The notes below the pieces were generated by a model, which was given only the letters and a program-made list of their open reading frames with translations, ran no database searches and had not been told where the DNA came from. Source: Thiohalobacter sp. (GTDB lineage Bacteria; Pseudomonadota; Gammaproteobacteria; Thiohalobacterales; Thiohalobacteraceae). Taken from it: 64,000 bases of DNA. The stretch lies in NCBI RefSeq assembly GCF_027000115.1, contig NZ_JALTON010000037.1, positions 1 through 64,000 of the forward strand, read 5' to 3'. Position 1 is the first letter of the stretch. Every line of letters starts with the position of its first letter. Positions 1-64,000 of this stretch are shown piece after piece. The translations under genes and the position numbers were made by a program.

Positions 1-127
1 CGAGGAGCTGGCGTTGCCGCCGGTGAAGATTCACTGTTCGGTGCTGGCCGAGGACGCGATCAAGGCGGCCATCGGCGACTACCAGCGCAAGCACGCCGAC
101 CACACCGACAGCGCGGAAAGCGCCTGA
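1..127 (+). CDS. iscU: IscU Fe-S cluster scaffold, C-terminal fragment
   Basis: The last 41 codons of a gene entering from the left edge, ending at a TGA. The visible segment LPPVKIHCSVLAEDAIKAAI is the conserved C-terminus of the housekeeping scaffold IscU, including the third cluster-ligating cysteine (HCS) and the helix recognised by the HscA/HscB chaperones in known IscU proteins. IscU assembles [2Fe-2S] clusters on IscS-derived sulfur. The tail is somewhat longer and more acidic (SAESA) than in E. coli. A strong hairpin follows about 30 nt later, so no hscB or iscA is read through on this side. The N-terminal two thirds lie outside the window. Confidence 0.9.
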   Translation, partial: EELALPPVKIHCSVLAEDAIKAAIGDYQRKHADHTDSAESA

Positions 128-156
128 GCATTCTTTACTTCATCTGGTGTACCTGA

Positions 157-180
157 AAACGGGGCCTACGGGCCCCGTTT
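157..180. terminator. Intrinsic terminator after iscU
   Basis: A perfect 10-bp stem (AAACGGGGCC with GGCCCCGTTT) closes a TACG tetraloop, with As on one side and Ts on the other, so it could work in both directions. It lies 30 bp after the iscU stop. The U-tract is short. Confidence 0.75.
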
Positions 181-348
181 CGGTATCTGTTCCGGCCATT
201 CGGGTTTTTGAGCCTCTTTCGCGGCCCGGCACAGGGCACCCACCGCTCTGCCGGCGCGGGTGGCAGTCCTGGATCCGGGGCGGACCGATGACAGCCGCGT
301 CCGGCTGTGCTTTAGTGTTCGCTGTGCCTCCGGTGACAGGACGACAGC

Positions 349-645
349 ATGCCCATTCGCGTTCATTCCGGTGACGAAGAGATTCGCATCGAGATCAGCG
401 GCCGCTTCGATTTCGCCAGCCAGCGCGCCTTCCGCGAGGCCTATCGCGGCCTGCCCCCCGACCGCCGTTACCGGGTGGACCTGAGCGGGGTGGTGTATCT
501 CGACAGTTCGGCCCTGGGCATGCTCCTGCTGCTGCGCAAGCATGCCGGTGACTGCCGCGAGCAGGTCGTGTTGAGCGGCGCCAGCGATACCATCCGCCGA
601 ATTCTGGACATCGCCAACTTCGGGAAGCTGTTCAGTCTCGAATGA
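349..645 (+). CDS. STAS-domain anti-sigma factor antagonist
   Basis: A 98-residue single STAS domain, the usual size for SpoIIAA/RsbV-type proteins. The phosphorylation loop is visible as VYLDSSALGMLLLLR near residues 48-62, with DSSALG carrying the serine that a cognate kinase would modify. In known partner-switching systems the unphosphorylated form binds an anti-sigma kinase. The stop overlaps the start of the following phosphatase gene by 4 bp (ATGA), so the two are translationally coupled and probably act as substrate and phosphatase. No sigma factor or separate RsbW-like kinase is nearby; the ATPase domain fused to the next protein may fill that role (inference). Confidence 0.88.
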   Translation: MPIRVHSGDEEIRIEISGRFDFASQRAFREAYRGLPPDRRYRVDLSGVVYLDSSALGMLLLLRKHAGDCREQVVLSGASDTIRRILDIANFGKLFSLE

Positions 646-2579
646 GCGCGGAACGGCTCCAGACGCGGGCCAGGCCGCCTGTCCCCGATCGTGACCAGGT
701 GCGCCTGGAACTGATCCGTTCCCTGTTCAGCCAATCGCCCCTTGCCCAGTACGGGGCGCTCGGCGTGGCGCTGGTGGCGGCGGCGGTGTTGTGGCGGACG
801 TCCGGTACCAGCGTAACCCTGGGGTGGCTGGGCTTCATGCTGGGCGCCGTCCTGTTGAGGCTGTGGCTGGTACGACGTTTTCACGAACAGGGCGTGACCG
901 ACCTGGACAGGGCGCGACGCTGGGAACGGCGCTTCCTGTGGGCGGTCCTGATCTCGGCGCTGGGCTGGGGTGCGTCCGGCTGGCTGTTCTTCGACAATGC
1001 TTCGCTGGCCCACCAGTTCTTCCTCATGGCCATTCTCGCCGGTATCAGTGGCGGTTCGGTACCGGTGCTGGCGCCCAGCCCGCCGGCAGCCGCCGTTTTT
1101 CTGATCGCCGCCATCACGCCGGTCAGCCTGCGCCTGTTCAGCGCCGGTGGCGATACCAATGTCGGCCTGGGCCTGCTGACCCTGCTCTATCTCGCTATTC
1201 TGCTGGTAGTGGCCCGGCGCACTGGCGATTTGCTGCGGCGCGCCATCGAACTCGGCATAGAGAACCGGGCGCTGGTCGAGGCGCTCAGCGAACGCGCGGC
1301 GCAGCTCGAATTGCACGGGGAGCGCATGCGGGCCGAGCAGGAGATTGCGCTGTCGGTCTTCAATGCCATCGTGCCGCGGGCAGCGCTGGACCGGTCCGGT
1401 CTGGTGTACCACCTGTCCAGTCAGTCCCTGTTCAACGGCGACCTGCTGCTGGCCGCCGATCGCCCGGACGGTTGCCGGCACTTTCTGCTCGGCGACTTTA
1501 CCGGCCACGGTCTGGCCGGCAGTCTGGGAGCGCTGCCGGTGGCGCACATGTTTCAGGGCATGACGCAAAAGGGTTTCGGTATCGATGCCATCGCGGCCGA
1601 AATCAACGGCAGGCTCCAGGCGCAGTTGCCCGACGCCCTGTTTCTTGCCGCTTGCCTGATCGAGATGGATGACCGGCGCGGCCTGTTGCGAATCTGGAAC
1701 GGCGGCATTCCTGCCGCCTATCTTCTTGCACCGGGTGGCGGGGTGCTGCATCGCTTCGAGTCCCGTCACGTGCCGCTGGGCATTCTCGGGGAACCTGACT
1801 TCGAGTCCGATTGCGAGCGCTGGCCGATCGCGCCCGGGCAGCACCTGTTTCTGGCCACCGACGGTGTGACGGAACAGCGGAATCCGGCCGGCGAGCCATA
1901 CGGCGAACAGCGACTGGAGGTCCTGCTGCAGCGTCCGTTGCCCGCTGCGGCTCTGGCCGAGGCGCTGCGCAAGGATCTGGAAGCGTTCAGTCGGGGTGCC
2001 GGGCAGACCGATGACCTGACCTTCATGATCGCGGAGGTTCTGGAACCGGGTGTCGGCACACAGCCAGGGACAGTGGCCGCACGGGGCGCGCACGGGCATT
2101 GGGCGTTGCATGTCCGGGTGGAGGCGGACGCCCTGCGGCTGATCCAGCCGGTGCCCGTGCTGTATCACTCGGTGCGCGAGTTCGAACGCCGCCAGGAGGG
2201 GCTGGAAACACTGGAACTGGTGCTGGGAGAGCTGGTCAACAATGCCGTCGATCATGGCGTGCTCGGGCTGGACTCGGCGATGAAGGCCGGGCCCGGGGGC
2301 TTCGAGCGCTACTATGCCGAACGCGAGGCGGCACTGGCGCGGCTCGAGGCTGGCCATGTAGAGATCCATGTAACCAGCCGGCCGCTCGACGATGGGCAGG
2401 AGCTGGTGGTTGAGGTGGCCGATTCGGGTCGTGGCTTTCCGGTGCCTTCAGGGCGGATCGACCTGGAACATGGCGGGCTGCCCTTCGGACGCGGGCTCAG
2501 GCTGGTACAGTCGCTGAGCCGGGAACTGGTGTTCGAGGAGGGCGGGCGCCGGGTACGTGCTGTGCTGCATGTCCGCTGA
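642..2579 (+). CDS. Membrane-anchored SpoIIE-family serine phosphatase with C-terminal HATPase domain
   Basis: 645 residues in three parts. Residues ~30-195 hold about five to six hydrophobic segments with no recognisable sensor fold. A short coiled coil (~195-230) leads into a PP2C/SpoIIE phosphatase domain (~240-455) with metal-binding acidic motifs GDFTGHGLAG, ATDGVTEQ and QTDDLTF. The C-terminus (~480-645) is an RsbW-type GHKL ATPase: N-box ELVNNAVDHG, G1 box VADSGRGF and a glycine-rich FGRGLRLV segment. Phosphatase and kinase-like ATPase in one chain would let the protein set the phosphorylation state of the STAS protein encoded by the overlapping upstream gene. Membrane location suggests an envelope or environmental input. 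The downstream target is unknown. Confidence 0.85.
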   Translation: MSAERLQTRARPPVPDRDQVRLELIRSLFSQSPLAQYGALGVALVAAAVLWRTSGTSVTLGWLGFMLGAVLLRLWLVRRFHEQGVTDLDRARRWERRFLWAVLISALGWGASGWLFFDNASLAHQFFLMAILAGISGGSVPVLAPSPPAAAVFLIAAITPVSLRLFSAGGDTNVGLGLLTLLYLAILLVVARRTGDLLRRAIELGIENRALVEALSERAAQLELHGERMRAEQEIALSVFNAIVPRAALDRSGLVYHLSSQSLFNGDLLLAADRPDGCRHFLLGDFTGHGLAGSLGALPVAHMFQGMTQKGFGIDAIAAEINGRLQAQLPDALFLAACLIEMDDRRGLLRIWNGGIPAAYLLAPGGGVLHRFESRHVPLGILGEPDFESDCERWPIAPGQHLFLATDGVTEQRNPAGEPYGEQRLEVLLQRPLPAAALAEALRKDLEAFSRGAGQTDDLTFMIAEVLEPGVGTQPGTVAARGAHGHWALHVRVEADALRLIQPVPVLYHSVREFERRQEGLETLELVLGELVNNAVDHGVLGLDSAMKAGPGGFERYYAEREAALARLEAGHVEIHVTSRPLDDGQELVVEVADSGRGFPVPSGRIDLEHGGLPFGRGLRLVQSLSRELVFEEGGRRVRAVLHVR

Positions 2580-2584
2580 ACAGC

Positions 2585-3181
2585 TCAGTCGCGTGTCCAT
2601 ACCAGGGTATGGTTGTTGGCGGGCATGGCGTGGTCGGCGCTCAGGGTCAGCCCCGCGGATTGCGCCAACCGGTCCAGCGCCTCGATGTCGCGCAGTCCGC
2701 TCTCCGGATCGCGCGCCCTGAGCCAGGCATCGAAGCGGGCATTGCTCTCGCTGGTGTAGCGGCCGTCCACATTGAAGGGTCCATAAAGGCAGAAGCGTCC
2801 GCCGGGTGCGAGCACCCGGCCGATGCCCGCAAACATGGCCTCGACCTCGGGCCAGTGCATGATGTGGCTGGTGTTGGCACTGAACACACCGTCGTATCGA
2901 GCCTCAGGCCAGGGATCCCGAGCCACGTCCAGGGCCAGCGGCGGCAGCAGGTTGGGCAGGCCGGCCTCGGCCAGCCAGGCACGGATGCCGGCATGGTGTT
3001 CGGGCAGGTCGCTGGTCTGCCAGAGCAGATGCGGCAGCTCGGCGGCGAAGAACACCGCGTGCTGTCCGGTGCCGCTGCCGATTTCCAGAATCCGCCGGCA
3101 GTCGGCGAACGCCTCCCGAAGCACCGCCAGGATGGGCCGCTTGTTTTCCTCGCAGGATTCGGCGAAGGGCTTGTGGTTCAC
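2585..3181 (-). CDS. DUF938 family SAM-dependent methyltransferase-like protein
   Basis: 198 residues when started at the GTG that overlaps the stop of the upstream alcohol dehydrogenase gene (GTGA); the open frame runs much further upstream but only in the shadow of that gene. The N-terminus (NHKPFAESCEENKRPIL) and the SAM-binding glycine loop ILEIGSGTGQHAVFFA (~residues 30-45) match DUF938 proteins, with a further motif FSANTSHIMHW. Members are soluble and predicted methyltransferases; the substrate is not established. It is the third gene of a leftward operon (ABM monooxygenase, Fe-ADH, this gene), all joined by 4-bp overlaps. Confidence 0.82.
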   Translation of the reverse strand: MNHKPFAESCEENKRPILAVLREAFADCRRILEIGSGTGQHAVFFAAELPHLLWQTSDLPEHHAGIRAWLAEAGLPNLLPPLALDVARDPWPEARYDGVFSANTSHIMHWPEVEAMFAGIGRVLAPGGRFCLYGPFNVDGRYTSESNARFDAWLRARDPESGLRDIEALDRLAQSAGLTLSADHAMPANNHTLVWTRD

Positions 3182-4365
3182 AGGCGGGCCTCGACGATAG
3201 CGGCGATCTCCTCGTCGGTGAGCACGATGGGGTTGGTCTTCATGCTCGAGCCGCGGCTGTTGGCGACGATGCGCGGAATGTCCTCCCGGCGGACGCCGTA
3301 GCCCCCCAGGCGCGGCAGTTGCAGGCGGTTCGTCCAATCCTCCAGCCGCGCCACCAGCGCCGACCAGGCGGCCTCGGGCTCGCGGATGCGGCGCTCGCAC
3401 AGGATCTCGGCCAGACGGGCGTAACGACCCAGCGCGGGGTTGTCGGGCTCGCGTGCGCGCATGGCCTCGATGTTTACCCGCGTCGCCTCGGCGACCAGGG
3501 TGCCGCAGACCACGCCGTGCGGGATGGGAAAGAAGGCGCCCAGCGGCGAGGCCAGGCCGTGCACCGAGCCCAGTCCGGTCTGCGCCAGGGTGATGCCGGA
3601 CTGCAACGCGGCATAGGCCATGCCCGCACGGTGCGCGGCGAGGTCGCCCCGGCCCTCGAACCAGGGCAGCAGGCTGTCGCGCGCCGCGCGCAGGCCGGAG
3701 ATGGCGAGGGCGTCGGTCATGGCGTTGGCGCGCAGCGAGACGTAGGACTCCATGAGCTGGGTCAGCGCGTCCATGCCGTTGGCGGCGACGAGATGGGGTG
3801 GGCAGGTGTCCAGCAGGTCCGGGTCCACCACGGCCCAGGCCGGCACCAGGTCCTCGTGACGAAACGACTTCTTGAAGCCGTCCGTGCCCTGGCGGCTGAG
3901 CACGGCGTTCTTCGTGGCCTCGCTGCCGGTGCCCGCGGTGGTGGGCACGGCAATGAAGGGCGTGGCCGGGCCCTCGTAGGGCAGCTCCGGGCCCACGCCT
4001 TCCAGATAGTCCATCACCGAATGTTCGACGCGCAGCAGGCCGGCGATGGCCTTGGCGGCGTCCAGCACGCTGCCGCCGCCGATGCCCAGCACCAGGTCGA
4101 TGTCCGCATCCCGGTACCCGGCGGCCAGCGCGTCCACCTGTTCGGGCGAGGGCTCGCCGCCGATGGTGCAGTGCGACCAGGCCAGCCCCGCCTGTTCCAG
4201 GCCCTCGATCAACCCCGGCCAGTGCGGCGAGGCCTGCAGCGAGCGGGCGCCGGTGACCAGCAGCAGGCGGGACCCGAAGCGGGCACAGAGTTCGGGGAGG
4301 CGGCGGCGCGTGCCGCTGCCGAAGGCGATGCGCGGGAGGCGGGCGATGTCGAAGGGTGCGATCAA
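3178..4365 (-). CDS. Iron-containing alcohol dehydrogenase family protein
   Basis: 395 residues, normal for group III Fe-ADHs. The NAD-binding region reads GIGGGSVLDAAKAIAG (~residue 95), followed by PTTAGTGSEATKNAVL (~140), and the metal-binding stretch has a His at GSVHGLASPLGAFFPIPHG (~265). The family oxidises or reduces alcohols and aldehydes with NAD(P); the substrate cannot be read from sequence. Its start overlaps the stop of the ABM gene (ATGA) and its stop overlaps the start of the DUF938 gene, so the three proteins are probably made together. Confidence 0.88.
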   Translation of the reverse strand: MIAPFDIARLPRIAFGSGTRRRLPELCARFGSRLLLVTGARSLQASPHWPGLIEGLEQAGLAWSHCTIGGEPSPEQVDALAAGYRDADIDLVLGIGGGSVLDAAKAIAGLLRVEHSVMDYLEGVGPELPYEGPATPFIAVPTTAGTGSEATKNAVLSRQGTDGFKKSFRHEDLVPAWAVVDPDLLDTCPPHLVAANGMDALTQLMESYVSLRANAMTDALAISGLRAARDSLLPWFEGRGDLAAHRAGMAYAALQSGITLAQTGLGSVHGLASPLGAFFPIPHGVVCGTLVAEATRVNIEAMRAREPDNPALGRYARLAEILCERRIREPEAAWSALVARLEDWTNRLQLPRLGGYGVRREDIPRIVANSRGSSMKTNPIVLTDEEIAAIVEARL

Positions 4366-4664
4366 GCCGGCGTCTCCGGGAACAGGCAGTGCCAGGGTTC
4401 GCCACGCCGGGGCTCGGCCATCCAGTCGGCCACCCGCTCGCGCCAGGCCAGATAGTGCGGGGTCTGCTTGTGGGCGGCGGCGTCCTCGGCGCTGGCGAAG
4501 GCCTCGTAGAGCAGGAAGCGGGCCGGGTCCTGCGGATCCTGCAGCACGTCGAAGCGCAGGTTCCCGGCCTCCTCGATCGAGCCACGGTGATTGTCGCCGG
4601 TGGCGGCGATGAAGTCGTCGATGTGTTCCGGTTTGACCCGGACATGAACCAGTGTGACCTGCAT
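4362..4664 (-). CDS. Antibiotic biosynthesis monooxygenase (ABM) domain protein
   Basis: 100 residues from the ATG at 4664, preceded by GGGAGGGC at good spacing; a further in-frame ATG 45 nt upstream lacks a ribosome-binding site and adds non-conserved residues. The sequence starts MQVTLVHVRVKPEHIDDFIAA and shows the ABM dimeric ferredoxin-like pattern (FLLYEAFASAEDAAAHKQTPHYLAW). Relatives include quinol monooxygenase YgiN and LsrG. First gene of a coupled operon with an Fe-ADH and a DUF938 protein, suggesting metabolism or detoxification of a small carbonyl or quinone compound (inference). Confidence 0.83.
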   Translation of the reverse strand: MQVTLVHVRVKPEHIDDFIAATGDNHRGSIEEAGNLRFDVLQDPQDPARFLLYEAFASAEDAAAHKQTPHYLAWRERVADWMAEPRRGEPWHCLFPETPA

Positions 4665-4816
4665 CGGGCTGCCCTCCCTGTGCCTGTGGTGGGGCGACAG
4701 TTTACCCAAAGCCCGGCCACCGGTTCGAGCTCAAGCCCGGGGCACCGCCTTCCGACAACCTGAGGAGAAGGCCGGGCAGCGCCGAGGGGGCGCTGCCGCC
4801 GATCCCGGAAACGATC

Positions 4817-6307
4817 ATGACCGAACCCCGCACCGCCGCGACTGCCGAATCCGGGGCGCCGCGCGCACCCAGATCCCTTGGCGAGTGGGTGGAAATGCTC
4901 AGCGAGCGGGGCATGCCGGCGTTTGCGCGCACGGTGGAGCAGATCTCGGGCGTGGCCGGAGACCGCGAAAGCTCGGCCGCGGAACTGGCCGCCGTGGTGC
5001 TGCAGGACGCCGCCATGACCGCGCGCCTGCTGCGCATCGCCAACAGCCCGCTGTACAACCTCACCGGCAAGCACATCAGCACCGTGTCCCGCGCCGTGGT
5101 CATGCTCGGCTTCAACACCGTGCGCAGCCTGTGCCTGTCCATCGCCGTGGTCGAATCGGTCGCCGAGGGCGCGCACAAGGAACGGCTGGCCGCGGACATG
5201 GCGCGTTGCTTCCACGCCGCCGTGCAGGCCCGGGCCTTTGCCGAGCGGCGCAAGGACCCGGCACCGGAGGAGGTCTTTATCGCGACCCTGCTGCGCCAGC
5301 TCGGCCAGCTGGCCTTCTGGAGCTATGGCAGTGCCGTTGCCGAGCAGCTCGATGCCGAACTCTCGGTGCCCGGGGCCGATGCCGACGCCGCGGCCCGGGC
5401 GCTGCTGGGTTTCGATCTGTCCGAGCTGTCGCTGGGTCTCTCCCGCCAGTGGAAGCTGGGGGATCTGCTCATCCACGCCCTGGAGAAACGCGGCGACGAC
5501 GATCCGCGGGTGAGCAACGTGGAACTGGCCCACGAACTGGCGCGGCTGGCGGAGGAACAGGGCTGGGAATCGGAGCCCATGCGCAAGCTGATGGCGCGGC
5601 TGGCAGAGACCCTGTACATGCCGTTGCGGGACCTGACCGAGCTGGTGTACGAGAACGCGAGCAGGGCGGCGCGCACCGCGGCCTGCTTCGGCGCCGGCAA
5701 GGCGGTGGAACGCATCCCGTTGCCACGAACCTCGAAACTGTCTGCCGCCGAGGCGGCGGCCCGGGCCGAGCGGCCGCCCGAATTCCCCGAGCCCGATCCC
5801 ATGCTTCAGCTGCGTATACTGAGAGAGCTTTCGGCGCTGCTGGAAAGCGAGTTCAACGTCAATCTGGTGCTGGAGATGGTGCTGGAAGGCATCTTTCGCG
5901 GCGTGGGCATGGACCGCACCCTGTTCGCGCTGCTTACCGCCGATCGCGGCCGGCTGGTCGCGCGCTACGCCCTGGGCCAGCAGGCGGAAGTGCTGCGCAC
6001 CCGCTTCCGCTTCCCGATTTCCGCGGTGCAGGCCAACATCTGGTTTCATGTCATCGACAGCCGCCAGCCGGTACTCCTGGATGAACAGGCCGATCCGCGC
6101 CTGCGGCAGTTGCTTACCCCGGACGTGCGCGCCGTGATCGGGGACGGCCCCTTCCTGGCCACGCCCATCGAGGTGCAGGGCAAGGTGATTGGACTGTTCT
6201 ACGCAGATCGCCTCCCCAGTGGCCGGCCACTGGACGAGGAGGCCTGCGCGGCCTTCCGTCATTTCGGGATTCAGGCCAATCTGGCGCTGTCCCACGCCCG
6301 ACGTTGA
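4817..6307 (+). CDS. HDOD-GAF signalling protein
   Basis: 496 residues. Residues ~25-230 form an HDOD domain (MPAFARTVEQI, LQDAAMTARLLRIANSPLYN, then ISTVSRAVVMLG), a degenerate HD-phosphohydrolase fold without full HD metal ligands. Residues ~325-490 form a GAF domain (LLESEFNVNLVLEMVLEGIFRGVGMDR, with QGKVIGLFYADR near the end). HDOD proteins act in bacterial signalling; HDOD-GAF pairings usually serve as regulatory hubs, with the GAF sensing a small ligand. The gene is monocistronic, divergent from the ABM operon, with about 150 bp between starts. Confidence 0.85.
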   Translation: MTEPRTAATAESGAPRAPRSLGEWVEMLSERGMPAFARTVEQISGVAGDRESSAAELAAVVLQDAAMTARLLRIANSPLYNLTGKHISTVSRAVVMLGFNTVRSLCLSIAVVESVAEGAHKERLAADMARCFHAAVQARAFAERRKDPAPEEVFIATLLRQLGQLAFWSYGSAVAEQLDAELSVPGADADAAARALLGFDLSELSLGLSRQWKLGDLLIHALEKRGDDDPRVSNVELAHELARLAEEQGWESEPMRKLMARLAETLYMPLRDLTELVYENASRAARTAACFGAGKAVERIPLPRTSKLSAAEAAARAERPPEFPEPDPMLQLRILRELSALLESEFNVNLVLEMVLEGIFRGVGMDRTLFALLTADRGRLVARYALGQQAEVLRTRFRFPISAVQANIWFHVIDSRQPVLLDEQADPRLRQLLTPDVRAVIGDGPFLATPIEVQGKVIGLFYADRLPSGRPLDEEACAAFRHFGIQANLALSHARR

Positions 6308-6426
6308 GCGCCGGCCTCGGTAGGTGCGGGCCATCGAGCCTTGCCCGAACACGTCTGTAGCCGGGATGGCAGCCTGCGGGGCGGTAATCCGGGAGAAGGT
6401 GTCAGTTCTGCACGCCAGCCGGGCCT

Positions 6427-6771
6427 TCAGCCGCCATAGTCGATAGTGATTTCCTCGCCCGGTTGTATGTCCTCGAGTGCGAACAGGTCGAAGCCGTCGA
6501 ACTCCGCATTGGGCGCGTCGGCATGATTGAGATAGCGCAGCAGGGTGGTTCCGCGCCGACCGTGGCGGCGGCCGCGGCTGCCCTCGACCCAGAGCACGTA
6601 CTTGCCGTCACTGCGGGTGCGCAGTCCGCGATAGCTGCCAAGGTGTTCGCCGGCGCGAATGGGGCGGCGTGCGAACAGGCCCTTGCCATGAATGGCGGAG
6701 GGGCGGGCCTGGACCTTGCGGGCAATGAGTTGGGGCTGGTGACGAAGGCGCAGGTCTGGCTTGAACGACAT
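6427..6771 (-). CDS. Small SET-domain protein (putative lysine methyltransferase)
   Basis: 114 residues from the ATG at 6771; upstream in-frame starts would run into the promoter of the divergent gene. The SET core is clear: KGLFARRPIRAGEHLGSYRG (~residues 28-47), RYLNHADAPNAEF (NHxxxPN, ~78-90) and a C-terminal GEEITIDYGG, which provide the SAM-binding and catalytic Tyr motifs. Bacterial stand-alone SET proteins of this size are known but few have defined substrates. It faces a spermidine-synthase-like gene with about 75 bp between start codons, so the two probably share a regulatory region. Confidence 0.82.
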   Translation of the reverse strand: MSFKPDLRLRHQPQLIARKVQARPSAIHGKGLFARRPIRAGEHLGSYRGLRTRSDGKYVLWVEGSRGRRHGRRGTTLLRYLNHADAPNAEFDGFDLFALEDIQPGEEITIDYGG

Positions 6772-6847
6772 GAAACAGCGATGTCCTTGGATGCATGAAA
6801 CGGGGCCGCGTATTATGCCACGAGGCATCCACTGGAGGGAAACCGGC

Positions 6848-7582
6848 ATGGCCGTCATCTGGCAGCGCCGCGTGAACGGTCATCATTACGAGGTGCGCAG
6901 CGCCGGGCGTTCGCGACGCCTGTATACCGACGGCATCTTTCACAGCCAGTTCAACCCGCGCACCGTGATGTCGGGGGCGCCCTGGGACCTGCTCACCCTG
7001 CCGGCCTTCCTGCGCAGCGCCGGTGTGCATCGTGTGCTGCTGCTGGGACTCGGTGGCGGCGCTGTGGCCCGGCAGTTGCTGCACTTCTTTCCGCAGGCAG
7101 AGATCACCGGCGTCGATCTGGATGCCGTGCATCTGTCGGTCGCGCGGCGTTTCTTCGGGCTGTCACGGACGGGAGTGAGGCTGGTGCAGGCCGATGCCCG
7201 GAAGTTCGTCGGCGACTGCCGGGGCGCGCGCTTCGACTGCGTCATCGATGACCTGTTCGGCGGCCAGGATGGAGATCCGCGACGCGCCGTGCCCTTTGAT
7301 CATGACTGGCGAGGGGCCTTGACGCGGCTGCTGGTGCCCGGGGGTGTGCTGGTCGCCAACTTTACCGATAGCGAATCGGCGTGCGCCGCGGCCGGGTTCG
7401 CTGGCGTGCCATTGCTGAAACTGGTGGCGACCCTGCCACGGTACGACAACCGGGTGCTGGCATGGGGCGGGGACCGCGACCTGGAGGCGCTGAGGCAGCA
7501 GTTGCGGACGTGGCCCGAGATCCGCCCCTATCTGGACGCAGCCCGTGGCTATCGGCTGCAGGGTCCGCGGGCAGCAGCGTAG
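6848..7582 (+). CDS. Spermidine synthase-like methyltransferase-fold protein
   Basis: 244 residues starting at the ATG at 6848, preceded by a GGAGGG box; earlier ATGs at 6761 and 6815 lack one. The motif VLLLGLGGGAVARQLLHFFP (~residue 60) is the nucleotide-binding loop of the SpeE/PABMT family, followed by ITGVDLDAVHLSVARRFF and FDCVIDDLFGG, with the acidic residues used for amine binding in true aminopropyltransferases only partly recognisable. Probably a SpeE-like protein of unknown substrate rather than a dedicated spermidine synthase; no speD-like gene is nearby. Confidence 0.75.
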   Translation: MAVIWQRRVNGHHYEVRSAGRSRRLYTDGIFHSQFNPRTVMSGAPWDLLTLPAFLRSAGVHRVLLLGLGGGAVARQLLHFFPQAEITGVDLDAVHLSVARRFFGLSRTGVRLVQADARKFVGDCRGARFDCVIDDLFGGQDGDPRRAVPFDHDWRGALTRLLVPGGVLVANFTDSESACAAAGFAGVPLLKLVATLPRYDNRVLAWGGDRDLEALRQQLRTWPEIRPYLDAARGYRLQGPRAAA

Positions 7583-7588
7583 GGGTGA

Positions 7589-9253
7589 TCAACCCTTCCA
7601 CGCCTCGGGCCGATGCAGGTGAAAGCCCTGGGCAAAGTCCACGCCGAGTTGTGCCAGACGTTCGAGGATCGCCGGTTGTTCCACGAATTCCGCGACCGTG
7701 CGGAAGCCCAGGTGCTGGGCCATCTGGTTGATGGCCTCGACGATGCGGAAATCGCGTTCGTCGGTGTGCATCTGCCGTACCAGGGCGCCGTCGATCTTCA
7801 GGTAATCGATGGGCAGGTGCTTGAGGTAGGCAAAGGACGACATGCCCTGGCCGAAGTCATCCAGGGCAATCCGGCAGCCGGTCCTGCGCAGGCGTTCCAT
7901 CAGTGACACCGCACGGTCCATGTCGCGGACGGCGGCCGACTCGGTGATCTCGAAACAGAGCTCGATATGTTCGAAGGCGGGGTGTTCCACGGTCTCGATG
8001 AGCTGCTCCCGAAAAGCACTGTCCGACAGGCTGGCGCCGGACAGGTTCATCGCATAGTGGGTCTTGAATCGCCGGGCGGAGGGTGGCAGGGATGCCAGTG
8101 ACTGTCGCAGTCGATCGAGTACCCAGCGGTCGATGGCTGGCATCAGGTCGTAGCGTTCGGCTACTGGAAGGAATTCGGCCGGCGACACCTGTTGGCCATC
8201 TTCGTCGATCAGCCGGAGCAGGAGTTCGCGGTATTCGCGTTCGCCACGAAATGCCACTGGCAGGATGCGCTGGTAGAAAAGCCGGAAGCGGTTCTGTTCC
8301 AGTGCCGCATGGAGGCGATTGACCCAGTCGAGTTCCTTTCGCTTGCCGGTACAGCGCACGCCGCCGAAATAGGCCTGTACGCCATTGCGGCCATTGTCCT
8401 TGGCAACATAGCAGGCAGCGTCGGCGAAGCTCAGCACTTCCTCACAGCTCTTCCGTTCCCGGGTGATGGTGGTGAGGCCGATACTGGCGCTGACCCGGAA
8501 GCTATGGCCGTTCCACACAAAGCGGTGGCAGTCTATGGCCTGCACCAGGGTCTGCCCCAGCGCCTCGGCGTCATGCATGGTGCAGTGTTCGAGCAGGATG
8601 CCGAACTCGTCGCCGCCCAGGCGGGCAACCAGGTCACGGTCGCGTACACGTGCGAGCAGCAGCCCCGCGATCTCGCATAGCAGCCGGTCGCCGACCGGAT
8701 GGCCATGGGTGTCGTTCACTACCTTGAAGTGATCGAGATCGAGATAAAGCAGGGCATGGGTATGACCGTTGGCGCGGGCATCTTCGTGCAGCCGGCGCAG
8801 CCGATCCTCGAAGGCGCTGCGGTTGCCGAGCCCGGTCAGGCCATCGTGCCGGGCCTGGTGTTCCAGCTGCTCGATGCGGCGGCGATGATCGGATATGTCG
8901 CGGGCGATGCCGGTGAAGTAGATCTGGCCGTCCAGTTCGACCGGCATCAGGCTGATCTCCAGCCGGCCGCTGCCTCCGGTGCGCGGCAAGCTGCATTCGA
9001 ACCGGTGTTCGCCCGCGCTGTCGAGGGGGCAGCTGCAATCGAGCAGCGCATCCAGCCTCGGGCGCGCTTTCGGTTGCGCGAAGTCGGTCTGTTCGAGGCC
9101 CAGCCAGGCGGCCAGGACCGAGTTGGCAGCAACCAGCCGGTAGTTGCCGTCGAGTACGAACAGGCCGTCGGACAGGTTGCGGAAACAGTGGGCGAGCAGT
9201 GAATCCGGTACTGCCAAGGCCCCAGGCCCTGTTTGCTGCAGTTGCTGTGGCAT
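7589..9253 (-). CDS. PAS-GGDEF-EAL bifunctional c-di-GMP protein
   Basis: 554 residues from the ATG at 9253, preceded by GGGGGA; a GTG at 9286 would add 11 residues. Residues ~20-130 look like a PAS domain (GLFVLDGNYRLVAANS, then YFTGIARDISDHRRR). The GGDEF domain (~145-300) has an intact LGGDEFGI active site with an RDRD inhibitory site exactly five residues upstream. The EAL domain (~320-550) keeps the catalytic set: RELLLRL, CFEITES, LDDFGQG, YLKID, AEFVE and QGFHLHRP. Both cyclase and phosphodiesterase activities look possible. No membrane segments: a cytoplasmic protein sensing redox or a small ligand through PAS. Confidence 0.9.
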   Translation of the reverse strand: MPQQLQQTGPGALAVPDSLLAHCFRNLSDGLFVLDGNYRLVAANSVLAAWLGLEQTDFAQPKARPRLDALLDCSCPLDSAGEHRFECSLPRTGGSGRLEISLMPVELDGQIYFTGIARDISDHRRRIEQLEHQARHDGLTGLGNRSAFEDRLRRLHEDARANGHTHALLYLDLDHFKVVNDTHGHPVGDRLLCEIAGLLLARVRDRDLVARLGGDEFGILLEHCTMHDAEALGQTLVQAIDCHRFVWNGHSFRVSASIGLTTITRERKSCEEVLSFADAACYVAKDNGRNGVQAYFGGVRCTGKRKELDWVNRLHAALEQNRFRLFYQRILPVAFRGEREYRELLLRLIDEDGQQVSPAEFLPVAERYDLMPAIDRWVLDRLRQSLASLPPSARRFKTHYAMNLSGASLSDSAFREQLIETVEHPAFEHIELCFEITESAAVRDMDRAVSLMERLRRTGCRIALDDFGQGMSSFAYLKHLPIDYLKIDGALVRQMHTDERDFRIVEAINQMAQHLGFRTVAEFVEQPAILERLAQLGVDFAQGFHLHRPEAWKG

Positions 9254-9502
9254 CCGTCCCCCGGGGATAGGCCCGCCGCCTTCCACCCTTGCGCCATAGG
9301 CGGGCTACGGGTTTCAGCGGCAGATTATGACAGCATCTTTAATGGACGGCCGGTGGCACGAAAACATTTCAAATCTCGAGACGGGATGCGGCGAGAGAAA
9401 AACATTCAGTGAAAACAACAAATTGTATGGCTATCCGGGGCGTTGCGCTGCTGCTAGAATAGTCCGCCCCTGACCGCAGGCAGTCCCGGAGACCAGGCAC
9501 CC

Positions 9503-9802
9503 ATGGACACAGACGAACATCCCTTCGATGCGGCCGCCGCCGCGGTGGTGGCGCTGGGCAACCAGCTTGCCGAGTCGCGGCCCGAGGCCAGCCTGTGGGA
9601 CATCGCCGACGGTCTGCTGGCCGGCGCGGTGCACTTCTGGCTTTACAGTCACCAGCCCTGCGGGGATCCGCAGTGCGAGGAATGCGCGCGCGTGCAGACT
9701 GCGGAGGCGCGGATGGCGGAACTGCGCGAACAGCTTCGTCAGTATGCCGAGGAAAGCGAGTACTATCATTCGCCCACGGATATCAACGTCGGCCGGGCGT
9801 GA
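9503..9802 (+). CDS. Hypothetical protein with a Cys cluster
   Basis: 99 residues, not recognised. The N-terminal half is helical with a hydrophobic patch (GLLAGAVHFWLYSHQPC). The middle has CGDPQCEECARVQ, a C-x4-C-x2-C cluster that may bind metal, followed by a charged helix ending in EESEYYHSPTDINVGRA. A GGAG box lies just upstream of the ATG. It sits divergent from the GGDEF-EAL gene with about 250 bp between start codons. No function can be assigned. Confidence 0.6.
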   Translation: MDTDEHPFDAAAAAVVALGNQLAESRPEASLWDIADGLLAGAVHFWLYSHQPCGDPQCEECARVQTAEARMAELREQLRQYAEESEYYHSPTDINVGRA

Positions 9803-9881
9803 ATCAACGGCTTGCCGGGCCCGGCGCAGCGGATCGGCGCTGAGTCCCACAGGCCGTTGAAGCGGGAGAGGGGGTGAGGGC

Positions 9882-10259
9882 ATGACACGGCTCTATTCCA
9901 TCATGGAATCGCCTACCCATCCGGATGCCTCGGTTCACTACCATCGGCTGGGGCTGGAGCATCAGGTGTTCCGCTCGGTGCGCAAGGCCATTGCCGCCCT
10001 CAAGCGCGAGCCGCCCGACTGGGTCGTGGCCGAGTTCTTCTACGGCTATGGCAACAACTACGCCGGGGCCAATCTGGGTAATCTGGATGTGTTTCTGGCC
10101 AGCCTGCAGAGGTACGCGCCCTCGGCCCGGGTGGTGGTGATGGTGGACAAGGCGGAGCGGCCCTGGGCGGATCGCCTGGGCGAGCGCTTCCCGCTGCATG
10201 CGGTGCTGGAGCACCCGGTGACCGCCGAGGCGCTGGCCGAGGTGGTGGCCGCGGGCTGA
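9882..10259 (+). CDS. Hypothetical protein, receiver-like size
   Basis: 125 residues, no family recognised. Alternation of hydrophobic strands and helices (DWVVAEFFYG, DVFLASLQRYAPSARVVVMVDK, FPLHAVLEHPVTAEALAEVV) resembles a CheY-like alpha/beta fold, and the RVVVMVDKAERPWADRL stretch ends in the region where response regulators carry their conserved Lys, but the phospho-acceptor Asp pattern is not convincing. Preceded by a GAGAGGGGG stretch as ribosome-binding site. It ends eight bases before the convergent patatin gene. Confidence 0.6.
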   Translation: MTRLYSIMESPTHPDASVHYHRLGLEHQVFRSVRKAIAALKREPPDWVVAEFFYGYGNNYAGANLGNLDVFLASLQRYAPSARVVVMVDKAERPWADRLGERFPLHAVLEHPVTAEALAEVVAAG

Positions 10260-10266
10260 GGCTGTT

Positions 10267-11229
10267 TCAGCCGGCGCGGTCGGCCGACAGGCTGCAGCCC
10301 GGGAAACGCTGGCCGGTGAGCCGGGCCAGTCCGCGCCTCAGCTTGCGGCGCGCAGGCTCGGCCTCGGCGAAGATCCGTTCGGCCTTGTAGAACTCGAGCA
10401 TGCGCACATTGCGGATCTTCGGGTGGATGTAGAGATCGGGCGGATTGCAGGCGAGCTTCCCGGCGATCAGGTTGCGGCTGGCGGCATGCACGCTGCGCAT
10501 GAGCACCCCGGCGAAGCTGGGTTCTTCCCCGTCCGCCTCATCGAAACCGTCACCGCTGACGTCCACGGCCACCACCGCGTCGCAGGAGGACTGCAGCAGG
10601 TCATAGGGCAGGGGATTGGCGACACCGCCGTCGACCAGGTGCCGGCCGCGACGCTGCACGGGCGGAAACAGCCCTGGCACTGCGATACTGGCGCGGATGG
10701 CCTCGAGCAGGTCGCCGTCGTGCATGACCACCGGGGCGCCCGTTTCCAGGTCGGTTGCCACCAGTCGCAGTGGCACCTGCAGCTCCGCGAAGCGGCGTGC
10801 CGGCAGGATGTCGGCGATGAAACGCATGGGTGCGTCGCCGCTGAGCAGGCCACCGCCGGCCAGGGTAGGCTGGAGGATTTCCAGCAGCCGCAGCGGGCCC
10901 AGCAGGTCCAGGCCCTCGTCGCGGCCGTTGCCGGCTTCGGGGATCAGCGGTGTGATGCGACGGCGGATCTCGGCACCGTTCAGCCCGGTGGCATAGAGGG
11001 CCGCGAACACGGCGCCGATACTGGTCCCGGCGAGCCGGTGGGGGCGGATGCCCAGCTCGTCGAAGGTCTCCAGCATGGGCAGGTGCGCCAGCCCGCGGGC
11101 GCCGCCGCTGCCCAGCGCCAGGCCGATGCGCGCGGCGTGGCTTGGCCGACCGCAGGCGGCCAGCGCCGCCGCGCCCAGGCAGGCCGCCAGCAGCCCGCGG
11201 CGGCGGGCGCTGAACGCCGGCTCAGTCAT
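10267..11229 (-). CDS. Patatin-like phospholipase, predicted lipoprotein
   Basis: 320 residues. The N-terminus FSARRRGLLAACLGAAALAACG is a signal sequence with an arginine triplet and an LAAC lipobox, so the protein is probably exported (perhaps by Tat) and lipidated at Cys26. The patatin domain has the oxyanion loop GSGGARGLAH, the nucleophile elbow GTSIG (Ser-Asp dyad) and the Asp motif VDGGVANPLP. Family members hydrolyse acyl esters of phospholipids; RssA-type proteins are the nearest style. Divergent from a DUF59 gene with a very short intergenic region. Confidence 0.85.
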   Translation of the reverse strand: MTEPAFSARRRGLLAACLGAAALAACGRPSHAARIGLALGSGGARGLAHLPMLETFDELGIRPHRLAGTSIGAVFAALYATGLNGAEIRRRITPLIPEAGNGRDEGLDLLGPLRLLEILQPTLAGGGLLSGDAPMRFIADILPARRFAELQVPLRLVATDLETGAPVVMHDGDLLEAIRASIAVPGLFPPVQRRGRHLVDGGVANPLPYDLLQSSCDAVVAVDVSGDGFDEADGEEPSFAGVLMRSVHAASRNLIAGKLACNPPDLYIHPKIRNVRMLEFYKAERIFAEAEPARRKLRRGLARLTGQRFPGCSLSADRAG

Positions 11230-11291
11230 GGCTGCCGCGCGGGTGGGGCGGTATCATGGCGCTTCGTTCCTTATTTGACGGAGTTCTCTCC

Positions 11292-11633
11292 ATGGCCCGC
11301 GCTTCCTCCCGCGACCGAAAGAAACAGGCCATTGTCCGCCGCGTGCAGAGCGCGCTCACCACCGTGTTCGATCCGGCCACGCCGCGCATCGACGTGTTCA
11401 ACATGGGCATGATCTATGACATCCGCGTGGACGACGAACAGGGCGTGGAAATCGACCTGGCCTTCTCCAGCCCGGGCCATCCCGGCAATCTTACCCTGCC
11501 GCAGCAGATCCGCGACACGGTGCGGGAGCTGGACGGCATCGAAAGCTGCCGGGTGCGCATCGTCGAGGATCCGCCCTGGACGCTCGACCGGGTGTCGGAC
11601 CATGCGCGGATCAACATGTCGGTGGTGGACTAA
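11292..11633 (+). CDS. DUF59/MIP18 family protein (SufT-like)
   Basis: 113 residues from the ATG at 11292, preceded by GGAG at 8 nt; an ATG at 11256 would add 12 residues. The conserved pattern FDPATPRIDVFNMGMIYDIRVDD, with LAFSSPGHP and DPPWTLDRVSD, is that of MIP18/DUF59 proteins, which assist Fe-S cluster maturation in known cases. The usual cysteine of the C-x-Hyd position is not seen where TSPGC would be; here it reads SSPGHP. The stop overlaps the stop of the convergent UDG gene. Confidence 0.75.
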   Translation: MARASSRDRKKQAIVRRVQSALTTVFDPATPRIDVFNMGMIYDIRVDDEQGVEIDLAFSSPGHPGNLTLPQQIRDTVRELDGIESCRVRIVEDPPWTLDRVSDHARINMSVVD

Positions 11634-12256
11634 CCGGCATTTGCGTCGGCCAGCAACTGGCGCCAGGCCGGATGTTCCGATATCAGGCCCAGCGCCTGCG
11701 CCAGCAGGGTCTTGCCGGGTTCCGTGCGGTGCCAGGTGGAAGCGCCCGAGGGATGCGGCAGGGGGATCAGGTCGGTGTCCCGGCCTTCGATCGTGACCCG
11801 GTGCAGACGGCCGATGACGTCGGCGAGCCGGTTCGCATGCAGGAAACGATTGATTGCCAGCTTGCCCACCGGCACGATCAGGCGTGGCGCCAGTATCTCC
11901 AGCTCCGTGTGAAGCCAGGGCGCGCAGTGACGGATCTCTTCCTCGCTGGGCACACGGTCGCCGCCGCGCGGTTTCTTGCCCGGGAAGCAGCGGCACACGG
12001 CGGCCATGTAGACGTGGGCGCGAAAGGCCGCCTCGTCCAGCCCGATGCCCTCGAACCAGCGGAACAGGGTCTTGCCGGCGGTCCAGGCAAAGGGTCGGCC
12101 GATGACGATCTCGCGGTCGCCGGGTGCCTGACCCACCAGCAGCATCGGGGAGAGCACCGGCGGGCCGACCACCGGCGGACCCTGCATGTCGGGGCAGCGG
12201 TGGCACTGGCGCAGGCGGGACTGGTGGCGCTTCAGGCGGGTGAGCGGCGTGGACAT
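11630..12256 (-). CDS. Uracil-DNA glycosylase superfamily protein, Fe-S type
   Basis: 208 residues. The N-terminus carries C18-x2-C21 (CHRC), with further Cys at AAVCRCFPG and RHCAPW, fitting the [4Fe-4S] cluster of family 4/5 uracil-DNA glycosylases. The catalytic loop is LLVGQAPGDREIVIGRPF and the DNA-minor-groove loop is PLPHPSGASTW. The enzyme removes deaminated bases such as uracil from DNA. It is monocistronic and convergent with the DUF59 gene. Confidence 0.86.
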   Translation of the reverse strand: MSTPLTRLKRHQSRLRQCHRCPDMQGPPVVGPPVLSPMLLVGQAPGDREIVIGRPFAWTAGKTLFRWFEGIGLDEAAFRAHVYMAAVCRCFPGKKPRGGDRVPSEEEIRHCAPWLHTELEILAPRLIVPVGKLAINRFLHANRLADVIGRLHRVTIEGRDTDLIPLPHPSGASTWHRTEPGKTLLAQALGLISEHPAWRQLLADANAG

Positions 12257-12496
12257 CCGCCCATTATGAAGCCAGCCGGCGCGCGATCACATCCCGCGCC
12301 AGGGACCGGCAGGTCGGTCCACATCTGCCCGGTGATGCGCCGGTCGACCCCAAGCAGAATCTGGGCGTGGATAAAAACAGCGTATTCATTGATGATTCCG
12401 GCGAAGTCGCGCACAATCGGGGCCCGTTTCAGGGGCCGGCCAGTGGCCGGGGGACCGACCCCGCAGGGGTTCGCGAACGACATTTAGAGGTGAGAC

Positions 12497-13147
12497 ATGA
12501 AACTGATTCTTCTGGGCGCCCCCGGCGCCGGCAAGGGCACGGTGGCCAAGATGCTGACCGCCATCGACGGCTCGGTGCAGATTTCCACCGGCGACATCCT
12601 GCGCGGTGCCGTCAAGGAAGGCACGGAACTGGGCAAGAAGGCGCAGGAGTACATGAACCGCGGTGACCTGGTGCCGGATGACCTGATCATGGGCATCATG
12701 GAGGCGCGGCTGCAGGAACCGGACTGCGCCAACGGCTTCCTGCTCGACGGCTTCCCGCGCACCATCCCCCAGGCCGAGGCCCTCAAGGCACTGCTCGACC
12801 GTCTCGGCATCCAGCTCGACATGGTGGTGAACCTGGACGTGCCGCGCGAGGTCATCCTCGATCGCCTGACTACCCGCCGCACCTGCTCCAACCCCGAGTG
12901 CCAGGAGATCTACAACGTCAAGAGCAAGCCGCCCAAGCAGGAAGGCGTGTGCGACAAGTGCGGCAGCCCGGTCATCCAGCGCGATGACGAGACCGAGGAA
13001 GCCATCAGCAAGCGTCTGGACACCTACAACGAGAAGACCGCGCCGCTGGCCGACTTCTATCGCAAGGAAGGCATCCTGGTCGACATCCCCGCCACCTCCA
13101 GCGAGGTGGTGGTCAACACCATCAAGGAAAAGCTCGGCATCGCCTGA
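12497..13147 (+). CDS. adk: Adenylate kinase
   Basis: 216 residues, long-form adenylate kinase, converting AMP + ATP to 2 ADP. The P-loop is LLGAPGAGKGT (residues 4-14), the AMP-binding site includes STGDILR, and DGFPRT follows. The LID domain is of the zinc type, with C-x4-C (CSNPEC) and C-x2-C (CDKC), a variant more familiar from Gram-positives though present in some Proteobacteria. GAGGTGAG precedes the ATG. About 240 bp of non-coding sequence lie upstream. A GC-rich hairpin follows. Confidence 0.96.
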   Translation: MKLILLGAPGAGKGTVAKMLTAIDGSVQISTGDILRGAVKEGTELGKKAQEYMNRGDLVPDDLIMGIMEARLQEPDCANGFLLDGFPRTIPQAEALKALLDRLGIQLDMVVNLDVPREVILDRLTTRRTCSNPECQEIYNVKSKPPKQEGVCDKCGSPVIQRDDETEEAISKRLDTYNEKTAPLADFYRKEGILVDIPATSSEVVVNTIKEKLGIA

Positions 13148-13174
13148 GCGAGCACTCCGACTGGCAAGTCCGCG

Positions 13175-13197
13175 GACCCCGGCCTCGTGCCGGGGTC
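13175..13197 (+). terminator. Likely terminator after adk
   Basis: A 9-bp perfect stem (GACCCCGGC with GCCGGGGTC) with a 5-nt loop, 28 bp past the adk stop and followed only by TTG, so it is a weak intrinsic terminator by the usual U-tract criterion. Confidence 0.55.
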
Positions 13198-13270
13198 TTG
13201 CGTTGGGGATATCGTCGCGGCCCAGGCGGGCTTGTGTTAGCGTGTCGAGCGGAAACCATGGAGGAAGGAA

Positions 13271-14389
13271 ATGAGCGGGAATCCCCTCAAGGCCCTGTCG
13301 GCCCTGGGCCAGAGCATCTGGCTGGACTACATCGATCGCGAGATCCTGGTCGACGGCACCCTGGATCGGCTGATTCAGGAGGATGGTGTCAGTGGTCTCA
13401 CCTCCAACCCCGCCATCTTCCAGAAGGCCATCGCCCGGGGCGGTGCCTACCGCGACGACATCGAGCGCCTGCGCGCGGCCGGTGCCGACCGCGAGACGCT
13501 CTACGAGCGGCTGGTGCTCGCCGACATCGGCCAGGCTGCGGATGCCTTTCGCGCCCTGTACGAAGCAACCGAAGGGCGTGATGGCTATGTCAGCATCGAG
13601 GTCTCGCCACTGCTGGCCCGCGACACGGAAGCCACCATCACCGAGGCGCGGGAACTCTGGCAGCGGCTGGACCGCCCCAACATCATGATCAAGGTGCCGG
13701 GCACGCGGGAGGGCATCCCGGCGATCCGCCGGCTGCTGGCCGAGGGCATCAACGTCAACGTGACCCTGCTGTTCTCGGTGGGGCGTTATCTCGACTGCCT
13801 GGATGCCTACGAACGCGCGCTGGAGGACCGTCGCATCGCCGGCCTGCCGCTGGCGCCGGTGGCCTCGGTGGCCAGCTTCTTCCTCAGCCGCATCGATGTG
13901 AAAGTGGATGCGCTGCTGGACGCCATCATTGCCGGCGACGACCCGCACCGGGCGGCGCGGGCCCGCGAGTTGCGCGGCCAGACGGCCATCGCCTGCGCCG
14001 CGTTTGCCTACCGGCGCTTCCGCGAGCGCTGCCACACCGGCCGCTGGCAGGCGCTGGCCACCGCCGGCGCCCGGGTACAGCGCCTGCTGTGGGCCTCCAC
14101 CGGTACCAAGGACCCGAGCTACAGCGATATCAAGTACGTCGAGCCGCTGATCGCACCCGACACCGTCAACACCCTCCCGCCCAAGACGCTGGATGCCTAC
14201 CGTGACCACGGCGATCCGGCGGTGCGCATCGATGCCGCCATCGAGGCCGCGCCCGCCGTGCTGCACGGGCTGGTGGAACTGGGCATCAATCTGCACGAGA
14301 TCGACGACCAGCTCGAGGAAGAGGGCATCCGCAAGTTCGTGGATCCCTACCAGTCGCTGCTGGAAACCCTTGCAGGGATGGCGGACTGA
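13271..14389 (+). CDS. tal: Transaldolase
   Basis: 372 residues, the longer transaldolase subfamily common in Actinobacteria and some Proteobacteria. The Schiff-base lysine lies in NIMIKVPGT (~residue 140), with SNPAIF near the N-terminus and STGTKDPSYSD in the C-terminal half. It transfers a dihydroxyacetone unit from sedoheptulose 7-phosphate to glyceraldehyde 3-phosphate in the pentose-phosphate pathway. GGAGGAAGG precedes the ATG. No glycolytic or pentose-phosphate partner is next to it. Confidence 0.93.
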   Translation: MSGNPLKALSALGQSIWLDYIDREILVDGTLDRLIQEDGVSGLTSNPAIFQKAIARGGAYRDDIERLRAAGADRETLYERLVLADIGQAADAFRALYEATEGRDGYVSIEVSPLLARDTEATITEARELWQRLDRPNIMIKVPGTREGIPAIRRLLAEGINVNVTLLFSVGRYLDCLDAYERALEDRRIAGLPLAPVASVASFFLSRIDVKVDALLDAIIAGDDPHRAARARELRGQTAIACAAFAYRRFRERCHTGRWQALATAGARVQRLLWASTGTKDPSYSDIKYVEPLIAPDTVNTLPPKTLDAYRDHGDPAVRIDAAIEAAPAVLHGLVELGINLHEIDDQLEEEGIRKFVDPYQSLLETLAGMAD

Positions 14390-14402
14390 ATCCCGCCACC
14401 CT

Positions 14403-15518
14403 TCAGTACAGACGGTGACGGAACAGCCAGGTGGCGGTGGTCAGCGCCACCCCGCCGATCAGGGCCATGGGCCAGAACTGGTCGAGCAGGTCGCCCAAGC
14501 CTGCGCCTTCCAGAAACACCATGCGCACCACCACCAGGAAATAGCGCAGCGGGTCGATCAGGGTGATGAGCTGGATCGCGTGCGGCATGTTTTCTATCGG
14601 CGTCGCGAAGCCGGACAGGATGACCGCCGGCACCAGGAACAGGAAGGCCCCCAGCAGACCCTGCTGCTGGGTGATGGCAAACGACGAGATCATCAGGCCC
14701 ACGCCCACGGCCGAGAGCAGGAACAGCCCCAGCCCCGCATACAGCGCCGGCAGTGATCCCCGCAGGGGAACCTCGAACCAGACCGCTGCCATCAGGATGA
14801 TGAAGCTGGCCTCGACGATGCCGACCAGGAAGCCCGGCGTCACCTTGCCGATCAGGATGTCGAAGGGGGTCAGCGGCGTGACCATCAACTGGTCGAAGGT
14901 GCCGGCCTCGCGTTCGCGGGCCACCGACAGCGCGGTCACCACCAGCGTCACCACCAGTGTCAGCAGCGCCACGATGCCCGGCACGATGAACCAGCGCGAC
15001 TGCAGGTTGGCGTTGTACCAGGCACGGGCGCTGACCTGTGCCGGCGGCAGCGGGCGACCGTGGCGTGCCGCCCAGTCCTGGTTGAAATCGGTGACCACGC
15101 GTCGCGCATAGCCGAGCAGGATCAGCGCTGTGTTGGAATTGCGGCCGTCGACCGCCAGCGCCACCGGGGCCGGATTGCCGCGGACCAGGCTGGCGCCGAA
15201 GCGGGCATCGATCATGAGCACCGCAAGCACCTCGCGGCGATCGATGACTTCGGCGATATCGCCTTCCCGTTCCAGTTCCCGCGTCACTTCGAAGGCCTCG
15301 GAGCCCCGGAAGCGGGCAATCAGCTCGCGCGACCAGGGGCCGTCGTCCTGGTTGTAGACCGCCAGCGGAACGCGATTGAGATCGAAGGTCGCGGCATAGC
15401 CGAACACCATCAGCTGCACCAGCGGCGGGCCGATCAGCACGAAGCGGCTGCGCTTGTCCTTGAGCAGCGCCAGCAGTTCCTTGCGGATCAGGGCGAGGAT
15501 GCGCAGCAGTCGTTGCAT
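14403..15518 (-). CDS. ybhR: ABC-2 type transporter permease (YbhR-like)
   Basis: 371 residues. One N-terminal membrane helix (FVLIGPPLVQLMVFGYAATFDLN), a large periplasmic region (~residues 50-175), then about five C-terminal helices, which is the ABC-2 layout of DrrB/YbhR/YhhJ proteins. The conserved ABC-2 signature AREREAGTFDQLMVTPL lies near residue 210. Last gene of a leftward operon in the order HlyD, ATPase, permease, permease, exactly that of E. coli ybhGFSR; one base separates it from the upstream permease stop-start region. Confidence 0.88.
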   Translation of the reverse strand: MQRLLRILALIRKELLALLKDKRSRFVLIGPPLVQLMVFGYAATFDLNRVPLAVYNQDDGPWSRELIARFRGSEAFEVTRELEREGDIAEVIDRREVLAVLMIDARFGASLVRGNPAPVALAVDGRNSNTALILLGYARRVVTDFNQDWAARHGRPLPPAQVSARAWYNANLQSRWFIVPGIVALLTLVVTLVVTALSVAREREAGTFDQLMVTPLTPFDILIGKVTPGFLVGIVEASFIILMAAVWFEVPLRGSLPALYAGLGLFLLSAVGVGLMISSFAITQQQGLLGAFLFLVPAVILSGFATPIENMPHAIQLITLIDPLRYFLVVVRMVFLEGAGLGDLLDQFWPMALIGGVALTTATWLFRHRLY

Positions 15519-15519
15519 G

Positions 15520-16644
15520 TCAGTCCAGCCGCTTGTGCATGCGTCGGCGGACCAGGCCCAGGAACAGGGCGGCCATGATCGCCAGCGCCAGGCTGTTGGG
15601 CAGTATCACCGACCAGACGTCGCCGGCGAGGAACAGGCTCTGCAGGATGGCCACGAAATAGCGTGCGGGAACCAGGTGGGTGATCCACTGCACGACCGTG
15701 GGCATGGAACCGATATCGAAAATGAAACCGGACAGGATGAAGGCCGGCAGGAAGGTGACGATGATGGCGATCTGTCCGGCCACGAACTGGTTGCGGGCGA
15801 CGATCGAGATCAGCAGGCCCATGCCCAGCGCGGTCAGCATGAACAGGGCGGAGGTCAGCAGCAACACCCAGAAGCTGCCGAGCAGCGGCACCCGGAACAG
15901 CCACTGCGATAGCGCCACCGTCAGCAGCATCCCGCCCATGCCCAGCACGAAGTAGGGTGCGAGCTTGCCGAGCAGGACCTCCGGTACCCGGATGGGCGTG
16001 ACCATCATCGCTTCCATGGTGCCGCGTTCCCATTCGCGGGCGACGACCATCGCCGTGAGCAGCGCGCCGATCAGGGTCATGATGACCGCAACCAGCCCCG
16101 GTACCAGAAAGTTGCGGCTGCGCACCGCCGGGTTGAACCAGATCCGGGATTCCATGGCCACCGGAATGTCCGGCTCGATGCCGCGATCCGCGGCAAGATC
16201 CTGCAGCCAGCGTTGCCAGACGCCCTCGACGTAGCCCTGGATCAGGCGTGCCTGATTGGCGTTGACGCCGTGGAGAATGAGTCCGATGCGCGGCTGACGA
16301 CCAGCCGCCAGCGCGCGGCCGAAGTCGCCCCGCAGCCACAGGATGCCGTCGAACTGGTGGCGGCGCATCGCCGTCTCCGCCGCCTGGATGCTGTCGACGA
16401 AGTGCGGTACGAAATACTCGTTGTGCAGGAAGCCGCTGGTGAAGCGCGCAGTGGCCGCATCCGGCCGGTCGACCACGATGGCGATCGGCACTTCGCGGGC
16501 GTCGAGCGAGACGCCGTAGCCAAACACGATCAGCAGCACGATCGGCAGCACGAAGGCGATGGCGAGGCTGGACGGGTCGCGCAGGATCTGCAGCGATTCC
16601 TTGCGCATCATGCCACGCAGGCGGCGGTTGCCGGGGGGCGTCAT
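15520..16644 (-). CDS. ybhS: ABC-2 type transporter permease (YbhS-like)
   Basis: 374 residues from the ATG at 16644, which overlaps the stop of the ATPase gene by 4 bp. It begins MTPPGNRRLRGMMRKESLQILRDPSS, an amphipathic start typical of ABC-2 permeases, then a membrane helix, a periplasmic domain and five C-terminal helices. The signature EWERGTMEAMMVTPI marks the family. It should pair with the following permease as a heterodimer in the inner membrane. Confidence 0.88.
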   Translation of the reverse strand: MTPPGNRRLRGMMRKESLQILRDPSSLAIAFVLPIVLLIVFGYGVSLDAREVPIAIVVDRPDAATARFTSGFLHNEYFVPHFVDSIQAAETAMRRHQFDGILWLRGDFGRALAAGRQPRIGLILHGVNANQARLIQGYVEGVWQRWLQDLAADRGIEPDIPVAMESRIWFNPAVRSRNFLVPGLVAVIMTLIGALLTAMVVAREWERGTMEAMMVTPIRVPEVLLGKLAPYFVLGMGGMLLTVALSQWLFRVPLLGSFWVLLLTSALFMLTALGMGLLISIVARNQFVAGQIAIIVTFLPAFILSGFIFDIGSMPTVVQWITHLVPARYFVAILQSLFLAGDVWSVILPNSLALAIMAALFLGLVRRRMHKRLD

Positions 16645-18392
16645 GCCGCCGCCTCCCTCCGTCGATGCTGTTCCAGCAGGCGAATGAACGCCTCCTCCAG
16701 GGTCGGATCGGGACATTCGGCACTGCGGGCCTGCTCGCGCATGGCCTCCGGGCTGCCCTCGGCGAGCACCCGGCCCTCGGCCATGATCACCAGCCGGTCG
16801 CAGTATTCCGCCTCTTCCATGAAGTGGGTGGTCACCAGCACGGTGGTACCCGCAAGCGACAGCGCATTGATGCGCGACCAGAACTCGCGCCGCGCGACGG
16901 GATCGACCCCGGAGGTCGGCTCGTCGAGGAACAGGATGTCCGGTTCGTGGAGCAGGGCGGCGGCGAGCGCCAGCCGCTGCTTGAAGCCCAGCGGCAGGTT
17001 GCGGGCGGCCTGGCGACGAAGGGGACCGAGCTCGAAGGTCGCCAGCGCCCAGTCGATGCGCTGCCGGCTCGCCTGTCCGCCCAGGCCGTAGGCGCGCGCG
17101 AAGAAAGCAAGATTCTCGGCAACGGTGAGTTCGGCGTAGAGAGAGAAGCGCTGCGCCATGTAGCCGATGCGTGCCCGGGCATGGGCCGGCGCCTGGCGCA
17201 GGTCGACGCCGGCAACCCGCAACCGGCCACCGGAAGCGGGCAGCAGGCCGCAGAGCATGCGGAACAGGGTGGACTTGCCGGCGCCGTTGGCGCCGAGCAG
17301 GCCGAACACCTCGCCGCGCCGCACCGAGAAGCTGACGTCGTGTACGGCCAGAAAGGTGCCGAAGCGGCGTTCCGCGCCGGTTACCTCGATGACCCGGTCG
17401 TCTGTCGCCTTGTGCGCCTCGGCGGGCGGTTCGGCCAGGGCGGCGGACGTGCCTTCCTCGCACAAGCGAGTGATGAACCAGTCCTCGAAGCGTGGCTCCG
17501 CGGCCCGGGTCTCCACTGCCTGTCCCGCCTCGTTCAGATGGCTCAGGTCCGGCAAGCGATCCCCGGTCGTGACCAGCCGTACCCGACTGCCCTCGATCAC
17601 CGCATCGAGGATGTCTCCGGTGCGTTGCAGCGCCATGAGCAAGCTGCGCTTGCCGACGCCGGCGAGCCGGGCATGATGTACCCGCCCGCGCATCGCCTCG
17701 CGGAAGCCTTGCGGACTGCCCTCGCCCAGCACCCGGCCATGGTGCAGGATGACCACGCGGTCGCAGCGTTCCGCCTCGTCGAGGTAGGCGGTACTCAGCA
17801 ATACCGCCATGCCTTGTTCACGTACCAGCCGGTAGACGATCTGCCAGAGTTCCCGGCGCGAGACCGGGTCGACGCCGACTGTCGGTTCGTCCAGGAGCAG
17901 CAGTCGCGGCGGGCGCACCAGGGTACAGGCCAGACCCAGTTTCTGCTTCATGCCGCCCGACAGCCGTCCCGCCAGGCGGTCGGTGAAGGGGCCCAAGCCG
18001 GTCATGTGCATGAGTTCGGCATAGCGCGCCGGGCGCTCCGCTTCGGGAAGGTTCTGCAGGTCGGCATAGAGGTCGAGATTTTCCTGAACGCTCAGGTCCT
18101 CGTAGAGCCCGAAGCGTTGCGGCATGTAGCCCACCCGTTCCTGCACCGAGACCGGATCGCGGCCGACATCGATGCCCAGGCACTCGATGCGGCCGGCGTC
18201 GGCCCGCAGCAGGCCGCAGGCGAGGCGCATGAAGGTGGTCTTGCCGGCGCCGTCGGGGCCGATCAGGCCGGTGACCTGCCCGGGGCGTACCTCGAGGCCG
18301 ACACCGTCCAGCGCCGTGACCGGCGGTGTGCCGCCGAAGCGGCGGGTCACCCCCTCGGCGCGCAGCGCCGGCGCAGCCTCAGGGCCGGGCAT
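16641..18392 (-). CDS. ybhF: Tandem ABC transporter ATPase (YbhF-like)
   Basis: 583 residues, two nucleotide-binding domains in one chain, matching YbhF in length. NBD1 has GPDGAGKTT, LSGGMKQKLGLA and LLLLDEPTVGVD; NBD2 has GANGAGKST, a degenerate signature LPLGFKQRLALA and FLDEPTSGVD. E. coli YbhFSR exports Na+/Li+ and some drugs such as tetracyclines. Start chosen at 18392 (MPGPEAAPAL); 18401 is also possible. Either start overlaps the end of the HlyD gene by 14-23 bp and lacks a clear ribosome-binding site, so translation is probably coupled. Confidence 0.88.
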   Translation of the reverse strand: MPGPEAAPALRAEGVTRRFGGTPPVTALDGVGLEVRPGQVTGLIGPDGAGKTTFMRLACGLLRADAGRIECLGIDVGRDPVSVQERVGYMPQRFGLYEDLSVQENLDLYADLQNLPEAERPARYAELMHMTGLGPFTDRLAGRLSGGMKQKLGLACTLVRPPRLLLLDEPTVGVDPVSRRELWQIVYRLVREQGMAVLLSTAYLDEAERCDRVVILHHGRVLGEGSPQGFREAMRGRVHHARLAGVGKRSLLMALQRTGDILDAVIEGSRVRLVTTGDRLPDLSHLNEAGQAVETRAAEPRFEDWFITRLCEEGTSAALAEPPAEAHKATDDRVIEVTGAERRFGTFLAVHDVSFSVRRGEVFGLLGANGAGKSTLFRMLCGLLPASGGRLRVAGVDLRQAPAHARARIGYMAQRFSLYAELTVAENLAFFARAYGLGGQASRQRIDWALATFELGPLRRQAARNLPLGFKQRLALAAALLHEPDILFLDEPTSGVDPVARREFWSRINALSLAGTTVLVTTHFMEEAEYCDRLVIMAEGRVLAEGSPEAMREQARSAECPDPTLEEAFIRLLEQHRRREAAA

Positions 18393-19425
18393 CGGCGGCA
18401 TGGCACAGGGTGTCGCCGGGATTGGCCAGGGGCTCCGCCGTGGTGTCGATTTCCACGGTGACCGGCATGCCCAGCCGCAATTCCCCGTTCGGGTTGCATA
18501 CAGGTATGCGCAGCCGGTAGACCAGGCGGGTGCGCAGGTCGGGTGTCTCCACTGTCTTGGGCGTGAACTCGGCAGTGGGCGATATGTAGCCGACCCATCC
18601 CCGGTAGCTCTTGCCGGGGAAGCTGTCGGTGCGGATGCGTGCGGGCAGTCCCGGGCGGATGCGGCCCAGCGTGGGCTCGGGTGCGAAGGCGCGCACCCAC
18701 ACCGGGTCGATGCGCGCCAGGGTGAGCACCGGCGTCTGCGGGGTGGCGAAGTCGCCCGGCTCCAGGATGCGGTCGCGGATGATGCCGTCGGCGGGGGCCT
18801 TGAGTTCCGCATCCGCGAGCGCCTGCCGTGCCAGCGCCAGCTCCGCGGCCAGCGCATCGCGTACGGCACGTGCCGCGGCGATGTCCTCGGCGCGCGGCCC
18901 GGCCTCGGCCAGCGCCAGCGCGGCACGTGTCTGCTCGACATGGGCAAGCGCGGCATCGCGGCGGGCACGGGCCTCGTCGAGCTGCTCCTGCGAAGCGAGC
19001 TTGCGCTGGGCCAGGCCGGCGATGCGCCGGTAGGTCCGTTCGGCGGCCTGGGCATCGGCGCGCGCCGCGGCGAGCGCCGCGCGGGCCTGCTCGATTTCCT
19101 CGGGACGGGTACCGGCCTCCAGTGCCGCCACCGCCTGCACCTGGGCGGCGAGACGGGCCTCGGCGGCGGCCGCGGCAGCCTGCAGACGCTCGCGATGCAG
19201 CCGGGCCAGCACCTGTCCCGCCGTCACCCGCGCGCCTTCCTCGACCAGGATCTCGTCCAGGTGCTCGCTGCCATTGAAGGCGAGCTGGATTTCACGGATA
19301 TCGATATTGCCGTAAAGCCGCAACACATCGGCATCGGCGTTCTGGTCGGCCTGGCGCTGCCAGGTCCACCCGAGGCCCAGGCTGGCCAGCAGCAGGATGA
19401 TGAGGGGAACGAGTTTCCTGGACAT
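18379..19425 (-). CDS. ybhG: HlyD-family periplasmic adaptor (YbhG-like)
   Basis: 348 residues from the ATG at 19425, preceded by GGAGGAG; an in-frame ATG farther upstream lacks support. One N-terminal membrane anchor (LVPLIILLLASLGLGWTW) leads to a biotinyl-lipoyl half-motif, a long alanine/arginine-rich coiled coil (~residues 75-180), then the second half-motif (LKAPADGIIRDRILEPGDF) and a beta-barrel. It links the inner-membrane exporter to an outer-membrane channel; no TolC-like gene is in the operon. Divergent from arsR. Confidence 0.9.
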   Translation of the reverse strand: MSRKLVPLIILLLASLGLGWTWQRQADQNADADVLRLYGNIDIREIQLAFNGSEHLDEILVEEGARVTAGQVLARLHRERLQAAAAAAEARLAAQVQAVAALEAGTRPEEIEQARAALAAARADAQAAERTYRRIAGLAQRKLASQEQLDEARARRDAALAHVEQTRAALALAEAGPRAEDIAAARAVRDALAAELALARQALADAELKAPADGIIRDRILEPGDFATPQTPVLTLARIDPVWVRAFAPEPTLGRIRPGLPARIRTDSFPGKSYRGWVGYISPTAEFTPKTVETPDLRTRLVYRLRIPVCNPNGELRLGMPVTVEIDTTAEPLANPGDTLCHAADARP

Positions 19426-19515
19426 GCCGGCTCCTCCGGTGAACGCCGGCCTGCATGGTAGCGCGGGGCAACGGGTCGGTACCAGCACCGGCCGGATGCC
19501 CTGTAGATCCCATGG

Positions 19516-19562
19516 TTGCATTTATATTCGGCTTGGCATATATATGGAACTATGAATATAAA
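19516..19562 (+). promoter_or_regulatory. arsR promoter with a nested palindromic operator
   Basis: TTGCAT (19516-19521), a 17-bp spacer and TATATA (19539-19544) form a sigma70-type promoter. Superimposed is a dyad: TTTATATTC (19521-19529) mirrors GAATATAAA (19554-19562) perfectly, and CATATATATG (19537-19546) is a palindrome on the same axis. An ArsR dimer bound here would cover the -10 element and the start codon. The predicted transcription start is at or next to the ATG at 19552. Confidence 0.65.
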
Positions 19563-19905
19563 GCCCGTTGAACTGCACAAGCTGCTCGCCGACGAGACCC
19601 GGCTGCGCCTGCTGGTGCTGCTGGCGCGGGAAGGGGAGCTGTGCGTGTGCGAACTCACCCACGCCCTGGGCGAGATCCAACCCAAGATCTCGCGCCATCT
19701 GGCGCTGCTCCGCGAGGGCGGGGTGGTGGCGGCCCGCCGCCAGGGCCAGTGGATCTACTACCGGCTGCGGCCCGATCTGCCGCGCTGGGCACAGGATGTG
19801 CTGGAGGCCAGTGCACGTGGTGCCGCCCGCCTGGAACCCTTCGTATCCGATCGTGCCGCCCTGTGCGGCATGCCCGACCGACCGGGCGCGAGCTGCTGCG
19901 CCTGA
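19552..19905 (+). CDS. arsR: Arsenic-responsive ArsR/SmtB repressor
   Basis: 117 residues from the ATG at 19552; an ATG at 19516 lies upstream of the promoter and is unlikely. The winged helix has the As(III)-sensing motif ELCVCELTHAL in the first recognition region (Cys-Val-Cys, as in ArsR of the R773 type) and the DNA helix IQPKISRHLALLREGGVV. As(III) binding releases the repressor from its operator. The C-terminus has a CGMPDRPGASCCA tail with three more cysteines, perhaps extra ligands. First gene of arsR-arsI-arsC-acr3. Confidence 0.9.
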   Translation: MNIKPVELHKLLADETRLRLLVLLAREGELCVCELTHALGEIQPKISRHLALLREGGVVAARRQGQWIYYRLRPDLPRWAQDVLEASARGAARLEPFVSDRAALCGMPDRPGASCCA

Positions 19906-19937
19906 ACCGCTGCACCCGAACAGGGAAGGAGACCGTC

Positions 19938-20369
19938 ATGGCCCGTTTGCATGTACACATCGCGGTCGAGGACCTCGACCAATCCATCCGTTTCTACCGG
20001 GCGCTGTTCGGCGCCGAGCCGAGCGTCACGCGCGAGGACTACGCCAAGTGGCAGCTCGACGACCCGCGCATGAACTTCGCGATTTCCACCCGCGGCGAGT
20101 CCGGGCTCGACCATCTCGGCCTGCAGGCCGAGGATGCCGGCGAGCTGGCCGCCATCGAGGCGCGCATCCAGGCCGCCGGGCTGCCCGGCGCACCGCAGCG
20201 TGGCGCTGCCTGCTGCTATGCGGAGTCCGACAAGTACTGGACCATGGACCCGCAGGGCGTGGCCTGGGAGGCCTTCCATACCCTGGGCGAGGCGGCCGTG
20301 TTCAGCGAGCGCCCGGCATCCGATGGCCGCTGCTGTGTGCCCGGGATGGGCGGCGGTTGCGGGGGTTGA
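19938..20369 (+). CDS. arsI: ArsI/CadI-type VOC-family dioxygenase-like protein
   Basis: 143 residues, preceded by AAGGAG. It has the vicinal-oxygen-chelate fold: HVHIAVEDLDQSIRFYRALFG, then the metal-ligand region GLDHLGLQ, a vicinal thiol pair in AACCYAESDKYW (Cys92-Cys93), and DPQGVAWEAFHT with the ligand Glu. Known ArsI proteins cleave the C-As bond of trivalent methyl- and aryl-arsenicals with Fe(II) and O2, using the Cys pair to bind As. CadI-like relatives instead respond to cadmium. No arsM is nearby. The tail has CCVPGMGGGCGG. Confidence 0.82.
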   Translation: MARLHVHIAVEDLDQSIRFYRALFGAEPSVTREDYAKWQLDDPRMNFAISTRGESGLDHLGLQAEDAGELAAIEARIQAAGLPGAPQRGAACCYAESDKYWTMDPQGVAWEAFHTLGEAAVFSERPASDGRCCVPGMGGGCGG

Positions 20370-20373
20370 GTCC

Positions 20374-20814
20374 ATGCACGTGCTCTTTCTCTGTACCGGC
20401 AACGCCTGTCGCTCGCAGATGGCCGAGGGCTGGGCACGGGCGCTGGGCGGCCCCGACCTGGAGGTGCGTTCCGCGGGTATCGAGGCCCACGGCAAGAACC
20501 CGCGTGCCATTGCCGTCATGGCCGAGGCCGGCGTGGACATCAGTGAGCAGGACTCGACCCGGCTCACGGACGACATGCTGGCCTGGGCCGATCATGTGGT
20601 GACCCTGTGCGGCCATGCCGACGAGCACTGCCCGGTACTGCCGCCGGGCACCTCGAAGGAACACTGGGCGCTGGACGATCCGGCCCGGGCGAGCGGGGCG
20701 GAGGACGAGATCATGGCCGTGTTCCGCGCCTCGCGCGATGATATCCGCCAGCGGGTGGCCGACCTGATCGAGCGTCTGCGTAAGTCGAACATCGACCGGG
20801 AGAAGGAAGCATGA
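20374..20814 (+). CDS. arsC: Arsenate reductase, low-molecular-weight PTP type
   Basis: 146 residues starting at the ATG four bases after the arsI stop. The phosphate loop CTGNACRS (Cys7-x5-Arg13) is that of the LMW-phosphatase family; the shuttle cysteines Cys79 and Cys86 (LCGHADEHC), seven apart as in S. aureus pI258 ArsC, mark the thioredoxin-coupled arsenate reductases. The HWALDDPA segment carries the general acid Asp. The enzyme reduces As(V) to As(III), the substrate for the Acr3 pump encoded next; its stop overlaps the acr3 start (ATGA). Confidence 0.9.
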   Translation: MHVLFLCTGNACRSQMAEGWARALGGPDLEVRSAGIEAHGKNPRAIAVMAEAGVDISEQDSTRLTDDMLAWADHVVTLCGHADEHCPVLPPGTSKEHWALDDPARASGAEDEIMAVFRASRDDIRQRVADLIERLRKSNIDREKEA

Positions 20815-21947
20815 GCGTCCAGTGCGAAACCACCGCGAAGCAGGCAGCGGGTGCCGGGATGGGCTTCTTCGAGCGCTATCTCAGCCTGTGGGTCTTCCTG
20901 TGCATCGCTGCGGGCATCGGCCTGGGTCATTTCTTCAGCGACTTCTTCCAGGCCGTGGGCGCGCTCGAGGTGGCACGGGTGAACCTGCCGGTGGCGGTGC
21001 TGGTGTGGCTGATGATCATTCCCATGCTGCTCAAGGTGGACCTGCGGGCGCTCAAGGGGGTGCGTCAGCACTGGCGCGGCGTCGGGGTGACCCTGTTCGT
21101 GAACTGGGCGGTGAAGCCCTTCTCCATGGCGCTGCTGGCCTGGCTGTTCGTGGGCTGGCTGTTCCGGCCGCTGCTGCCTGCCGACCAGATCGAGTCCTAC
21201 ATCGCTGGCCTGATCATCCTGGCCGCAGCGCCCTGTACCGCGATGGTCTTCGTGTGGAGCCACTTGTCGCGTGGCGAGCCGCATTTCACCCTGTCGCAGG
21301 TGGCGCTCAACGACGTCATCATGGTGTTCGCCTTCGCGCCCATCGTCGGCCTGCTGCTGGGGCTGGCAGCCATCACTGTGCCCTGGGACACCCTGCTGCT
21401 GTCGGTGCTGGTGTACATCGTGGTGCCGCTGACCCTCGCCAACCTGTGGCGACGCTGGCTGCTGGATCACGAGCATGGCTGGCTGCGCCTGCAGCGGGTG
21501 CTGGACCGCCTGCACCCGCTGTCGCTGGCCGCGCTGCTGGCCACGCTGGTGCTGCTGTTCGGTTTCCAGGGCGAGCAGATCATCGCCCAGCCACTGGTCA
21601 TCGCCTTGCTGGCGGTACCCATCCTCATCCAGGTCTTCTTCAACTCGGGGCTGGCCTACCTGCTGAACCGGGCCTTCCGGACGCCGCACTGCGTGGCCGG
21701 GCCATCGGCGCTGATCGGTGCCAGCAATTTCTTCGAGCTGGCGGTGGCCACCGCGATTGCGCTGTTCGGCTTCGAGTCCGGCGCCGCGCTGGCCACCGTG
21801 GTCGGCGTGCTCATCGAGGTGCCGGTGATGCTGCTGGTGGTGCGCTGGGTCAACGCCAGCCGGGGCTGGTACGAGGCGCGCGAGGGCGTGGTGCCGCACG
21901 AGGTCTGCTGCCCGCCGGACATGCACGCCCACGGGCGCGCCGGCTAG
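20811..21947 (+). CDS. acr3: ACR3 arsenite efflux permease
   Basis: 378 residues, about ten membrane helices, matching the ACR3 family rather than ArsB. The conserved cysteine essential for transport in characterised Acr3 sits in LAAAPCTAMVFVWS (helix 4), with helix IGASNFFELAVATAIALFG late in the protein. It extrudes As(III) using the membrane potential. Last gene of the ars operon; the following merA gene converges on it with about 25 bp between stops. Confidence 0.93.
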   Translation: MSVQCETTAKQAAGAGMGFFERYLSLWVFLCIAAGIGLGHFFSDFFQAVGALEVARVNLPVAVLVWLMIIPMLLKVDLRALKGVRQHWRGVGVTLFVNWAVKPFSMALLAWLFVGWLFRPLLPADQIESYIAGLIILAAAPCTAMVFVWSHLSRGEPHFTLSQVALNDVIMVFAFAPIVGLLLGLAAITVPWDTLLLSVLVYIVVPLTLANLWRRWLLDHEHGWLRLQRVLDRLHPLSLAALLATLVLLFGFQGEQIIAQPLVIALLAVPILIQVFFNSGLAYLLNRAFRTPHCVAGPSALIGASNFFELAVATAIALFGFESGAALATVVGVLIEVPVMLLVVRWVNASRGWYEAREGVVPHEVCCPPDMHAHGRAG

Positions 21948-21972
21948 CCGGGAACCTGACGGATTTACCCAG

Positions 21973-23927
<1,955 letters not shown>

Positions 23928-23945
23928 GCCAGTCTCCTTTCAGTA

Positions 23946-24226
23946 TTAACCCGGTAACCAAATATGTCGTGTTCAGGATGCAGAGAAAGCCGCTGAACAA
24001 GGCGTGGCTCGCAGGCAATGGCCCAGCCCTTGGCAAGAGCCACAACGCCGGACAGGGGCTTTCTCTGCATCCCTTACCTATTCAAGATCGAGGGAAAGGC
24101 CGGGCTGTGCCGGTCCACAGTCTGCGTTGTCGTCGCTTGCTGTAAGGGTGCTACAGCGGCGCGCCGACGCCTTGCTGTGGACCGGCACAGCACGGCTGAA
24201 CACGACATATTTGGTTGCCGGGTTAA
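23946..24226. mobile_element. 281-bp MITE-like element with 31-bp inverted ends, inserted in TA
   Basis: Ends 23946-23976 and 24196-24226 are inverted copies of 31 bp with one mismatch. TA dinucleotides at 23944-23945 and 24227-24228 form the target-site duplication, typical of the IS630/Tc1-mariner group. Two further perfect inverted pairs form internal arms: 23977-23991 with 24058-24072 (15 bp) and 24104-24120 with 24175-24191 (17 bp), so either strand could fold as a three-arm cruciform. No open reading frame for a transposase. It supplies the present merT stop codon. Confidence 0.85.
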
Positions 24227-24561
24227 TAAAACAGGGGCGCATACCAGGGGAAGGCCAGCAGTGCCAGGAGTGGAATGCTGACCAGCCAGAACAGCCGCCG
24301 CTGGTTGCGCAGGGTGCGGGGATCGGCGCAGGCCTGTCCCGGTTCACAGGCGGGCGGGCGCAGGTAGAGGTGGCGAAAGGCCAGGGCCAGGAACAGCAGG
24401 GTGATGGCGACGAAGAGCGGGCGCCAGGGTTCCAGCGCCGTGAGCTGGCTGATCCAGGCGCCGCCCAGGCCCAGGGTCAGCAGGACCAGCGGCGCGACAC
24501 AGCACAGTGAGGCACCGATGCCGGCAACCACGGCCGCCCAGAGGGAGCGGTTGGGTCTCAT
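24223..24561 (-). CDS. merT: MerT mercuric ion transporter
   Basis: 112 residues from the ATG at 24561, with GGAGGA upstream. Three membrane helices; the first has the vicinal pair Cys20-Cys21 in ASLCCVAPLVLL and the cytoplasmic loop has ACEPGQAC, the two Hg(II)-binding pairs of MerT. It carries Hg(II) into the cytoplasm for MerA. The C-terminus ends in APLFY as in other MerT proteins; the stop TAA lies inside the adjacent inserted element, but removing the element also leaves LFY followed by a stop. Confidence 0.9.
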   Translation of the reverse strand: MRPNRSLWAAVVAGIGASLCCVAPLVLLTLGLGGAWISQLTALEPWRPLFVAITLLFLALAFRHLYLRPPACEPGQACADPRTLRNQRRLFWLVSIPLLALLAFPWYAPLFY

Positions 24562-24595
24562 GTCGATGCGTCCTCCGATGGAAACCGTTGGAGGC

Positions 24596-24627
24596 ATTGT
24601 GAACCCCGGAGCAGGGTACGGAGTCAA
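24596..24627 (-). promoter_or_regulatory. MerR-type mer promoter/operator
   Basis: On the minus strand TTGACT (24622-24627) faces a CACAAT-like -10 (24596-24601) across a 19-20 bp spacer, longer than usual and typical of MerR-activated promoters. The spacer holds an imperfect dyad, ACTCCGTA with TCCGGGGT, around six bases, which resembles known mer operators. About 35 bp upstream of the merT start. No merR gene is seen in the window. Confidence 0.7.
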
Positions 24628-24729
24628 GGGGCGGGACGCGGGATGGTGCAGATTGCAGCGGGATGGCGCGGGGTGGCGGCAACCGCGGGTGCGCGGCCCG
24701 GCTTCTTTTGCGGGATCGGAAAAGAAAAG

Positions 24730-24753
24730 ACCCCGCAGCCGGCTGCGGGGTCC
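24730..24753 (-). terminator. Terminator of the cold-shock gene
   Basis: A perfect 12-bp stem (GACCCCGCAGCC with GGCTGCGGGGTC) followed on the minus strand by CTTTTCTTTT. It lies 24 bp beyond the csp stop. Confidence 0.85.
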
Positions 24754-24776
24754 TTCCGTTCCGCGACGAGGTTTCG

Positions 24777-24980
24777 TTACTGGGCGACGACGTTGGAAGC
24801 CTGCGGTCCCTTCGGGCCCTGCTCGACTTCAAAGCTGACGCTCTGTCCCTCGGCCAGGGTCTTGAAACCGCTGCCCTGGATGGCCGAGAAGTGAACGAAC
24901 ACGTCCTTGCCGCCGTCTGCCGGGGTGATGAAACCGTAACCCTTGGATTCGTTGAACCACTTAACAGTGCCTGTAGCCAT
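24777..24980 (-). CDS. CspA-family cold-shock protein
   Basis: 67 residues, a single cold-shock domain: [17 protein letters not shown] contains RNP1 (KGYGFI), and DVFVHFSAI contains RNP2, with conserved aromatic residues for single-stranded RNA/DNA binding. Family members act as RNA chaperones and antiterminators. The 5' untranslated stretch up to the divergent helicase is long enough to hold a thermosensing leader, as in cspA, but no specific element was identified. Divergent from an RhlE-type helicase, a functionally fitting neighbour since both remodel RNA. Confidence 0.93.
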
Positions 24981-25362
24981 AATGAAACTTACCTTGACAA
25001 AAGCAAAAAAGAAGATGTGTCGACTTGCAGATAATCGAGGGAACTTTCAGAACGAACCGGGAGGGACCGCCGAGTGCACTCAATAATTTGCAATCGCGTT
25101 TGAGTATAGGTGAAGAATTCGCCGAATGCGAGCCGGGGCAGGCGATTTTTTCGGACTCGGCAGCCGGGGTCGAAAGCGGCTTCGACAGGATCCGGCAAGC
25201 ATTCCGGCACGATCCGTGCTAGGATGCACATCCGCATCGCCGCTCGGTCAGCGATCGCGGCCTCGCGGTCCCCCATTCCGGCAAGCCTCGAAGTCAAACC
25301 CAGTGAATTGCGTCTGGACCGAATCCCCCCGGGGGCACAGACGGTTCCAGGAGCATTATCCA

Positions 25363-26694
25363 TTGAATACCTTCCAGTCCCTCGGCCTGTCGGCCGAGCT
25401 GTTGCGTGCCCTGTCCGATCAAGGCTATGAGTCCCCTACGCCCATCCAGGCCCGTGCCATTCCGCCGGCCCTGGACGGTGCCGACCTGATGGCGGCCGCC
25501 CAGACCGGCACCGGCAAGACGGCCGGTTTCGTGCTGCCGATGCTGCAGCGGCTCGGCGCCTCGCAACGTCGCGGCAAGGCGCCGCGCGCGCTGGTGCTGA
25601 CCCCGACCCGCGAACTCGCCGCCCAGGTGGCCGACAGCGTCCGCGACTACGGCCGGCATCTGCCGCTGCGTTCGGTCACCGTCCACGGCGGGGTCAGCAT
25701 CACTCCCCAGATCAAGCGCCTGCGCCAGGGCGTGGATGTGCTGATCGCCACGCCCGGTCGTCTGCTCGACCACCTGAACCAGCGCACCGTCGATCTGTCC
25801 GCCATCGAGATCCTGGTGCTGGACGAGGCCGACCGCATGCTGGACATGGGTTTCCTGCCCGACATCCGGCGCCTGCTGGCGGCGATTCCGAAGGCACGCC
25901 AGACGCTGCTGTTCTCCGCGACCTTCTCCGACGAGATCAAGCGCCTGGCGCAAGGTCTGCTGAGATCGCCGCAGGTGATCGAGGTCGCCCGTCGCAACAG
26001 CACCGCCGTTGCAGTCACCCAGCGCGTGCATCCGGTCGACCGCGATCGCAAGCGCGCCCTGCTGTCCTATCTGATCGGTGCCGGCAACTGGCGCCAGGTG
26101 CTGGTGTTCACCCGCACCAAGCACGGCGCCAACCGGCTCGCCGAGCAGCTCGAGCGTGACGGTCTGAGTGCCACGGCCATTCACGGCAACAAGAGCCAGG
26201 GTGCGCGTACCCGGGCCCTGGCCGACTTCAAGCGCGGCAAGGCGCGGGTGCTGGTGGCGACCGACATCGCGGCGCGTGGTCTGGATATCGATCAGTTGCC
26301 GCATGTCGTCAACTACGAGCTGCCCAACGTGCCCGAGGATTACGTGCACCGCATCGGTCGTACCGGTCGCGCCGGCAACTCGGGCGAGGCCGTTTCTCTG
26401 GTGTGCGTGGACGAGCACAAGCTGCTGCGCGACATCGAACGCGTGATGAAGCGCAGCATCGACAAGGTGGTCGTCGAAGGCTTTGAACCCGATCCCTCCA
26501 TTCGCCCCGAACCGATCCGGCAGGGCCGGCGCAACCATGGTGGCAACGGCGGGCAGCGGCACAAGTCGGGCGGCAGTGGCCACGCCGCGCGAGGCACCCG
26601 TCGCCACGAGAGCGACAACAGCAATCCCCGTCGTCGACGGCCCGGCGGTGGCAAGCGTCAGGGGGGCGGACGTCCGGCCGGTCGGCGAGACTGA
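25363..26694 (+). CDS. rhlE: DEAD-box RNA helicase, RhlE type
   Basis: 443 residues starting at the TTG at 25363, where [10 protein letters not shown] gives the normal N-terminus and AGGAG lies 9 nt upstream; the frame is open further upstream but without conserved sequence. Motifs: Q (GYESPTPIQ), I (AQTGTGKT), Ia (PTRELAAQ), II ([13 protein letters not shown]), III (SAT), V ([11 protein letters not shown]), VI ([10 protein letters not shown]). The C-terminal ~75 residues are Arg/Gly-rich and low in complexity, typical of RNA-binding tails. It unwinds short RNA duplexes in ribosome assembly or mRNA decay in known RhlE proteins. Confidence 0.9.
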
Positions 26695-26865
26695 TTTGGT
26701 CGTACAGGAGACTGGGTTCGCCTGGTGCCGTGCCCGTGCGCGCGGGTTTCCCGGTTACGTCTGGCGATCTGCGCATGGCGGAGGCGGGCGGCGAGATGGG
26801 GCAGGCGCATGGTTGCAAAATCTTCGCGCGGCTACAATTGTGGTAAATGGATCGAGGGTACTGAA

Positions 26866-26904
26866 ATGAGCGTTTCCGTCCGCATCGACGACACCCTGAA
26901 GGCC
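26866..26904 (+). pseudogene. Truncated antitoxin-like N-terminus at the island boundary
   Basis: An ATG at 26866 begins MSVSVRIDDTLKA, the opening of RelB/DinJ-type ribbon-helix-helix antitoxins, and then breaks off exactly where the 189-bp repeat begins (26899); the frame continues only through repeat sequence. No toxin follows. It looks like a gene cut by the integration event. Short, so the family call rests on 13 residues. Confidence 0.5.
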
Positions 26905-27087
26905 AACCCGTCCGGGTTGGCCTTGCGGTATTGGTGGAGGCGGCGGGAATCGACACTTAGGACCTCCTGCGGAGGTCCATCAAGTGTACCTGCGCCTCGC
27001 TTCGGCAACCCGCAAACGCGGGCTCTCATCCACACCACCCCCACCAGACAAAAAGGGCCGCCTTGCGGCGGCCCTTTATGTTTGGTG
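26899..27087. repeat. Left 189-bp direct repeat flanking the restriction island
   Basis: Same length as 35832-36020 and about 93% identical (14 mismatches by eye). Contents in order: a 26-bp perfect hairpin (26899-26924), a 23-bp copy of the tmRNA 3' end (26931-26953), a second hairpin (GGACCTCC/GGAGGTCC with flanking ACACTT/AAGTGT), a copy of the ssrA terminator (~27050-27077) and TTTGGTG. After 27087 the sequence diverges from the right copy, which continues into ssrA. Confidence 0.9.
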
Positions 27088-27333
27088 CTGGATGGGTCTC
27101 CCGCTACAAACCTTCGCTTCTGAGAAGGATGATGATGCCTTATAGAGCGTGATAACTGATTGAGAAGCCAGCGGAAAGCTGCGTGCCTTCAATCCTGACC
27201 TTTGCCCGTAAACCGCCATAGCGGCCAACCGATTCGATTCCGACACCCGGAATCGAACCCTTATCCCGTAACTTGCTATTCATGCCCCCACGAGCCTTCA
27301 TGAGCCTCCCGAATCCGACATTAGGAGGCAGCC
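27088..27333. other. Island left end without a convincing gene
   Basis: Between the left repeat and the excisionase-like gene. A minus-strand frame of 47-77 codons (27140-27373) is open but lacks a ribosome-binding site and overlaps the next gene. GGAATCGAACCC at ~27249 matches a T-arm complement as in tmRNA/tRNA, possibly a remnant of another attachment sequence. Confidence 0.4.
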
Positions 27334-27564
27334 ATGGAAATTCGCCATCTGACCCAACGCGAACTTGCCGCACGCTGGCGCCTGAGTGAGGCTACTCTCG
27401 AGCGCTGGCGTGGAGAGGGGCTTGGCCCCCAATATCTGAAACTGCATGGCCGCGTGCTATACCGAATCGTTGACGTTGAAGCCTATGAGGAACAGTGTCT
27501 GAGGTCTTCGACGGCAGAGGCAGCAAACATGGGCCCTCGCCTGGTGAAAGATTCTGCAAGTTAG
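27334..27564 (+). CDS. AlpA/excisionase-like DNA-binding protein
   Basis: 76 residues, preceded by AGGAGGC. MEIRHLTQRELAARWRLSEATLERWRGEGLGPQYLKLHGRVLYR (given here in parts: LTQRELAARWRLSEATLERW, then GPQYLKLHGRVLYRIVDVEAY) is the MerR-like winged helix of AlpA and excisionase proteins. Such proteins direct excision or activate integrase genes of islands. It is the first gene inside the island and may be the remaining piece of its mobility module. Confidence 0.7.
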   Translation: MEIRHLTQRELAARWRLSEATLERWRGEGLGPQYLKLHGRVLYRIVDVEAYEEQCLRSSTAEAANMGPRLVKDSAS

Positions 27565-27650
27565 TGAAGCTGGCGCCAAGTGGTATCGCGATATAACGCA
27601 TTGTTTGTAAAGGGTTAAGCATGTCAAGAGTTGCTGCGGGCCACTGAGGG

Positions 27651-27685
27651 TTGAAAATGTTTGCGATATCGCATATATTGCAAAC

Positions 27686-27686
<1 letters not shown>
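27651..27686 (+). promoter_or_regulatory. hsdM promoter with XRE operator; likely leaderless start
   Basis: TTGAAA (27651-27656), 17 bp, TATATT (27674-27679): a near-consensus sigma70 promoter. The spacer contains the palindrome GCGATATCGC (27663-27672), framed by GTTTGC and GCAAAC. A related palindrome TATCGCGATA lies at 27584-27593. The predicted transcript begins at or beside the ATG at 27686, and no Shine-Dalgarno is present. Confidence 0.7.
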
Positions 27687-29505
<1,819 letters not shown>

Positions 29506-29509
<4 letters not shown>

Positions 29510-30771
29510 GTGGTCGGATCAGTACTGTCAGACTCGGCGATCCAGGGGTCGCAGAGGTTATTCTTGGTCAGTCACCGCCTTCATCGTCCTATAACGATGT
29601 GGGTGATGGCCTGCCTTTCTTTCAAGGCAAGGCAGATTTTGGTCTGTTGCATCCAATTCCTAGGAAATGGTGTAACGCTGGGAGAAAGTTTGCGGCGGCG
29701 GGAGATATCCTGATGTCCGTCAGGGCGCCCGTTGGTGATGTGAACATTGCTACCAGCGATTGCGTCATCGGCCGCGGTATTGCTGCGATCCGCGCCGGGT
29801 CAAGAACTGATCCATGGTTCCTCTATTTCGCATTGTTCTATTCAAAGCCAGTCCTCGAAGGAAGAGCTACGGGGTCGACGTTTGCAAGCGTCAACAAAGC
29901 GACTTTGAACGACCTCGATATCCCCTTTCCTGAGAGAGCCGAGCAGGTAGCCATCGGATTGATACTTCGGAACCTCGTAGAGAAGATCGAACAAGAGGGT
30001 TCGATTATTTCAACAGCCCATAATCTTAAACGTGCCGCCATGCGTGAGCTGTTCACGCGTGGCCTGCGCGGTGAGCCGCAGAAGGAAACTGATATTGGGC
30101 CGGTGCCGGAGAGTTGGGCTGCAATACCCGTTGCTCAGCTCGGAGTCGTCAAAGGCGGCAAACGGATGCCGAAAGGTGTTTCACTTGTTCGGGAGAATAC
30201 CGGACGTCCATATATCCGCGTCACTGACTTCAAGGATCACAGTGTGCGTGACGAAGGTATTCTGTTCGTTCCGGTTGGTTATGAAGACGTCATTCGTCGC
30301 TATCGAATTTCCAGTAAAGACGTCTATATTTCAATCGCTGGTAGCATTGGTTTGGTTGGCCAGGTTCCAGAACATTTGGATGATGCGAATCTTACGGAAA
30401 ATGCGGCCAAAATCGTGTTCGAGCGCGATGATGTACTTCCCCAGTATGTGATGTATGCGTTGGCGAGTGACGCTTGTCAAGAGCAGATCGGACGTGCCAC
30501 GTCCAAGAACGCACAACCCAAGCTGGCTCTAAGTCGCATTGAGCAAATTCTCGTTCCGTTTCCCCCCATGCTTGAAGAACAAAAGGAAGTCGTTTCTGTA
30601 CTGGATGCTATTGGACGCAAGATCGACCTGCACCGCAAGAAACGCGCTGTGTTGGAGGAACTTTTCAAAGCCCTGCTCCACAAGTTGATGACCGGCGAGA
30701 TCCGGGTCGACGAACTGGACCTGTCGGCGCTGGAGGGTGTCGGTACCGATTCGGGCGGGGTGGCGGCTTGA
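29506..30771 (+). CDS. hsdS: Type I restriction enzyme specificity subunit
   Basis: 421 residues with two target-recognition domains, ~residues 1-160 and ~200-380, each ending in a long helix ([24 protein letters not shown] and [25 protein letters not shown]) that forms the spacer coiled coil. The conserved joins [12 protein letters not shown] and [16 protein letters not shown] are typical. It dictates a bipartite recognition sequence, which cannot be predicted here. Base composition is lower in GC than its neighbours, consistent with recent transfer of specificity domains. Confidence 0.92.
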
Positions 30772-31430
30772 GCCGGTGCGCCTACATCTTTCTCGACGAG
30801 GCAGGGAATTTCGATTTCTCGCCTACCGGAACCCGCTACTTCGTGCTCACCAGCGTGAGCGCTCGCCGTCCTTTCGCCCCGCACGGGCCATTGGACGACT
30901 ACAAGCACGACTGCCTGGAGTATGGACTCGATACCGAATATTTCCACTGCGCCGAGGACAATCCACGGGTGCGCCGCCGGGTGTTCGAGCTGATTGCCGC
31001 CCATCTGGATGGACTGCGGATCGACAGCCTGATCGTGGAAAAGCCCAAGACCGGCCCTGCGCTTCGGGAGGACAGGCGCTTCTATCCAGAAATGCTGGGC
31101 TATCTACTGAAGTATGTGCTGCCGAGGGAGCTGAACGGCGATACCGAGGAGGTGATCGTCATCACCGATACCATTCCGGTGCAAAAGAAACGTCGTGCCA
31201 TCGAGAAAGCGATCCACGGGACACTGGCTGAGATGTTGCCGGCGGGGATGCGCTACCGCGTGCTGCACCACCAGTCTCGCTCCCATTACGGCCTGCAGGT
31301 GGCGGATTACTGCTGCTGGGCGGTATTTCGCAAATGGCAGAGAGGGGAGACGGAGCACTACGACCGGATCAGGCCGGCGCTGCGGAGCGAGTTCGATATT
31401 TTCCGCACAGGAACAAGGTATTACTACTGA
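30768..31430 (+). CDS. DUF3800 protein within the restriction operon
   Basis: 220 residues, started at the TTG at 30768 that overlaps the hsdS stop (TTGA). The DUF3800 marks are an N-terminal YIFLDEAGNF with a conserved Asp-Glu, a central VIVITDTIPVQKKRR strand with Asp, and a C-terminal HYGLQVADYCCWAVFRKW, an arrangement reminiscent of RNase H-like nucleases. DUF3800 proteins often occur with restriction or other defence genes, but their role is not established. Coupled translation with hsdS suggests it works with this system. Confidence 0.82.
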   Translation: MSRCAYIFLDEAGNFDFSPTGTRYFVLTSVSARRPFAPHGPLDDYKHDCLEYGLDTEYFHCAEDNPRVRRRVFELIAAHLDGLRIDSLIVEKPKTGPALREDRRFYPEMLGYLLKYVLPRELNGDTEEVIVITDTIPVQKKRRAIEKAIHGTLAEMLPAGMRYRVLHHQSRSHYGLQVADYCCWAVFRKWQRGETEHYDRIRPALRSEFDIFRTGTRYYY

Positions 31431-31458
31431 TATGGGTTTTGCCACGCCACAAAAAACG

Positions 31459-31570
31459 ACCCCCCCGACTACTCCGTTACCGGAGAGAGCCCCTTGGGCT
31501 CTTGTCATCGGGGGGGGACCTTTGAGTACCAGTATAGCTGTCGGCTACCGTCAAGTCCACTTGACTTTTT
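31459..31570 (+). ncRNA. Candidate structured leader and attenuator before hsdR
   Basis: Between the DUF3800 gene and hsdR the RNA can form a three-way junction: P1 CCCCCCCGA (31460-31468) with TCGGGGGGG (31508-31516); P2 CTCCG (31472-31476) with CGGAG (31481-31485), loop TTAC; P3 AGAGCCC (31486-31492) with GGGCTCT (31496-31502). Downstream GTCAAGT/ACTTGAC (31550-31565) followed by TTTTT is an intrinsic terminator. The hsdR ribosome-binding site follows 10 bp later. Not matched to a known RNA family. Confidence 0.55.
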
Positions 31571-31589
31571 CCGGCCCCGGAGGTGCGCC

Positions 31590-34532
31590 ATGACCACCCT
31601 CAAGATCAGCGAGGCTGGCACGGTGCAGTTCCCCATGGTGCGCCACGTCGAGGAGATTGGCTGGACGACGTTGACGCCCTATGAGGCCCTGGCCAGCCGC
31701 GGGGGCGAGGCCGGCGCCTTCCTTCGGGACGTGCTGGAGGCCAAGCTGGCCGAGTTCAACCCGTGGCTGTCGGCGGACGCGGTGCGGGCGGTGGTGGAGA
31801 AGCTGGATGCCCTGCCGGCCACCATCGAAGGAAACCGTGAGCTGCTGGCTTGGCTGCGGGGCGAGCGCCAATGGTACGACGAGGCCGAGAAACGCCACCG
31901 GCGGGTGCAGCTCATCGACTTCGATAATGTTGAAGCCAACGCTTTTCACGTGACCTGGGAATGGAAAATCAAGCCCCCGGCGCGCAAGGGCAACCGTGCA
32001 GACCTGATGTTCGTGGTCAATGGTGTGCCCGTGTGTATCGTCGAGCACAAAAACCCCAAGGACGGTAATGCCATCGAGCGGGCGATCCAGCAGCTGCGTC
32101 GTTACGAACTGGAAACACCGGAGCTGCTGGCCGCCCCCCAGCTCTTCAATGTGACGCATCTGCTCGACTACTGGTACGGGGTGACCTGGAACGTGAATCG
32201 GCGTTTCATGGCGCGCTGGAAACAGCAACCCGACGAGACCTATCGTTTTGCTGTTCAGTCGTTCTTCGAGCGCACGGACTTTCTGCGCACCTTGCAGCAC
32301 TGGATCCTCTTTTACGTTCAGGACGGGGAGACGCGCAAATCGGTCCTGCGCCAGCACCAACGGCGCGCCATCGATGCCATCCTCGATCGGTGCCTGGACA
32401 AGGCCAGGAACCGTGGCTTGATCTGGCACACCCAGGGCTCCGGCAAGACCTTTACCTTGCTGTCCGCGGCACGACAGATCCTGGAAGACAAGGCCCGATT
32501 TGGCAATGCCACCGTCATGCTGGTCGTGGACCGCACCGAACTGGAGGGCCAGCTCAAGGGCTGGGTCGAACGGCTATTGGGGGAGATGCAACAGCAGGAT
32601 ATCGCGGTAAAACGGGCCAACAACAAAGCAGAATTGCAGGCCCTTCTGGATGCCGACTTCCGTGGCCTGATCATCTCGATGATCCACAAGTTCGAGGCGA
32701 TAAAGAAGGACAGCTGCACCCGCGACAACGTCTATGTCTTCATCGACGAGGCCCATCGTTCCGTGGCCAGGGAACTGGGGACTTACCTGATGGCCGCCGT
32801 GCCCAATGCTACTATCATTGGTTTCACTGGAACCCCAATTGCCCGTACCTCACAGGGCGAGGGGACCTTCAAGATCTTCGGTGCCCAGGACGAGCGGGGT
32901 TACCTCGACAAGTATTCGATCGCAGAGTCCATCGAGGATGAAACCACACTGCCAATCAAGCACATGATGGCCCCGAGCACGATGACCGTGCCCGCCGAGC
33001 AACTGGACAAGGAGTTTTTCGCCCTGGCGGACAGTGAAGGCGTGACGGATGTCGAGGAACTCAACAAGGTGCTCGACCGGGCAGTGGGGCTTCGCACATT
33101 CCTGTCCGCGGACGACCGCATCGAAAAGGTGGCAGCGTTCGTTGCGGAGCACTTCAAGGAGAACGTGCTGCCATTGGGGTACAAGGCATTTCTCGTTGCA
33201 GTCAATCGCGAGGCCTGCGCCAAATACAAGGAAGCCTTGGACAAACGCTTGCCCCCTGAGTGGTCGCAGCCCGTGTATACGGCGAATGCGGCGGATGCCA
33301 TCGACCGTCCTTTGGCCGCCAAGCATCAACTCTCTCCGGAAAAGGAGGAGGAAGTCCGGCTCCTCTTCAAGAAGCCGACCGAGAACCCCAAGATCCTGAT
33401 TGTCACAGACAAACTGCTCACGGGGTACGATGCGCCGCTTCTGTACTGCCTCTATCTCGACAAGCCAATGCGCGACCATGTGCTGCTGCAGGCGATAGCC
33501 CGTGTCAATCGTCCCTACGTGGACGACAAAGGCGTGCAGAAGCGCGTGGGGTTGGTGGTGGACTTCGTGGGTGTGCTCCGCGAGCTCAAGAAGGCCTTGC
33601 AATTCGATTCCAGTGATGTGAGCGGCGTCATCGAAGACCTCGATGTCCTGCTTCATGACTTCCAGGAGAAGATTGCAGACGCTGAGAAGGAGTACCTCGA
33701 GGCTGGAACAAATGGTGGTTTGGACGAACGGTTGGAGCGTTTGGTCTATGGTCGTTTCCTCGATCCGGAGGCACGCAAGGCCTTCTTCGACGCCTACAAG
33801 GACATCGAGGTCTTGTGGGAGATTTTGTCTCCATCGCCCGAGCTGCGCGACCACATCGCTACCTATAAACACCTGAGCCAGCTGTATGCGGCAGTTCGCA
33901 ATGCCTACTATGCCGAGAAGGTGGGGTTCGTCGCGGATCTTGCCTACAAGACCCGACGGTTGATCGAGGAGAGTGCAACACAGGAAGGTCTGGGCCGACT
34001 CACAAAAAGCGTGACGTTCGACGTCCAGACTCTGGAATCATTGCGTAGTGAGAAAGGACCCGACGAGGGAAAGGTGTTCAACCTGGTGCGGGGGTTGCAG
34101 CATGAAATGGACGAAAATCCAGAAACCGCACCCGTATTACAGCCCCTGAAAGATCGTGCCGACCGCATTCTCAAGGATCTCGAGGAGCGCAAGACCACGG
34201 GCTTGGCAGCCATGGACCTGCTTGCGCAACTTGCGGAGGAAAAGGAGGCTGCACTCAGGTCGGCACAAGAGAGCGGTTTGTCGCCACGGGCCTTCTCTGT
34301 CTACTGGACACTGCGCCAGGATCGGGCGCTTGCTGAAGCTGGGATTGACGCGATGGAAATCGCAAAGGAGACCGAAGATCTGCTTATCCGCTTTCCCAAT
34401 GCGGCAGTGAATTCGGATGAGCAGCGGCGCTTCCGGGCGGCTCTCTACAAACCCCTTCTGGCGCTTTCCAAGGAAGAGCGCGCCCGCGTTGTTGAACTCG
34501 TGGTCAAATTATCACTGACGGAGAGTGAATGA
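31590..34532 (+). CDS. hsdR: Type I restriction enzyme endonuclease/translocase subunit
   Basis: 980 residues from the ATG at 31590, preceded by CCGGAGGTG. The N-terminal nuclease has the [20 protein letters not shown] motif (D...ExK, ~residues 137-155). The SF2 motor has Walker A HTQGSGKT (~280), DEAH box VFIDEAHRS (~383), GFTGTPI (motif III) and [12 protein letters not shown] (motif VI). The C-terminal ~250 residues form the helical domain that docks on HsdM/HsdS. It translocates DNA and cuts far from the unmethylated site. Preceded by a candidate attenuator, perhaps limiting restriction until methylation is established. Confidence 0.93.
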
Positions 34533-34891
34533 TGAAGGCCAATGGGACGGGGCGGCGTGAGAAGGGGGCGAGACCTCGAGCGGTATCTGCAAAGAGCTCG
34601 CTCTATCCGGCTCAGGAGCTCAAACGTCGCACCATCGCGTGGGCGGTCAAGCTGCGTGTCAATCCAAAGGTGGTTCGGGTTCAGGAAATGCGTCGCAAAT
34701 GGGGTTCATGCTCATCAGCGGGTACAATTACCTTGTCAGCGGACCTTGTTGAACAGGATGAGCGTTTCCAGGATTACGTCATCGTTCATGAACTATTGCA
34801 TCTCCGCTATTCAAGCCATGGGCGGGTTTTCAAGGCACTGATGAGTGCACATGTGCCGGGGTGGCGTGAGCTTGAAATGATACGATATTGA
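34529..34891 (+). CDS. YgjP/SprT-like zinc metal-dependent hydrolase
   Basis: 120 residues. Its ATG overlaps the hsdR stop (ATGA); another ATG follows at once. The motif [15 protein letters not shown] contains HExxH with a third histidine, and [19 protein letters not shown] is the WGSC signature of YgjP-like (DUF45) proteins. Full-length YgjP is about 170-230 residues, so this is a short form keeping the catalytic half. Genes of this type often follow hsdR in type I operons; the role there is unknown. Confidence 0.8.
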
Positions 34892-34910
34892 GACGGGTTC
34901 TACCCTCTGT

Positions 34911-35549
34911 TTACTCATCCGGCCCGCGATGGGCCGTCTCCTCCTCATCCACCCAGTCCTCCTCGACCCAGGTCATGCCCTTGCGACCCGGGACCTTGCG
35001 AGGGGCACCTGCCTTGTAGCACATGCAGCTTTTGGGGCCATAGCAGAAGGTTTCGAAACGGTAGCGATAGGAGGGGTTCCAGGGATCGATGAGCAACTCC
35101 ACCGGCATTCGGCAGCCCCAGATACAGCTCGTGCACTTGGCCTCATAGGTGCGCGGGTCCAGGCGCCGGTGTCCCCGGGCCCGGTAGGTGGGCAGATCCG
35201 GCGGCACGCCATGGAAGGGCGGTCCAGCCGGTGCCTCATCTGCCACCTCCTCCAGCACCTTGAGGCCGCTGGTCTTGTAGTAGCCCGCGGTCTCCATCCT
35301 GGGATCGGCCACCGGGACCGAGGCGCCGCTGACCACCATGCCGGCCTGGAACCGGTGCTTCTCCTGGGCGGCCTTGCCGATGGCGACCAGGAATTCACCG
35401 GTCTCGTCTCCAAGGCTTCCCTCGATGCGCAGGACATACCCCAGATAGTTGTGCGTGCGCTCATCGAAGGAGCGCAACAGGCGGATACGAGGCTGCACGC
35501 CGAGGAGGCGGCCTTGCCAGGCGAGCTTTGCGGTCGAGGGTTTCTTCAT
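34911..35549 (-). CDS. Hypothetical Cys-rich protein
   Basis: 212 residues, no family recognised. The N-terminal half (RIRLLRSFDERTHNYLGYVLRIEG, EFLVAIGKAAQEKHRFQAGMVVSG) looks like a beta-rich, possibly OB-fold domain. The C-terminal half holds two cysteine groups, CTSCIWGC and CYGPKSCMC, that could form a metal site. Reads opposite to the restriction operon and converges with the hydrolase gene, 19 bp between stops. Its start region is AT-richer than the chromosome. Confidence 0.6.
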   Translation of the reverse strand: MKKPSTAKLAWQGRLLGVQPRIRLLRSFDERTHNYLGYVLRIEGSLGDETGEFLVAIGKAAQEKHRFQAGMVVSGASVPVADPRMETAGYYKTSGLKVLEEVADEAPAGPPFHGVPPDLPTYRARGHRRLDPRTYEAKCTSCIWGCRMPVELLIDPWNPSYRYRFETFCYGPKSCMCYKAGAPRKVPGRKGMTWVEEDWVDEEETAHRGPDE

Positions 35550-35831
35550 ACAGATTCGTCACGCTCCCTGCACGATCAGTCTGCGACAGTGTACCCGCCG
35601 GGTAGCAATTCATGCCATCTAACCTTCCGCTCCGTCCGCGTATAACCTATTGATCTCTCGAATTGTTTAGCTCTCGACTTCCGGACTTCGCTACATGCTC
35701 GCCCTCTCGAAAACAGAGAGGAACGGCCGGATCAGAGAGAAATCCCGGGCAGGATAGGGTGCAGAGGCGGCTCTTGAAGTCAGCAGCTTTCCGCAGGAAT
35801 TCGCGGCAATACAAAGCCTTCGGCAACGAAA
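35550..35831. other. Non-coding island right end
   Basis: Between the Cys-rich gene and the right repeat. It should hold the promoter of the minus-strand gene. A small hairpin (CTCTC...GAGAG around 35705-35722) is visible. No gene is supported. Confidence 0.45.
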
Positions 35832-35857
35832 AAGGCCAACCCGGATGGGTTGGCCTT
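35832..35857 (-). terminator. Old terminator beside a tmRNA 3'-end remnant
   Basis: AAGGCCAACCC and GGGTTGGCCTT around GGAT, with a TTTTT run on the minus strand. It follows the displaced CCACCA copy by a few bases, so it may be the original ssrA terminator. Confidence 0.7.
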
Positions 35858-35984
35858 GGGAATTTGGTGGAGGCGGCGGGAATCGACACTTAGGACCTCC
35901 TGCGGAGGTCCATCAAGTGTACCTGCGCTTCGCTCCGGCAACCCGCATACGCGGATTCTCATCCACACCACCCCCACCAAACAA

Positions 35985-36010
35985 AAAGGGCCACCTTGCG
36001 GCGGCCCTTT
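35985..36010 (-). terminator. Current ssrA terminator
   Basis: On the minus strand AAAGGGCCGCC pairs with GGTGGCCCTTT (one G-U) around GCAA, followed by TTG T-rich sequence, six bases after the tmRNA CCA end. Confidence 0.8.
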
Positions 36011-36015
36011 ATGTT

Positions 36016-36378
36016 TGGTGGAGGCGGCGGGAATCGAACCCGCGTCCGTGAGCTCTCCGCCCTCGGCTCTACATGCTTATCCGCGTCTATTCGTTTAACC
36101 CATGGCTACCCGACGGGCAGGGAAAACCATGGGCGATCCCGGTTGGGTTTTAACGGATCCGCGCCGGGAGCGCTTCACCGCGATCCTGTGAGAGTCGACG
36201 CCCCGAACCTGAACGCACAGGCACGGCTTCAGTGGGACGGCACCCTACTGGGTTTTAAGCAGCGAGTGCGTAGTTGTCGTCGTTGGCAACTATATTTTGC
36301 AGATGGATTTACGAGGAAATCTGCATCCTCGGCATGCACCTCGGGTTTCGCAACCCACGTCGAAACCAGGTCGCCCCC
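36016..36378 (-). ncRNA. ssrA: Transfer-messenger RNA
   Basis: 363 nt. The 5' end GGGGGCGACCTGGTTTCGACG and the 3' end CGGGTTCGATTCCCGCC...CCACCA form the tRNA-like domain: GGGGGCG pairs with CGCCTCC (one G-U) as acceptor stem. The tag reading frame (36255-36287, minus) reads GCC AAC GAC GAC AAC TAC GCA CTC GCT GCT TAA, giving ANDDNYALAA. Rescues stalled ribosomes with SmpB, encoded just upstream. A sigma70 promoter precedes it by about 45 nt. Confidence 0.95.
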
Positions 36379-36424
36379 GATTTCGCACGTTTGGACGCCC
36401 GCCGGGGCGGGAAGTTCCACCCGA

Positions 36425-36453
36425 ATGTTAGGGGCGGGCGGGGTACTTTACAA
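36425..36453 (-). promoter_or_regulatory. ssrA promoter
   Basis: On the minus strand TTGTAA (36448-36453), 17 bp, TAACAT (36425-36430). Transcription would begin about 40 nt before the mature 5' end, leaving a leader for RNase P to remove, as is usual for tmRNA. Confidence 0.6.
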
Positions 36454-36464
36454 GGCCCGGCGGT

Positions 36465-36953
36465 TCAGCGGCCGCCGGATTTCATGATCCGCTGCTTCTC
36501 CCGCTGCCAGTCCCGTTCCTTGAGGCTGGCGCGCTTGTCGTGGGCCTTCTTGCCCTTGGCCAGGCCGATCTCGACCTTGACCCGGCCCCGCTTCCAGTAC
36601 AGGGCCAGCGGGATCAGGGCGTAGCCCTTGCGCTCCACAGCGCCGATCAGCTTGTTGAGTTCTTCGCGGTGGAGCAGCAGCTTGCGGGTCCGGGTGGGAT
36701 CGGGGTGGATGTGGGTGGAGGCAGTGGGCAGGGGTGTGATGTGGGCGCCGAACAGGAAGGCCTCGCCGTCCTTGAGCAGCACATAGGCATCGGTGATCTG
36801 CACCTTGCCGGCGCGCAGGCTCTTGACCTCCCAGCCCTCCAGCGCGATCCCGGCCTCGAAGCGTTCCTCGATGCCGTACTCGTGGCGGGCCTTCTTGTTG
36901 AGCGCGATGGTGCTGCCGCCGCCTGCCTTGCCTTGCTTCTTCTTTTTCGCCAT
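36465..36953 (-). CDS. smpB: SsrA-binding protein SmpB
   Basis: 162 residues from the ATG at 36953 (MAKKKKQ); a start 51 nt upstream would add an unconserved extension. Conserved stretches: [35 protein letters not shown], and the C-terminal tail [24 protein letters not shown] that enters the mRNA channel. It brings tmRNA to stalled ribosomes. Lies immediately upstream of ssrA on the same strand, about 86 bp apart, so the pair is probably co-regulated. Confidence 0.96.
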
Positions 36954-37069
36954 TGGCGCATTATACGCAGCCGGGTCGTTCCGCTCACCCGGAAAATGCG
37001 CCAATTGGTTGAGACAAGGAGGGATTTCCCGGACAATGGGGCGAGTTTCCGGGAGGGAGATTCGGGCAC

Positions 37070-38434
37070 ATGGCGCGTCGCACCTCGGTCCACGGCGAGT
37101 GGTCGTCGAAAATGGCCTTCATCCTGGCGGCGACCGGTTCCGCGGTCGGGCTGGGCAACATCTGGCGTTTCCCCTATGTCACCGGCGAGAGCGGTGGCGG
37201 CGCCTTTGTCATCATCTACCTGATCTGCGTGGCCGCGGTGGGCCTGCCCATCATGATTGCCGAGATCATGCTCGGCCGGCGGGGGCGCCAGAGCCCGCTC
37301 AATACCATGCGTACCCTGGCCACGGAGGAGGGTGCGACGCCGGCCTGGCAGTACGTGGGCTGGCTGGGGATGGCCGCAGGGTTCCTGATCCTCTCCTTCT
37401 ACAGCGTGGTGGCCGGCTGGACCCTGGCCTACACGGTGCGCACCGCGGCCGGCATCTTCGACGGCCAGACTGCCGACGGGGTGCAGGCCATCTTCACCAG
37501 CTTCATCGGCGACCCCGAGCGTCTGCTGGGCTGGCACACCATCTTTATGGTCATGACCATCATCGTGGTGTCGCGGGGGGTGAAGAGCGGGCTGGAGCAG
37601 GCGGTTCGCTTCCTGATGCCGGCCCTGTTCGTGCTGCTGGTGGCGATGGTGGGCTATGCCATGAACACCGGGCAGTTCGAGCAGGCCATCGATTACCTGT
37701 TCAAGCCCGATTTTTCCAAGGTGACCTGGGAGGTGGTGCTCAAAGCCATGGGCCAGGCCTTCTTCAGCTTGAGCCTGGGCATGGGTGCCATCATGATCTA
37801 TGGCTCCTACCTGTCGCACACCGCGTCCATTGTGAAGACCGCAACCATCATCGCCGGCATGGATACGTTGGTGGCGGTGCTGGCCGGGCTGGCCATCTTC
37901 CCGCTGGTGTTCCAGTACGGCCTGGCGCCCTCCGGTGGACCGGGACTGATCTTCATGACCCTGCCCATCGCTTTCGGGCAGATGCCCGGCGGTGCCTTCG
38001 TGGGTGCGGCCTTCTTCCTGCTGCTGGTGTTTGCGGCCTGGACCTCGGCCATCTCGCTGATGGAGCCGGTGGTCACCTGGCTGGTGGAGAACCGGGGCAT
38101 GAACCGGGTCAAGGCCTCGGCCTGGGCCGGGCTGTTTGCCTGGCTGCTGGGAGTGGTGTCGCTGTTGTCGCTGAACGTCTGGTCCGGTGAGCAGTTCCAG
38201 TTGTTCGGCATGCCGTTCATGGACCTGGTCGACTGGCTGACGGCCAATGTCATGCTGCCGCTGGGCGGGCTGCTGATCGCCATCTTTGCGGCCTGGGTGA
38301 TGTCGCGGGATGCCAGCCGTGCCGAACTGGGCCTGCCGGAAGGCATGGGCTATACCGCCTGGCGGGTGCTGGTGCGCTACGTCACCCCGGTGGCGGTGAT
38401 CCTGGTGCTGTTCAACCAGACCGGCCTGATCTGA
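37070..38434 (+). CDS. Sodium-dependent transporter, SNF/NSS family
   Basis: 454 residues, about eleven membrane helices, LeuT fold. The Na+-site and unwound helix 1 motif is [26 protein letters not shown], followed by the conserved SxxSF-like helix 6 region ([20 protein letters not shown]). Bacterial members such as MhsT and LeuT import hydrophobic amino acids with Na+. Substrate not predictable here. Divergent from smpB. Confidence 0.9.
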
Positions 38435-38450
38435 GTGCCCCGCGGGTTTC

Positions 38451-38891
38451 ATGGCGACGCAGATTCACCGTTCCGCACTGGTGCCCTACAGCCCGGCCGA
38501 AATGTTCGCGCTGGTCAGCGATGTGGATGCCTATCCCGAATTCCTGCCCTGGTGCAGCGGGGCGCGGGTGCTGGAGCGCAAGGGCGACGAGGTGCGCGCC
38601 TGTGTCGAGATCAGCAAGGGTGCGGTGCACAAGCGCTTCACCACCCTCAATCGGGAGCAGAAGAACAAGATGATCGAGATTCGCCTGCTGGAAGGACCTT
38701 TTCGCCACCTGGAAGGCTTCTGGCGTTTCGATCCCCTCGGCGACGCCGCCTGCAAGGTATCGCTCGATCTCGAGTTCGATTTTGCCAGCCGGATGCTGGG
38801 GATGATGGTCGGTCCGGTGTTCAACCAGATCGCCAATACCCTGGTCGATGCCTTCCATCAGCGTGCGGTGCAGGTCTATGGCAGGCGCTGA
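38451..38891 (+). CDS. ratA: RatA-type START/SRPBCC protein
   Basis: 146 residues. The COQ10/RatA pattern is clear: VPYSPAEMFALVSDVDAYPEFLPWCSGARV and a C-terminal QIANTLVDAFHQRAVQVYG helix. In E. coli RatA was reported to bind 50S subunits and block their joining, while the COQ10 family acts in ubiquinone function; the relevant role is unsettled. Adjacent to rnfH, with which it overlaps by 14 bp, in the usual gammaproteobacterial pairing near smpB. Confidence 0.9.
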   Translation: MATQIHRSALVPYSPAEMFALVSDVDAYPEFLPWCSGARVLERKGDEVRACVEISKGAVHKRFTTLNREQKNKMIEIRLLEGPFRHLEGFWRFDPLGDAACKVSLDLEFDFASRMLGMMVGPVFNQIANTLVDAFHQRAVQVYGRR

Positions 38892-39195
38892 GGTGATGCA
38901 GGTCGAGGTCGCCTATGCCCGGCCAGACCGGCAGCTCATCCTGCCCGTGGAGGTGCCGAAGGGCGCCACCATCGAGCAGGCCATCCGCCTGTCCGGCATC
39001 CTGGAGCACTTTCCCGAAATCGACCTGGAGAAGCAGGCGGTCGGCATCTTCGGCAAGCTGAAGAAGCTGGATACCCCATTGCGCGAGGGCGACCGGGTGG
39101 AGATCTACCGGCCGCTGATCGCCGACCCGAAGGAAGTCCGCAAGCAGCGTGCCGCGGCGGGCAAGCGCATGAAGAAGGGCGGCGGCGACCTCTGA
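38878..39195 (+). CDS. rnfH: RnfH-family ubiquitin-like protein
   Basis: 105 residues from the ATG at 38878, which aligns with the N-terminus of E. coli RnfH (VEVAYA after about ten residues); a second ATG lies at 38896. The family signature EGDRVEIYRPLIADPKEVRKQRA is present. Beta-grasp fold, sometimes called RatB. Its function is unclear. It overlaps the end of ratA. Confidence 0.9.
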   Translation: MAGAEVMQVEVAYARPDRQLILPVEVPKGATIEQAIRLSGILEHFPEIDLEKQAVGIFGKLKKLDTPLREGDRVEIYRPLIADPKEVRKQRAAAGKRMKKGGGDL

Positions 39196-39209
39196 GCCGC
39201 GGCAGGCGG

Positions 39210-39719
39210 TCAGTGGGCGTGCGGGGCCGATGCCGGCTGGCGCCGCCGTTCGCCGTCCACGCCCAGGTCATCGAACTCGCTGCCGAACCCCATCCAGTTC
39301 CAGAGGCGGGTCAGCAGTCCGCGCGGCTTGCGCGGCTGGGGCGGAACCGTGACCGTGGCGATCTTGGGTGCGGTATCGGTCGCGGCATCGGGACGGGGCC
39401 GCAGGTCGCCGCGGATCTCCACCAGCCGGTCCCCGTCGAAGAAGAGGGTCACGCGCTTCTGCTCGACCTCGCCCCGGCCCGGCTGCATCCGGTACAGGTA
39501 GTCCCAGCGGTTGTCGTGGAAGGGGTCCATCAGCAGCGGGGTGCCCATCACGAACTTCACCTGGCGCCGGGTCATCCCGGGGCGAAGCTGGTCCACCGCT
39601 TCCTGGGTCAGCACGTTGCCCTGCTGTACGTCGATGCGGTGAACGAAGGGAATCCGGTCCACGGAACCGCAGCCGGCAAGGCTTGCCAACAGGATTCCGA
39701 AAATGAGAAGCTTTCGCAT
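39210..39719 (-). CDS. bamE: Outer-membrane assembly lipoprotein BamE
   Basis: 169 residues. Signal [17 protein letters not shown] has an LAGC lipobox (Cys17). The SmpA/OmlA domain is seen in [33 protein letters not shown] and [17 protein letters not shown]. The C-terminal ~50 residues are longer than in E. coli BamE and low in complexity. Part of the BAM complex inserting beta-barrels. Divergent from fur, as in many gammaproteobacteria. Confidence 0.93.
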
Positions 39720-39803
39720 ATGAATTGGCTTTAATGACGGGTCCGGCACCGCGGCATGATAGCGCAATGCCCCCCGCCTTTCACACTGTCGAGGAGCACA
39801 GGC

Positions 39804-40232
39804 GTGGAATCCCAGGATCTCAGGAAGGCAGGGCTGAAGGTCACCCTGCCGCGCATGAAGATACTCGAAATCCTCGAGAGCCGGGACACCTCCCGGCACA
39901 TGAGCGCGGAGGATGTCTACAAGGCGCTGCTCGAGGCCGGCGAGGACATCGGGCTGGCCACCGTGTACCGGGTGCTGACCCAGTTCGAGGCCGCCGGCCT
40001 GGTCAGTCGACACCATTTCGAGGGCGGTCATTCGGTGTTCGAACTGGAGCAGGGCCATCACCACGACCACATCGTGTGTGTGAGATGCGGCCGTGTGGAT
40101 GAGTTCATCGACGAGGTCATCGAGGAGCGCCAGCAGGCGATCGCCCGCAAGGCCGGCTACGAGATGACCGATCACAGCCTGTACATCTACGGCATCTGCG
40201 CCGACTGCCGCAAGGAACAGGGCGGGAAATAG
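39804..40232 (+). CDS. fur: Ferric uptake regulator
   Basis: 142 residues from the GTG at 39804, which gives [24 protein letters not shown], the standard Fur N-terminus, with GAGGAG 7 nt upstream. The DNA helix region is [21 protein letters not shown]. Metal site [17 protein letters not shown] has the C-x2-C pair and His residues, with a second pair CADC near the end. Iron-dependent repressor of iron uptake. Its stop codon lies inside one arm of a 23-bp inverted repeat shared with recN. Confidence 0.95.
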
Positions 40233-40331
40233 CCACGGAATCCACCGAAATGCTTTTTTTCGGCGCACGCGCTCCGCGCGGCGCCATATCCATGAGTGTT
40301 GCCGTGGATTCGGTGGATTCCGTGGCTATTT
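40227..40331. repeat. 23-bp inverted repeat containing both fur and recN stop codons
   Basis: 40227-40249 and 40309-40331 are perfect inverted copies (AAATAGCCACGGAATCC... and its complement). Both genes end in AAATAG within an arm. The 59-bp centre includes a T7 run and GC-rich palindromic bits. It may act as a bidirectional terminator or be a small inserted palindromic element. Confidence 0.85.
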
Positions 40332-42029
40332 TCTTTTCTTGTTCCGGCGCGGTCTGGACGGCCCACCCGCGCGTTCCAGCATCTCGCGGGCGTGATTGAG
40401 GGTCGATTCGGTCACTTCCACGCCCCCCAGCATGCGCGCGACTTCCTCTACCCGTTCCTCGCCGGAGAGCGTACGGATGCGGGTCCGGGTCTGGTCCTTG
40501 CCGGAGAGCTTGCTTACCTGGATCTGGTGGTGAGCCTGCACCGCGACCTGCGGCAGGTGGGTGACGCACAGCACCTGCACCCGTTCCCCGAGTTCGCGCA
40601 GGCGGCGGCCGACGACTTCGGCGACACCGCCGCCGATGCCGGTGTCGACCTCGTCGAACACCAGCACCGGCGTGGTGCCGGCGTCGGCGGCGATGACCTG
40701 GATGGCGAGGCTGATGCGTGACAGCTCGCCGCCGGAGGCGACCCGCGACAGGGGCGCGAACGGCTGTCCCGGGTTGGCGCTGACCCGGAATTCGATCTGG
40801 TCCGGGCCATGGCGGGTCGGCTCGGGGGATTCCGCTGGCGTGACCGCAATCTCGAAGCGGCCGCCCTCCATGCCCAGCCCCTGCATGGCCTCGGTCACGG
40901 CCTTGCCCAGCGCGCCGGCCGCCTTCCGCCGGGCGCGGGTGAGGGCGGCGGCCTGTTCGCGGTAGCGGGCGTCGAGTTCGGCCAGTTCGGCCTCCAGCCG
41001 TTCCAGGTGCGCGTCGGCATGGTCGAGCTGGTCCAGCTCGGTCTCGTAGCCGGCCAGCACCTCGGGCAGGGCGTCGGCATCGACATGATGCTTGCGGGCC
41101 TGCTGCTGCAGGCTGGCGATGCGCGCATCCAGCCAGGCCAGTCGCTCGGGATCCTCGTCCTCCGCATCCGCATGGTGAGCGAGCATGTCGGCGGCCTCGC
41201 GTGCCTGGATCAGTGCCCCGTTCACCAGCTCGGCGATCTCGCCGAGGGCCGGGTCCAGCCGGGCCGCCTCTTCCAGCGGGCGCAGCGCCTGGCCGAGCAG
41301 GCCGTGGGCGCTGGGCTCGCCTTCATAAATATGGTGGAGCGCGGCGCGGGTGGCCTCCTGCAGCCGGCCCCGGTTGGCCAGCCTGCGGTGCTCCTCCTGC
41401 AATCGGGCCAGTTCCCCGACCTCGGCACCCAGGGCACGCAGTTCCTCGACATGAAAGCGAAGCAGCTCGAGGCGCCCGGCGCGGTCGCGGGCGGCGGCGC
41501 GGAGCGCCTCCAGACGGGCGCGGCAGTCGCGCAGTTCCCGCCAGGTGTCGGCGACGGCCTGCACCCGTTCGGCATGTCCGCCATGTCTGTCGAGCAGCGC
41601 GCGCTGGACCTCGCGGCGCAGCAGCGACTGGTGTTCGTGCTGGCCGTGGATGTCGACCAGCCGCTCGCCCAGCTCGCGCAGCTGGGCGAGGGTGACCGGC
41701 CGGCCATTGATGTAGGCGCGGGCGCGGCCGTCACGCGGGATCACACGCCGCACCAGGCACTCGCCCTCGTCGGCGAGGTCCTGGGCTTCCAGCCAGGCCT
41801 GGATCCCGGGCTTGCCATCGAGGCTGAAGCCGACGCTGATCTCGGCGCGCTCCGCGCCATGCCGCACCACGCCGCTGTCGGCGCGGTCGCCGAGCGCCAG
41901 CCCGAGGGCATCGACCAGAATGGACTTGCCGGCACCGGTCTCGCCGGTGAGCGCGGTCATGCCGGTGCCGAGTTCCAGCTCCAGGTCATCGACCAGGACG
42001 AAGTCGCGCAGATGGATGTGTCCGAGCAT
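40326..42029 (-). CDS. recN: DNA repair ATPase RecN
   Basis: 567 residues from the ATG at 42029 (MLGHIHLRDFVLVDDLELEL). SMC-like layout: Walker A LTGETGAGKS at ~residue 30, a long central coiled coil (~150-370), and a C-terminal head with VASGGELSRISLAIQ and Walker B PVLVFDEVDTGIGG. Acts in double-strand break repair. Lies 13 bp downstream of nadK. The last residues KKRK run into the inverted repeat. No LexA box was recognised upstream. Confidence 0.95.
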   Translation of the reverse strand: MLGHIHLRDFVLVDDLELELGTGMTALTGETGAGKSILVDALGLALGDRADSGVVRHGAERAEISVGFSLDGKPGIQAWLEAQDLADEGECLVRRVIPRDGRARAYINGRPVTLAQLRELGERLVDIHGQHEHQSLLRREVQRALLDRHGGHAERVQAVADTWRELRDCRARLEALRAAARDRAGRLELLRFHVEELRALGAEVGELARLQEEHRRLANRGRLQEATRAALHHIYEGEPSAHGLLGQALRPLEEAARLDPALGEIAELVNGALIQAREAADMLAHHADAEDEDPERLAWLDARIASLQQQARKHHVDADALPEVLAGYETELDQLDHADAHLERLEAELAELDARYREQAAALTRARRKAAGALGKAVTEAMQGLGMEGGRFEIAVTPAESPEPTRHGPDQIEFRVSANPGQPFAPLSRVASGGELSRISLAIQVIAADAGTTPVLVFDEVDTGIGGGVAEVVGRRLRELGERVQVLCVTHLPQVAVQAHHQIQVSKLSGKDQTRTRIRTLSGEERVEEVARMLGGVEVTESTLNHAREMLERAGGPSRPRRNKKRK

Positions 42030-42042
42030 GGTTCGCTGTCCG

Positions 42043-42921
42043 TCAGGCCTGCTCGCCCCATCGGAACTTGGCGCGCAGGATGCCGAAATAGTCATAGTCG
42101 GGCGGATGGATGAGCTTCAGCGGCTTGCCCTTGCGGCGAATGCGCACCCGGTCCTCCGGCAGCAGGCCGAAGTTGATCTGGCCGTCGCAGGTGATCTGGG
42201 CCTGGGTGTAGGCGCCGTTGCGCAGCACGATCTCGATCTCCGCGGTATCGCCGATGACGATGGGCCGGTTGTTGAGCGTGTGCGGGCAGATGGGCACCAG
42301 GCCGATGGCGTTGAGGGTCGGGTGCAGGATGGGGCCGCCGCCGGACAGGGCATAGGCGGTGGAGCCGGTGGGGGTGGAGACGATGATGCCGTCCGAGCGC
42401 TGGGTGTGCAGCAGGCGGCCGTCGATGTGCACCTCGAGTTCGATCATGCGCGCGATGTCCCACTTGTGCACGACCACGTCGTTGAGGGCATCGCTCTCGG
42501 CCACCACCTGGCCGCCGCGCAGGACCCGGGCATGCAGCAGGGTCCGGTCCTCGGCGGTGAAGTTGCCGTCGAGGATGCGGTCCAGTTCCGGGGTCATCTG
42601 TTCCGGCGAGACATCGGCCAGGAACCCCAGCCGGCCCAGGTTGATGCCCAGCAGGGGCACGCCGGCGTCGGCCACGCTGCGCGCGGCATTGAGGAGGGTG
42701 CCGTCGCCGCCGACCACGATCACCAGGTCCACGGCCTCGGCCAGCGCCTGGCGTTCCAGCACCTCGGCCGTGTCCGGGGGCAGGCGCTCGGCCGCGCTGG
42801 TGTCGAGCAGCACCTCCAGCCGGCGCCGCTTCAGGTAGTCGACCAGCGCGGCGAGGGTGTCGGCGACGTTGGGATCGCCGAATTTCCCGATGATGCCGAT
42901 GCGCTTGAAGATGTCCTTCAT
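42043..42921 (-). CDS. nadK: NAD kinase
   Basis: 292 residues from the ATG at 42921. The GGDGT motif (VVGGDGTLLNAAR, ~residue 70), NDVVVHK and the TPTGSTAYALSGGGPI block define the family. Phosphorylates NAD to NADP with ATP. First gene of a nadK-recN operon and divergent from hrcA, the arrangement common in gammaproteobacteria. Confidence 0.95.
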   Translation of the reverse strand: MKDIFKRIGIIGKFGDPNVADTLAALVDYLKRRRLEVLLDTSAAERLPPDTAEVLERQALAEAVDLVIVVGGDGTLLNAARSVADAGVPLLGINLGRLGFLADVSPEQMTPELDRILDGNFTAEDRTLLHARVLRGGQVVAESDALNDVVVHKWDIARMIELEVHIDGRLLHTQRSDGIIVSTPTGSTAYALSGGGPILHPTLNAIGLVPICPHTLNNRPIVIGDTAEIEIVLRNGAYTQAQITCDGQINFGLLPEDRVRIRRKGKPLKLIHPPDYDYFGILRAKFRWGEQA

Positions 42922-43017
42922 GGTCGCAGACAGTAGCACGCGCCCGAATTGCCAGCAATCGGGCGGGCGGCCGGAACCCCCTAAGGGAACGGAAGTTTTG
43001 TGCCCGCCGTCGGCTTC

Positions 43018-43075
43018 TTGACCGGGCCCGGGAGCGTTGCTAACCTGCTTGGCACTCACCTGCGCAGAGTGCTAA
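43018..43075 (+). promoter_or_regulatory. hrcA promoter and CIRCE operator
   Basis: TTGACC (43018-43023), 17 bp, TAACCT (43041-43046) gives a sigma70 promoter. CIRCE follows: TTGGCACTC (43049-43057), nine bases, GAGTGCTAA (43067-43075), one mismatch from the consensus TTAGCACTC-N9-GAGTGCTAA. HrcA bound here would block its own transcription; the start codon is six bases further on. Confidence 0.93.
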
Positions 43076-43080
43076 CAGAC

Positions 43081-44163
43081 GTGGCCAGAAGCCCCGCCAA
43101 GAAGACTGCCGCCGATCGGGACGGGACGCTGCTCAACGAGCGTGCCCAGCAGCTCCTGCGCGTGCTGGTGGAACGTTACATAGACAGCGGCGAGCCGGTC
43201 GGCTCGCGGACGCTGGCGCGCGACTCCGGGCTGGACCTGAGCCCGGCCACGGTGCGCAATGTCATGGCCGACCTGGAGGAGCTGGGCTTCGTGCGCTCGC
43301 CGCACACCTCCGCCGGCCGCATGCCCACGGTACGCGGTTACCGCTTCTTCGTAGACAGCCTGCTCCAGGTACAGCCGCTCGATTCCGAGCAGGTGGCCGC
43401 GCTGCGCCGCGAGCTGCACCCCGAGGTGAACCACGACCGCCTGGTGGCCAGCGCCTCCTCGCTGCTCTCCGGCATCACCCGCATGGCCGGTGTGGTCACG
43501 CTGCCGCGCCGCGAGCATGCCGCCCTGCGCCGGCTCGATTTCCTGCCGCTGTCGGGCAACCGGGTGCTGGTGATCCTCATCTTCAACGAGGGTGAGGTCC
43601 AGAACCGCATCATCCAGACCGATCGCGCCTATTCCGCCGCCGAGCTGGAGCAGGCCGCCAACCTGCTCAATTCGCTGTTTGCCGGAAAGGACATCGCTGA
43701 GGTGCGCGCCAGCCTGATCGAGGACATGCGTCGGGCCCGGCAGGACATGAACGAACTGATGAACACCGCCGTGGAGATGGCCGAGCGGGTGTTCATCAAG
43801 GAGGAGGCCGCCGAGGACGAGGACGTGGTCGTCGCCGGGCAGACCAACCTGATGACCTTCCGCGAGCTTGGCGATGTGGAAAAGCTCCGTAACCTGTTCG
43901 AGGTCTTCAACAGCAAGCGTGATCTGCTGCACCTGCTCGACCAGTCGCTGTCCGCCGAGGGGGTGCAAATCTTCATCGGCGAGGAGTCGGGTTACCAGGT
44001 GCTCGACGAGTGCTCCGTGGTCACGGCACCCTATTCGGTGGAGGGCGAGGTGGTCGGCGTGCTGGGCGTCATCGGCCCGACGCGGATGGCCTACGACCGG
44101 GTGATTCCCATCGTGGATGCCACCGCGCGATTGCTCGGTGCGGCCTTGAATCCCAGGACTTGA
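43081..44163 (+). CDS. hrcA: Heat-inducible transcription repressor HrcA
   Basis: 360 residues from the GTG at 43081; the upstream part of the open frame contains the CIRCE operator, so it cannot be coding. Winged helix ERYIDSGEPVGSRTLARDSGLDLSPATVRNVMADLEELG near the N-terminus; later TPYSV-like (TAPYSVEGEVVGVLGVIGPTRM) C-terminal GAF-like part. It represses heat-shock genes through CIRCE and is refolded by GroEL in known cases. Starts the hrcA-grpE-dnaK-dnaJ block. Confidence 0.94.
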   Translation: MARSPAKKTAADRDGTLLNERAQQLLRVLVERYIDSGEPVGSRTLARDSGLDLSPATVRNVMADLEELGFVRSPHTSAGRMPTVRGYRFFVDSLLQVQPLDSEQVAALRRELHPEVNHDRLVASASSLLSGITRMAGVVTLPRREHAALRRLDFLPLSGNRVLVILIFNEGEVQNRIIQTDRAYSAAELEQAANLLNSLFAGKDIAEVRASLIEDMRRARQDMNELMNTAVEMAERVFIKEEAAEDEDVVVAGQTNLMTFRELGDVEKLRNLFEVFNSKRDLLHLLDQSLSAEGVQIFIGEESGYQVLDECSVVTAPYSVEGEVVGVLGVIGPTRMAYDRVIPIVDATARLLGAALNPRT

Positions 44164-44258
44164 CCCCCATATTCCCGTGCAGCAGGCGGGCGGCGATTGC
44201 CTGTCGCCCGCAAGCGCATGAATGTAAAGCCAATATCTGAGATCCGGAGGATTTCTTG

Positions 44259-44816
44259 ATGTCCGAAGAGCAACAGGTTTCCGGTCAGGAGGCCGAATCG
44301 GCCGGCGCGGAACAGCCCGCGACCCAGGACCCGGGCGAACTGCACGCGCTGCTGGAGGATGCCCGCAGCAAGGCCGACGAGCACTGGAACCAGCTGCTGC
44401 GGCTGCAGGCGGAACTGGACAACCTGCGCAAGCGCGCCGAGCGTGACGTGGCCCAGGCGCACAAGTTCGGGCTGGAGAAGTTCGCCGGCGAGCTGCTGCC
44501 GGTGAAGGACAGCCTGGAGATGGGCATCGCCGCCGCCTCCGAGGGAGACAACATCGACGCTGCCAAGCTCAAGGAGGGCAGCGAGCTGACCCTGAAGATG
44601 CTCGGCGACGTGCTGGAGAAGTTCGGCATCCGGGAGATCAATCCCGAAGGCGAGAAGTTCAATCCCGAGTTTCACGAGGCCATGTCCATGCAGGAACGCA
44701 CCGACGTGGAACCCAATACGGTAGTGACGGTGGTCCAGAAGGGCTACCTGCTCAACGACCGGCTGTTGCGGCCGGCGATGGTGATCGTGGCCAAGGCGCC
44801 CGCGGGTTCGGCTTGA
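44259..44816 (+). CDS. grpE: Nucleotide exchange factor GrpE
   Basis: 185 residues from the ATG at 44259, with GGAGG upstream (a TTG three bases earlier is a weaker choice). Long N-terminal helix (LQAELDNLRKRAERDVAQAHKFG) forms the dimer coiled coil, and the C-terminal wing has EREINPEGEKFNPEFHEAMSM (here IREINPEGEKFNPEFHEAMS) and VVQKGYLLNDRLLRPAMV. Exchanges ADP on DnaK. Confidence 0.95.
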   Translation: MSEEQQVSGQEAESAGAEQPATQDPGELHALLEDARSKADEHWNQLLRLQAELDNLRKRAERDVAQAHKFGLEKFAGELLPVKDSLEMGIAAASEGDNIDAAKLKEGSELTLKMLGDVLEKFGIREINPEGEKFNPEFHEAMSMQERTDVEPNTVVTVVQKGYLLNDRLLRPAMVIVAKAPAGSA

Positions 44817-44915
44817 AACGCAGGGCCGGTGCCCTCAGATAGCTGGCAGATTCAGGGTATTTGAGCGGACCGACCGGACAACGGAATCAATCTACAGGCA
44901 TTGGAGACACCGAAA

Positions 44916-46856
44916 ATGGGAAAAATCATCGGCATCGATCTGGGCACCACCAACTCCTGCGTGGCCGTCATGGAGGGTGGCAAGCCCCGCGTCATCGAGA
45001 ACAGCGAGGGTGATCGCACCACGCCCTCGATCGTCGCCTTCACCGACGACGGCGAGGTGCTGGTCGGCCAGGCGGCCAAGCGCCAGGCGGTCACCAACCC
45101 GGAAAACACCCTGTTCGCGATCAAGCGGCTGATCGGGCGCAAGTTCGAGGATCCGGAAGTACAGAAGGACATCGAGCTGGTGCCCTACAAGATCGTCAAG
45201 GCGGACAACGGCGACGCCTGGGTCGAGGTCAAGGGCAAGAAGATGGCCCCGCCGGAGATCTCGGCGCGCGTGCTGCAGAAGATGAAGAAGACCGCCGAGG
45301 ACTATCTCGGCGAGGAAGTGACCGAGGCCGTCATCACGGTTCCGGCCTACTTCAACGACTCGCAGCGCCAGGCGACCAAGGACGCCGGCAAGATCGCCGG
45401 CCTGGATGTCAAGCGCATCATCAACGAGCCGACCGCGGCCGCGCTGGCCTATGGCATGGACAAGAAGCGTGGCGACCAGAAGGTGGCCGTGTACGACCTG
45501 GGTGGTGGCACCTTCGACATCTCCATCATCGAGATCGCCGATGTCGACGGCGAGCACCAGTTCGAGGTGCTGTCCACCAACGGCGACACCTTCCTGGGCG
45601 GCGAGGACTTCGACAAGCGCCTGATCGACTATCTGGCCGACGAATTCCAGAAGGACCAGGGCATCGACCTGCGCGGTGATCCGCTGGCCATGCAACGGCT
45701 CAAGGAAGCGGCCGAGAAGGCCAAGATCGAGCTGTCGTCCAGCAATCAGACCGACGTCAACCTGCCCTACATCACGGCGGACGCGAGCGGACCCAAGCAC
45801 CTCAACATCAAGGTGACGCGGGCCAAGCTGGAATCGCTGGTCGAGGATCTCATTAGCCGCACCATCGAGCCCTGCAAGACCGCGCTCAAGGATGCCGGCC
45901 TGTCGGTGGGCGAGGTCGACGAGGTGATCCTGGTCGGCGGCCAGACCCGCATGCCCAAGGTGCAGGAAGCGGTGAAGGCGTTCTTCGGCAAGGAGCCGCG
46001 CAAGGATGTCAACCCGGACGAGGCCGTGGCCATCGGTGCCGCGATCCAGGGCGGCGTGCTGGGTGGCGAGGTCAAGGACGTGCTGCTGCTCGACGTGACC
46101 CCGCTGAGCCTCGGCATCGAGACCCTGGGCGGTGTCATGACCAAGCTGATCGAGAAGAACACCACCATCCCTACCAAGGCGACGCAGGTGTTCTCGACCG
46201 CCGACGACAACCAGACCGCGGTGACCGTGCACGTGCTGCAGGGCGAGCGCGAGATGGCCAGCGCCAACAAGTCGCTGGGCCGCTTCGACCTGACCGACAT
46301 CCCGCCCGCACCGCGCGGCGTGCCGCAGATCGAGGTCACCTTCGACATCGATGCCAACGGCATCCTCAACGTGTCCGCCAAGGACAAGGGCACGGGCAAG
46401 GAGCAGAAGATCGTCATCAAGGCCTCGTCGGGCCTGTCCGAGGACGAGATCGAGAAGATGGTCAAGGATGCCGAGGCCCATGCCGAGGAAGACCGCAAGT
46501 TCCACGAGCTGGTGGACGCCCGCAACCAGGCCGACAACCTGATCCACGCGACCCGCAAGTCGCTCACGGACCTGGGTGACAAGGTCGAGGCCGGCGAGAA
46601 GTCCGCCATCGAGGACGCCATCAAGGCGCTGGAAGAAGTCATGAAGGGCGACGACAAGGCGGCCATCGAGGCCAAGACCCAGGCCCTGGCGGAACTCTCG
46701 GGCAAGCTGGCCCAGAAGGTCTACGAGCAGCAGCAGGGTGCTGGCGGCGGTGCCGGTGCCCAGCAGGCGGGCGCCGAGCAGGCCGAGACCACCACGGCTG
46801 GTGGGGACGATGTCGTCGATGCCGAGTTCGAGGAAGTCGACGACAACAAGAAGTGA
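44916..46856 (+). CDS. dnaK: Chaperone DnaK
   Basis: 646 residues from the ATG at 44916 ([18 protein letters not shown]). ATPase domain to ~385, linker [16 protein letters not shown], substrate-binding domain, helical lid, and the C-terminal EEVDDNKK. Hsp70 working with DnaJ and GrpE. There is no CIRCE in the 99-bp gap before it, so it depends on upstream promoters or an unrecognised one. A strong hairpin follows. Confidence 0.97.
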
Positions 46857-46860
46857 GCCC

Positions 46861-46896
46861 GTGCGGGCGGAACGGCGGTGGCCGCTCCGTCCGCAC
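46861..46896 (+). terminator. Hairpin terminator after dnaK
   Basis: An 11-bp stem (GTGCGGGCGGA with TCCGTCCGCAC, one wobble) with a GC-rich inner stem, followed by CTTCTTTT. It may reduce readthrough into dnaJ. Confidence 0.7.
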
Positions 46897-46993
46897 CTTC
46901 TTTTCCGTGAATCGCGGTTCGGCGGCCACCGGGCCGCGTTCGCGTGTGTGGGGGCGGCGAGCTCCGGGTCCGTACCGGAGCCGGTAAGGAATC

Positions 46994-48136
46994 ATGTCCA
47001 AGCGTGACTACTACGAAATCCTGGGTGTCCAGAAGAATGCGAGCGAGGCCGAACTGAAGAAGGCCTACCGCCGCATGGCGCAGAAGTACCATCCCGACCG
47101 CAATCCCGACGACAAGGCGGCCGAGGAGAAGTTCAAGGAAGTCAAGGAGGCCTACGAGGTTCTCTCTGACGCACGCAAGCGCGCGGCCTATGACCAGTTC
47201 GGCCATGCCGGGGTCGACCCCAATGCCGGCCCTGGTCCGGGTGGCTTCGGCGCCGGTGGCGCCAGCTTCTCGGACATATTCGGCGATGTCTTCGGCGACA
47301 TCTTCGGGGGCGGCGGTGGCCGCGGCGGCCAGCGCGCCTACCGCGGCGCGGACCTGCGCTACAACCTGGAACTGACGCTTGAGGAGGCCGTGGCCGGCAC
47401 CACCGTCAAGATCCGGGTGCCCACCATGACCGCCTGTACGGCCTGCGGCGGCAGTGGTGCCCGCAGCGGCAGTCGGCCGGAAACCTGTACCACCTGTGGC
47501 GGCGTCGGCCAGGTGCGCATGCAGCAGGGCTTCTTCTCCGTCCAGCAGACCTGCCCGCGCTGTCGCGGCACCGGCACCATCATCAGCGATCCCTGCACGG
47601 TCTGTCATGGTCATGGCCGGGTACAGGAAACCAAGACCCTGTCGGTGAAGGTTCCGGCCGGTGTCGATACCGGCGACCGCATCCGCCTCGCCGGCGAGGG
47701 CGAGGCCGGCGAGAACGGAGGCCCGCCGGGCGATCTCTACGTGCAGATCCGGGTAAAGGAGCATGCCATCTTCACCCGCGAGGACAACAACCTGTACTGC
47801 GAGGTACCCATCCCCTTTGTCACCGCCGCCCTGGGCGGCGAGCTGGAAGTACCGACGCTCGATGGCCGAGTGGTGCTCAAGATCCCCGAAGGCACCCAGT
47901 CCGGCAAGCTGTTCCGCCTGCGCGGCAAGGGCGTGCAGCCGGTGCGCGGTGGCCCGGTCGGCGATCTGATGGCTCGGGTGGTGGTGGAGACGCCGGTGAA
48001 CCTGTCGGCGAAGCAGAAGGAGCTGCTGCGCGAGTTCGAGCGCACCCTGGGCGAGAAGGGCGGTTCGCACCACAATCCCAAGTCCCATTCCTGGCTGGAC
48101 GGCGTCAAGCGTTTCTTCGACAACATGAAGCCCTGA
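46994..48136 (+). CDS. dnaJ: Chaperone DnaJ
   Basis: 380 residues. J domain with YHPDRNPDD (HPD), a G/F-rich linker (~residues 78-115), four CxxCxGxG-type zinc motifs ([36 protein letters not shown]), and the C-terminal substrate-binding domains. Cochaperone of DnaK. It is the last gene of the heat-shock block; a gene set for ribonucleotide reductase converges on it, 207 bp away with no clear terminator in the gap. Confidence 0.97.
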
Positions 48137-48343
48137 GTCGAACGGGCCTTGCGAATCATTCTGTCCATGGTTGCAATGTGCGCTGACCTTGGTTTGGTTG
48201 GCCCGCATATTGCTCCAGGGCGGAAACGGGCGGTCGCAAATCGTACCCTGGGATATGGCAACCGAATCCCATTTGTTTTCCTGTAATGCAGGAAGTCGGT
48301 CGGCGTCCTCTCGTGCTCTGGTGCAGTAAGCGGACTGGTCTTG

Positions 48344-49513
48344 TCAATCCCAGCTGAGCGCGCCGCCGGTCTGGTACTCGGTCACACGGGTCTCGAAGAA
48401 GTTCTTCTCCTTGCGCAGGTTGGCCTGCTCGTCCAGCCAGGGCAGGGCGTTCTCCGCGCCCGGAAAGGGCTCCTCGACACCGAGCTGGCGCGCGCGGCGG
48501 TTGGCAATGAAGCGGAACTGCTCGCCATGCAGTTGCGCCGAGTAGCCGAGGATGGGTTCGGGCAGCAGGAAGCGGGCATAGGCGGTTTCCGCTGCCTCGG
48601 CCTCGTCCCACATCTCGCGCAGGGCGGCGGGGTCGGGCCGGATGGCCTCTTCCTCCATGATCTGGCGGGCCACGCGGATGCCGAATCCGGCATGCATGAC
48701 CTCGTCGCGCATGATGTACTGGAGTTGTTCCGCCGTGCCTTTCATCAGGCCACGCCGTTGCAAGGCGAATATCGGCGAGAAGCCGTTGTAGAACCAGCAG
48801 CCCTCGAACACGGCAGCGAAGAAGATGTAGGCCATCAGGAACTCCGCCAGGGTGTCGCGGTCGCGGAGGTCCACGTCCGGTCGCAGTACCGAGTCCAGCC
48901 GGCGGTTGGCAATGCGGATCTTGGCGTGGATCTCGGGCACCACGCGGTACCGGTTGTAGATCTCGCCCTGGTCGAGGTTGAGCGTCTCGATGCAGTGCTG
49001 GTAGGTCCAGGTATGCAGGGCTTCCTCGTAGACCTGCCGGGCCTGGTAGATCTGCAGCTCGGGTGCCGACATCTTTTCCATTACCGCCAGGCCGATGTTG
49101 CGCATGGCCAGAATGTCCGAGGTGGTGAGATAGGCAAGCACATTTTCATAGACATGCCGTTCCTCGGTGGTCAGGCGGTGGTGATAGTCGTGCACGTCCT
49201 GCGCCATGTTGATGTCCAGCGGCGTCCAGTGGTTGCGGTTGGCGTTGAGGAAGTACTTCCAGGCCCAGGGGTAGCGGAAGGGCGCGAGCTGGTTGATGTC
49301 GGTCAGGCCGTTGACGACCCGCTTGTCGCGGGGGTCCACGGGCCGCGCGGCGGGCTGTGAGCGGCCGGCGGGAAGGGCCGGACCACCCAGTGCCGTGTCA
49401 GCGGTCGGGGCCGGGGCGTCGTCCGGCAGGGTCACGGGCGGCGGCGGGGCCTGTTCCGGCGAGGCGGTCGTGCGTTGCAGCAATGCGGCAAGGGGGTCGT
49501 TCCATTCGTTCAT
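48344..49513 (-). CDS. nrdB: Class Ia ribonucleotide reductase beta subunit
   Basis: 389 residues. The N-terminal ~60 residues are Pro/Ala-rich and poorly conserved. Iron ligands lie in NMAQDVHDY, EEALHTWTY (ExxH, with the radical tyrosine at H+4), FEGCWFYNG and RDEVMHAGFG (ExxH). The tyrosine is present, so this is not a Phe-type class Ic protein. Forms the radical cofactor with O2 and passes it to NrdA. Lies 34 bp downstream of nrdA, same operon. GGAG precedes the start. Confidence 0.93.
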   Translation of the reverse strand: MNEWNDPLAALLQRTTASPEQAPPPPVTLPDDAPAPTADTALGGPALPAGRSQPAARPVDPRDKRVVNGLTDINQLAPFRYPWAWKYFLNANRNHWTPLDINMAQDVHDYHHRLTTEERHVYENVLAYLTTSDILAMRNIGLAVMEKMSAPELQIYQARQVYEEALHTWTYQHCIETLNLDQGEIYNRYRVVPEIHAKIRIANRRLDSVLRPDVDLRDRDTLAEFLMAYIFFAAVFEGCWFYNGFSPIFALQRRGLMKGTAEQLQYIMRDEVMHAGFGIRVARQIMEEEAIRPDPAALREMWDEAEAAETAYARFLLPEPILGYSAQLHGEQFRFIANRRARQLGVEEPFPGAENALPWLDEQANLRKEKNFFETRVTEYQTGGALSWD

Positions 49514-49547
49514 GTCGGTCGTCTCCTGAATTCCGTGGGCTGGCGCG

Positions 49548-52400
49548 TTACTGGCAGGCTTCGCATTCGGGGTCGTCTATGGCGCAGGCCTTGGGCGCGT
49601 CGCGCTCGCCTTCGTCGGTCTTTTCCATGTGCGTGGCGCCGAGGGTACGCAGGTAATAGGTGGTCTTGAGGCCACGCAGCCAGGCCAGCTTGTACAGTGC
49701 GTCCAGCTTCTTGCCCGAGGGTTCGGCGAGGTAGAGGTTCAGCGACTGTGCCTGGTCGATCCATTTCTGACGCCGGGCCGCCGCCTCTACCAGCCAGCGG
49801 GGATCGATCTCGAAGGCGGTGGCATAAAGGGCCTTGAGATCCTCGGGAATGCGGTCGATGGCGGCCAGCGAGCCGTCGTAGTACTTGAGGTCGTTGATCA
49901 TCACCGCGTCCCACAGTCCGCGCGCCTTGAGGTCGCGCACCAGGGCCTCGTTGACCACCGTGAACTCGCCCGACAGGTTCGATTTCACGAACAGGTTCTG
50001 GTAGGTGGGTTCGATGGACTGGGATACGCCGCAGATGTTGGAGATGGTGGCCGTGGGCGCGATGGCCAGGCAGTTGGAGTTGCGCATGCCGACGGTGCGC
50101 ACGCGCTCGCGCAGTGCCTCCCAGTCCAGGGTGCTGCCGCGGTCGACCTCCAGCAGCGGGCCGCGGACCTCGGCCAGCAGATCGAGCGAGTCGATGGGCA
50201 GAATGCCGCGGCTCCACAGCGAGCCGTCGAAGCTGGGATAGCGGCCCCGCTCCTCGGCCAGCTCGGTCGAGGCCTGGATGGCGAAGTAGGACAGGGCCTC
50301 CATGCTGCGGTCGGCGAACTCGACCGCGGCCTCGCTGGCGTAAGGGATGCGCAGGCGATGCAGCGCATCCTGGAAACCCATGAGCCCCAGTCCGACCGGC
50401 CGGTGGCGCAGGTTGGCGCGGCGGGCCTGGGGCACGCTGTAGTAGTTGATGTCGATGACATTGTCGAGCATGCGCAGGGCGATGCCCACGGTGCGCGCCA
50501 GTTTCTCCGTGTCCAGCCCCTCGTCGTCGACGTGGGCGGCCAGGTTGACCGAGCCCAGGTTGCACACCGCGATCTCGTCGTCGGAGGTGTTGAGGGTGAT
50601 CTCGGTACAGAGGTTGGACGAATGCACCACGCCCGCGTGCTGTTGCGGCGAGCGCAGGTTGCAGGGGTCCTTGAAGGTGATCCAGGGATGCCCCGTCTCG
50701 AACAGCATGCCCAGCATACGCCGCCAGAGATCCTGGGCGCGGAGCTTCTTGTGCACGCGCAGCTCGCCACGCTCGGCCATGGCCTCGTACTCGGCATAGC
50801 GGGCCTCGAAGGCGGCGCCGGTGAGATCGTGCAGGTCCGGCACCTCGTCGGGCGAGAACAGGGTCCAGTCGCCGTCCTCCGCCACCCGCTTCATGAACAG
50901 GTCCGGTACCCAGTTGGCGGTGTTCATGTCATGGGTGCGGCGGCGTTCGTCGCCCGTGTTCTTGCGCAGCTCCAGGAATTCCTCGATGTCGATGTGCCAG
51001 GTCTCCAGGTAGGCACAGACGGCCCCCTTGCGCTTGCCGCCCTGGTTGACCGCGACGGCGGTGTCATTGGCGACCTTGAGAAAGGGCACCACGCCCTGGC
51101 TGGTGCCGTTGGTGCCCTTGATGTGGGCGCCCAGACCGCGCACCCGGCTCCAGTCGTTGCCCAGGCCGCCGGCGAACTTGGACAGCAGGGCGTTGTCGCG
51201 GATGGCGCTGTAGATGCCATCCAGATCGTCGGGCACGGTGGTCAGGTAGCAGCTCGAGAGCTGCGGGCGCAGGGTGCCGGCGTTGAACAGGGTGGGCGTG
51301 GAACTCATGAAATCGAACGATGACAGCAGTTCGTAGAACTCGATGGCGCGTGCCTCGCGGTCGATTTCGCGGATGGCCAGGCCCATGGCCACGCGCATGA
51401 AGAAGGCCTGGGGCAGTTCGAAGCGCACGCCCTCGTGGTGCAGGAAGTAGCGGTCATAGAGCGTCTGCAGGCCGAGGTAGCCGAACTGCCGGTCGCGTTC
51501 CGGTTTCAGTGCCGCGGCGAGCCGGGCCAGGTCAAAGCGGCCGAGTTCGGGGTCCAGGTGTTCGGTGTCGATGGCCTTGCGGACGTAGCGCTCGAAGTAG
51601 TCGGCGTAGGGGTCCTCCGGCGGCAGCCGGTCCAGATCGGGCCGGGTATCGAGCACGAAGGCATGGGCCTCGTCGATCAGGCGATCGAGCAGCAGCCGTG
51701 CCGCCGCGCGCCCGTGATCGGGGTCCTGCTCGATCAGGCCGCGGGCGGCGAGGATCAGCGCCTGGCCGACATCCTGCTCGGGCATGCCGTCGTACAGGTT
51801 GCGTTCCGTCTCCCGCAGGATGGCACCGGCGTCGGCGCCGGCCAGGCCGGCGCAGGCACGCTCGATACGGGTGCGCAGCAGGGCGGGATCCAGCGTGGCC
51901 AGGCTGCCGTCGGCACGGCGCAGGTTCAGACGCGGCGCTTCGTTCCCGGACTCGGCGGCGGGTGCGCTCGCGGCCCGTTCGCGGGCGCGCTGTTCGCGGT
52001 ACAGCACATAGGCGCGGGCTACCTTGTGATGCCCGCCGCGCATCAGCGCCAGCTCGACCTGGTCCTGGATGTCCTCGATGTGCACGGCACCGCCCTGGGG
52101 CTGGCGCCGGAGCAGGGCGGCCACCACGTCCTCGGTCAGTGCCGCCACCGTGTCGTGGATGCGCCGCGAGGCCGCGCCCTGGCCGCCTTCCACGGCCAGG
52201 AAGGCCTTGGTCAGGGCCACGGCGATCTTGGTGGGGTCGAAGGGGGTGCGGGCACCGTTGCGGCGGATCACCGCGTGGCTGGTGGTTGCCGGCGAGCGCG
52301 CGGCCGCCTCGTCGAGGGTCGGCGGGATTGTGGCGGACCCGGCGAACGGGACGCCGGGCATCGGATCGTTGCTGCCCGGGGTCGGGGCTTGTCGTGGCAT
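49548..52400 (-). CDS. nrdA: Class Ia ribonucleotide reductase alpha subunit with two ATP-cones
   Basis: 950 residues, well preceded by GGAGGAGGAAG. Two N-terminal ATP-cone domains: ~residues 42-145 (VIRRNGARTPFDPTKIAVAL) and ~155-245 (NLRRADGSLATLDPALLRTRI), the second corresponding to the E. coli cone; two-cone NrdA is known in Pseudomonas. Active-site elements NLCTEITLN, AVCNLGSVNL and LSSCYLTTV are present; the C-terminal redox cysteines are CAIDDPECEAC. Reduces ribonucleoside diphosphates. Its leader holds a cobalamin riboswitch. Confidence 0.94.
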   Translation of the reverse strand: MPRQAPTPGSNDPMPGVPFAGSATIPPTLDEAAARSPATTSHAVIRRNGARTPFDPTKIAVALTKAFLAVEGGQGAASRRIHDTVAALTEDVVAALLRRQPQGGAVHIEDIQDQVELALMRGGHHKVARAYVLYREQRARERAASAPAAESGNEAPRLNLRRADGSLATLDPALLRTRIERACAGLAGADAGAILRETERNLYDGMPEQDVGQALILAARGLIEQDPDHGRAAARLLLDRLIDEAHAFVLDTRPDLDRLPPEDPYADYFERYVRKAIDTEHLDPELGRFDLARLAAALKPERDRQFGYLGLQTLYDRYFLHHEGVRFELPQAFFMRVAMGLAIREIDREARAIEFYELLSSFDFMSSTPTLFNAGTLRPQLSSCYLTTVPDDLDGIYSAIRDNALLSKFAGGLGNDWSRVRGLGAHIKGTNGTSQGVVPFLKVANDTAVAVNQGGKRKGAVCAYLETWHIDIEEFLELRKNTGDERRRTHDMNTANWVPDLFMKRVAEDGDWTLFSPDEVPDLHDLTGAAFEARYAEYEAMAERGELRVHKKLRAQDLWRRMLGMLFETGHPWITFKDPCNLRSPQQHAGVVHSSNLCTEITLNTSDDEIAVCNLGSVNLAAHVDDEGLDTEKLARTVGIALRMLDNVIDINYYSVPQARRANLRHRPVGLGLMGFQDALHRLRIPYASEAAVEFADRSMEALSYFAIQASTELAEERGRYPSFDGSLWSRGILPIDSLDLLAEVRGPLLEVDRGSTLDWEALRERVRTVGMRNSNCLAIAPTATISNICGVSQSIEPTYQNLFVKSNLSGEFTVVNEALVRDLKARGLWDAVMINDLKYYDGSLAAIDRIPEDLKALYATAFEIDPRWLVEAAARRQKWIDQAQSLNLYLAEPSGKKLDALYKLAWLRGLKTTYYLRTLGATHMEKTDEGERDAPKACAIDDPECEACQ

Positions 52401-52571
52401 GGCGCTTCCTCCTCCGTCGGTTTGGGGTCGGGCGCCTGCGCGTCAACGGTGGGGGAAGACCTGGGTCTGCCGGCTTGTGGCCGGCCGGCGAACCGCAAGG
52501 GGTCGCCATCCCCGACGCCTGTTACGCGAAGGCGAGGGTTACGGACGGGCCGCCGACCGGGCGGACGCCGT

Positions 52572-52774
52572 CGTCTCCGGCAGGTCTTCGGACTCGGGGG
52601 CAGAACAGATGTGGCCTGGGGCCGCGGCTTCCCATCCTCTGCGGACAGTGCCTGGCACCGCGGGGTGCGGTGCCGCGCGGCCTTCGTTCCCCCTCACCGC
52701 TGCGCGTCAGTCCCGGATTCGCACCGGGTTCCCTCTTGCAGCCACCCCAAGGGATTGGGGTGGCACCGGAGACG
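52572..52774 (-). promoter_or_regulatory. Cobalamin (B12) riboswitch upstream of nrdA
   Basis: On the minus strand the element is closed by P1: CGTCTCCGG (52766-52774) with CCGGAGACG (52572-52580), nine perfect pairs. Between are the cobalamin-riboswitch hallmarks GGGAACCCGGTGCGAATCC followed by GGGACTG and CGCAGCGGTGA, the GGCACTG segment, GATGGGAAGCC, and the B12 box GAGTCCGAAGACCTGCC (52577-52595). About 170 nt with GC hairpins separate it from the nrdA start, room for an expression platform. Adenosylcobalamin would be expected to turn nrdAB off. Confidence 0.93.
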
Positions 52775-52780
52775 AACCAC

Positions 52781-52809
52781 AAGATAGTGGGGTTCAGGGT
52801 GCCTTGCAA
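52781..52809 (-). promoter_or_regulatory. nrdA riboswitch promoter
   Basis: On the minus strand TTGCAA (52804-52809), exactly 17 bp, TATCTT (52781-52786), overlapping the last codons and stop of metR. The predicted start at about 52774 is the first base of the riboswitch P1 helix. Confidence 0.65.
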
Positions 52810-53693
52810 GCCCCCATTTTCCGTGCCAGGTCGAGGAAGTCCCGCAGCCAGGGCAGATCTGCGTCGGCGGCGCGGATGGCCGCCAGCATCCGTCCGCGCA
52901 GGCCATGGCGCCCCAGTGGCCGTGCGGCCAGCCGTTCCCGTTCGAGCGCGTCCCGAAGCACCCAGTCGGGCAGGGCGGCGACCCCGCGCCGGCTGGCCAC
53001 CAGCTGCAGGATCACGGCGGTCAGTTCGCAGGGCCGAACGGCGGCCGGTTCCACGCCCGCGGGATCGAGAAAGCGGCCGAACAGGTCCAGCCGTGAGCGT
53101 GGCACCGGGTAGGTGATGAGGGTCTGGTCGGCGAGGTGCCGGGGCTGGATGCGCTTGAGCCGGGTGAGGGGGTGATCGGGTGCGAGCGCCAGCAGGGCCT
53201 CGTAGTCGAACAGGGGTTCGAAGTGCAGCGAGCGGTGGCGGCTGCGGTCCGAGGTGATGACCAGGTCCACCTCGCCCGCGAGCAGTGCGGGCAGGGCGTC
53301 GAAGGCGCTGGCGTGGATGTCGATGTCCACTTCCGGCCAGCGGTCGCGAAAGTCCTCCAGCAGCGGCAGCAACCAGTCGTAGCAGGCGTGGCACTCGATG
53401 GTGAGGTGCAGGCGGCCTGCGGCGGCAGCTTCATCGGACTTGAGAAACCGCTCCGTATCGGCCACGGCCGGCAGCACCTGGCGCGCCAGCGCCAGCAGGC
53501 GTTCGCCCGCGGCGGTGAGCCGCAATGGCCGGGTGCCGCGGCGCAGCAGCGGGGTGTCGAAATGGGTTTCCAGCGCGCGCAGCTGATGCGAAAGGGCCGA
53601 CTGGGTGAGGTGCAGACGGCGGGCGGCGCCGGCCAGGCTGCCGGTCTCGGCCAGCGCCTGCAGCGTGCGCAGATGGCGGAGCTCCAGGAACAT
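52794..53693 (-). CDS. metR: LysR-type regulator MetR
   Basis: 299 residues. N-terminal helix-turn-helix EFRHL-style start (LELRHLRTLQALAETGSLAGAARRLHLTQSALSHQLRALE) then a LysR effector domain. Divergent transcription from metE, and MetR boxes between them, support MetR, which uses homocysteine as coactivator of metE. Its last codons overlap the promoter of the nrdA riboswitch transcript, and it reads in the same direction as nrdA. Confidence 0.9.
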   Translation of the reverse strand: MFLELRHLRTLQALAETGSLAGAARRLHLTQSALSHQLRALETHFDTPLLRRGTRPLRLTAAGERLLALARQVLPAVADTERFLKSDEAAAAGRLHLTIECHACYDWLLPLLEDFRDRWPEVDIDIHASAFDALPALLAGEVDLVITSDRSRHRSLHFEPLFDYEALLALAPDHPLTRLKRIQPRHLADQTLITYPVPRSRLDLFGRFLDPAGVEPAAVRPCELTAVILQLVASRRGVAALPDWVLRDALERERLAARPLGRHGLRGRMLAAIRAADADLPWLRDFLDLARKMGACKAP

Positions 53694-53736
53694 GAATGAA
53701 ATTCAGTGACGCAGTGAAAAATTTGAGTTTGATTCA
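53693..53736. promoter_or_regulatory. Two MetR boxes between metR and metE
   Basis: TGAATGAAATTCA (53693-53705) matches TGAA-N5-TTCA fully; TGAGTTTGATTCA (53724-53736) matches with one change. The first overlaps the metR start codon, fitting autorepression. Confidence 0.75.
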
Positions 53737-53792
53737 GTGTCCTCGGCTCACCATACTCGCCGCCGTCAGCCGATACAACAGGGAGCGGCAAC

Positions 53793-56087
53793 ATGCGTAT
53801 ACACAATCTGGGATTCCCGCGCATCGGCGCGCGCAGGGAGCTGAAGACGGCCCTGGAAGCCTACTGGCGCGGGGACATCGACCGCGCGCAACTGGAGGCC
53901 ACGGGGCGTGAGCTGCGGACCCGCCACTGGGCGTTGCAGCGCGCGGCCGGTCTGGACCTGATTCCGGTCGGTGACTTCAGCTTCTACGACAGCATGCTCG
54001 ATCATGCCGCCCTGCTGGGCGTGGTGCCGCCCCGCTTCGGCTGGCAGGGAGGCACAGTCGACCTGGACCTGCAGTTCGCCATGGCCCGCGGCACGACCAT
54101 CGACGGTGCGCCGCTGGCTGCCTGCGAAATGACCAAGTGGTTCGATACCAACTACCATTATCTGGTGCCGGAGCTGGCGCCGGGGCAGCGGTTCCGGATT
54201 TCGAGCGAACGCCTGTTCGAGGAAGTGCGCGAGGCGCGCGCCCAGGGGTTGCCCTTCAAGCCGGTGCTCATAGGTCCGGTCACCTGGTTGTGGCTGGCCA
54301 AGTCGCGGGTCGCCGGATTCGACCGCCTGGACCTGTTCGAACCGCTGGTCGAGGCCTATGGCGAGGTGCTGGAGCGGCTGGCCGACGAGGGGGCCGACTG
54401 GGTGCAGGTGGACGAGCCGGCGCTGGTGCTGGATCTGCCGCCAGCCTGGCAGCAGGGCTGTGAGCGGGCCTACCATGCGTTGCAGTCCTGCCGCGCGCGG
54501 TTGCTGTTGACCACCTACTTCGGGGCGCTGGGCGACAATCTCGGACTCGCCGCGCGACTGCCGGTGGCCGGGCTGCATGTCGACCTGGTGCGCGGTGCCG
54601 ACCAGCTCGATGCCGTGCTCGACCGGCTGCCGCCCTACAAGGTGCTGTCGCTGGGCGTGATCGACGGCCGCAACGTGTGGCGGACCGACCCGGATGCCGC
54701 ATTGCAACCCTTGACGCAGGCGCGCGAGCGCATCGGCGACGAACGGCTCTGGGTTGCGCCTTCCTGCTCCCTGCTGCACGTGCCAGTGGATCTGGAACTG
54801 GAGGACAGTCTGGATCCGGGCCTGCGCGGCTGGCTCGCCTTCGCCGTGCAGAAGCTCGACGAGTTGTCCCTGTTGCGGCGGGTGCTGGCTGGCGATGTCG
54901 ACGCCTTGCCGGCGCTGGAAGCTGCCCGTGCGGCGATCGCGGCACGCCGGGCCGATCCGCGTCTGCACAGCGAGGCCGTGGCCAGGCGGCTGGCGGGCAT
55001 TGGCGCGGAGGACCTGTCTCGCCACGCGCCATTCCACGTGCGGCGTCCCCTGCAACAGGCCCGGCTGCGGCTGCCGCCGTTTCCGACCACGACCATCGGT
55101 TCCTTTCCGCAGACGGCCGAGATCCGCCAGTGGCGGCGCGACCATCGCCAGGGGCGGCTGGACACGGCGGCCTACGAGGGCCTGCTGCGGGATGAGATCG
55201 CCGAGATCATTCGTCGCCAGGAGGCGCTGGGTCTGGACGTGCTGGTCCACGGCGAGCCCGAACGCACCGACATGGTCGAGTACTTCGGCGAGCGCCTGGC
55301 CGGCTTCGCCATCACCCGCTTCGGCTGGGTACAGTCCTACGGGTCGCGCTGCGTGAAGCCGCCGATCCTCTATGGCGACGTCCGGCGCCCGGGGCCGATC
55401 ACGGTCGAGTGGGCGCGCTTCGCCCAGTCGCTGACCGAGCGGCCGGTGAAGGGCATGCTCACCGGCCCGGTGACCCTTCTCAACTGGTCCTTCGTCCGCG
55501 ACGACCGGCCGCGTGCCGACACCTGCCGACAGATCGCGCTGGCCCTGCGCGACGAGGTCTGCGATCTGGAGGCGGCCGGCATCCGCATCATCCAGATCGA
55601 CGAAGCGGCCTTGCGCGAGGGTCTGCCGCTGCGTCGCGCGGAACAGGCCGCCTATCTGGACTGGGCGGTGGCCGCCTTCCGTCTGACCGCCTCGGGGGTC
55701 CGCGACGAGACCCAGATCCATACCCACATGTGCTACTCGGAGTTCAACGACATCCTTGCGGCCATCGCCGGCATGGATGCCGATGTCATCACTATCGAAA
55801 CCTCGCGTTCGCAGATGGAGCTGCTGGATGCCTTCGTCGACTTCGAGTACCCGAACGACATCGGCCCCGGCGTCTACGACATCCACTCGCCGAATGTGCC
55901 GACCGTGGAATCGATGGTGGCGCTGCTGCAGCGGGCGGCGGAGCGTATTCCGGCGGAGCAGCTGTGGGTGAATCCCGACTGCGGCCTCAAGACCCGCGGC
56001 TGGGCCGAGGTCGAGCCGGCACTGCGCAACATGGTGGCGGCGGCCCGGCGCATGCGGACAGCCATCGCGGCCCGGAACAGGGCCTGA
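53793..56087 (+). CDS. metE: Cobalamin-independent methionine synthase
   Basis: 764 residues. N-terminal half begins [16 protein letters not shown]; the catalytic C-terminal half has the zinc ligands in HTHMCYSEF (His, Cys) and [11 protein letters not shown] (Cys). Transfers methyl from methyltetrahydropteroyl-triglutamate to homocysteine without B12. MetR boxes precede it. Its 60-100 nt leader holds no riboswitch, unlike nrdA on the other side of metR. Confidence 0.96.
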
Positions 56088-56131
56088 GTCGCACCCTCGC
56101 GGGAATTCGGTTAGGCTTCCCGCCTGCCTGA

Positions 56132-56974
<843 letters not shown>

Positions 56975-56977
<3 letters not shown>

Positions 56978-57004
56978 ACACCCGCGGCGGGCTTGGCGTA
57001 CAAT
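56975..57004 (+). promoter_or_regulatory. Putative carAB promoter
   Basis: TAGACA (56975-56980), 18 bp, TACAAT (56999-57004), overlapping the dapB stop. Transcription would start about 110 nt before carA, leaving room for regulation; a hairpin lies in that leader. Confidence 0.5.
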
Positions 57005-57079
57005 ACCGCCTCAGCGCGTGGTCGTCCGTTCTGGGCGACACCCTCGGAAAATGGCTTTTGGAAACAGCGGGATGGCCTG

Positions 57080-57098
57080 AAGCGGGGTCCTCCCGCTT
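57080..57098 (+). terminator. Hairpin in the carA leader
   Basis: AAGCGGG and CCCGCTT around GTCCT, followed by TCTGT. It lies 25 bp before the carA start. It could end dapB readthrough or attenuate carAB; the U-tract is weak. Confidence 0.45.
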
Positions 57099-57122
57099 TC
57101 TGTATGCGAGCTGGAGGTCCCG

Positions 57123-58271
57123 TTGAGGAAACCTGCCCTGCTGGTCCTTGCCGATGGCAGCGTCTTTCGTGGCGAGTCGATCGGCATGGAGGGAGAGACG
57201 GTCGGCGAGGTGGTGTTCAACACCGCCATGACCGGCTATCAGGAAATCCTCACCGATCCCTCCTATGCGCGCCAGATCGTCACCCTGACCTGTCCCCATA
57301 TCGGCAACGTTGGCTGCAACGAGATCGACGAGGAGTCCTCGCACGTCCATGCCGCCGGGCTGGTGATCCGCGACCTGCCGTTGATCCACAGCAACTGGCG
57401 CGCAGAGTGTTCGCTGGAGGACTATCTGGTCCGCAACCGGGTGGTGGCCATTGCCGGCATCGACACCCGACGCCTGACCCGCATCCTGCGCGAGAAGGGC
57501 GCCCAGAACGGCTGCATCGTTGCCGGCGAGGGCGTGGACGAGCCGGCGGCACTGGCAGCCGCCCGGGCCTTCCCCGGCCTCAAGGGCATGGACCTGGCGA
57601 AGGAAGTCACCACCCATCAGCCCTATGAGTGGGCCCAGGGCACCTGGACGCTGGAGGGCGGTCTGCCCGAGGCGCCGCATCCCATCGACGAGAAGTTGCC
57701 GCTGCATGTGGTGGCCTATGACTTCGGGGTCAAGCGCAACATCCTGCGCATGCTGGTCGACCGGGGCTGCCATGTCACCGTGGTCCCGGCGCAGACGCCG
57801 GCCAGCGTGGCCATGGAGCTGAAGCCGGATGGGGTGTTCCTGTCCAACGGCCCCGGCGATCCCGAGCCCTGCGACTATGCCATTGCCGCCATCCGCGAGC
57901 TGGCCGACCGGCGCGTGCCCCTGTTCGGCATCTGTCTCGGTCACCAGCTGCTGTCGCTGGCCAGCGGCGCGCGCACCCTGAAGATGAAATTCGGTCACCA
58001 TGGCGCCAACCATCCGGTACAGGATCTCGACAGCGGCGCGGTGATGATCACCAGCCAGAACCACGGTTTCGCGGTGGACGAGGGCAGCCTGCCCGACAAG
58101 CTGCGCGCCACCCATCGTTCCCTGTTCGACGGCTCGCTGCAGGGCGTGGAACGCACCGACATCCCGGCCTTCGGTTTCCAGGGGCACCCGGAAGCCAGCC
58201 CCGGCCCGCACGACGTGGCACCGCTGTTCGATCGCTTCATCGACCTCATGCGAGTGAGGCGCGAGGCGTGA
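57123..58271 (+). CDS. carA: Carbamoyl-phosphate synthase small subunit
   Basis: 382 residues, started at the TTG at 57123 with GGAGG upstream. The glutaminase domain has the nucleophile in [13 protein letters not shown] and the His-Glu pair in [12 protein letters not shown]. It delivers ammonia from glutamine to CarB. The normal C-terminus ([11 protein letters not shown]) is followed by RVRREA from inserted repeat sequence; a second, diverged copy of the C-terminal codons (ALFDRFIELMEKD) lies 101 bp further on, outside the gene. Confidence 0.94.
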
Positions 58272-58321
58272 GGCGCAGGATGGGCAAGGGAGCGCAGCGA
58301 CGTGCCCATCACGATTCAGCG
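58251..58321. repeat. Repeat insert at the carA 3' end
   Basis: Begins with GTGAGGC-GCGAGGC-GTGAGGC tandem heptamers and continues into a hairpin whose arms GATGGGCA (58279-58286) and TGCCCATC (58303-58310) pair. It sits between the two copies of the carA C-terminal codons. Confidence 0.6.
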
Positions 58322-58363
58322 GCGCTGTTCGACCGGTTCATCGAATTGATGGAAAAAGACTAA
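58322..58363 (+). pseudogene. Displaced duplicate of the carA C-terminus
   Basis: Reads ALFDRFIELMEKD then TAA, matching the end of CarA ([10 protein letters not shown]) with about seven base differences in 30, mostly at third codon positions. It is 101 bp downstream and out of phase with carA, so it is not expressed as part of CarA. Confidence 0.65.
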
Positions 58364-58433
58364 CGCAAAGACGCAAAGTCATCATGAAACCGGTTTACAG
58401 AATTTTCCTCTGCGTTCTTTGCGCCTTTGCGTT
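58362..58433. repeat. 17-bp inverted repeat between carA and carB
   Basis: AACGCAAAGACGCAAAG (58362-58378) is mirrored at 58417-58433 with one mismatch. Each arm is itself a direct doublet of CGCAAAG. The right arm ends 20 bp before the carB ATG. Confidence 0.8.
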
Positions 58434-58453
58434 GGATTTTCTAAGACAAACCC

Positions 58454-61671
<3,218 letters not shown>

Positions 61672-61675
<4 letters not shown>

Positions 61676-62148
61676 GCAAGGTTCCTCTTACCAAGCAGGG
61701 TGCCGAGAAGCTGCGCGAGGAATTGCAGCGGCTCAAGAGCGTGGAACGTCCGCGCGTGATCCAGGCCATCGCCGAGGCGCGCGAGCACGGCGATCTCAAG
61801 GAGAACGCCGAGTACCACGCCGCCCGGGAGCAGCAGAGTTTCATCGAGGGGCGCATCAAGGAAATCGAGGGTAAGCTCAGCCATGCCCAGATCATCGACG
61901 TCACCCAGATGGAGAACACCGGCAAGGTCATTTTCGGCGCCACCGTCGATCTCGCCGACGAGGAGACCGGCAAGGAGATCACCTACCGGATCGTGGGTGA
62001 GGACGAGGCCGACATCAAGCAGGGCCTGATTTCCGTGAGCTCGCCCATCGCCCGAGCCCTGATCGGCAAGCAGGAAGGCGACATCGCCGTGGTGCAGGCG
62101 CCGGGCGGCGAGAAGCGCTACGAGATCGTCGAGGTCCGCTACGAGTAG
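61672..62148 (+). CDS. greA: Transcription elongation factor GreA
   Basis: 158 residues from the ATG at 61672, which overlaps the carB stop (ATGA). N-terminal coiled coil ([20 protein letters not shown], then [18 protein letters not shown] with the catalytic acidic tip) and the C-terminal FKBP-like domain. Rescues backtracked RNA polymerase by transcript cleavage. Confidence 0.96.
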
Positions 62149-62158
62149 CGCGGGCGGC

Positions 62159-62599
62159 ATGCTGCACGCGCTGGAACGCATCCTGCTCGCGCTCTGGGTC
62201 GGCGGTCTCTGGGCGGTCGGCTACCTGGTCGCTCCCGTCCTGTTCGCCAGCCTCGGCGATCGCGCGCTGGCGGGTACCCTGGCCGGCATCCTGTTCACCT
62301 GGATGAACCACATCGGCCTGGCTATCGGCATCGTTCTGCTGCTGCTCAACCGGTTGCGCGCACGCCCCGGTATCGACTGGCGCGCATTCGGCCTGGTGCT
62401 GATGCTGGTGCTGATCCTTGCCAACCAGTACTGGCTGTCGCCGATGATGGCTGATCTCCGCGCCCAGGGGCTGGCGGAGGGCAGCGCGGCCGCGGCCCGC
62501 TTCGCCCGCCTGCATGGCGTTTCCGCCTTCCTCTATCTGGTCAACAGCCTGGTCGGCCTGGCGCTGGTGGCGGTGGATGTGCGGCGTCCGCCGGCCTGA
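62159..62599 (+). CDS. DUF4149 membrane protein
   Basis: 146 residues with four hydrophobic segments (ILLALWVGGLWAVGYLVAPVLFA, AGILFTWMNHIGLAIGIVLLLL, FGLVLMLVLILANQYW, LYLVNSLVGLALVAVDV). The pattern FxxLGDRALAGxLAGxLF fits DUF4149, a small family often found between greA and yhbY in gammaproteobacteria. Function unknown. Follows greA by 10 bp. Confidence 0.82.
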   Translation: MLHALERILLALWVGGLWAVGYLVAPVLFASLGDRALAGTLAGILFTWMNHIGLAIGIVLLLLNRLRARPGIDWRAFGLVLMLVLILANQYWLSPMMADLRAQGLAEGSAAAARFARLHGVSAFLYLVNSLVGLALVAVDVRRPPA

Positions 62600-62603
62600 G
62601 TTC

Positions 62604-62903
62604 CTATTTCAGTTTGAGCGGTATGCGCGGCTTGCGGGGGTTGCGGCGGAACACCAGCGCCATGTTGCCGATGCGCTGGATGAGGGTGGCGCGGGTATCG
62701 CTGCAGATCTGTTCGACCAGCCGATCGCGAAGCGCGCGGTCGCCCACGCTGACGCTGATCTTGATCAGCTCGTGATGGTCGAGCTGGACGGCGATTTCCT
62801 CCAGCACGTTTTCGCTCAGTCCCTTGCCGCCGATGCGGACCACGGGCCGGAGCCGGTGGCCCAGCGTGCGCAGGTGGCGTTTCTGCTTCTCGGTCAGTTG
62901 CAT
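62604..62903 (-). CDS. yhbY: YhbY/CRM-domain RNA-binding protein
   Basis: 99 residues from the ATG at 62903 ([12 protein letters not shown]); an in-frame start 42 nt upstream is not conserved. The CRM domain shows [19 protein letters not shown] (GxxG RNA-binding loop) and [12 protein letters not shown]. Associates with pre-50S particles in E. coli. Divergent from rlmE. Confidence 0.92.
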
Positions 62904-63139
62904 GGCCGTGGTGTCCGTGGGCGAGGGCGGGGAGTATACCATCACATCATCCTACAGGTTCCTGGTCTTGCCGCCTCTTGCCTCCGGTCGGGTCCAGGGG
63001 GCTACGAGACCGCTTTCAGCTCTTTGTCCGGGCCGTTTCCCGACACAGCAGGCCCGGATTTATGCGGCTGTCGGGTATACTTGAAGTCCCGCGATTCCGC
63101 CCCTATTTGAATCATTCGACCTTCCACCCAGCCCTTCCC

Positions 63140-63760
63140 ATGAAACGCAGCAAGAGCAGCCGACGCTGGCTGAAGGAGCACTTCGACGATCCCCATGTGC
63201 AGCGGGCCCGGCGCGAGGGCTGGCGCTCGCGGGCGGTGTTCAAGCTGGAGGAGCTGGACCGCAAGTACCGGCTGTTCCGTCCGGGCATGACGGTCGTGGA
63301 CCTGGGCGCGGCGCCGGGCGGCTGGTCGCAGTACGCGGCGCGAGCCCTGCGTGGCCGGGGCCGGGTCATCGCCCTGGATATCCTGCCCATGGATCCCCTC
63401 GAAGGGGTGGATTTCCTCCAGGGCGACTTCCGCGAGGACGAGGTGCTGGAGGCCTTCCGGGTGCGGGTCGGGGATCGGCCGGTGGATCTGGTGATGTCCG
63501 ACATGGCGCCCAATCTCTCGGGCATGGAAGCGGTCGATCAGCCCCGTGCCATGTATCTTGTGGAGCTGGCGGCGGATTTCGCGAACGAGACGCTGAGGGA
63601 GGGCGGGACCTTCCTCGCCAAGGTCTTCCAGGGCGCGGGTTTCGATGAACTGATGCGGGCGTTGCGTGGTCAGTATGAGAGGGTGGTGGCGCGCAAGCCG
63701 GGCGCGTCGCGGTCCCGTTCGCGTGAGGTCTATGTGCTGGCGACCGGTCGGAAACTATAG
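63140..63760 (+). CDS. rlmE: 23S rRNA 2'-O-methyltransferase RlmE
   Basis: 206 residues from the ATG at 63140. The Lys-Asp-Asp-Lys catalytic set is visible: [30 protein letters not shown], and [14 protein letters not shown]. Methylates U2552 of 23S rRNA at a late step of 50S assembly. Lies just upstream of ftsH, the usual rlmE-ftsH heat-shock pair. Confidence 0.95.
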
Positions 63761-63856
63761 TAAGGTCAAAATCATCCCGTTTTTCCCATGACCTGCCTTC
63801 GGGGCAGGGATTTGACAGGCGCCGGGAACAACCGCAGTCGACGAGAGGTATCGGTT

Positions 63857-64000
63857 TTGAACGACATGGCCAAGAATCTGATCCTGTGGGTCGTGATCGC
63901 CATCGTGTTGATGTCGGTCTTCAACAACTTCGGCCCGCCGGCCCCGCGCGCCAATACCATCGGGTACTCCGATTTCATCGCCCAGGTGAAGTCCGGCCAG
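63857..64000 (+). CDS. ftsH: FtsH protease, N-terminal fragment
   Basis: The gene runs off the right edge. TTG at 63857 gives MNDMAKNLILWVVIAIVLMSVF, matching E. coli MSDMAKNLILW; an ATG at 63866 is the alternative. GAGAGG lies 8 nt before the TTG. The first membrane helix and the start of the periplasmic part (IGYSDFIAQVKSG) are seen. Membrane AAA zinc protease. Confidence 0.93.
   Translation, partial: MNDMAKNLILWVVIAIVLMSVFNNFGPPAPRANTIGYSDFIAQVKSGQ

Follow-up and report, generated by a model that had tools for sequence, protein, structure and literature searches.

The merT-merP junction

Within the window, i.e., the whole stretch of 64,000 nucleotides analyzed here, merT and a merP-like gene lie on the minus strand on either side of a small element (Table 1). 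An earlier note, made from the letters of the DNA, had described this element as 281 bp long with 31-bp inverted ends carrying one mismatch, splitting merT from merP, supplying the merT stop codon and carrying no transposase gene; all of this is confirmed, only short ORFs being found in the 281 bp. The two internal arm pairs reported in the note are also present but are not perfect, as 23976-23995/24053-24072 and 24099-24120/24175-24196 are each 95% complementary. What had been overlooked is that both internal arms belong to a single type of hairpin, which is conserved and widespread. The predicted fold of the element reaches -172.9 kcal/mol, compared with a mean of -99.4 (SD 5) for 200 dinucleotide shuffles, none of which (0/200) folds as strongly (z = -14.7). 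Neither an outward promoter (consensus scan) nor an IHF site was found in the element.

Table 1. Coordinates of the mini-element, its parts and the adjoining mer genes in the window
Feature	Position	Strand	Remarks
Whole mini-element including both flanking TA	23944..24228	.	285 bp; 281 bp without TA
Left terminal inverted repeat	23946..23976	+	31 bp; begins TTAACCCGGTAACC
Right terminal inverted repeat	24196..24226	-	31 bp; one mismatch to left repeat
Arm A, 93-nt conserved hairpin unit	23978..24070	+	core CAAGGC...AACGCCG 23998-24050; E 1.1e-14 (covariance model)
Arm B, inverted second copy of 93-nt hairpin unit	24102..24194	-	core 24122-24174; E 2.7e-16 (covariance model)
Linker joining arms A and B	24071..24101	.	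31 nt; coordinates from covariance-model matches
merT	24223..24561	-	PF02411; last codon and TAA stop (24223-24225) formed with element sequence
merP-like gene	23583..23927	-	HMA domain; ribosome site AAGGAG 23934-23939 retained

When the element and one TA are taken out and the flanks are joined, the minus strand reads CTG TTT TAC TGA, then AAGGAG, ACTGGC and ATG (CTGTTTTACTGAAAGGAGACTGGCATG), and the reconstructed junction is TTTTACTGAAAGG. The LFY-TGA end and the AAGGAG site of the earlier reconstruction stand, but merP would start 12 nt past the end of the stop, the 15 nt claimed being the distance from its first base. The present MerT ends in APLFY-TAA with the stop inside the element, and the protein is unaltered by the insertion: TAC has become TAT and is followed by a fresh TAA. 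Because the MerT sequence is unchanged and the merP ribosome site is in place, both proteins should still be made, judging from the reading frames. A strong fold would now separate merT from merP in the mRNA, and any consequence for expression is hypothetical. As MITE insertions go, the one in the mer operon is neat and close to neutral. Regarding the MerP-like protein itself, a lipobox-like LTGC follows its signal sequence, and it may be a lipoprotein, in contrast to the usual soluble periplasmic form.

Relatives of MerT are found in 63 of 369 gammaproteobacterial genomes and, the window's genus being represented by one genome, the junctions compared are those of MerT relatives in other genomes. 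The element is absent from the stretch 3' of merT in all 29 best loci besides the window. As the earlier note would predict for empty sites, these relatives have merT-merP junctions of the reconstructed type with nothing inserted, and in several of them, e.g., L297 and L300, MerT ends in LFY followed by TGA; in this set, no merP is seen within the stretch read in L304 and L308, and the next gene in L323 does not look merP-like. Empty sites were also sought by flank matching among the retrieved element loci, with no convincing case. The relatives' junctions agree with the claim that the insertion is precise and can be reconstructed. That it is recent is conjectural, the copies being 3-9% apart and the genome giving no helper match. 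TA is present at both borders in nearly all copies of the element. Because TA is its own reverse complement, a TA duplication is inseparable from a longer inverted repeat, and it is the reading-frame reconstruction together with the relatives' junctions that favors target duplication as the probable origin of the TA.

Elsewhere in the window, two direct repeats of 189 nt (26899-27087 and 35832-36020) are 93% identical and start with a palindromic AAGGCCAACCCG stretch; the approximately 9 kb between them includes type I restriction-modification-like genes.

Copies of the element and a candidate IS630-type helper

The earlier note had proposed an IS630-type helper, and had suggested searching for further copies and for a full IS630 element sharing the ends. 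The window genome contains five full copies with 91-97% identity, as well as two 195-bp one-arm copies, 82-89 bp copies and solo ends. Another genome (G001) harbors at least 10 full-length copies at approximately 70% identity, and an exact search for the end pattern recovers 87 stretches in Sedimenticola, Thiodiazotropha, Thiolapillus, Tenderia and others. Most full copies measure 280-289 bp and a few are longer. Plasmid and phage collections searched with the 285-bp element gave no match. In the window genome, the solo ends of L047 and L048 (C38, C46) are joined to GTTCAGACAAT(T/C)GTGAGACG, a sequence similar to the left end that the L243 copy of IS630 displays.

A complete IS630 element of 1,095 bp is found in a Chromatiales MAG (L248), encoding a 341-aa transposase (NF033545, 226 bits) and displaying the 14-bp TATTAACCCGGCAA at both ends. 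With its TA, the left end of the window element is one base off over the first 14 bases (TATTAACCCGGTAA here), and the left end of L252 is also TATTAACCCGGCAA. Moreover, an IS630-type gene in G001 has the end of the mini-element family as its right end. The guess of an IS630-type helper is supported by these matches, the full IS630 element with matching ends being in another MAG. No IS630 gene was found in the genome of the window itself, which is a 63-contig draft. As a further candidate helper, a 1.4-kb end pair in G001 (L229) was rejected, as it corresponds to an IS4-like insertion into a small copy; the IS4-like transposon has CTAGTGTCCGG ends and lies inside that family copy (G001:C1:2437396-2442771).

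The mer-site element has inverted ends, no transposase gene, dispersed copies and, in other genomes, an IS630 with matching ends, as expected of an IS630-type MITE, and the evidence supports its identification as a TA-inserted, IS630-type mini-element between merT and merP. Working in trans, a transposase of the IS630 type would have recognized the TATTAACCCGG-type ends of this non-autonomous miniature transposon, and insertion would have occurred at a TA that overlaps the final merT codon. It could also be supposed that the element is a plain deletion derivative of IS630, with leftover IS sequence as its interior: the 14-bp ends are common to the element and the IS630 of L248, and the likeness to the IS630 copy in L243 extends further at its right end. 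However, the sequence in common with the L248 element is confined to approximately 14 terminal bases, both L248 and L252 diverging directly after the 14-bp end; the L248 transposase gene begins at most about 45 bp from the end, leaving no space for an arm; and the interior is common to elements with other ends. With only some 14 bp in common, a deletion derivative is disfavored and seems highly improbable.

A twin hairpin under unrelated ends

An alignment of full copies reveals conserved loops in both arms and a relationship between them, arm B being inverted with respect to arm A. The 93-nt unit consists of an outer stem of approximately 20 nt, a 53-nt core and the other side of the outer stem, and the core is laid out as CAAGGC, stem, tip, stem and AACGCNG. 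This 53-nt core length is found in 61 of 90 arms less than 75% alike. The arm ends are variable. Over 44 arms, 93.8% of core pairs are standard and covariation reaches 0.751, against a mean of 0.249 for shuffled and at most 0.16 for slid alignments. The letters CAAGG and AA were fixed by the search pattern, and their invariance in the set so collected carries no weight; alignment A1 was likewise collected by motif. Independent support for the unit comes from the covariance model, because it recovers the hairpin widely.

At E <= 1e-3, the covariance model finds the arm in 119 of 369 gammaproteobacterial genomes, i.e., in 93 of 272 genera. With the threshold set at E <= 1e-4, 89 of 399 Pseudomonadota genomes have it, and some of these are not gammaproteobacterial. 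The E-values come from a shortened calibration, and arm copy numbers are lower bounds, as scoring was limited to the 10 or 11 best candidates of each genome. A plasmid of Azotobacter chroococcum carries the arm, and look-alikes on Magnetococcus and Methylophaga plasmids score below the covariance-model threshold. In most loci of other genomes the arms form inverted pairs; among 202 arms from the motif search, 120 have an outward-facing inverted partner, 79 have no partner detectable by the pattern and 3 are otherwise arranged.

These pairs sit between ends of approximately 33 bp of many unrelated sequences, including TATTAACCCGG, TACTAATGAGAACG, CTAGTACTCC, CTAGTGTCCTGTC and GGGTCTGTTGAC, and the elements bearing them are mostly flanked by TA or CTAG. 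Single-arm elements with the same arm motif occur in L102 (2040-2230 and 4495-4690), with GGAAGCTCTGATT or GGAACCTCTGATT ends and a 4-bp direct repeat, CTAA, which we take to resemble IS5-type targets. As larger autonomous elements with arms around a gene, L102 and L270 were rejected, both being separate small elements. The 93-nt hairpin unit is shown to be separate from IS630 and common to elements with many unrelated ends across Pseudomonadota, and this reuse of a conserved twin-hairpin module under many transposon ends is the wider finding.

L112 (7385-8000) has a head-to-tail row of three twin-hairpin elements that differ in their ends and share CTAG where they meet, an arrangement that would result if every new element had gone in at the margin of the one before. 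One of the twin-hairpin families has the end TAGGGTCTGTTGAC, which is also contained in Legionella primers near lpg2920-21 (primer list in PMC12457610), and on this match Legionella may carry that family too.

Proposed recognition of the hairpin and comparison with known systems

The unit is structured and fixed in size, its loops are conserved and its stems covary. Together with its independence of the ends and its presence in about one-third of the gammaproteobacterial genera sampled and in other Pseudomonadota, this implies a common recognition step. While it can be hypothesized that this step takes place on DNA or on RNA, the counts of G.T and A.C pairs bear on the choice; in these counts shared ancestry is handled by identity clustering alone. 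On pairs common to the structures of both strands, G.T and A.C are about equal. In motif-oriented outer stems, the G.T excess is confined to positions 5-8 (64 vs 4), where fixed T.G positions lie on the CAAGGC strand, and the distal outer stem (positions 9-17) has 22 G.T vs 20 A.C; stem 2 and the tip display a smaller G.T excess, mostly at single positions. A stem-wide strand bias, considered as proof of a single-strand RNA fold, was withdrawn, as it derives mainly from T.G positions 5-8 and the distal stem is unbiased. Wobbles are fixed at particular positions of the hairpin, the stems being otherwise largely strand-neutral and Watson-Crick paired. Because the outer stem, away from the fixed wobbles, has G.T no more often than A.C, the evidence leans toward recognition at the DNA rather than the RNA level.

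The hairpins would most likely be recognized as folded DNA, either as an extruded cruciform or as a single strand in replication, by a putative factor indifferent to the transposon ends, and the inverted pair would supply one correctly oriented hairpin copy per DNA strand. Alternatively, the hairpins could act as RNA, read-through in either direction containing one right-oriented arm that is bound by a protein or cut, altering mRNA stability or shielding neighboring sequence. The conserved internal loops, the covarying stems, the fixed T.G on the CAAGGC strand with the smaller excess in stem 2 and tip, and the location in a transcribed operon are in line with such a role, but the distal outer stem lacks a G.T excess and Rfam offers no match, which makes RNA action rather unlikely. 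The equal rarity of G.T and A.C mismatches in the ends and distal stems would also agree with palindromes maintained by template-switch correction, the hairpins having no present function and their copies hitch-hiking on the ends. However, conservation of the 53-nt core length, the unpaired loop letters and the fixed wobbles extends to distant genomes and to elements with unrelated ends; palindrome correction would not preserve these features, and a lack of function is therefore very doubtful. Taken as a whole, an IS630-mobilized mini-transposon carrying twin hairpins recognized as folded DNA is the explanation we consider probable, the points against it being the window's own genome with no IS630 match and, in stem 2 and the tip, individual positions with excess G.T, as RNA folding would likewise produce.

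Among known small elements, RUP of Streptococcus pneumoniae (107 bp, mobilized by IS630-Spn1; reviewed in PMC2229807) is similarly gene-free and TA-flanked, with ends matching those of an IS630 element, but it is described as one long stem-loop, with no pair of inverted conserved hairpin units. In Caulobacter and Brucella, CIR elements share the form of two arms joined by a linker and expose GANTC in a loop (reviewed in PMC2229807); terminal inverted repeats are unreported for them, whereas the mer-site element has long inverted ends and no GANTC, and hence no such exposed methylation site. REP/BIME sequences, associated with RAYT transposases, are palindromes of 20-40 bp with a GTAG or CGTC tag at one end (PMC3733652). 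They resemble the arms in being imperfect hairpins whose irregularities are conserved and which often occur as inverted pairs, but the arms have variable ends in place of a foot tag and, as 93-nt units, lie between long inverted ends with TA.

Rfam gave one sub-threshold match to a eukaryotic miRNA in the window and no above-threshold match on the arms of 12 further arm-bearing loci. No description of the twin hairpin was found in Rfam or in papers, the literature search covering open-access text and sequence strings, and the unit appears undescribed. It is an evenly balanced proposition that the twin hairpin is an independent module defining an undescribed superfamily that extends over much of Pseudomonadota, with one core under unrelated ends (IS630-like with TA, and IS5-like with a 4-bp repeat in at least one locus) and acted on by a putative factor. 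The CAAGGC/AACGC motif and the covariance model make the hairpin directly searchable. By description only, QMITE2/CbsR16 of Coxiella burnetii, a MITE with a small hairpin form and 83-100 nt matches in other bacteria (PMC5896051), is a possible relative of the arm: its stem is conserved and its tip divergent, but direct repeats of 7-9 bp are reported for it (PMC5896051).
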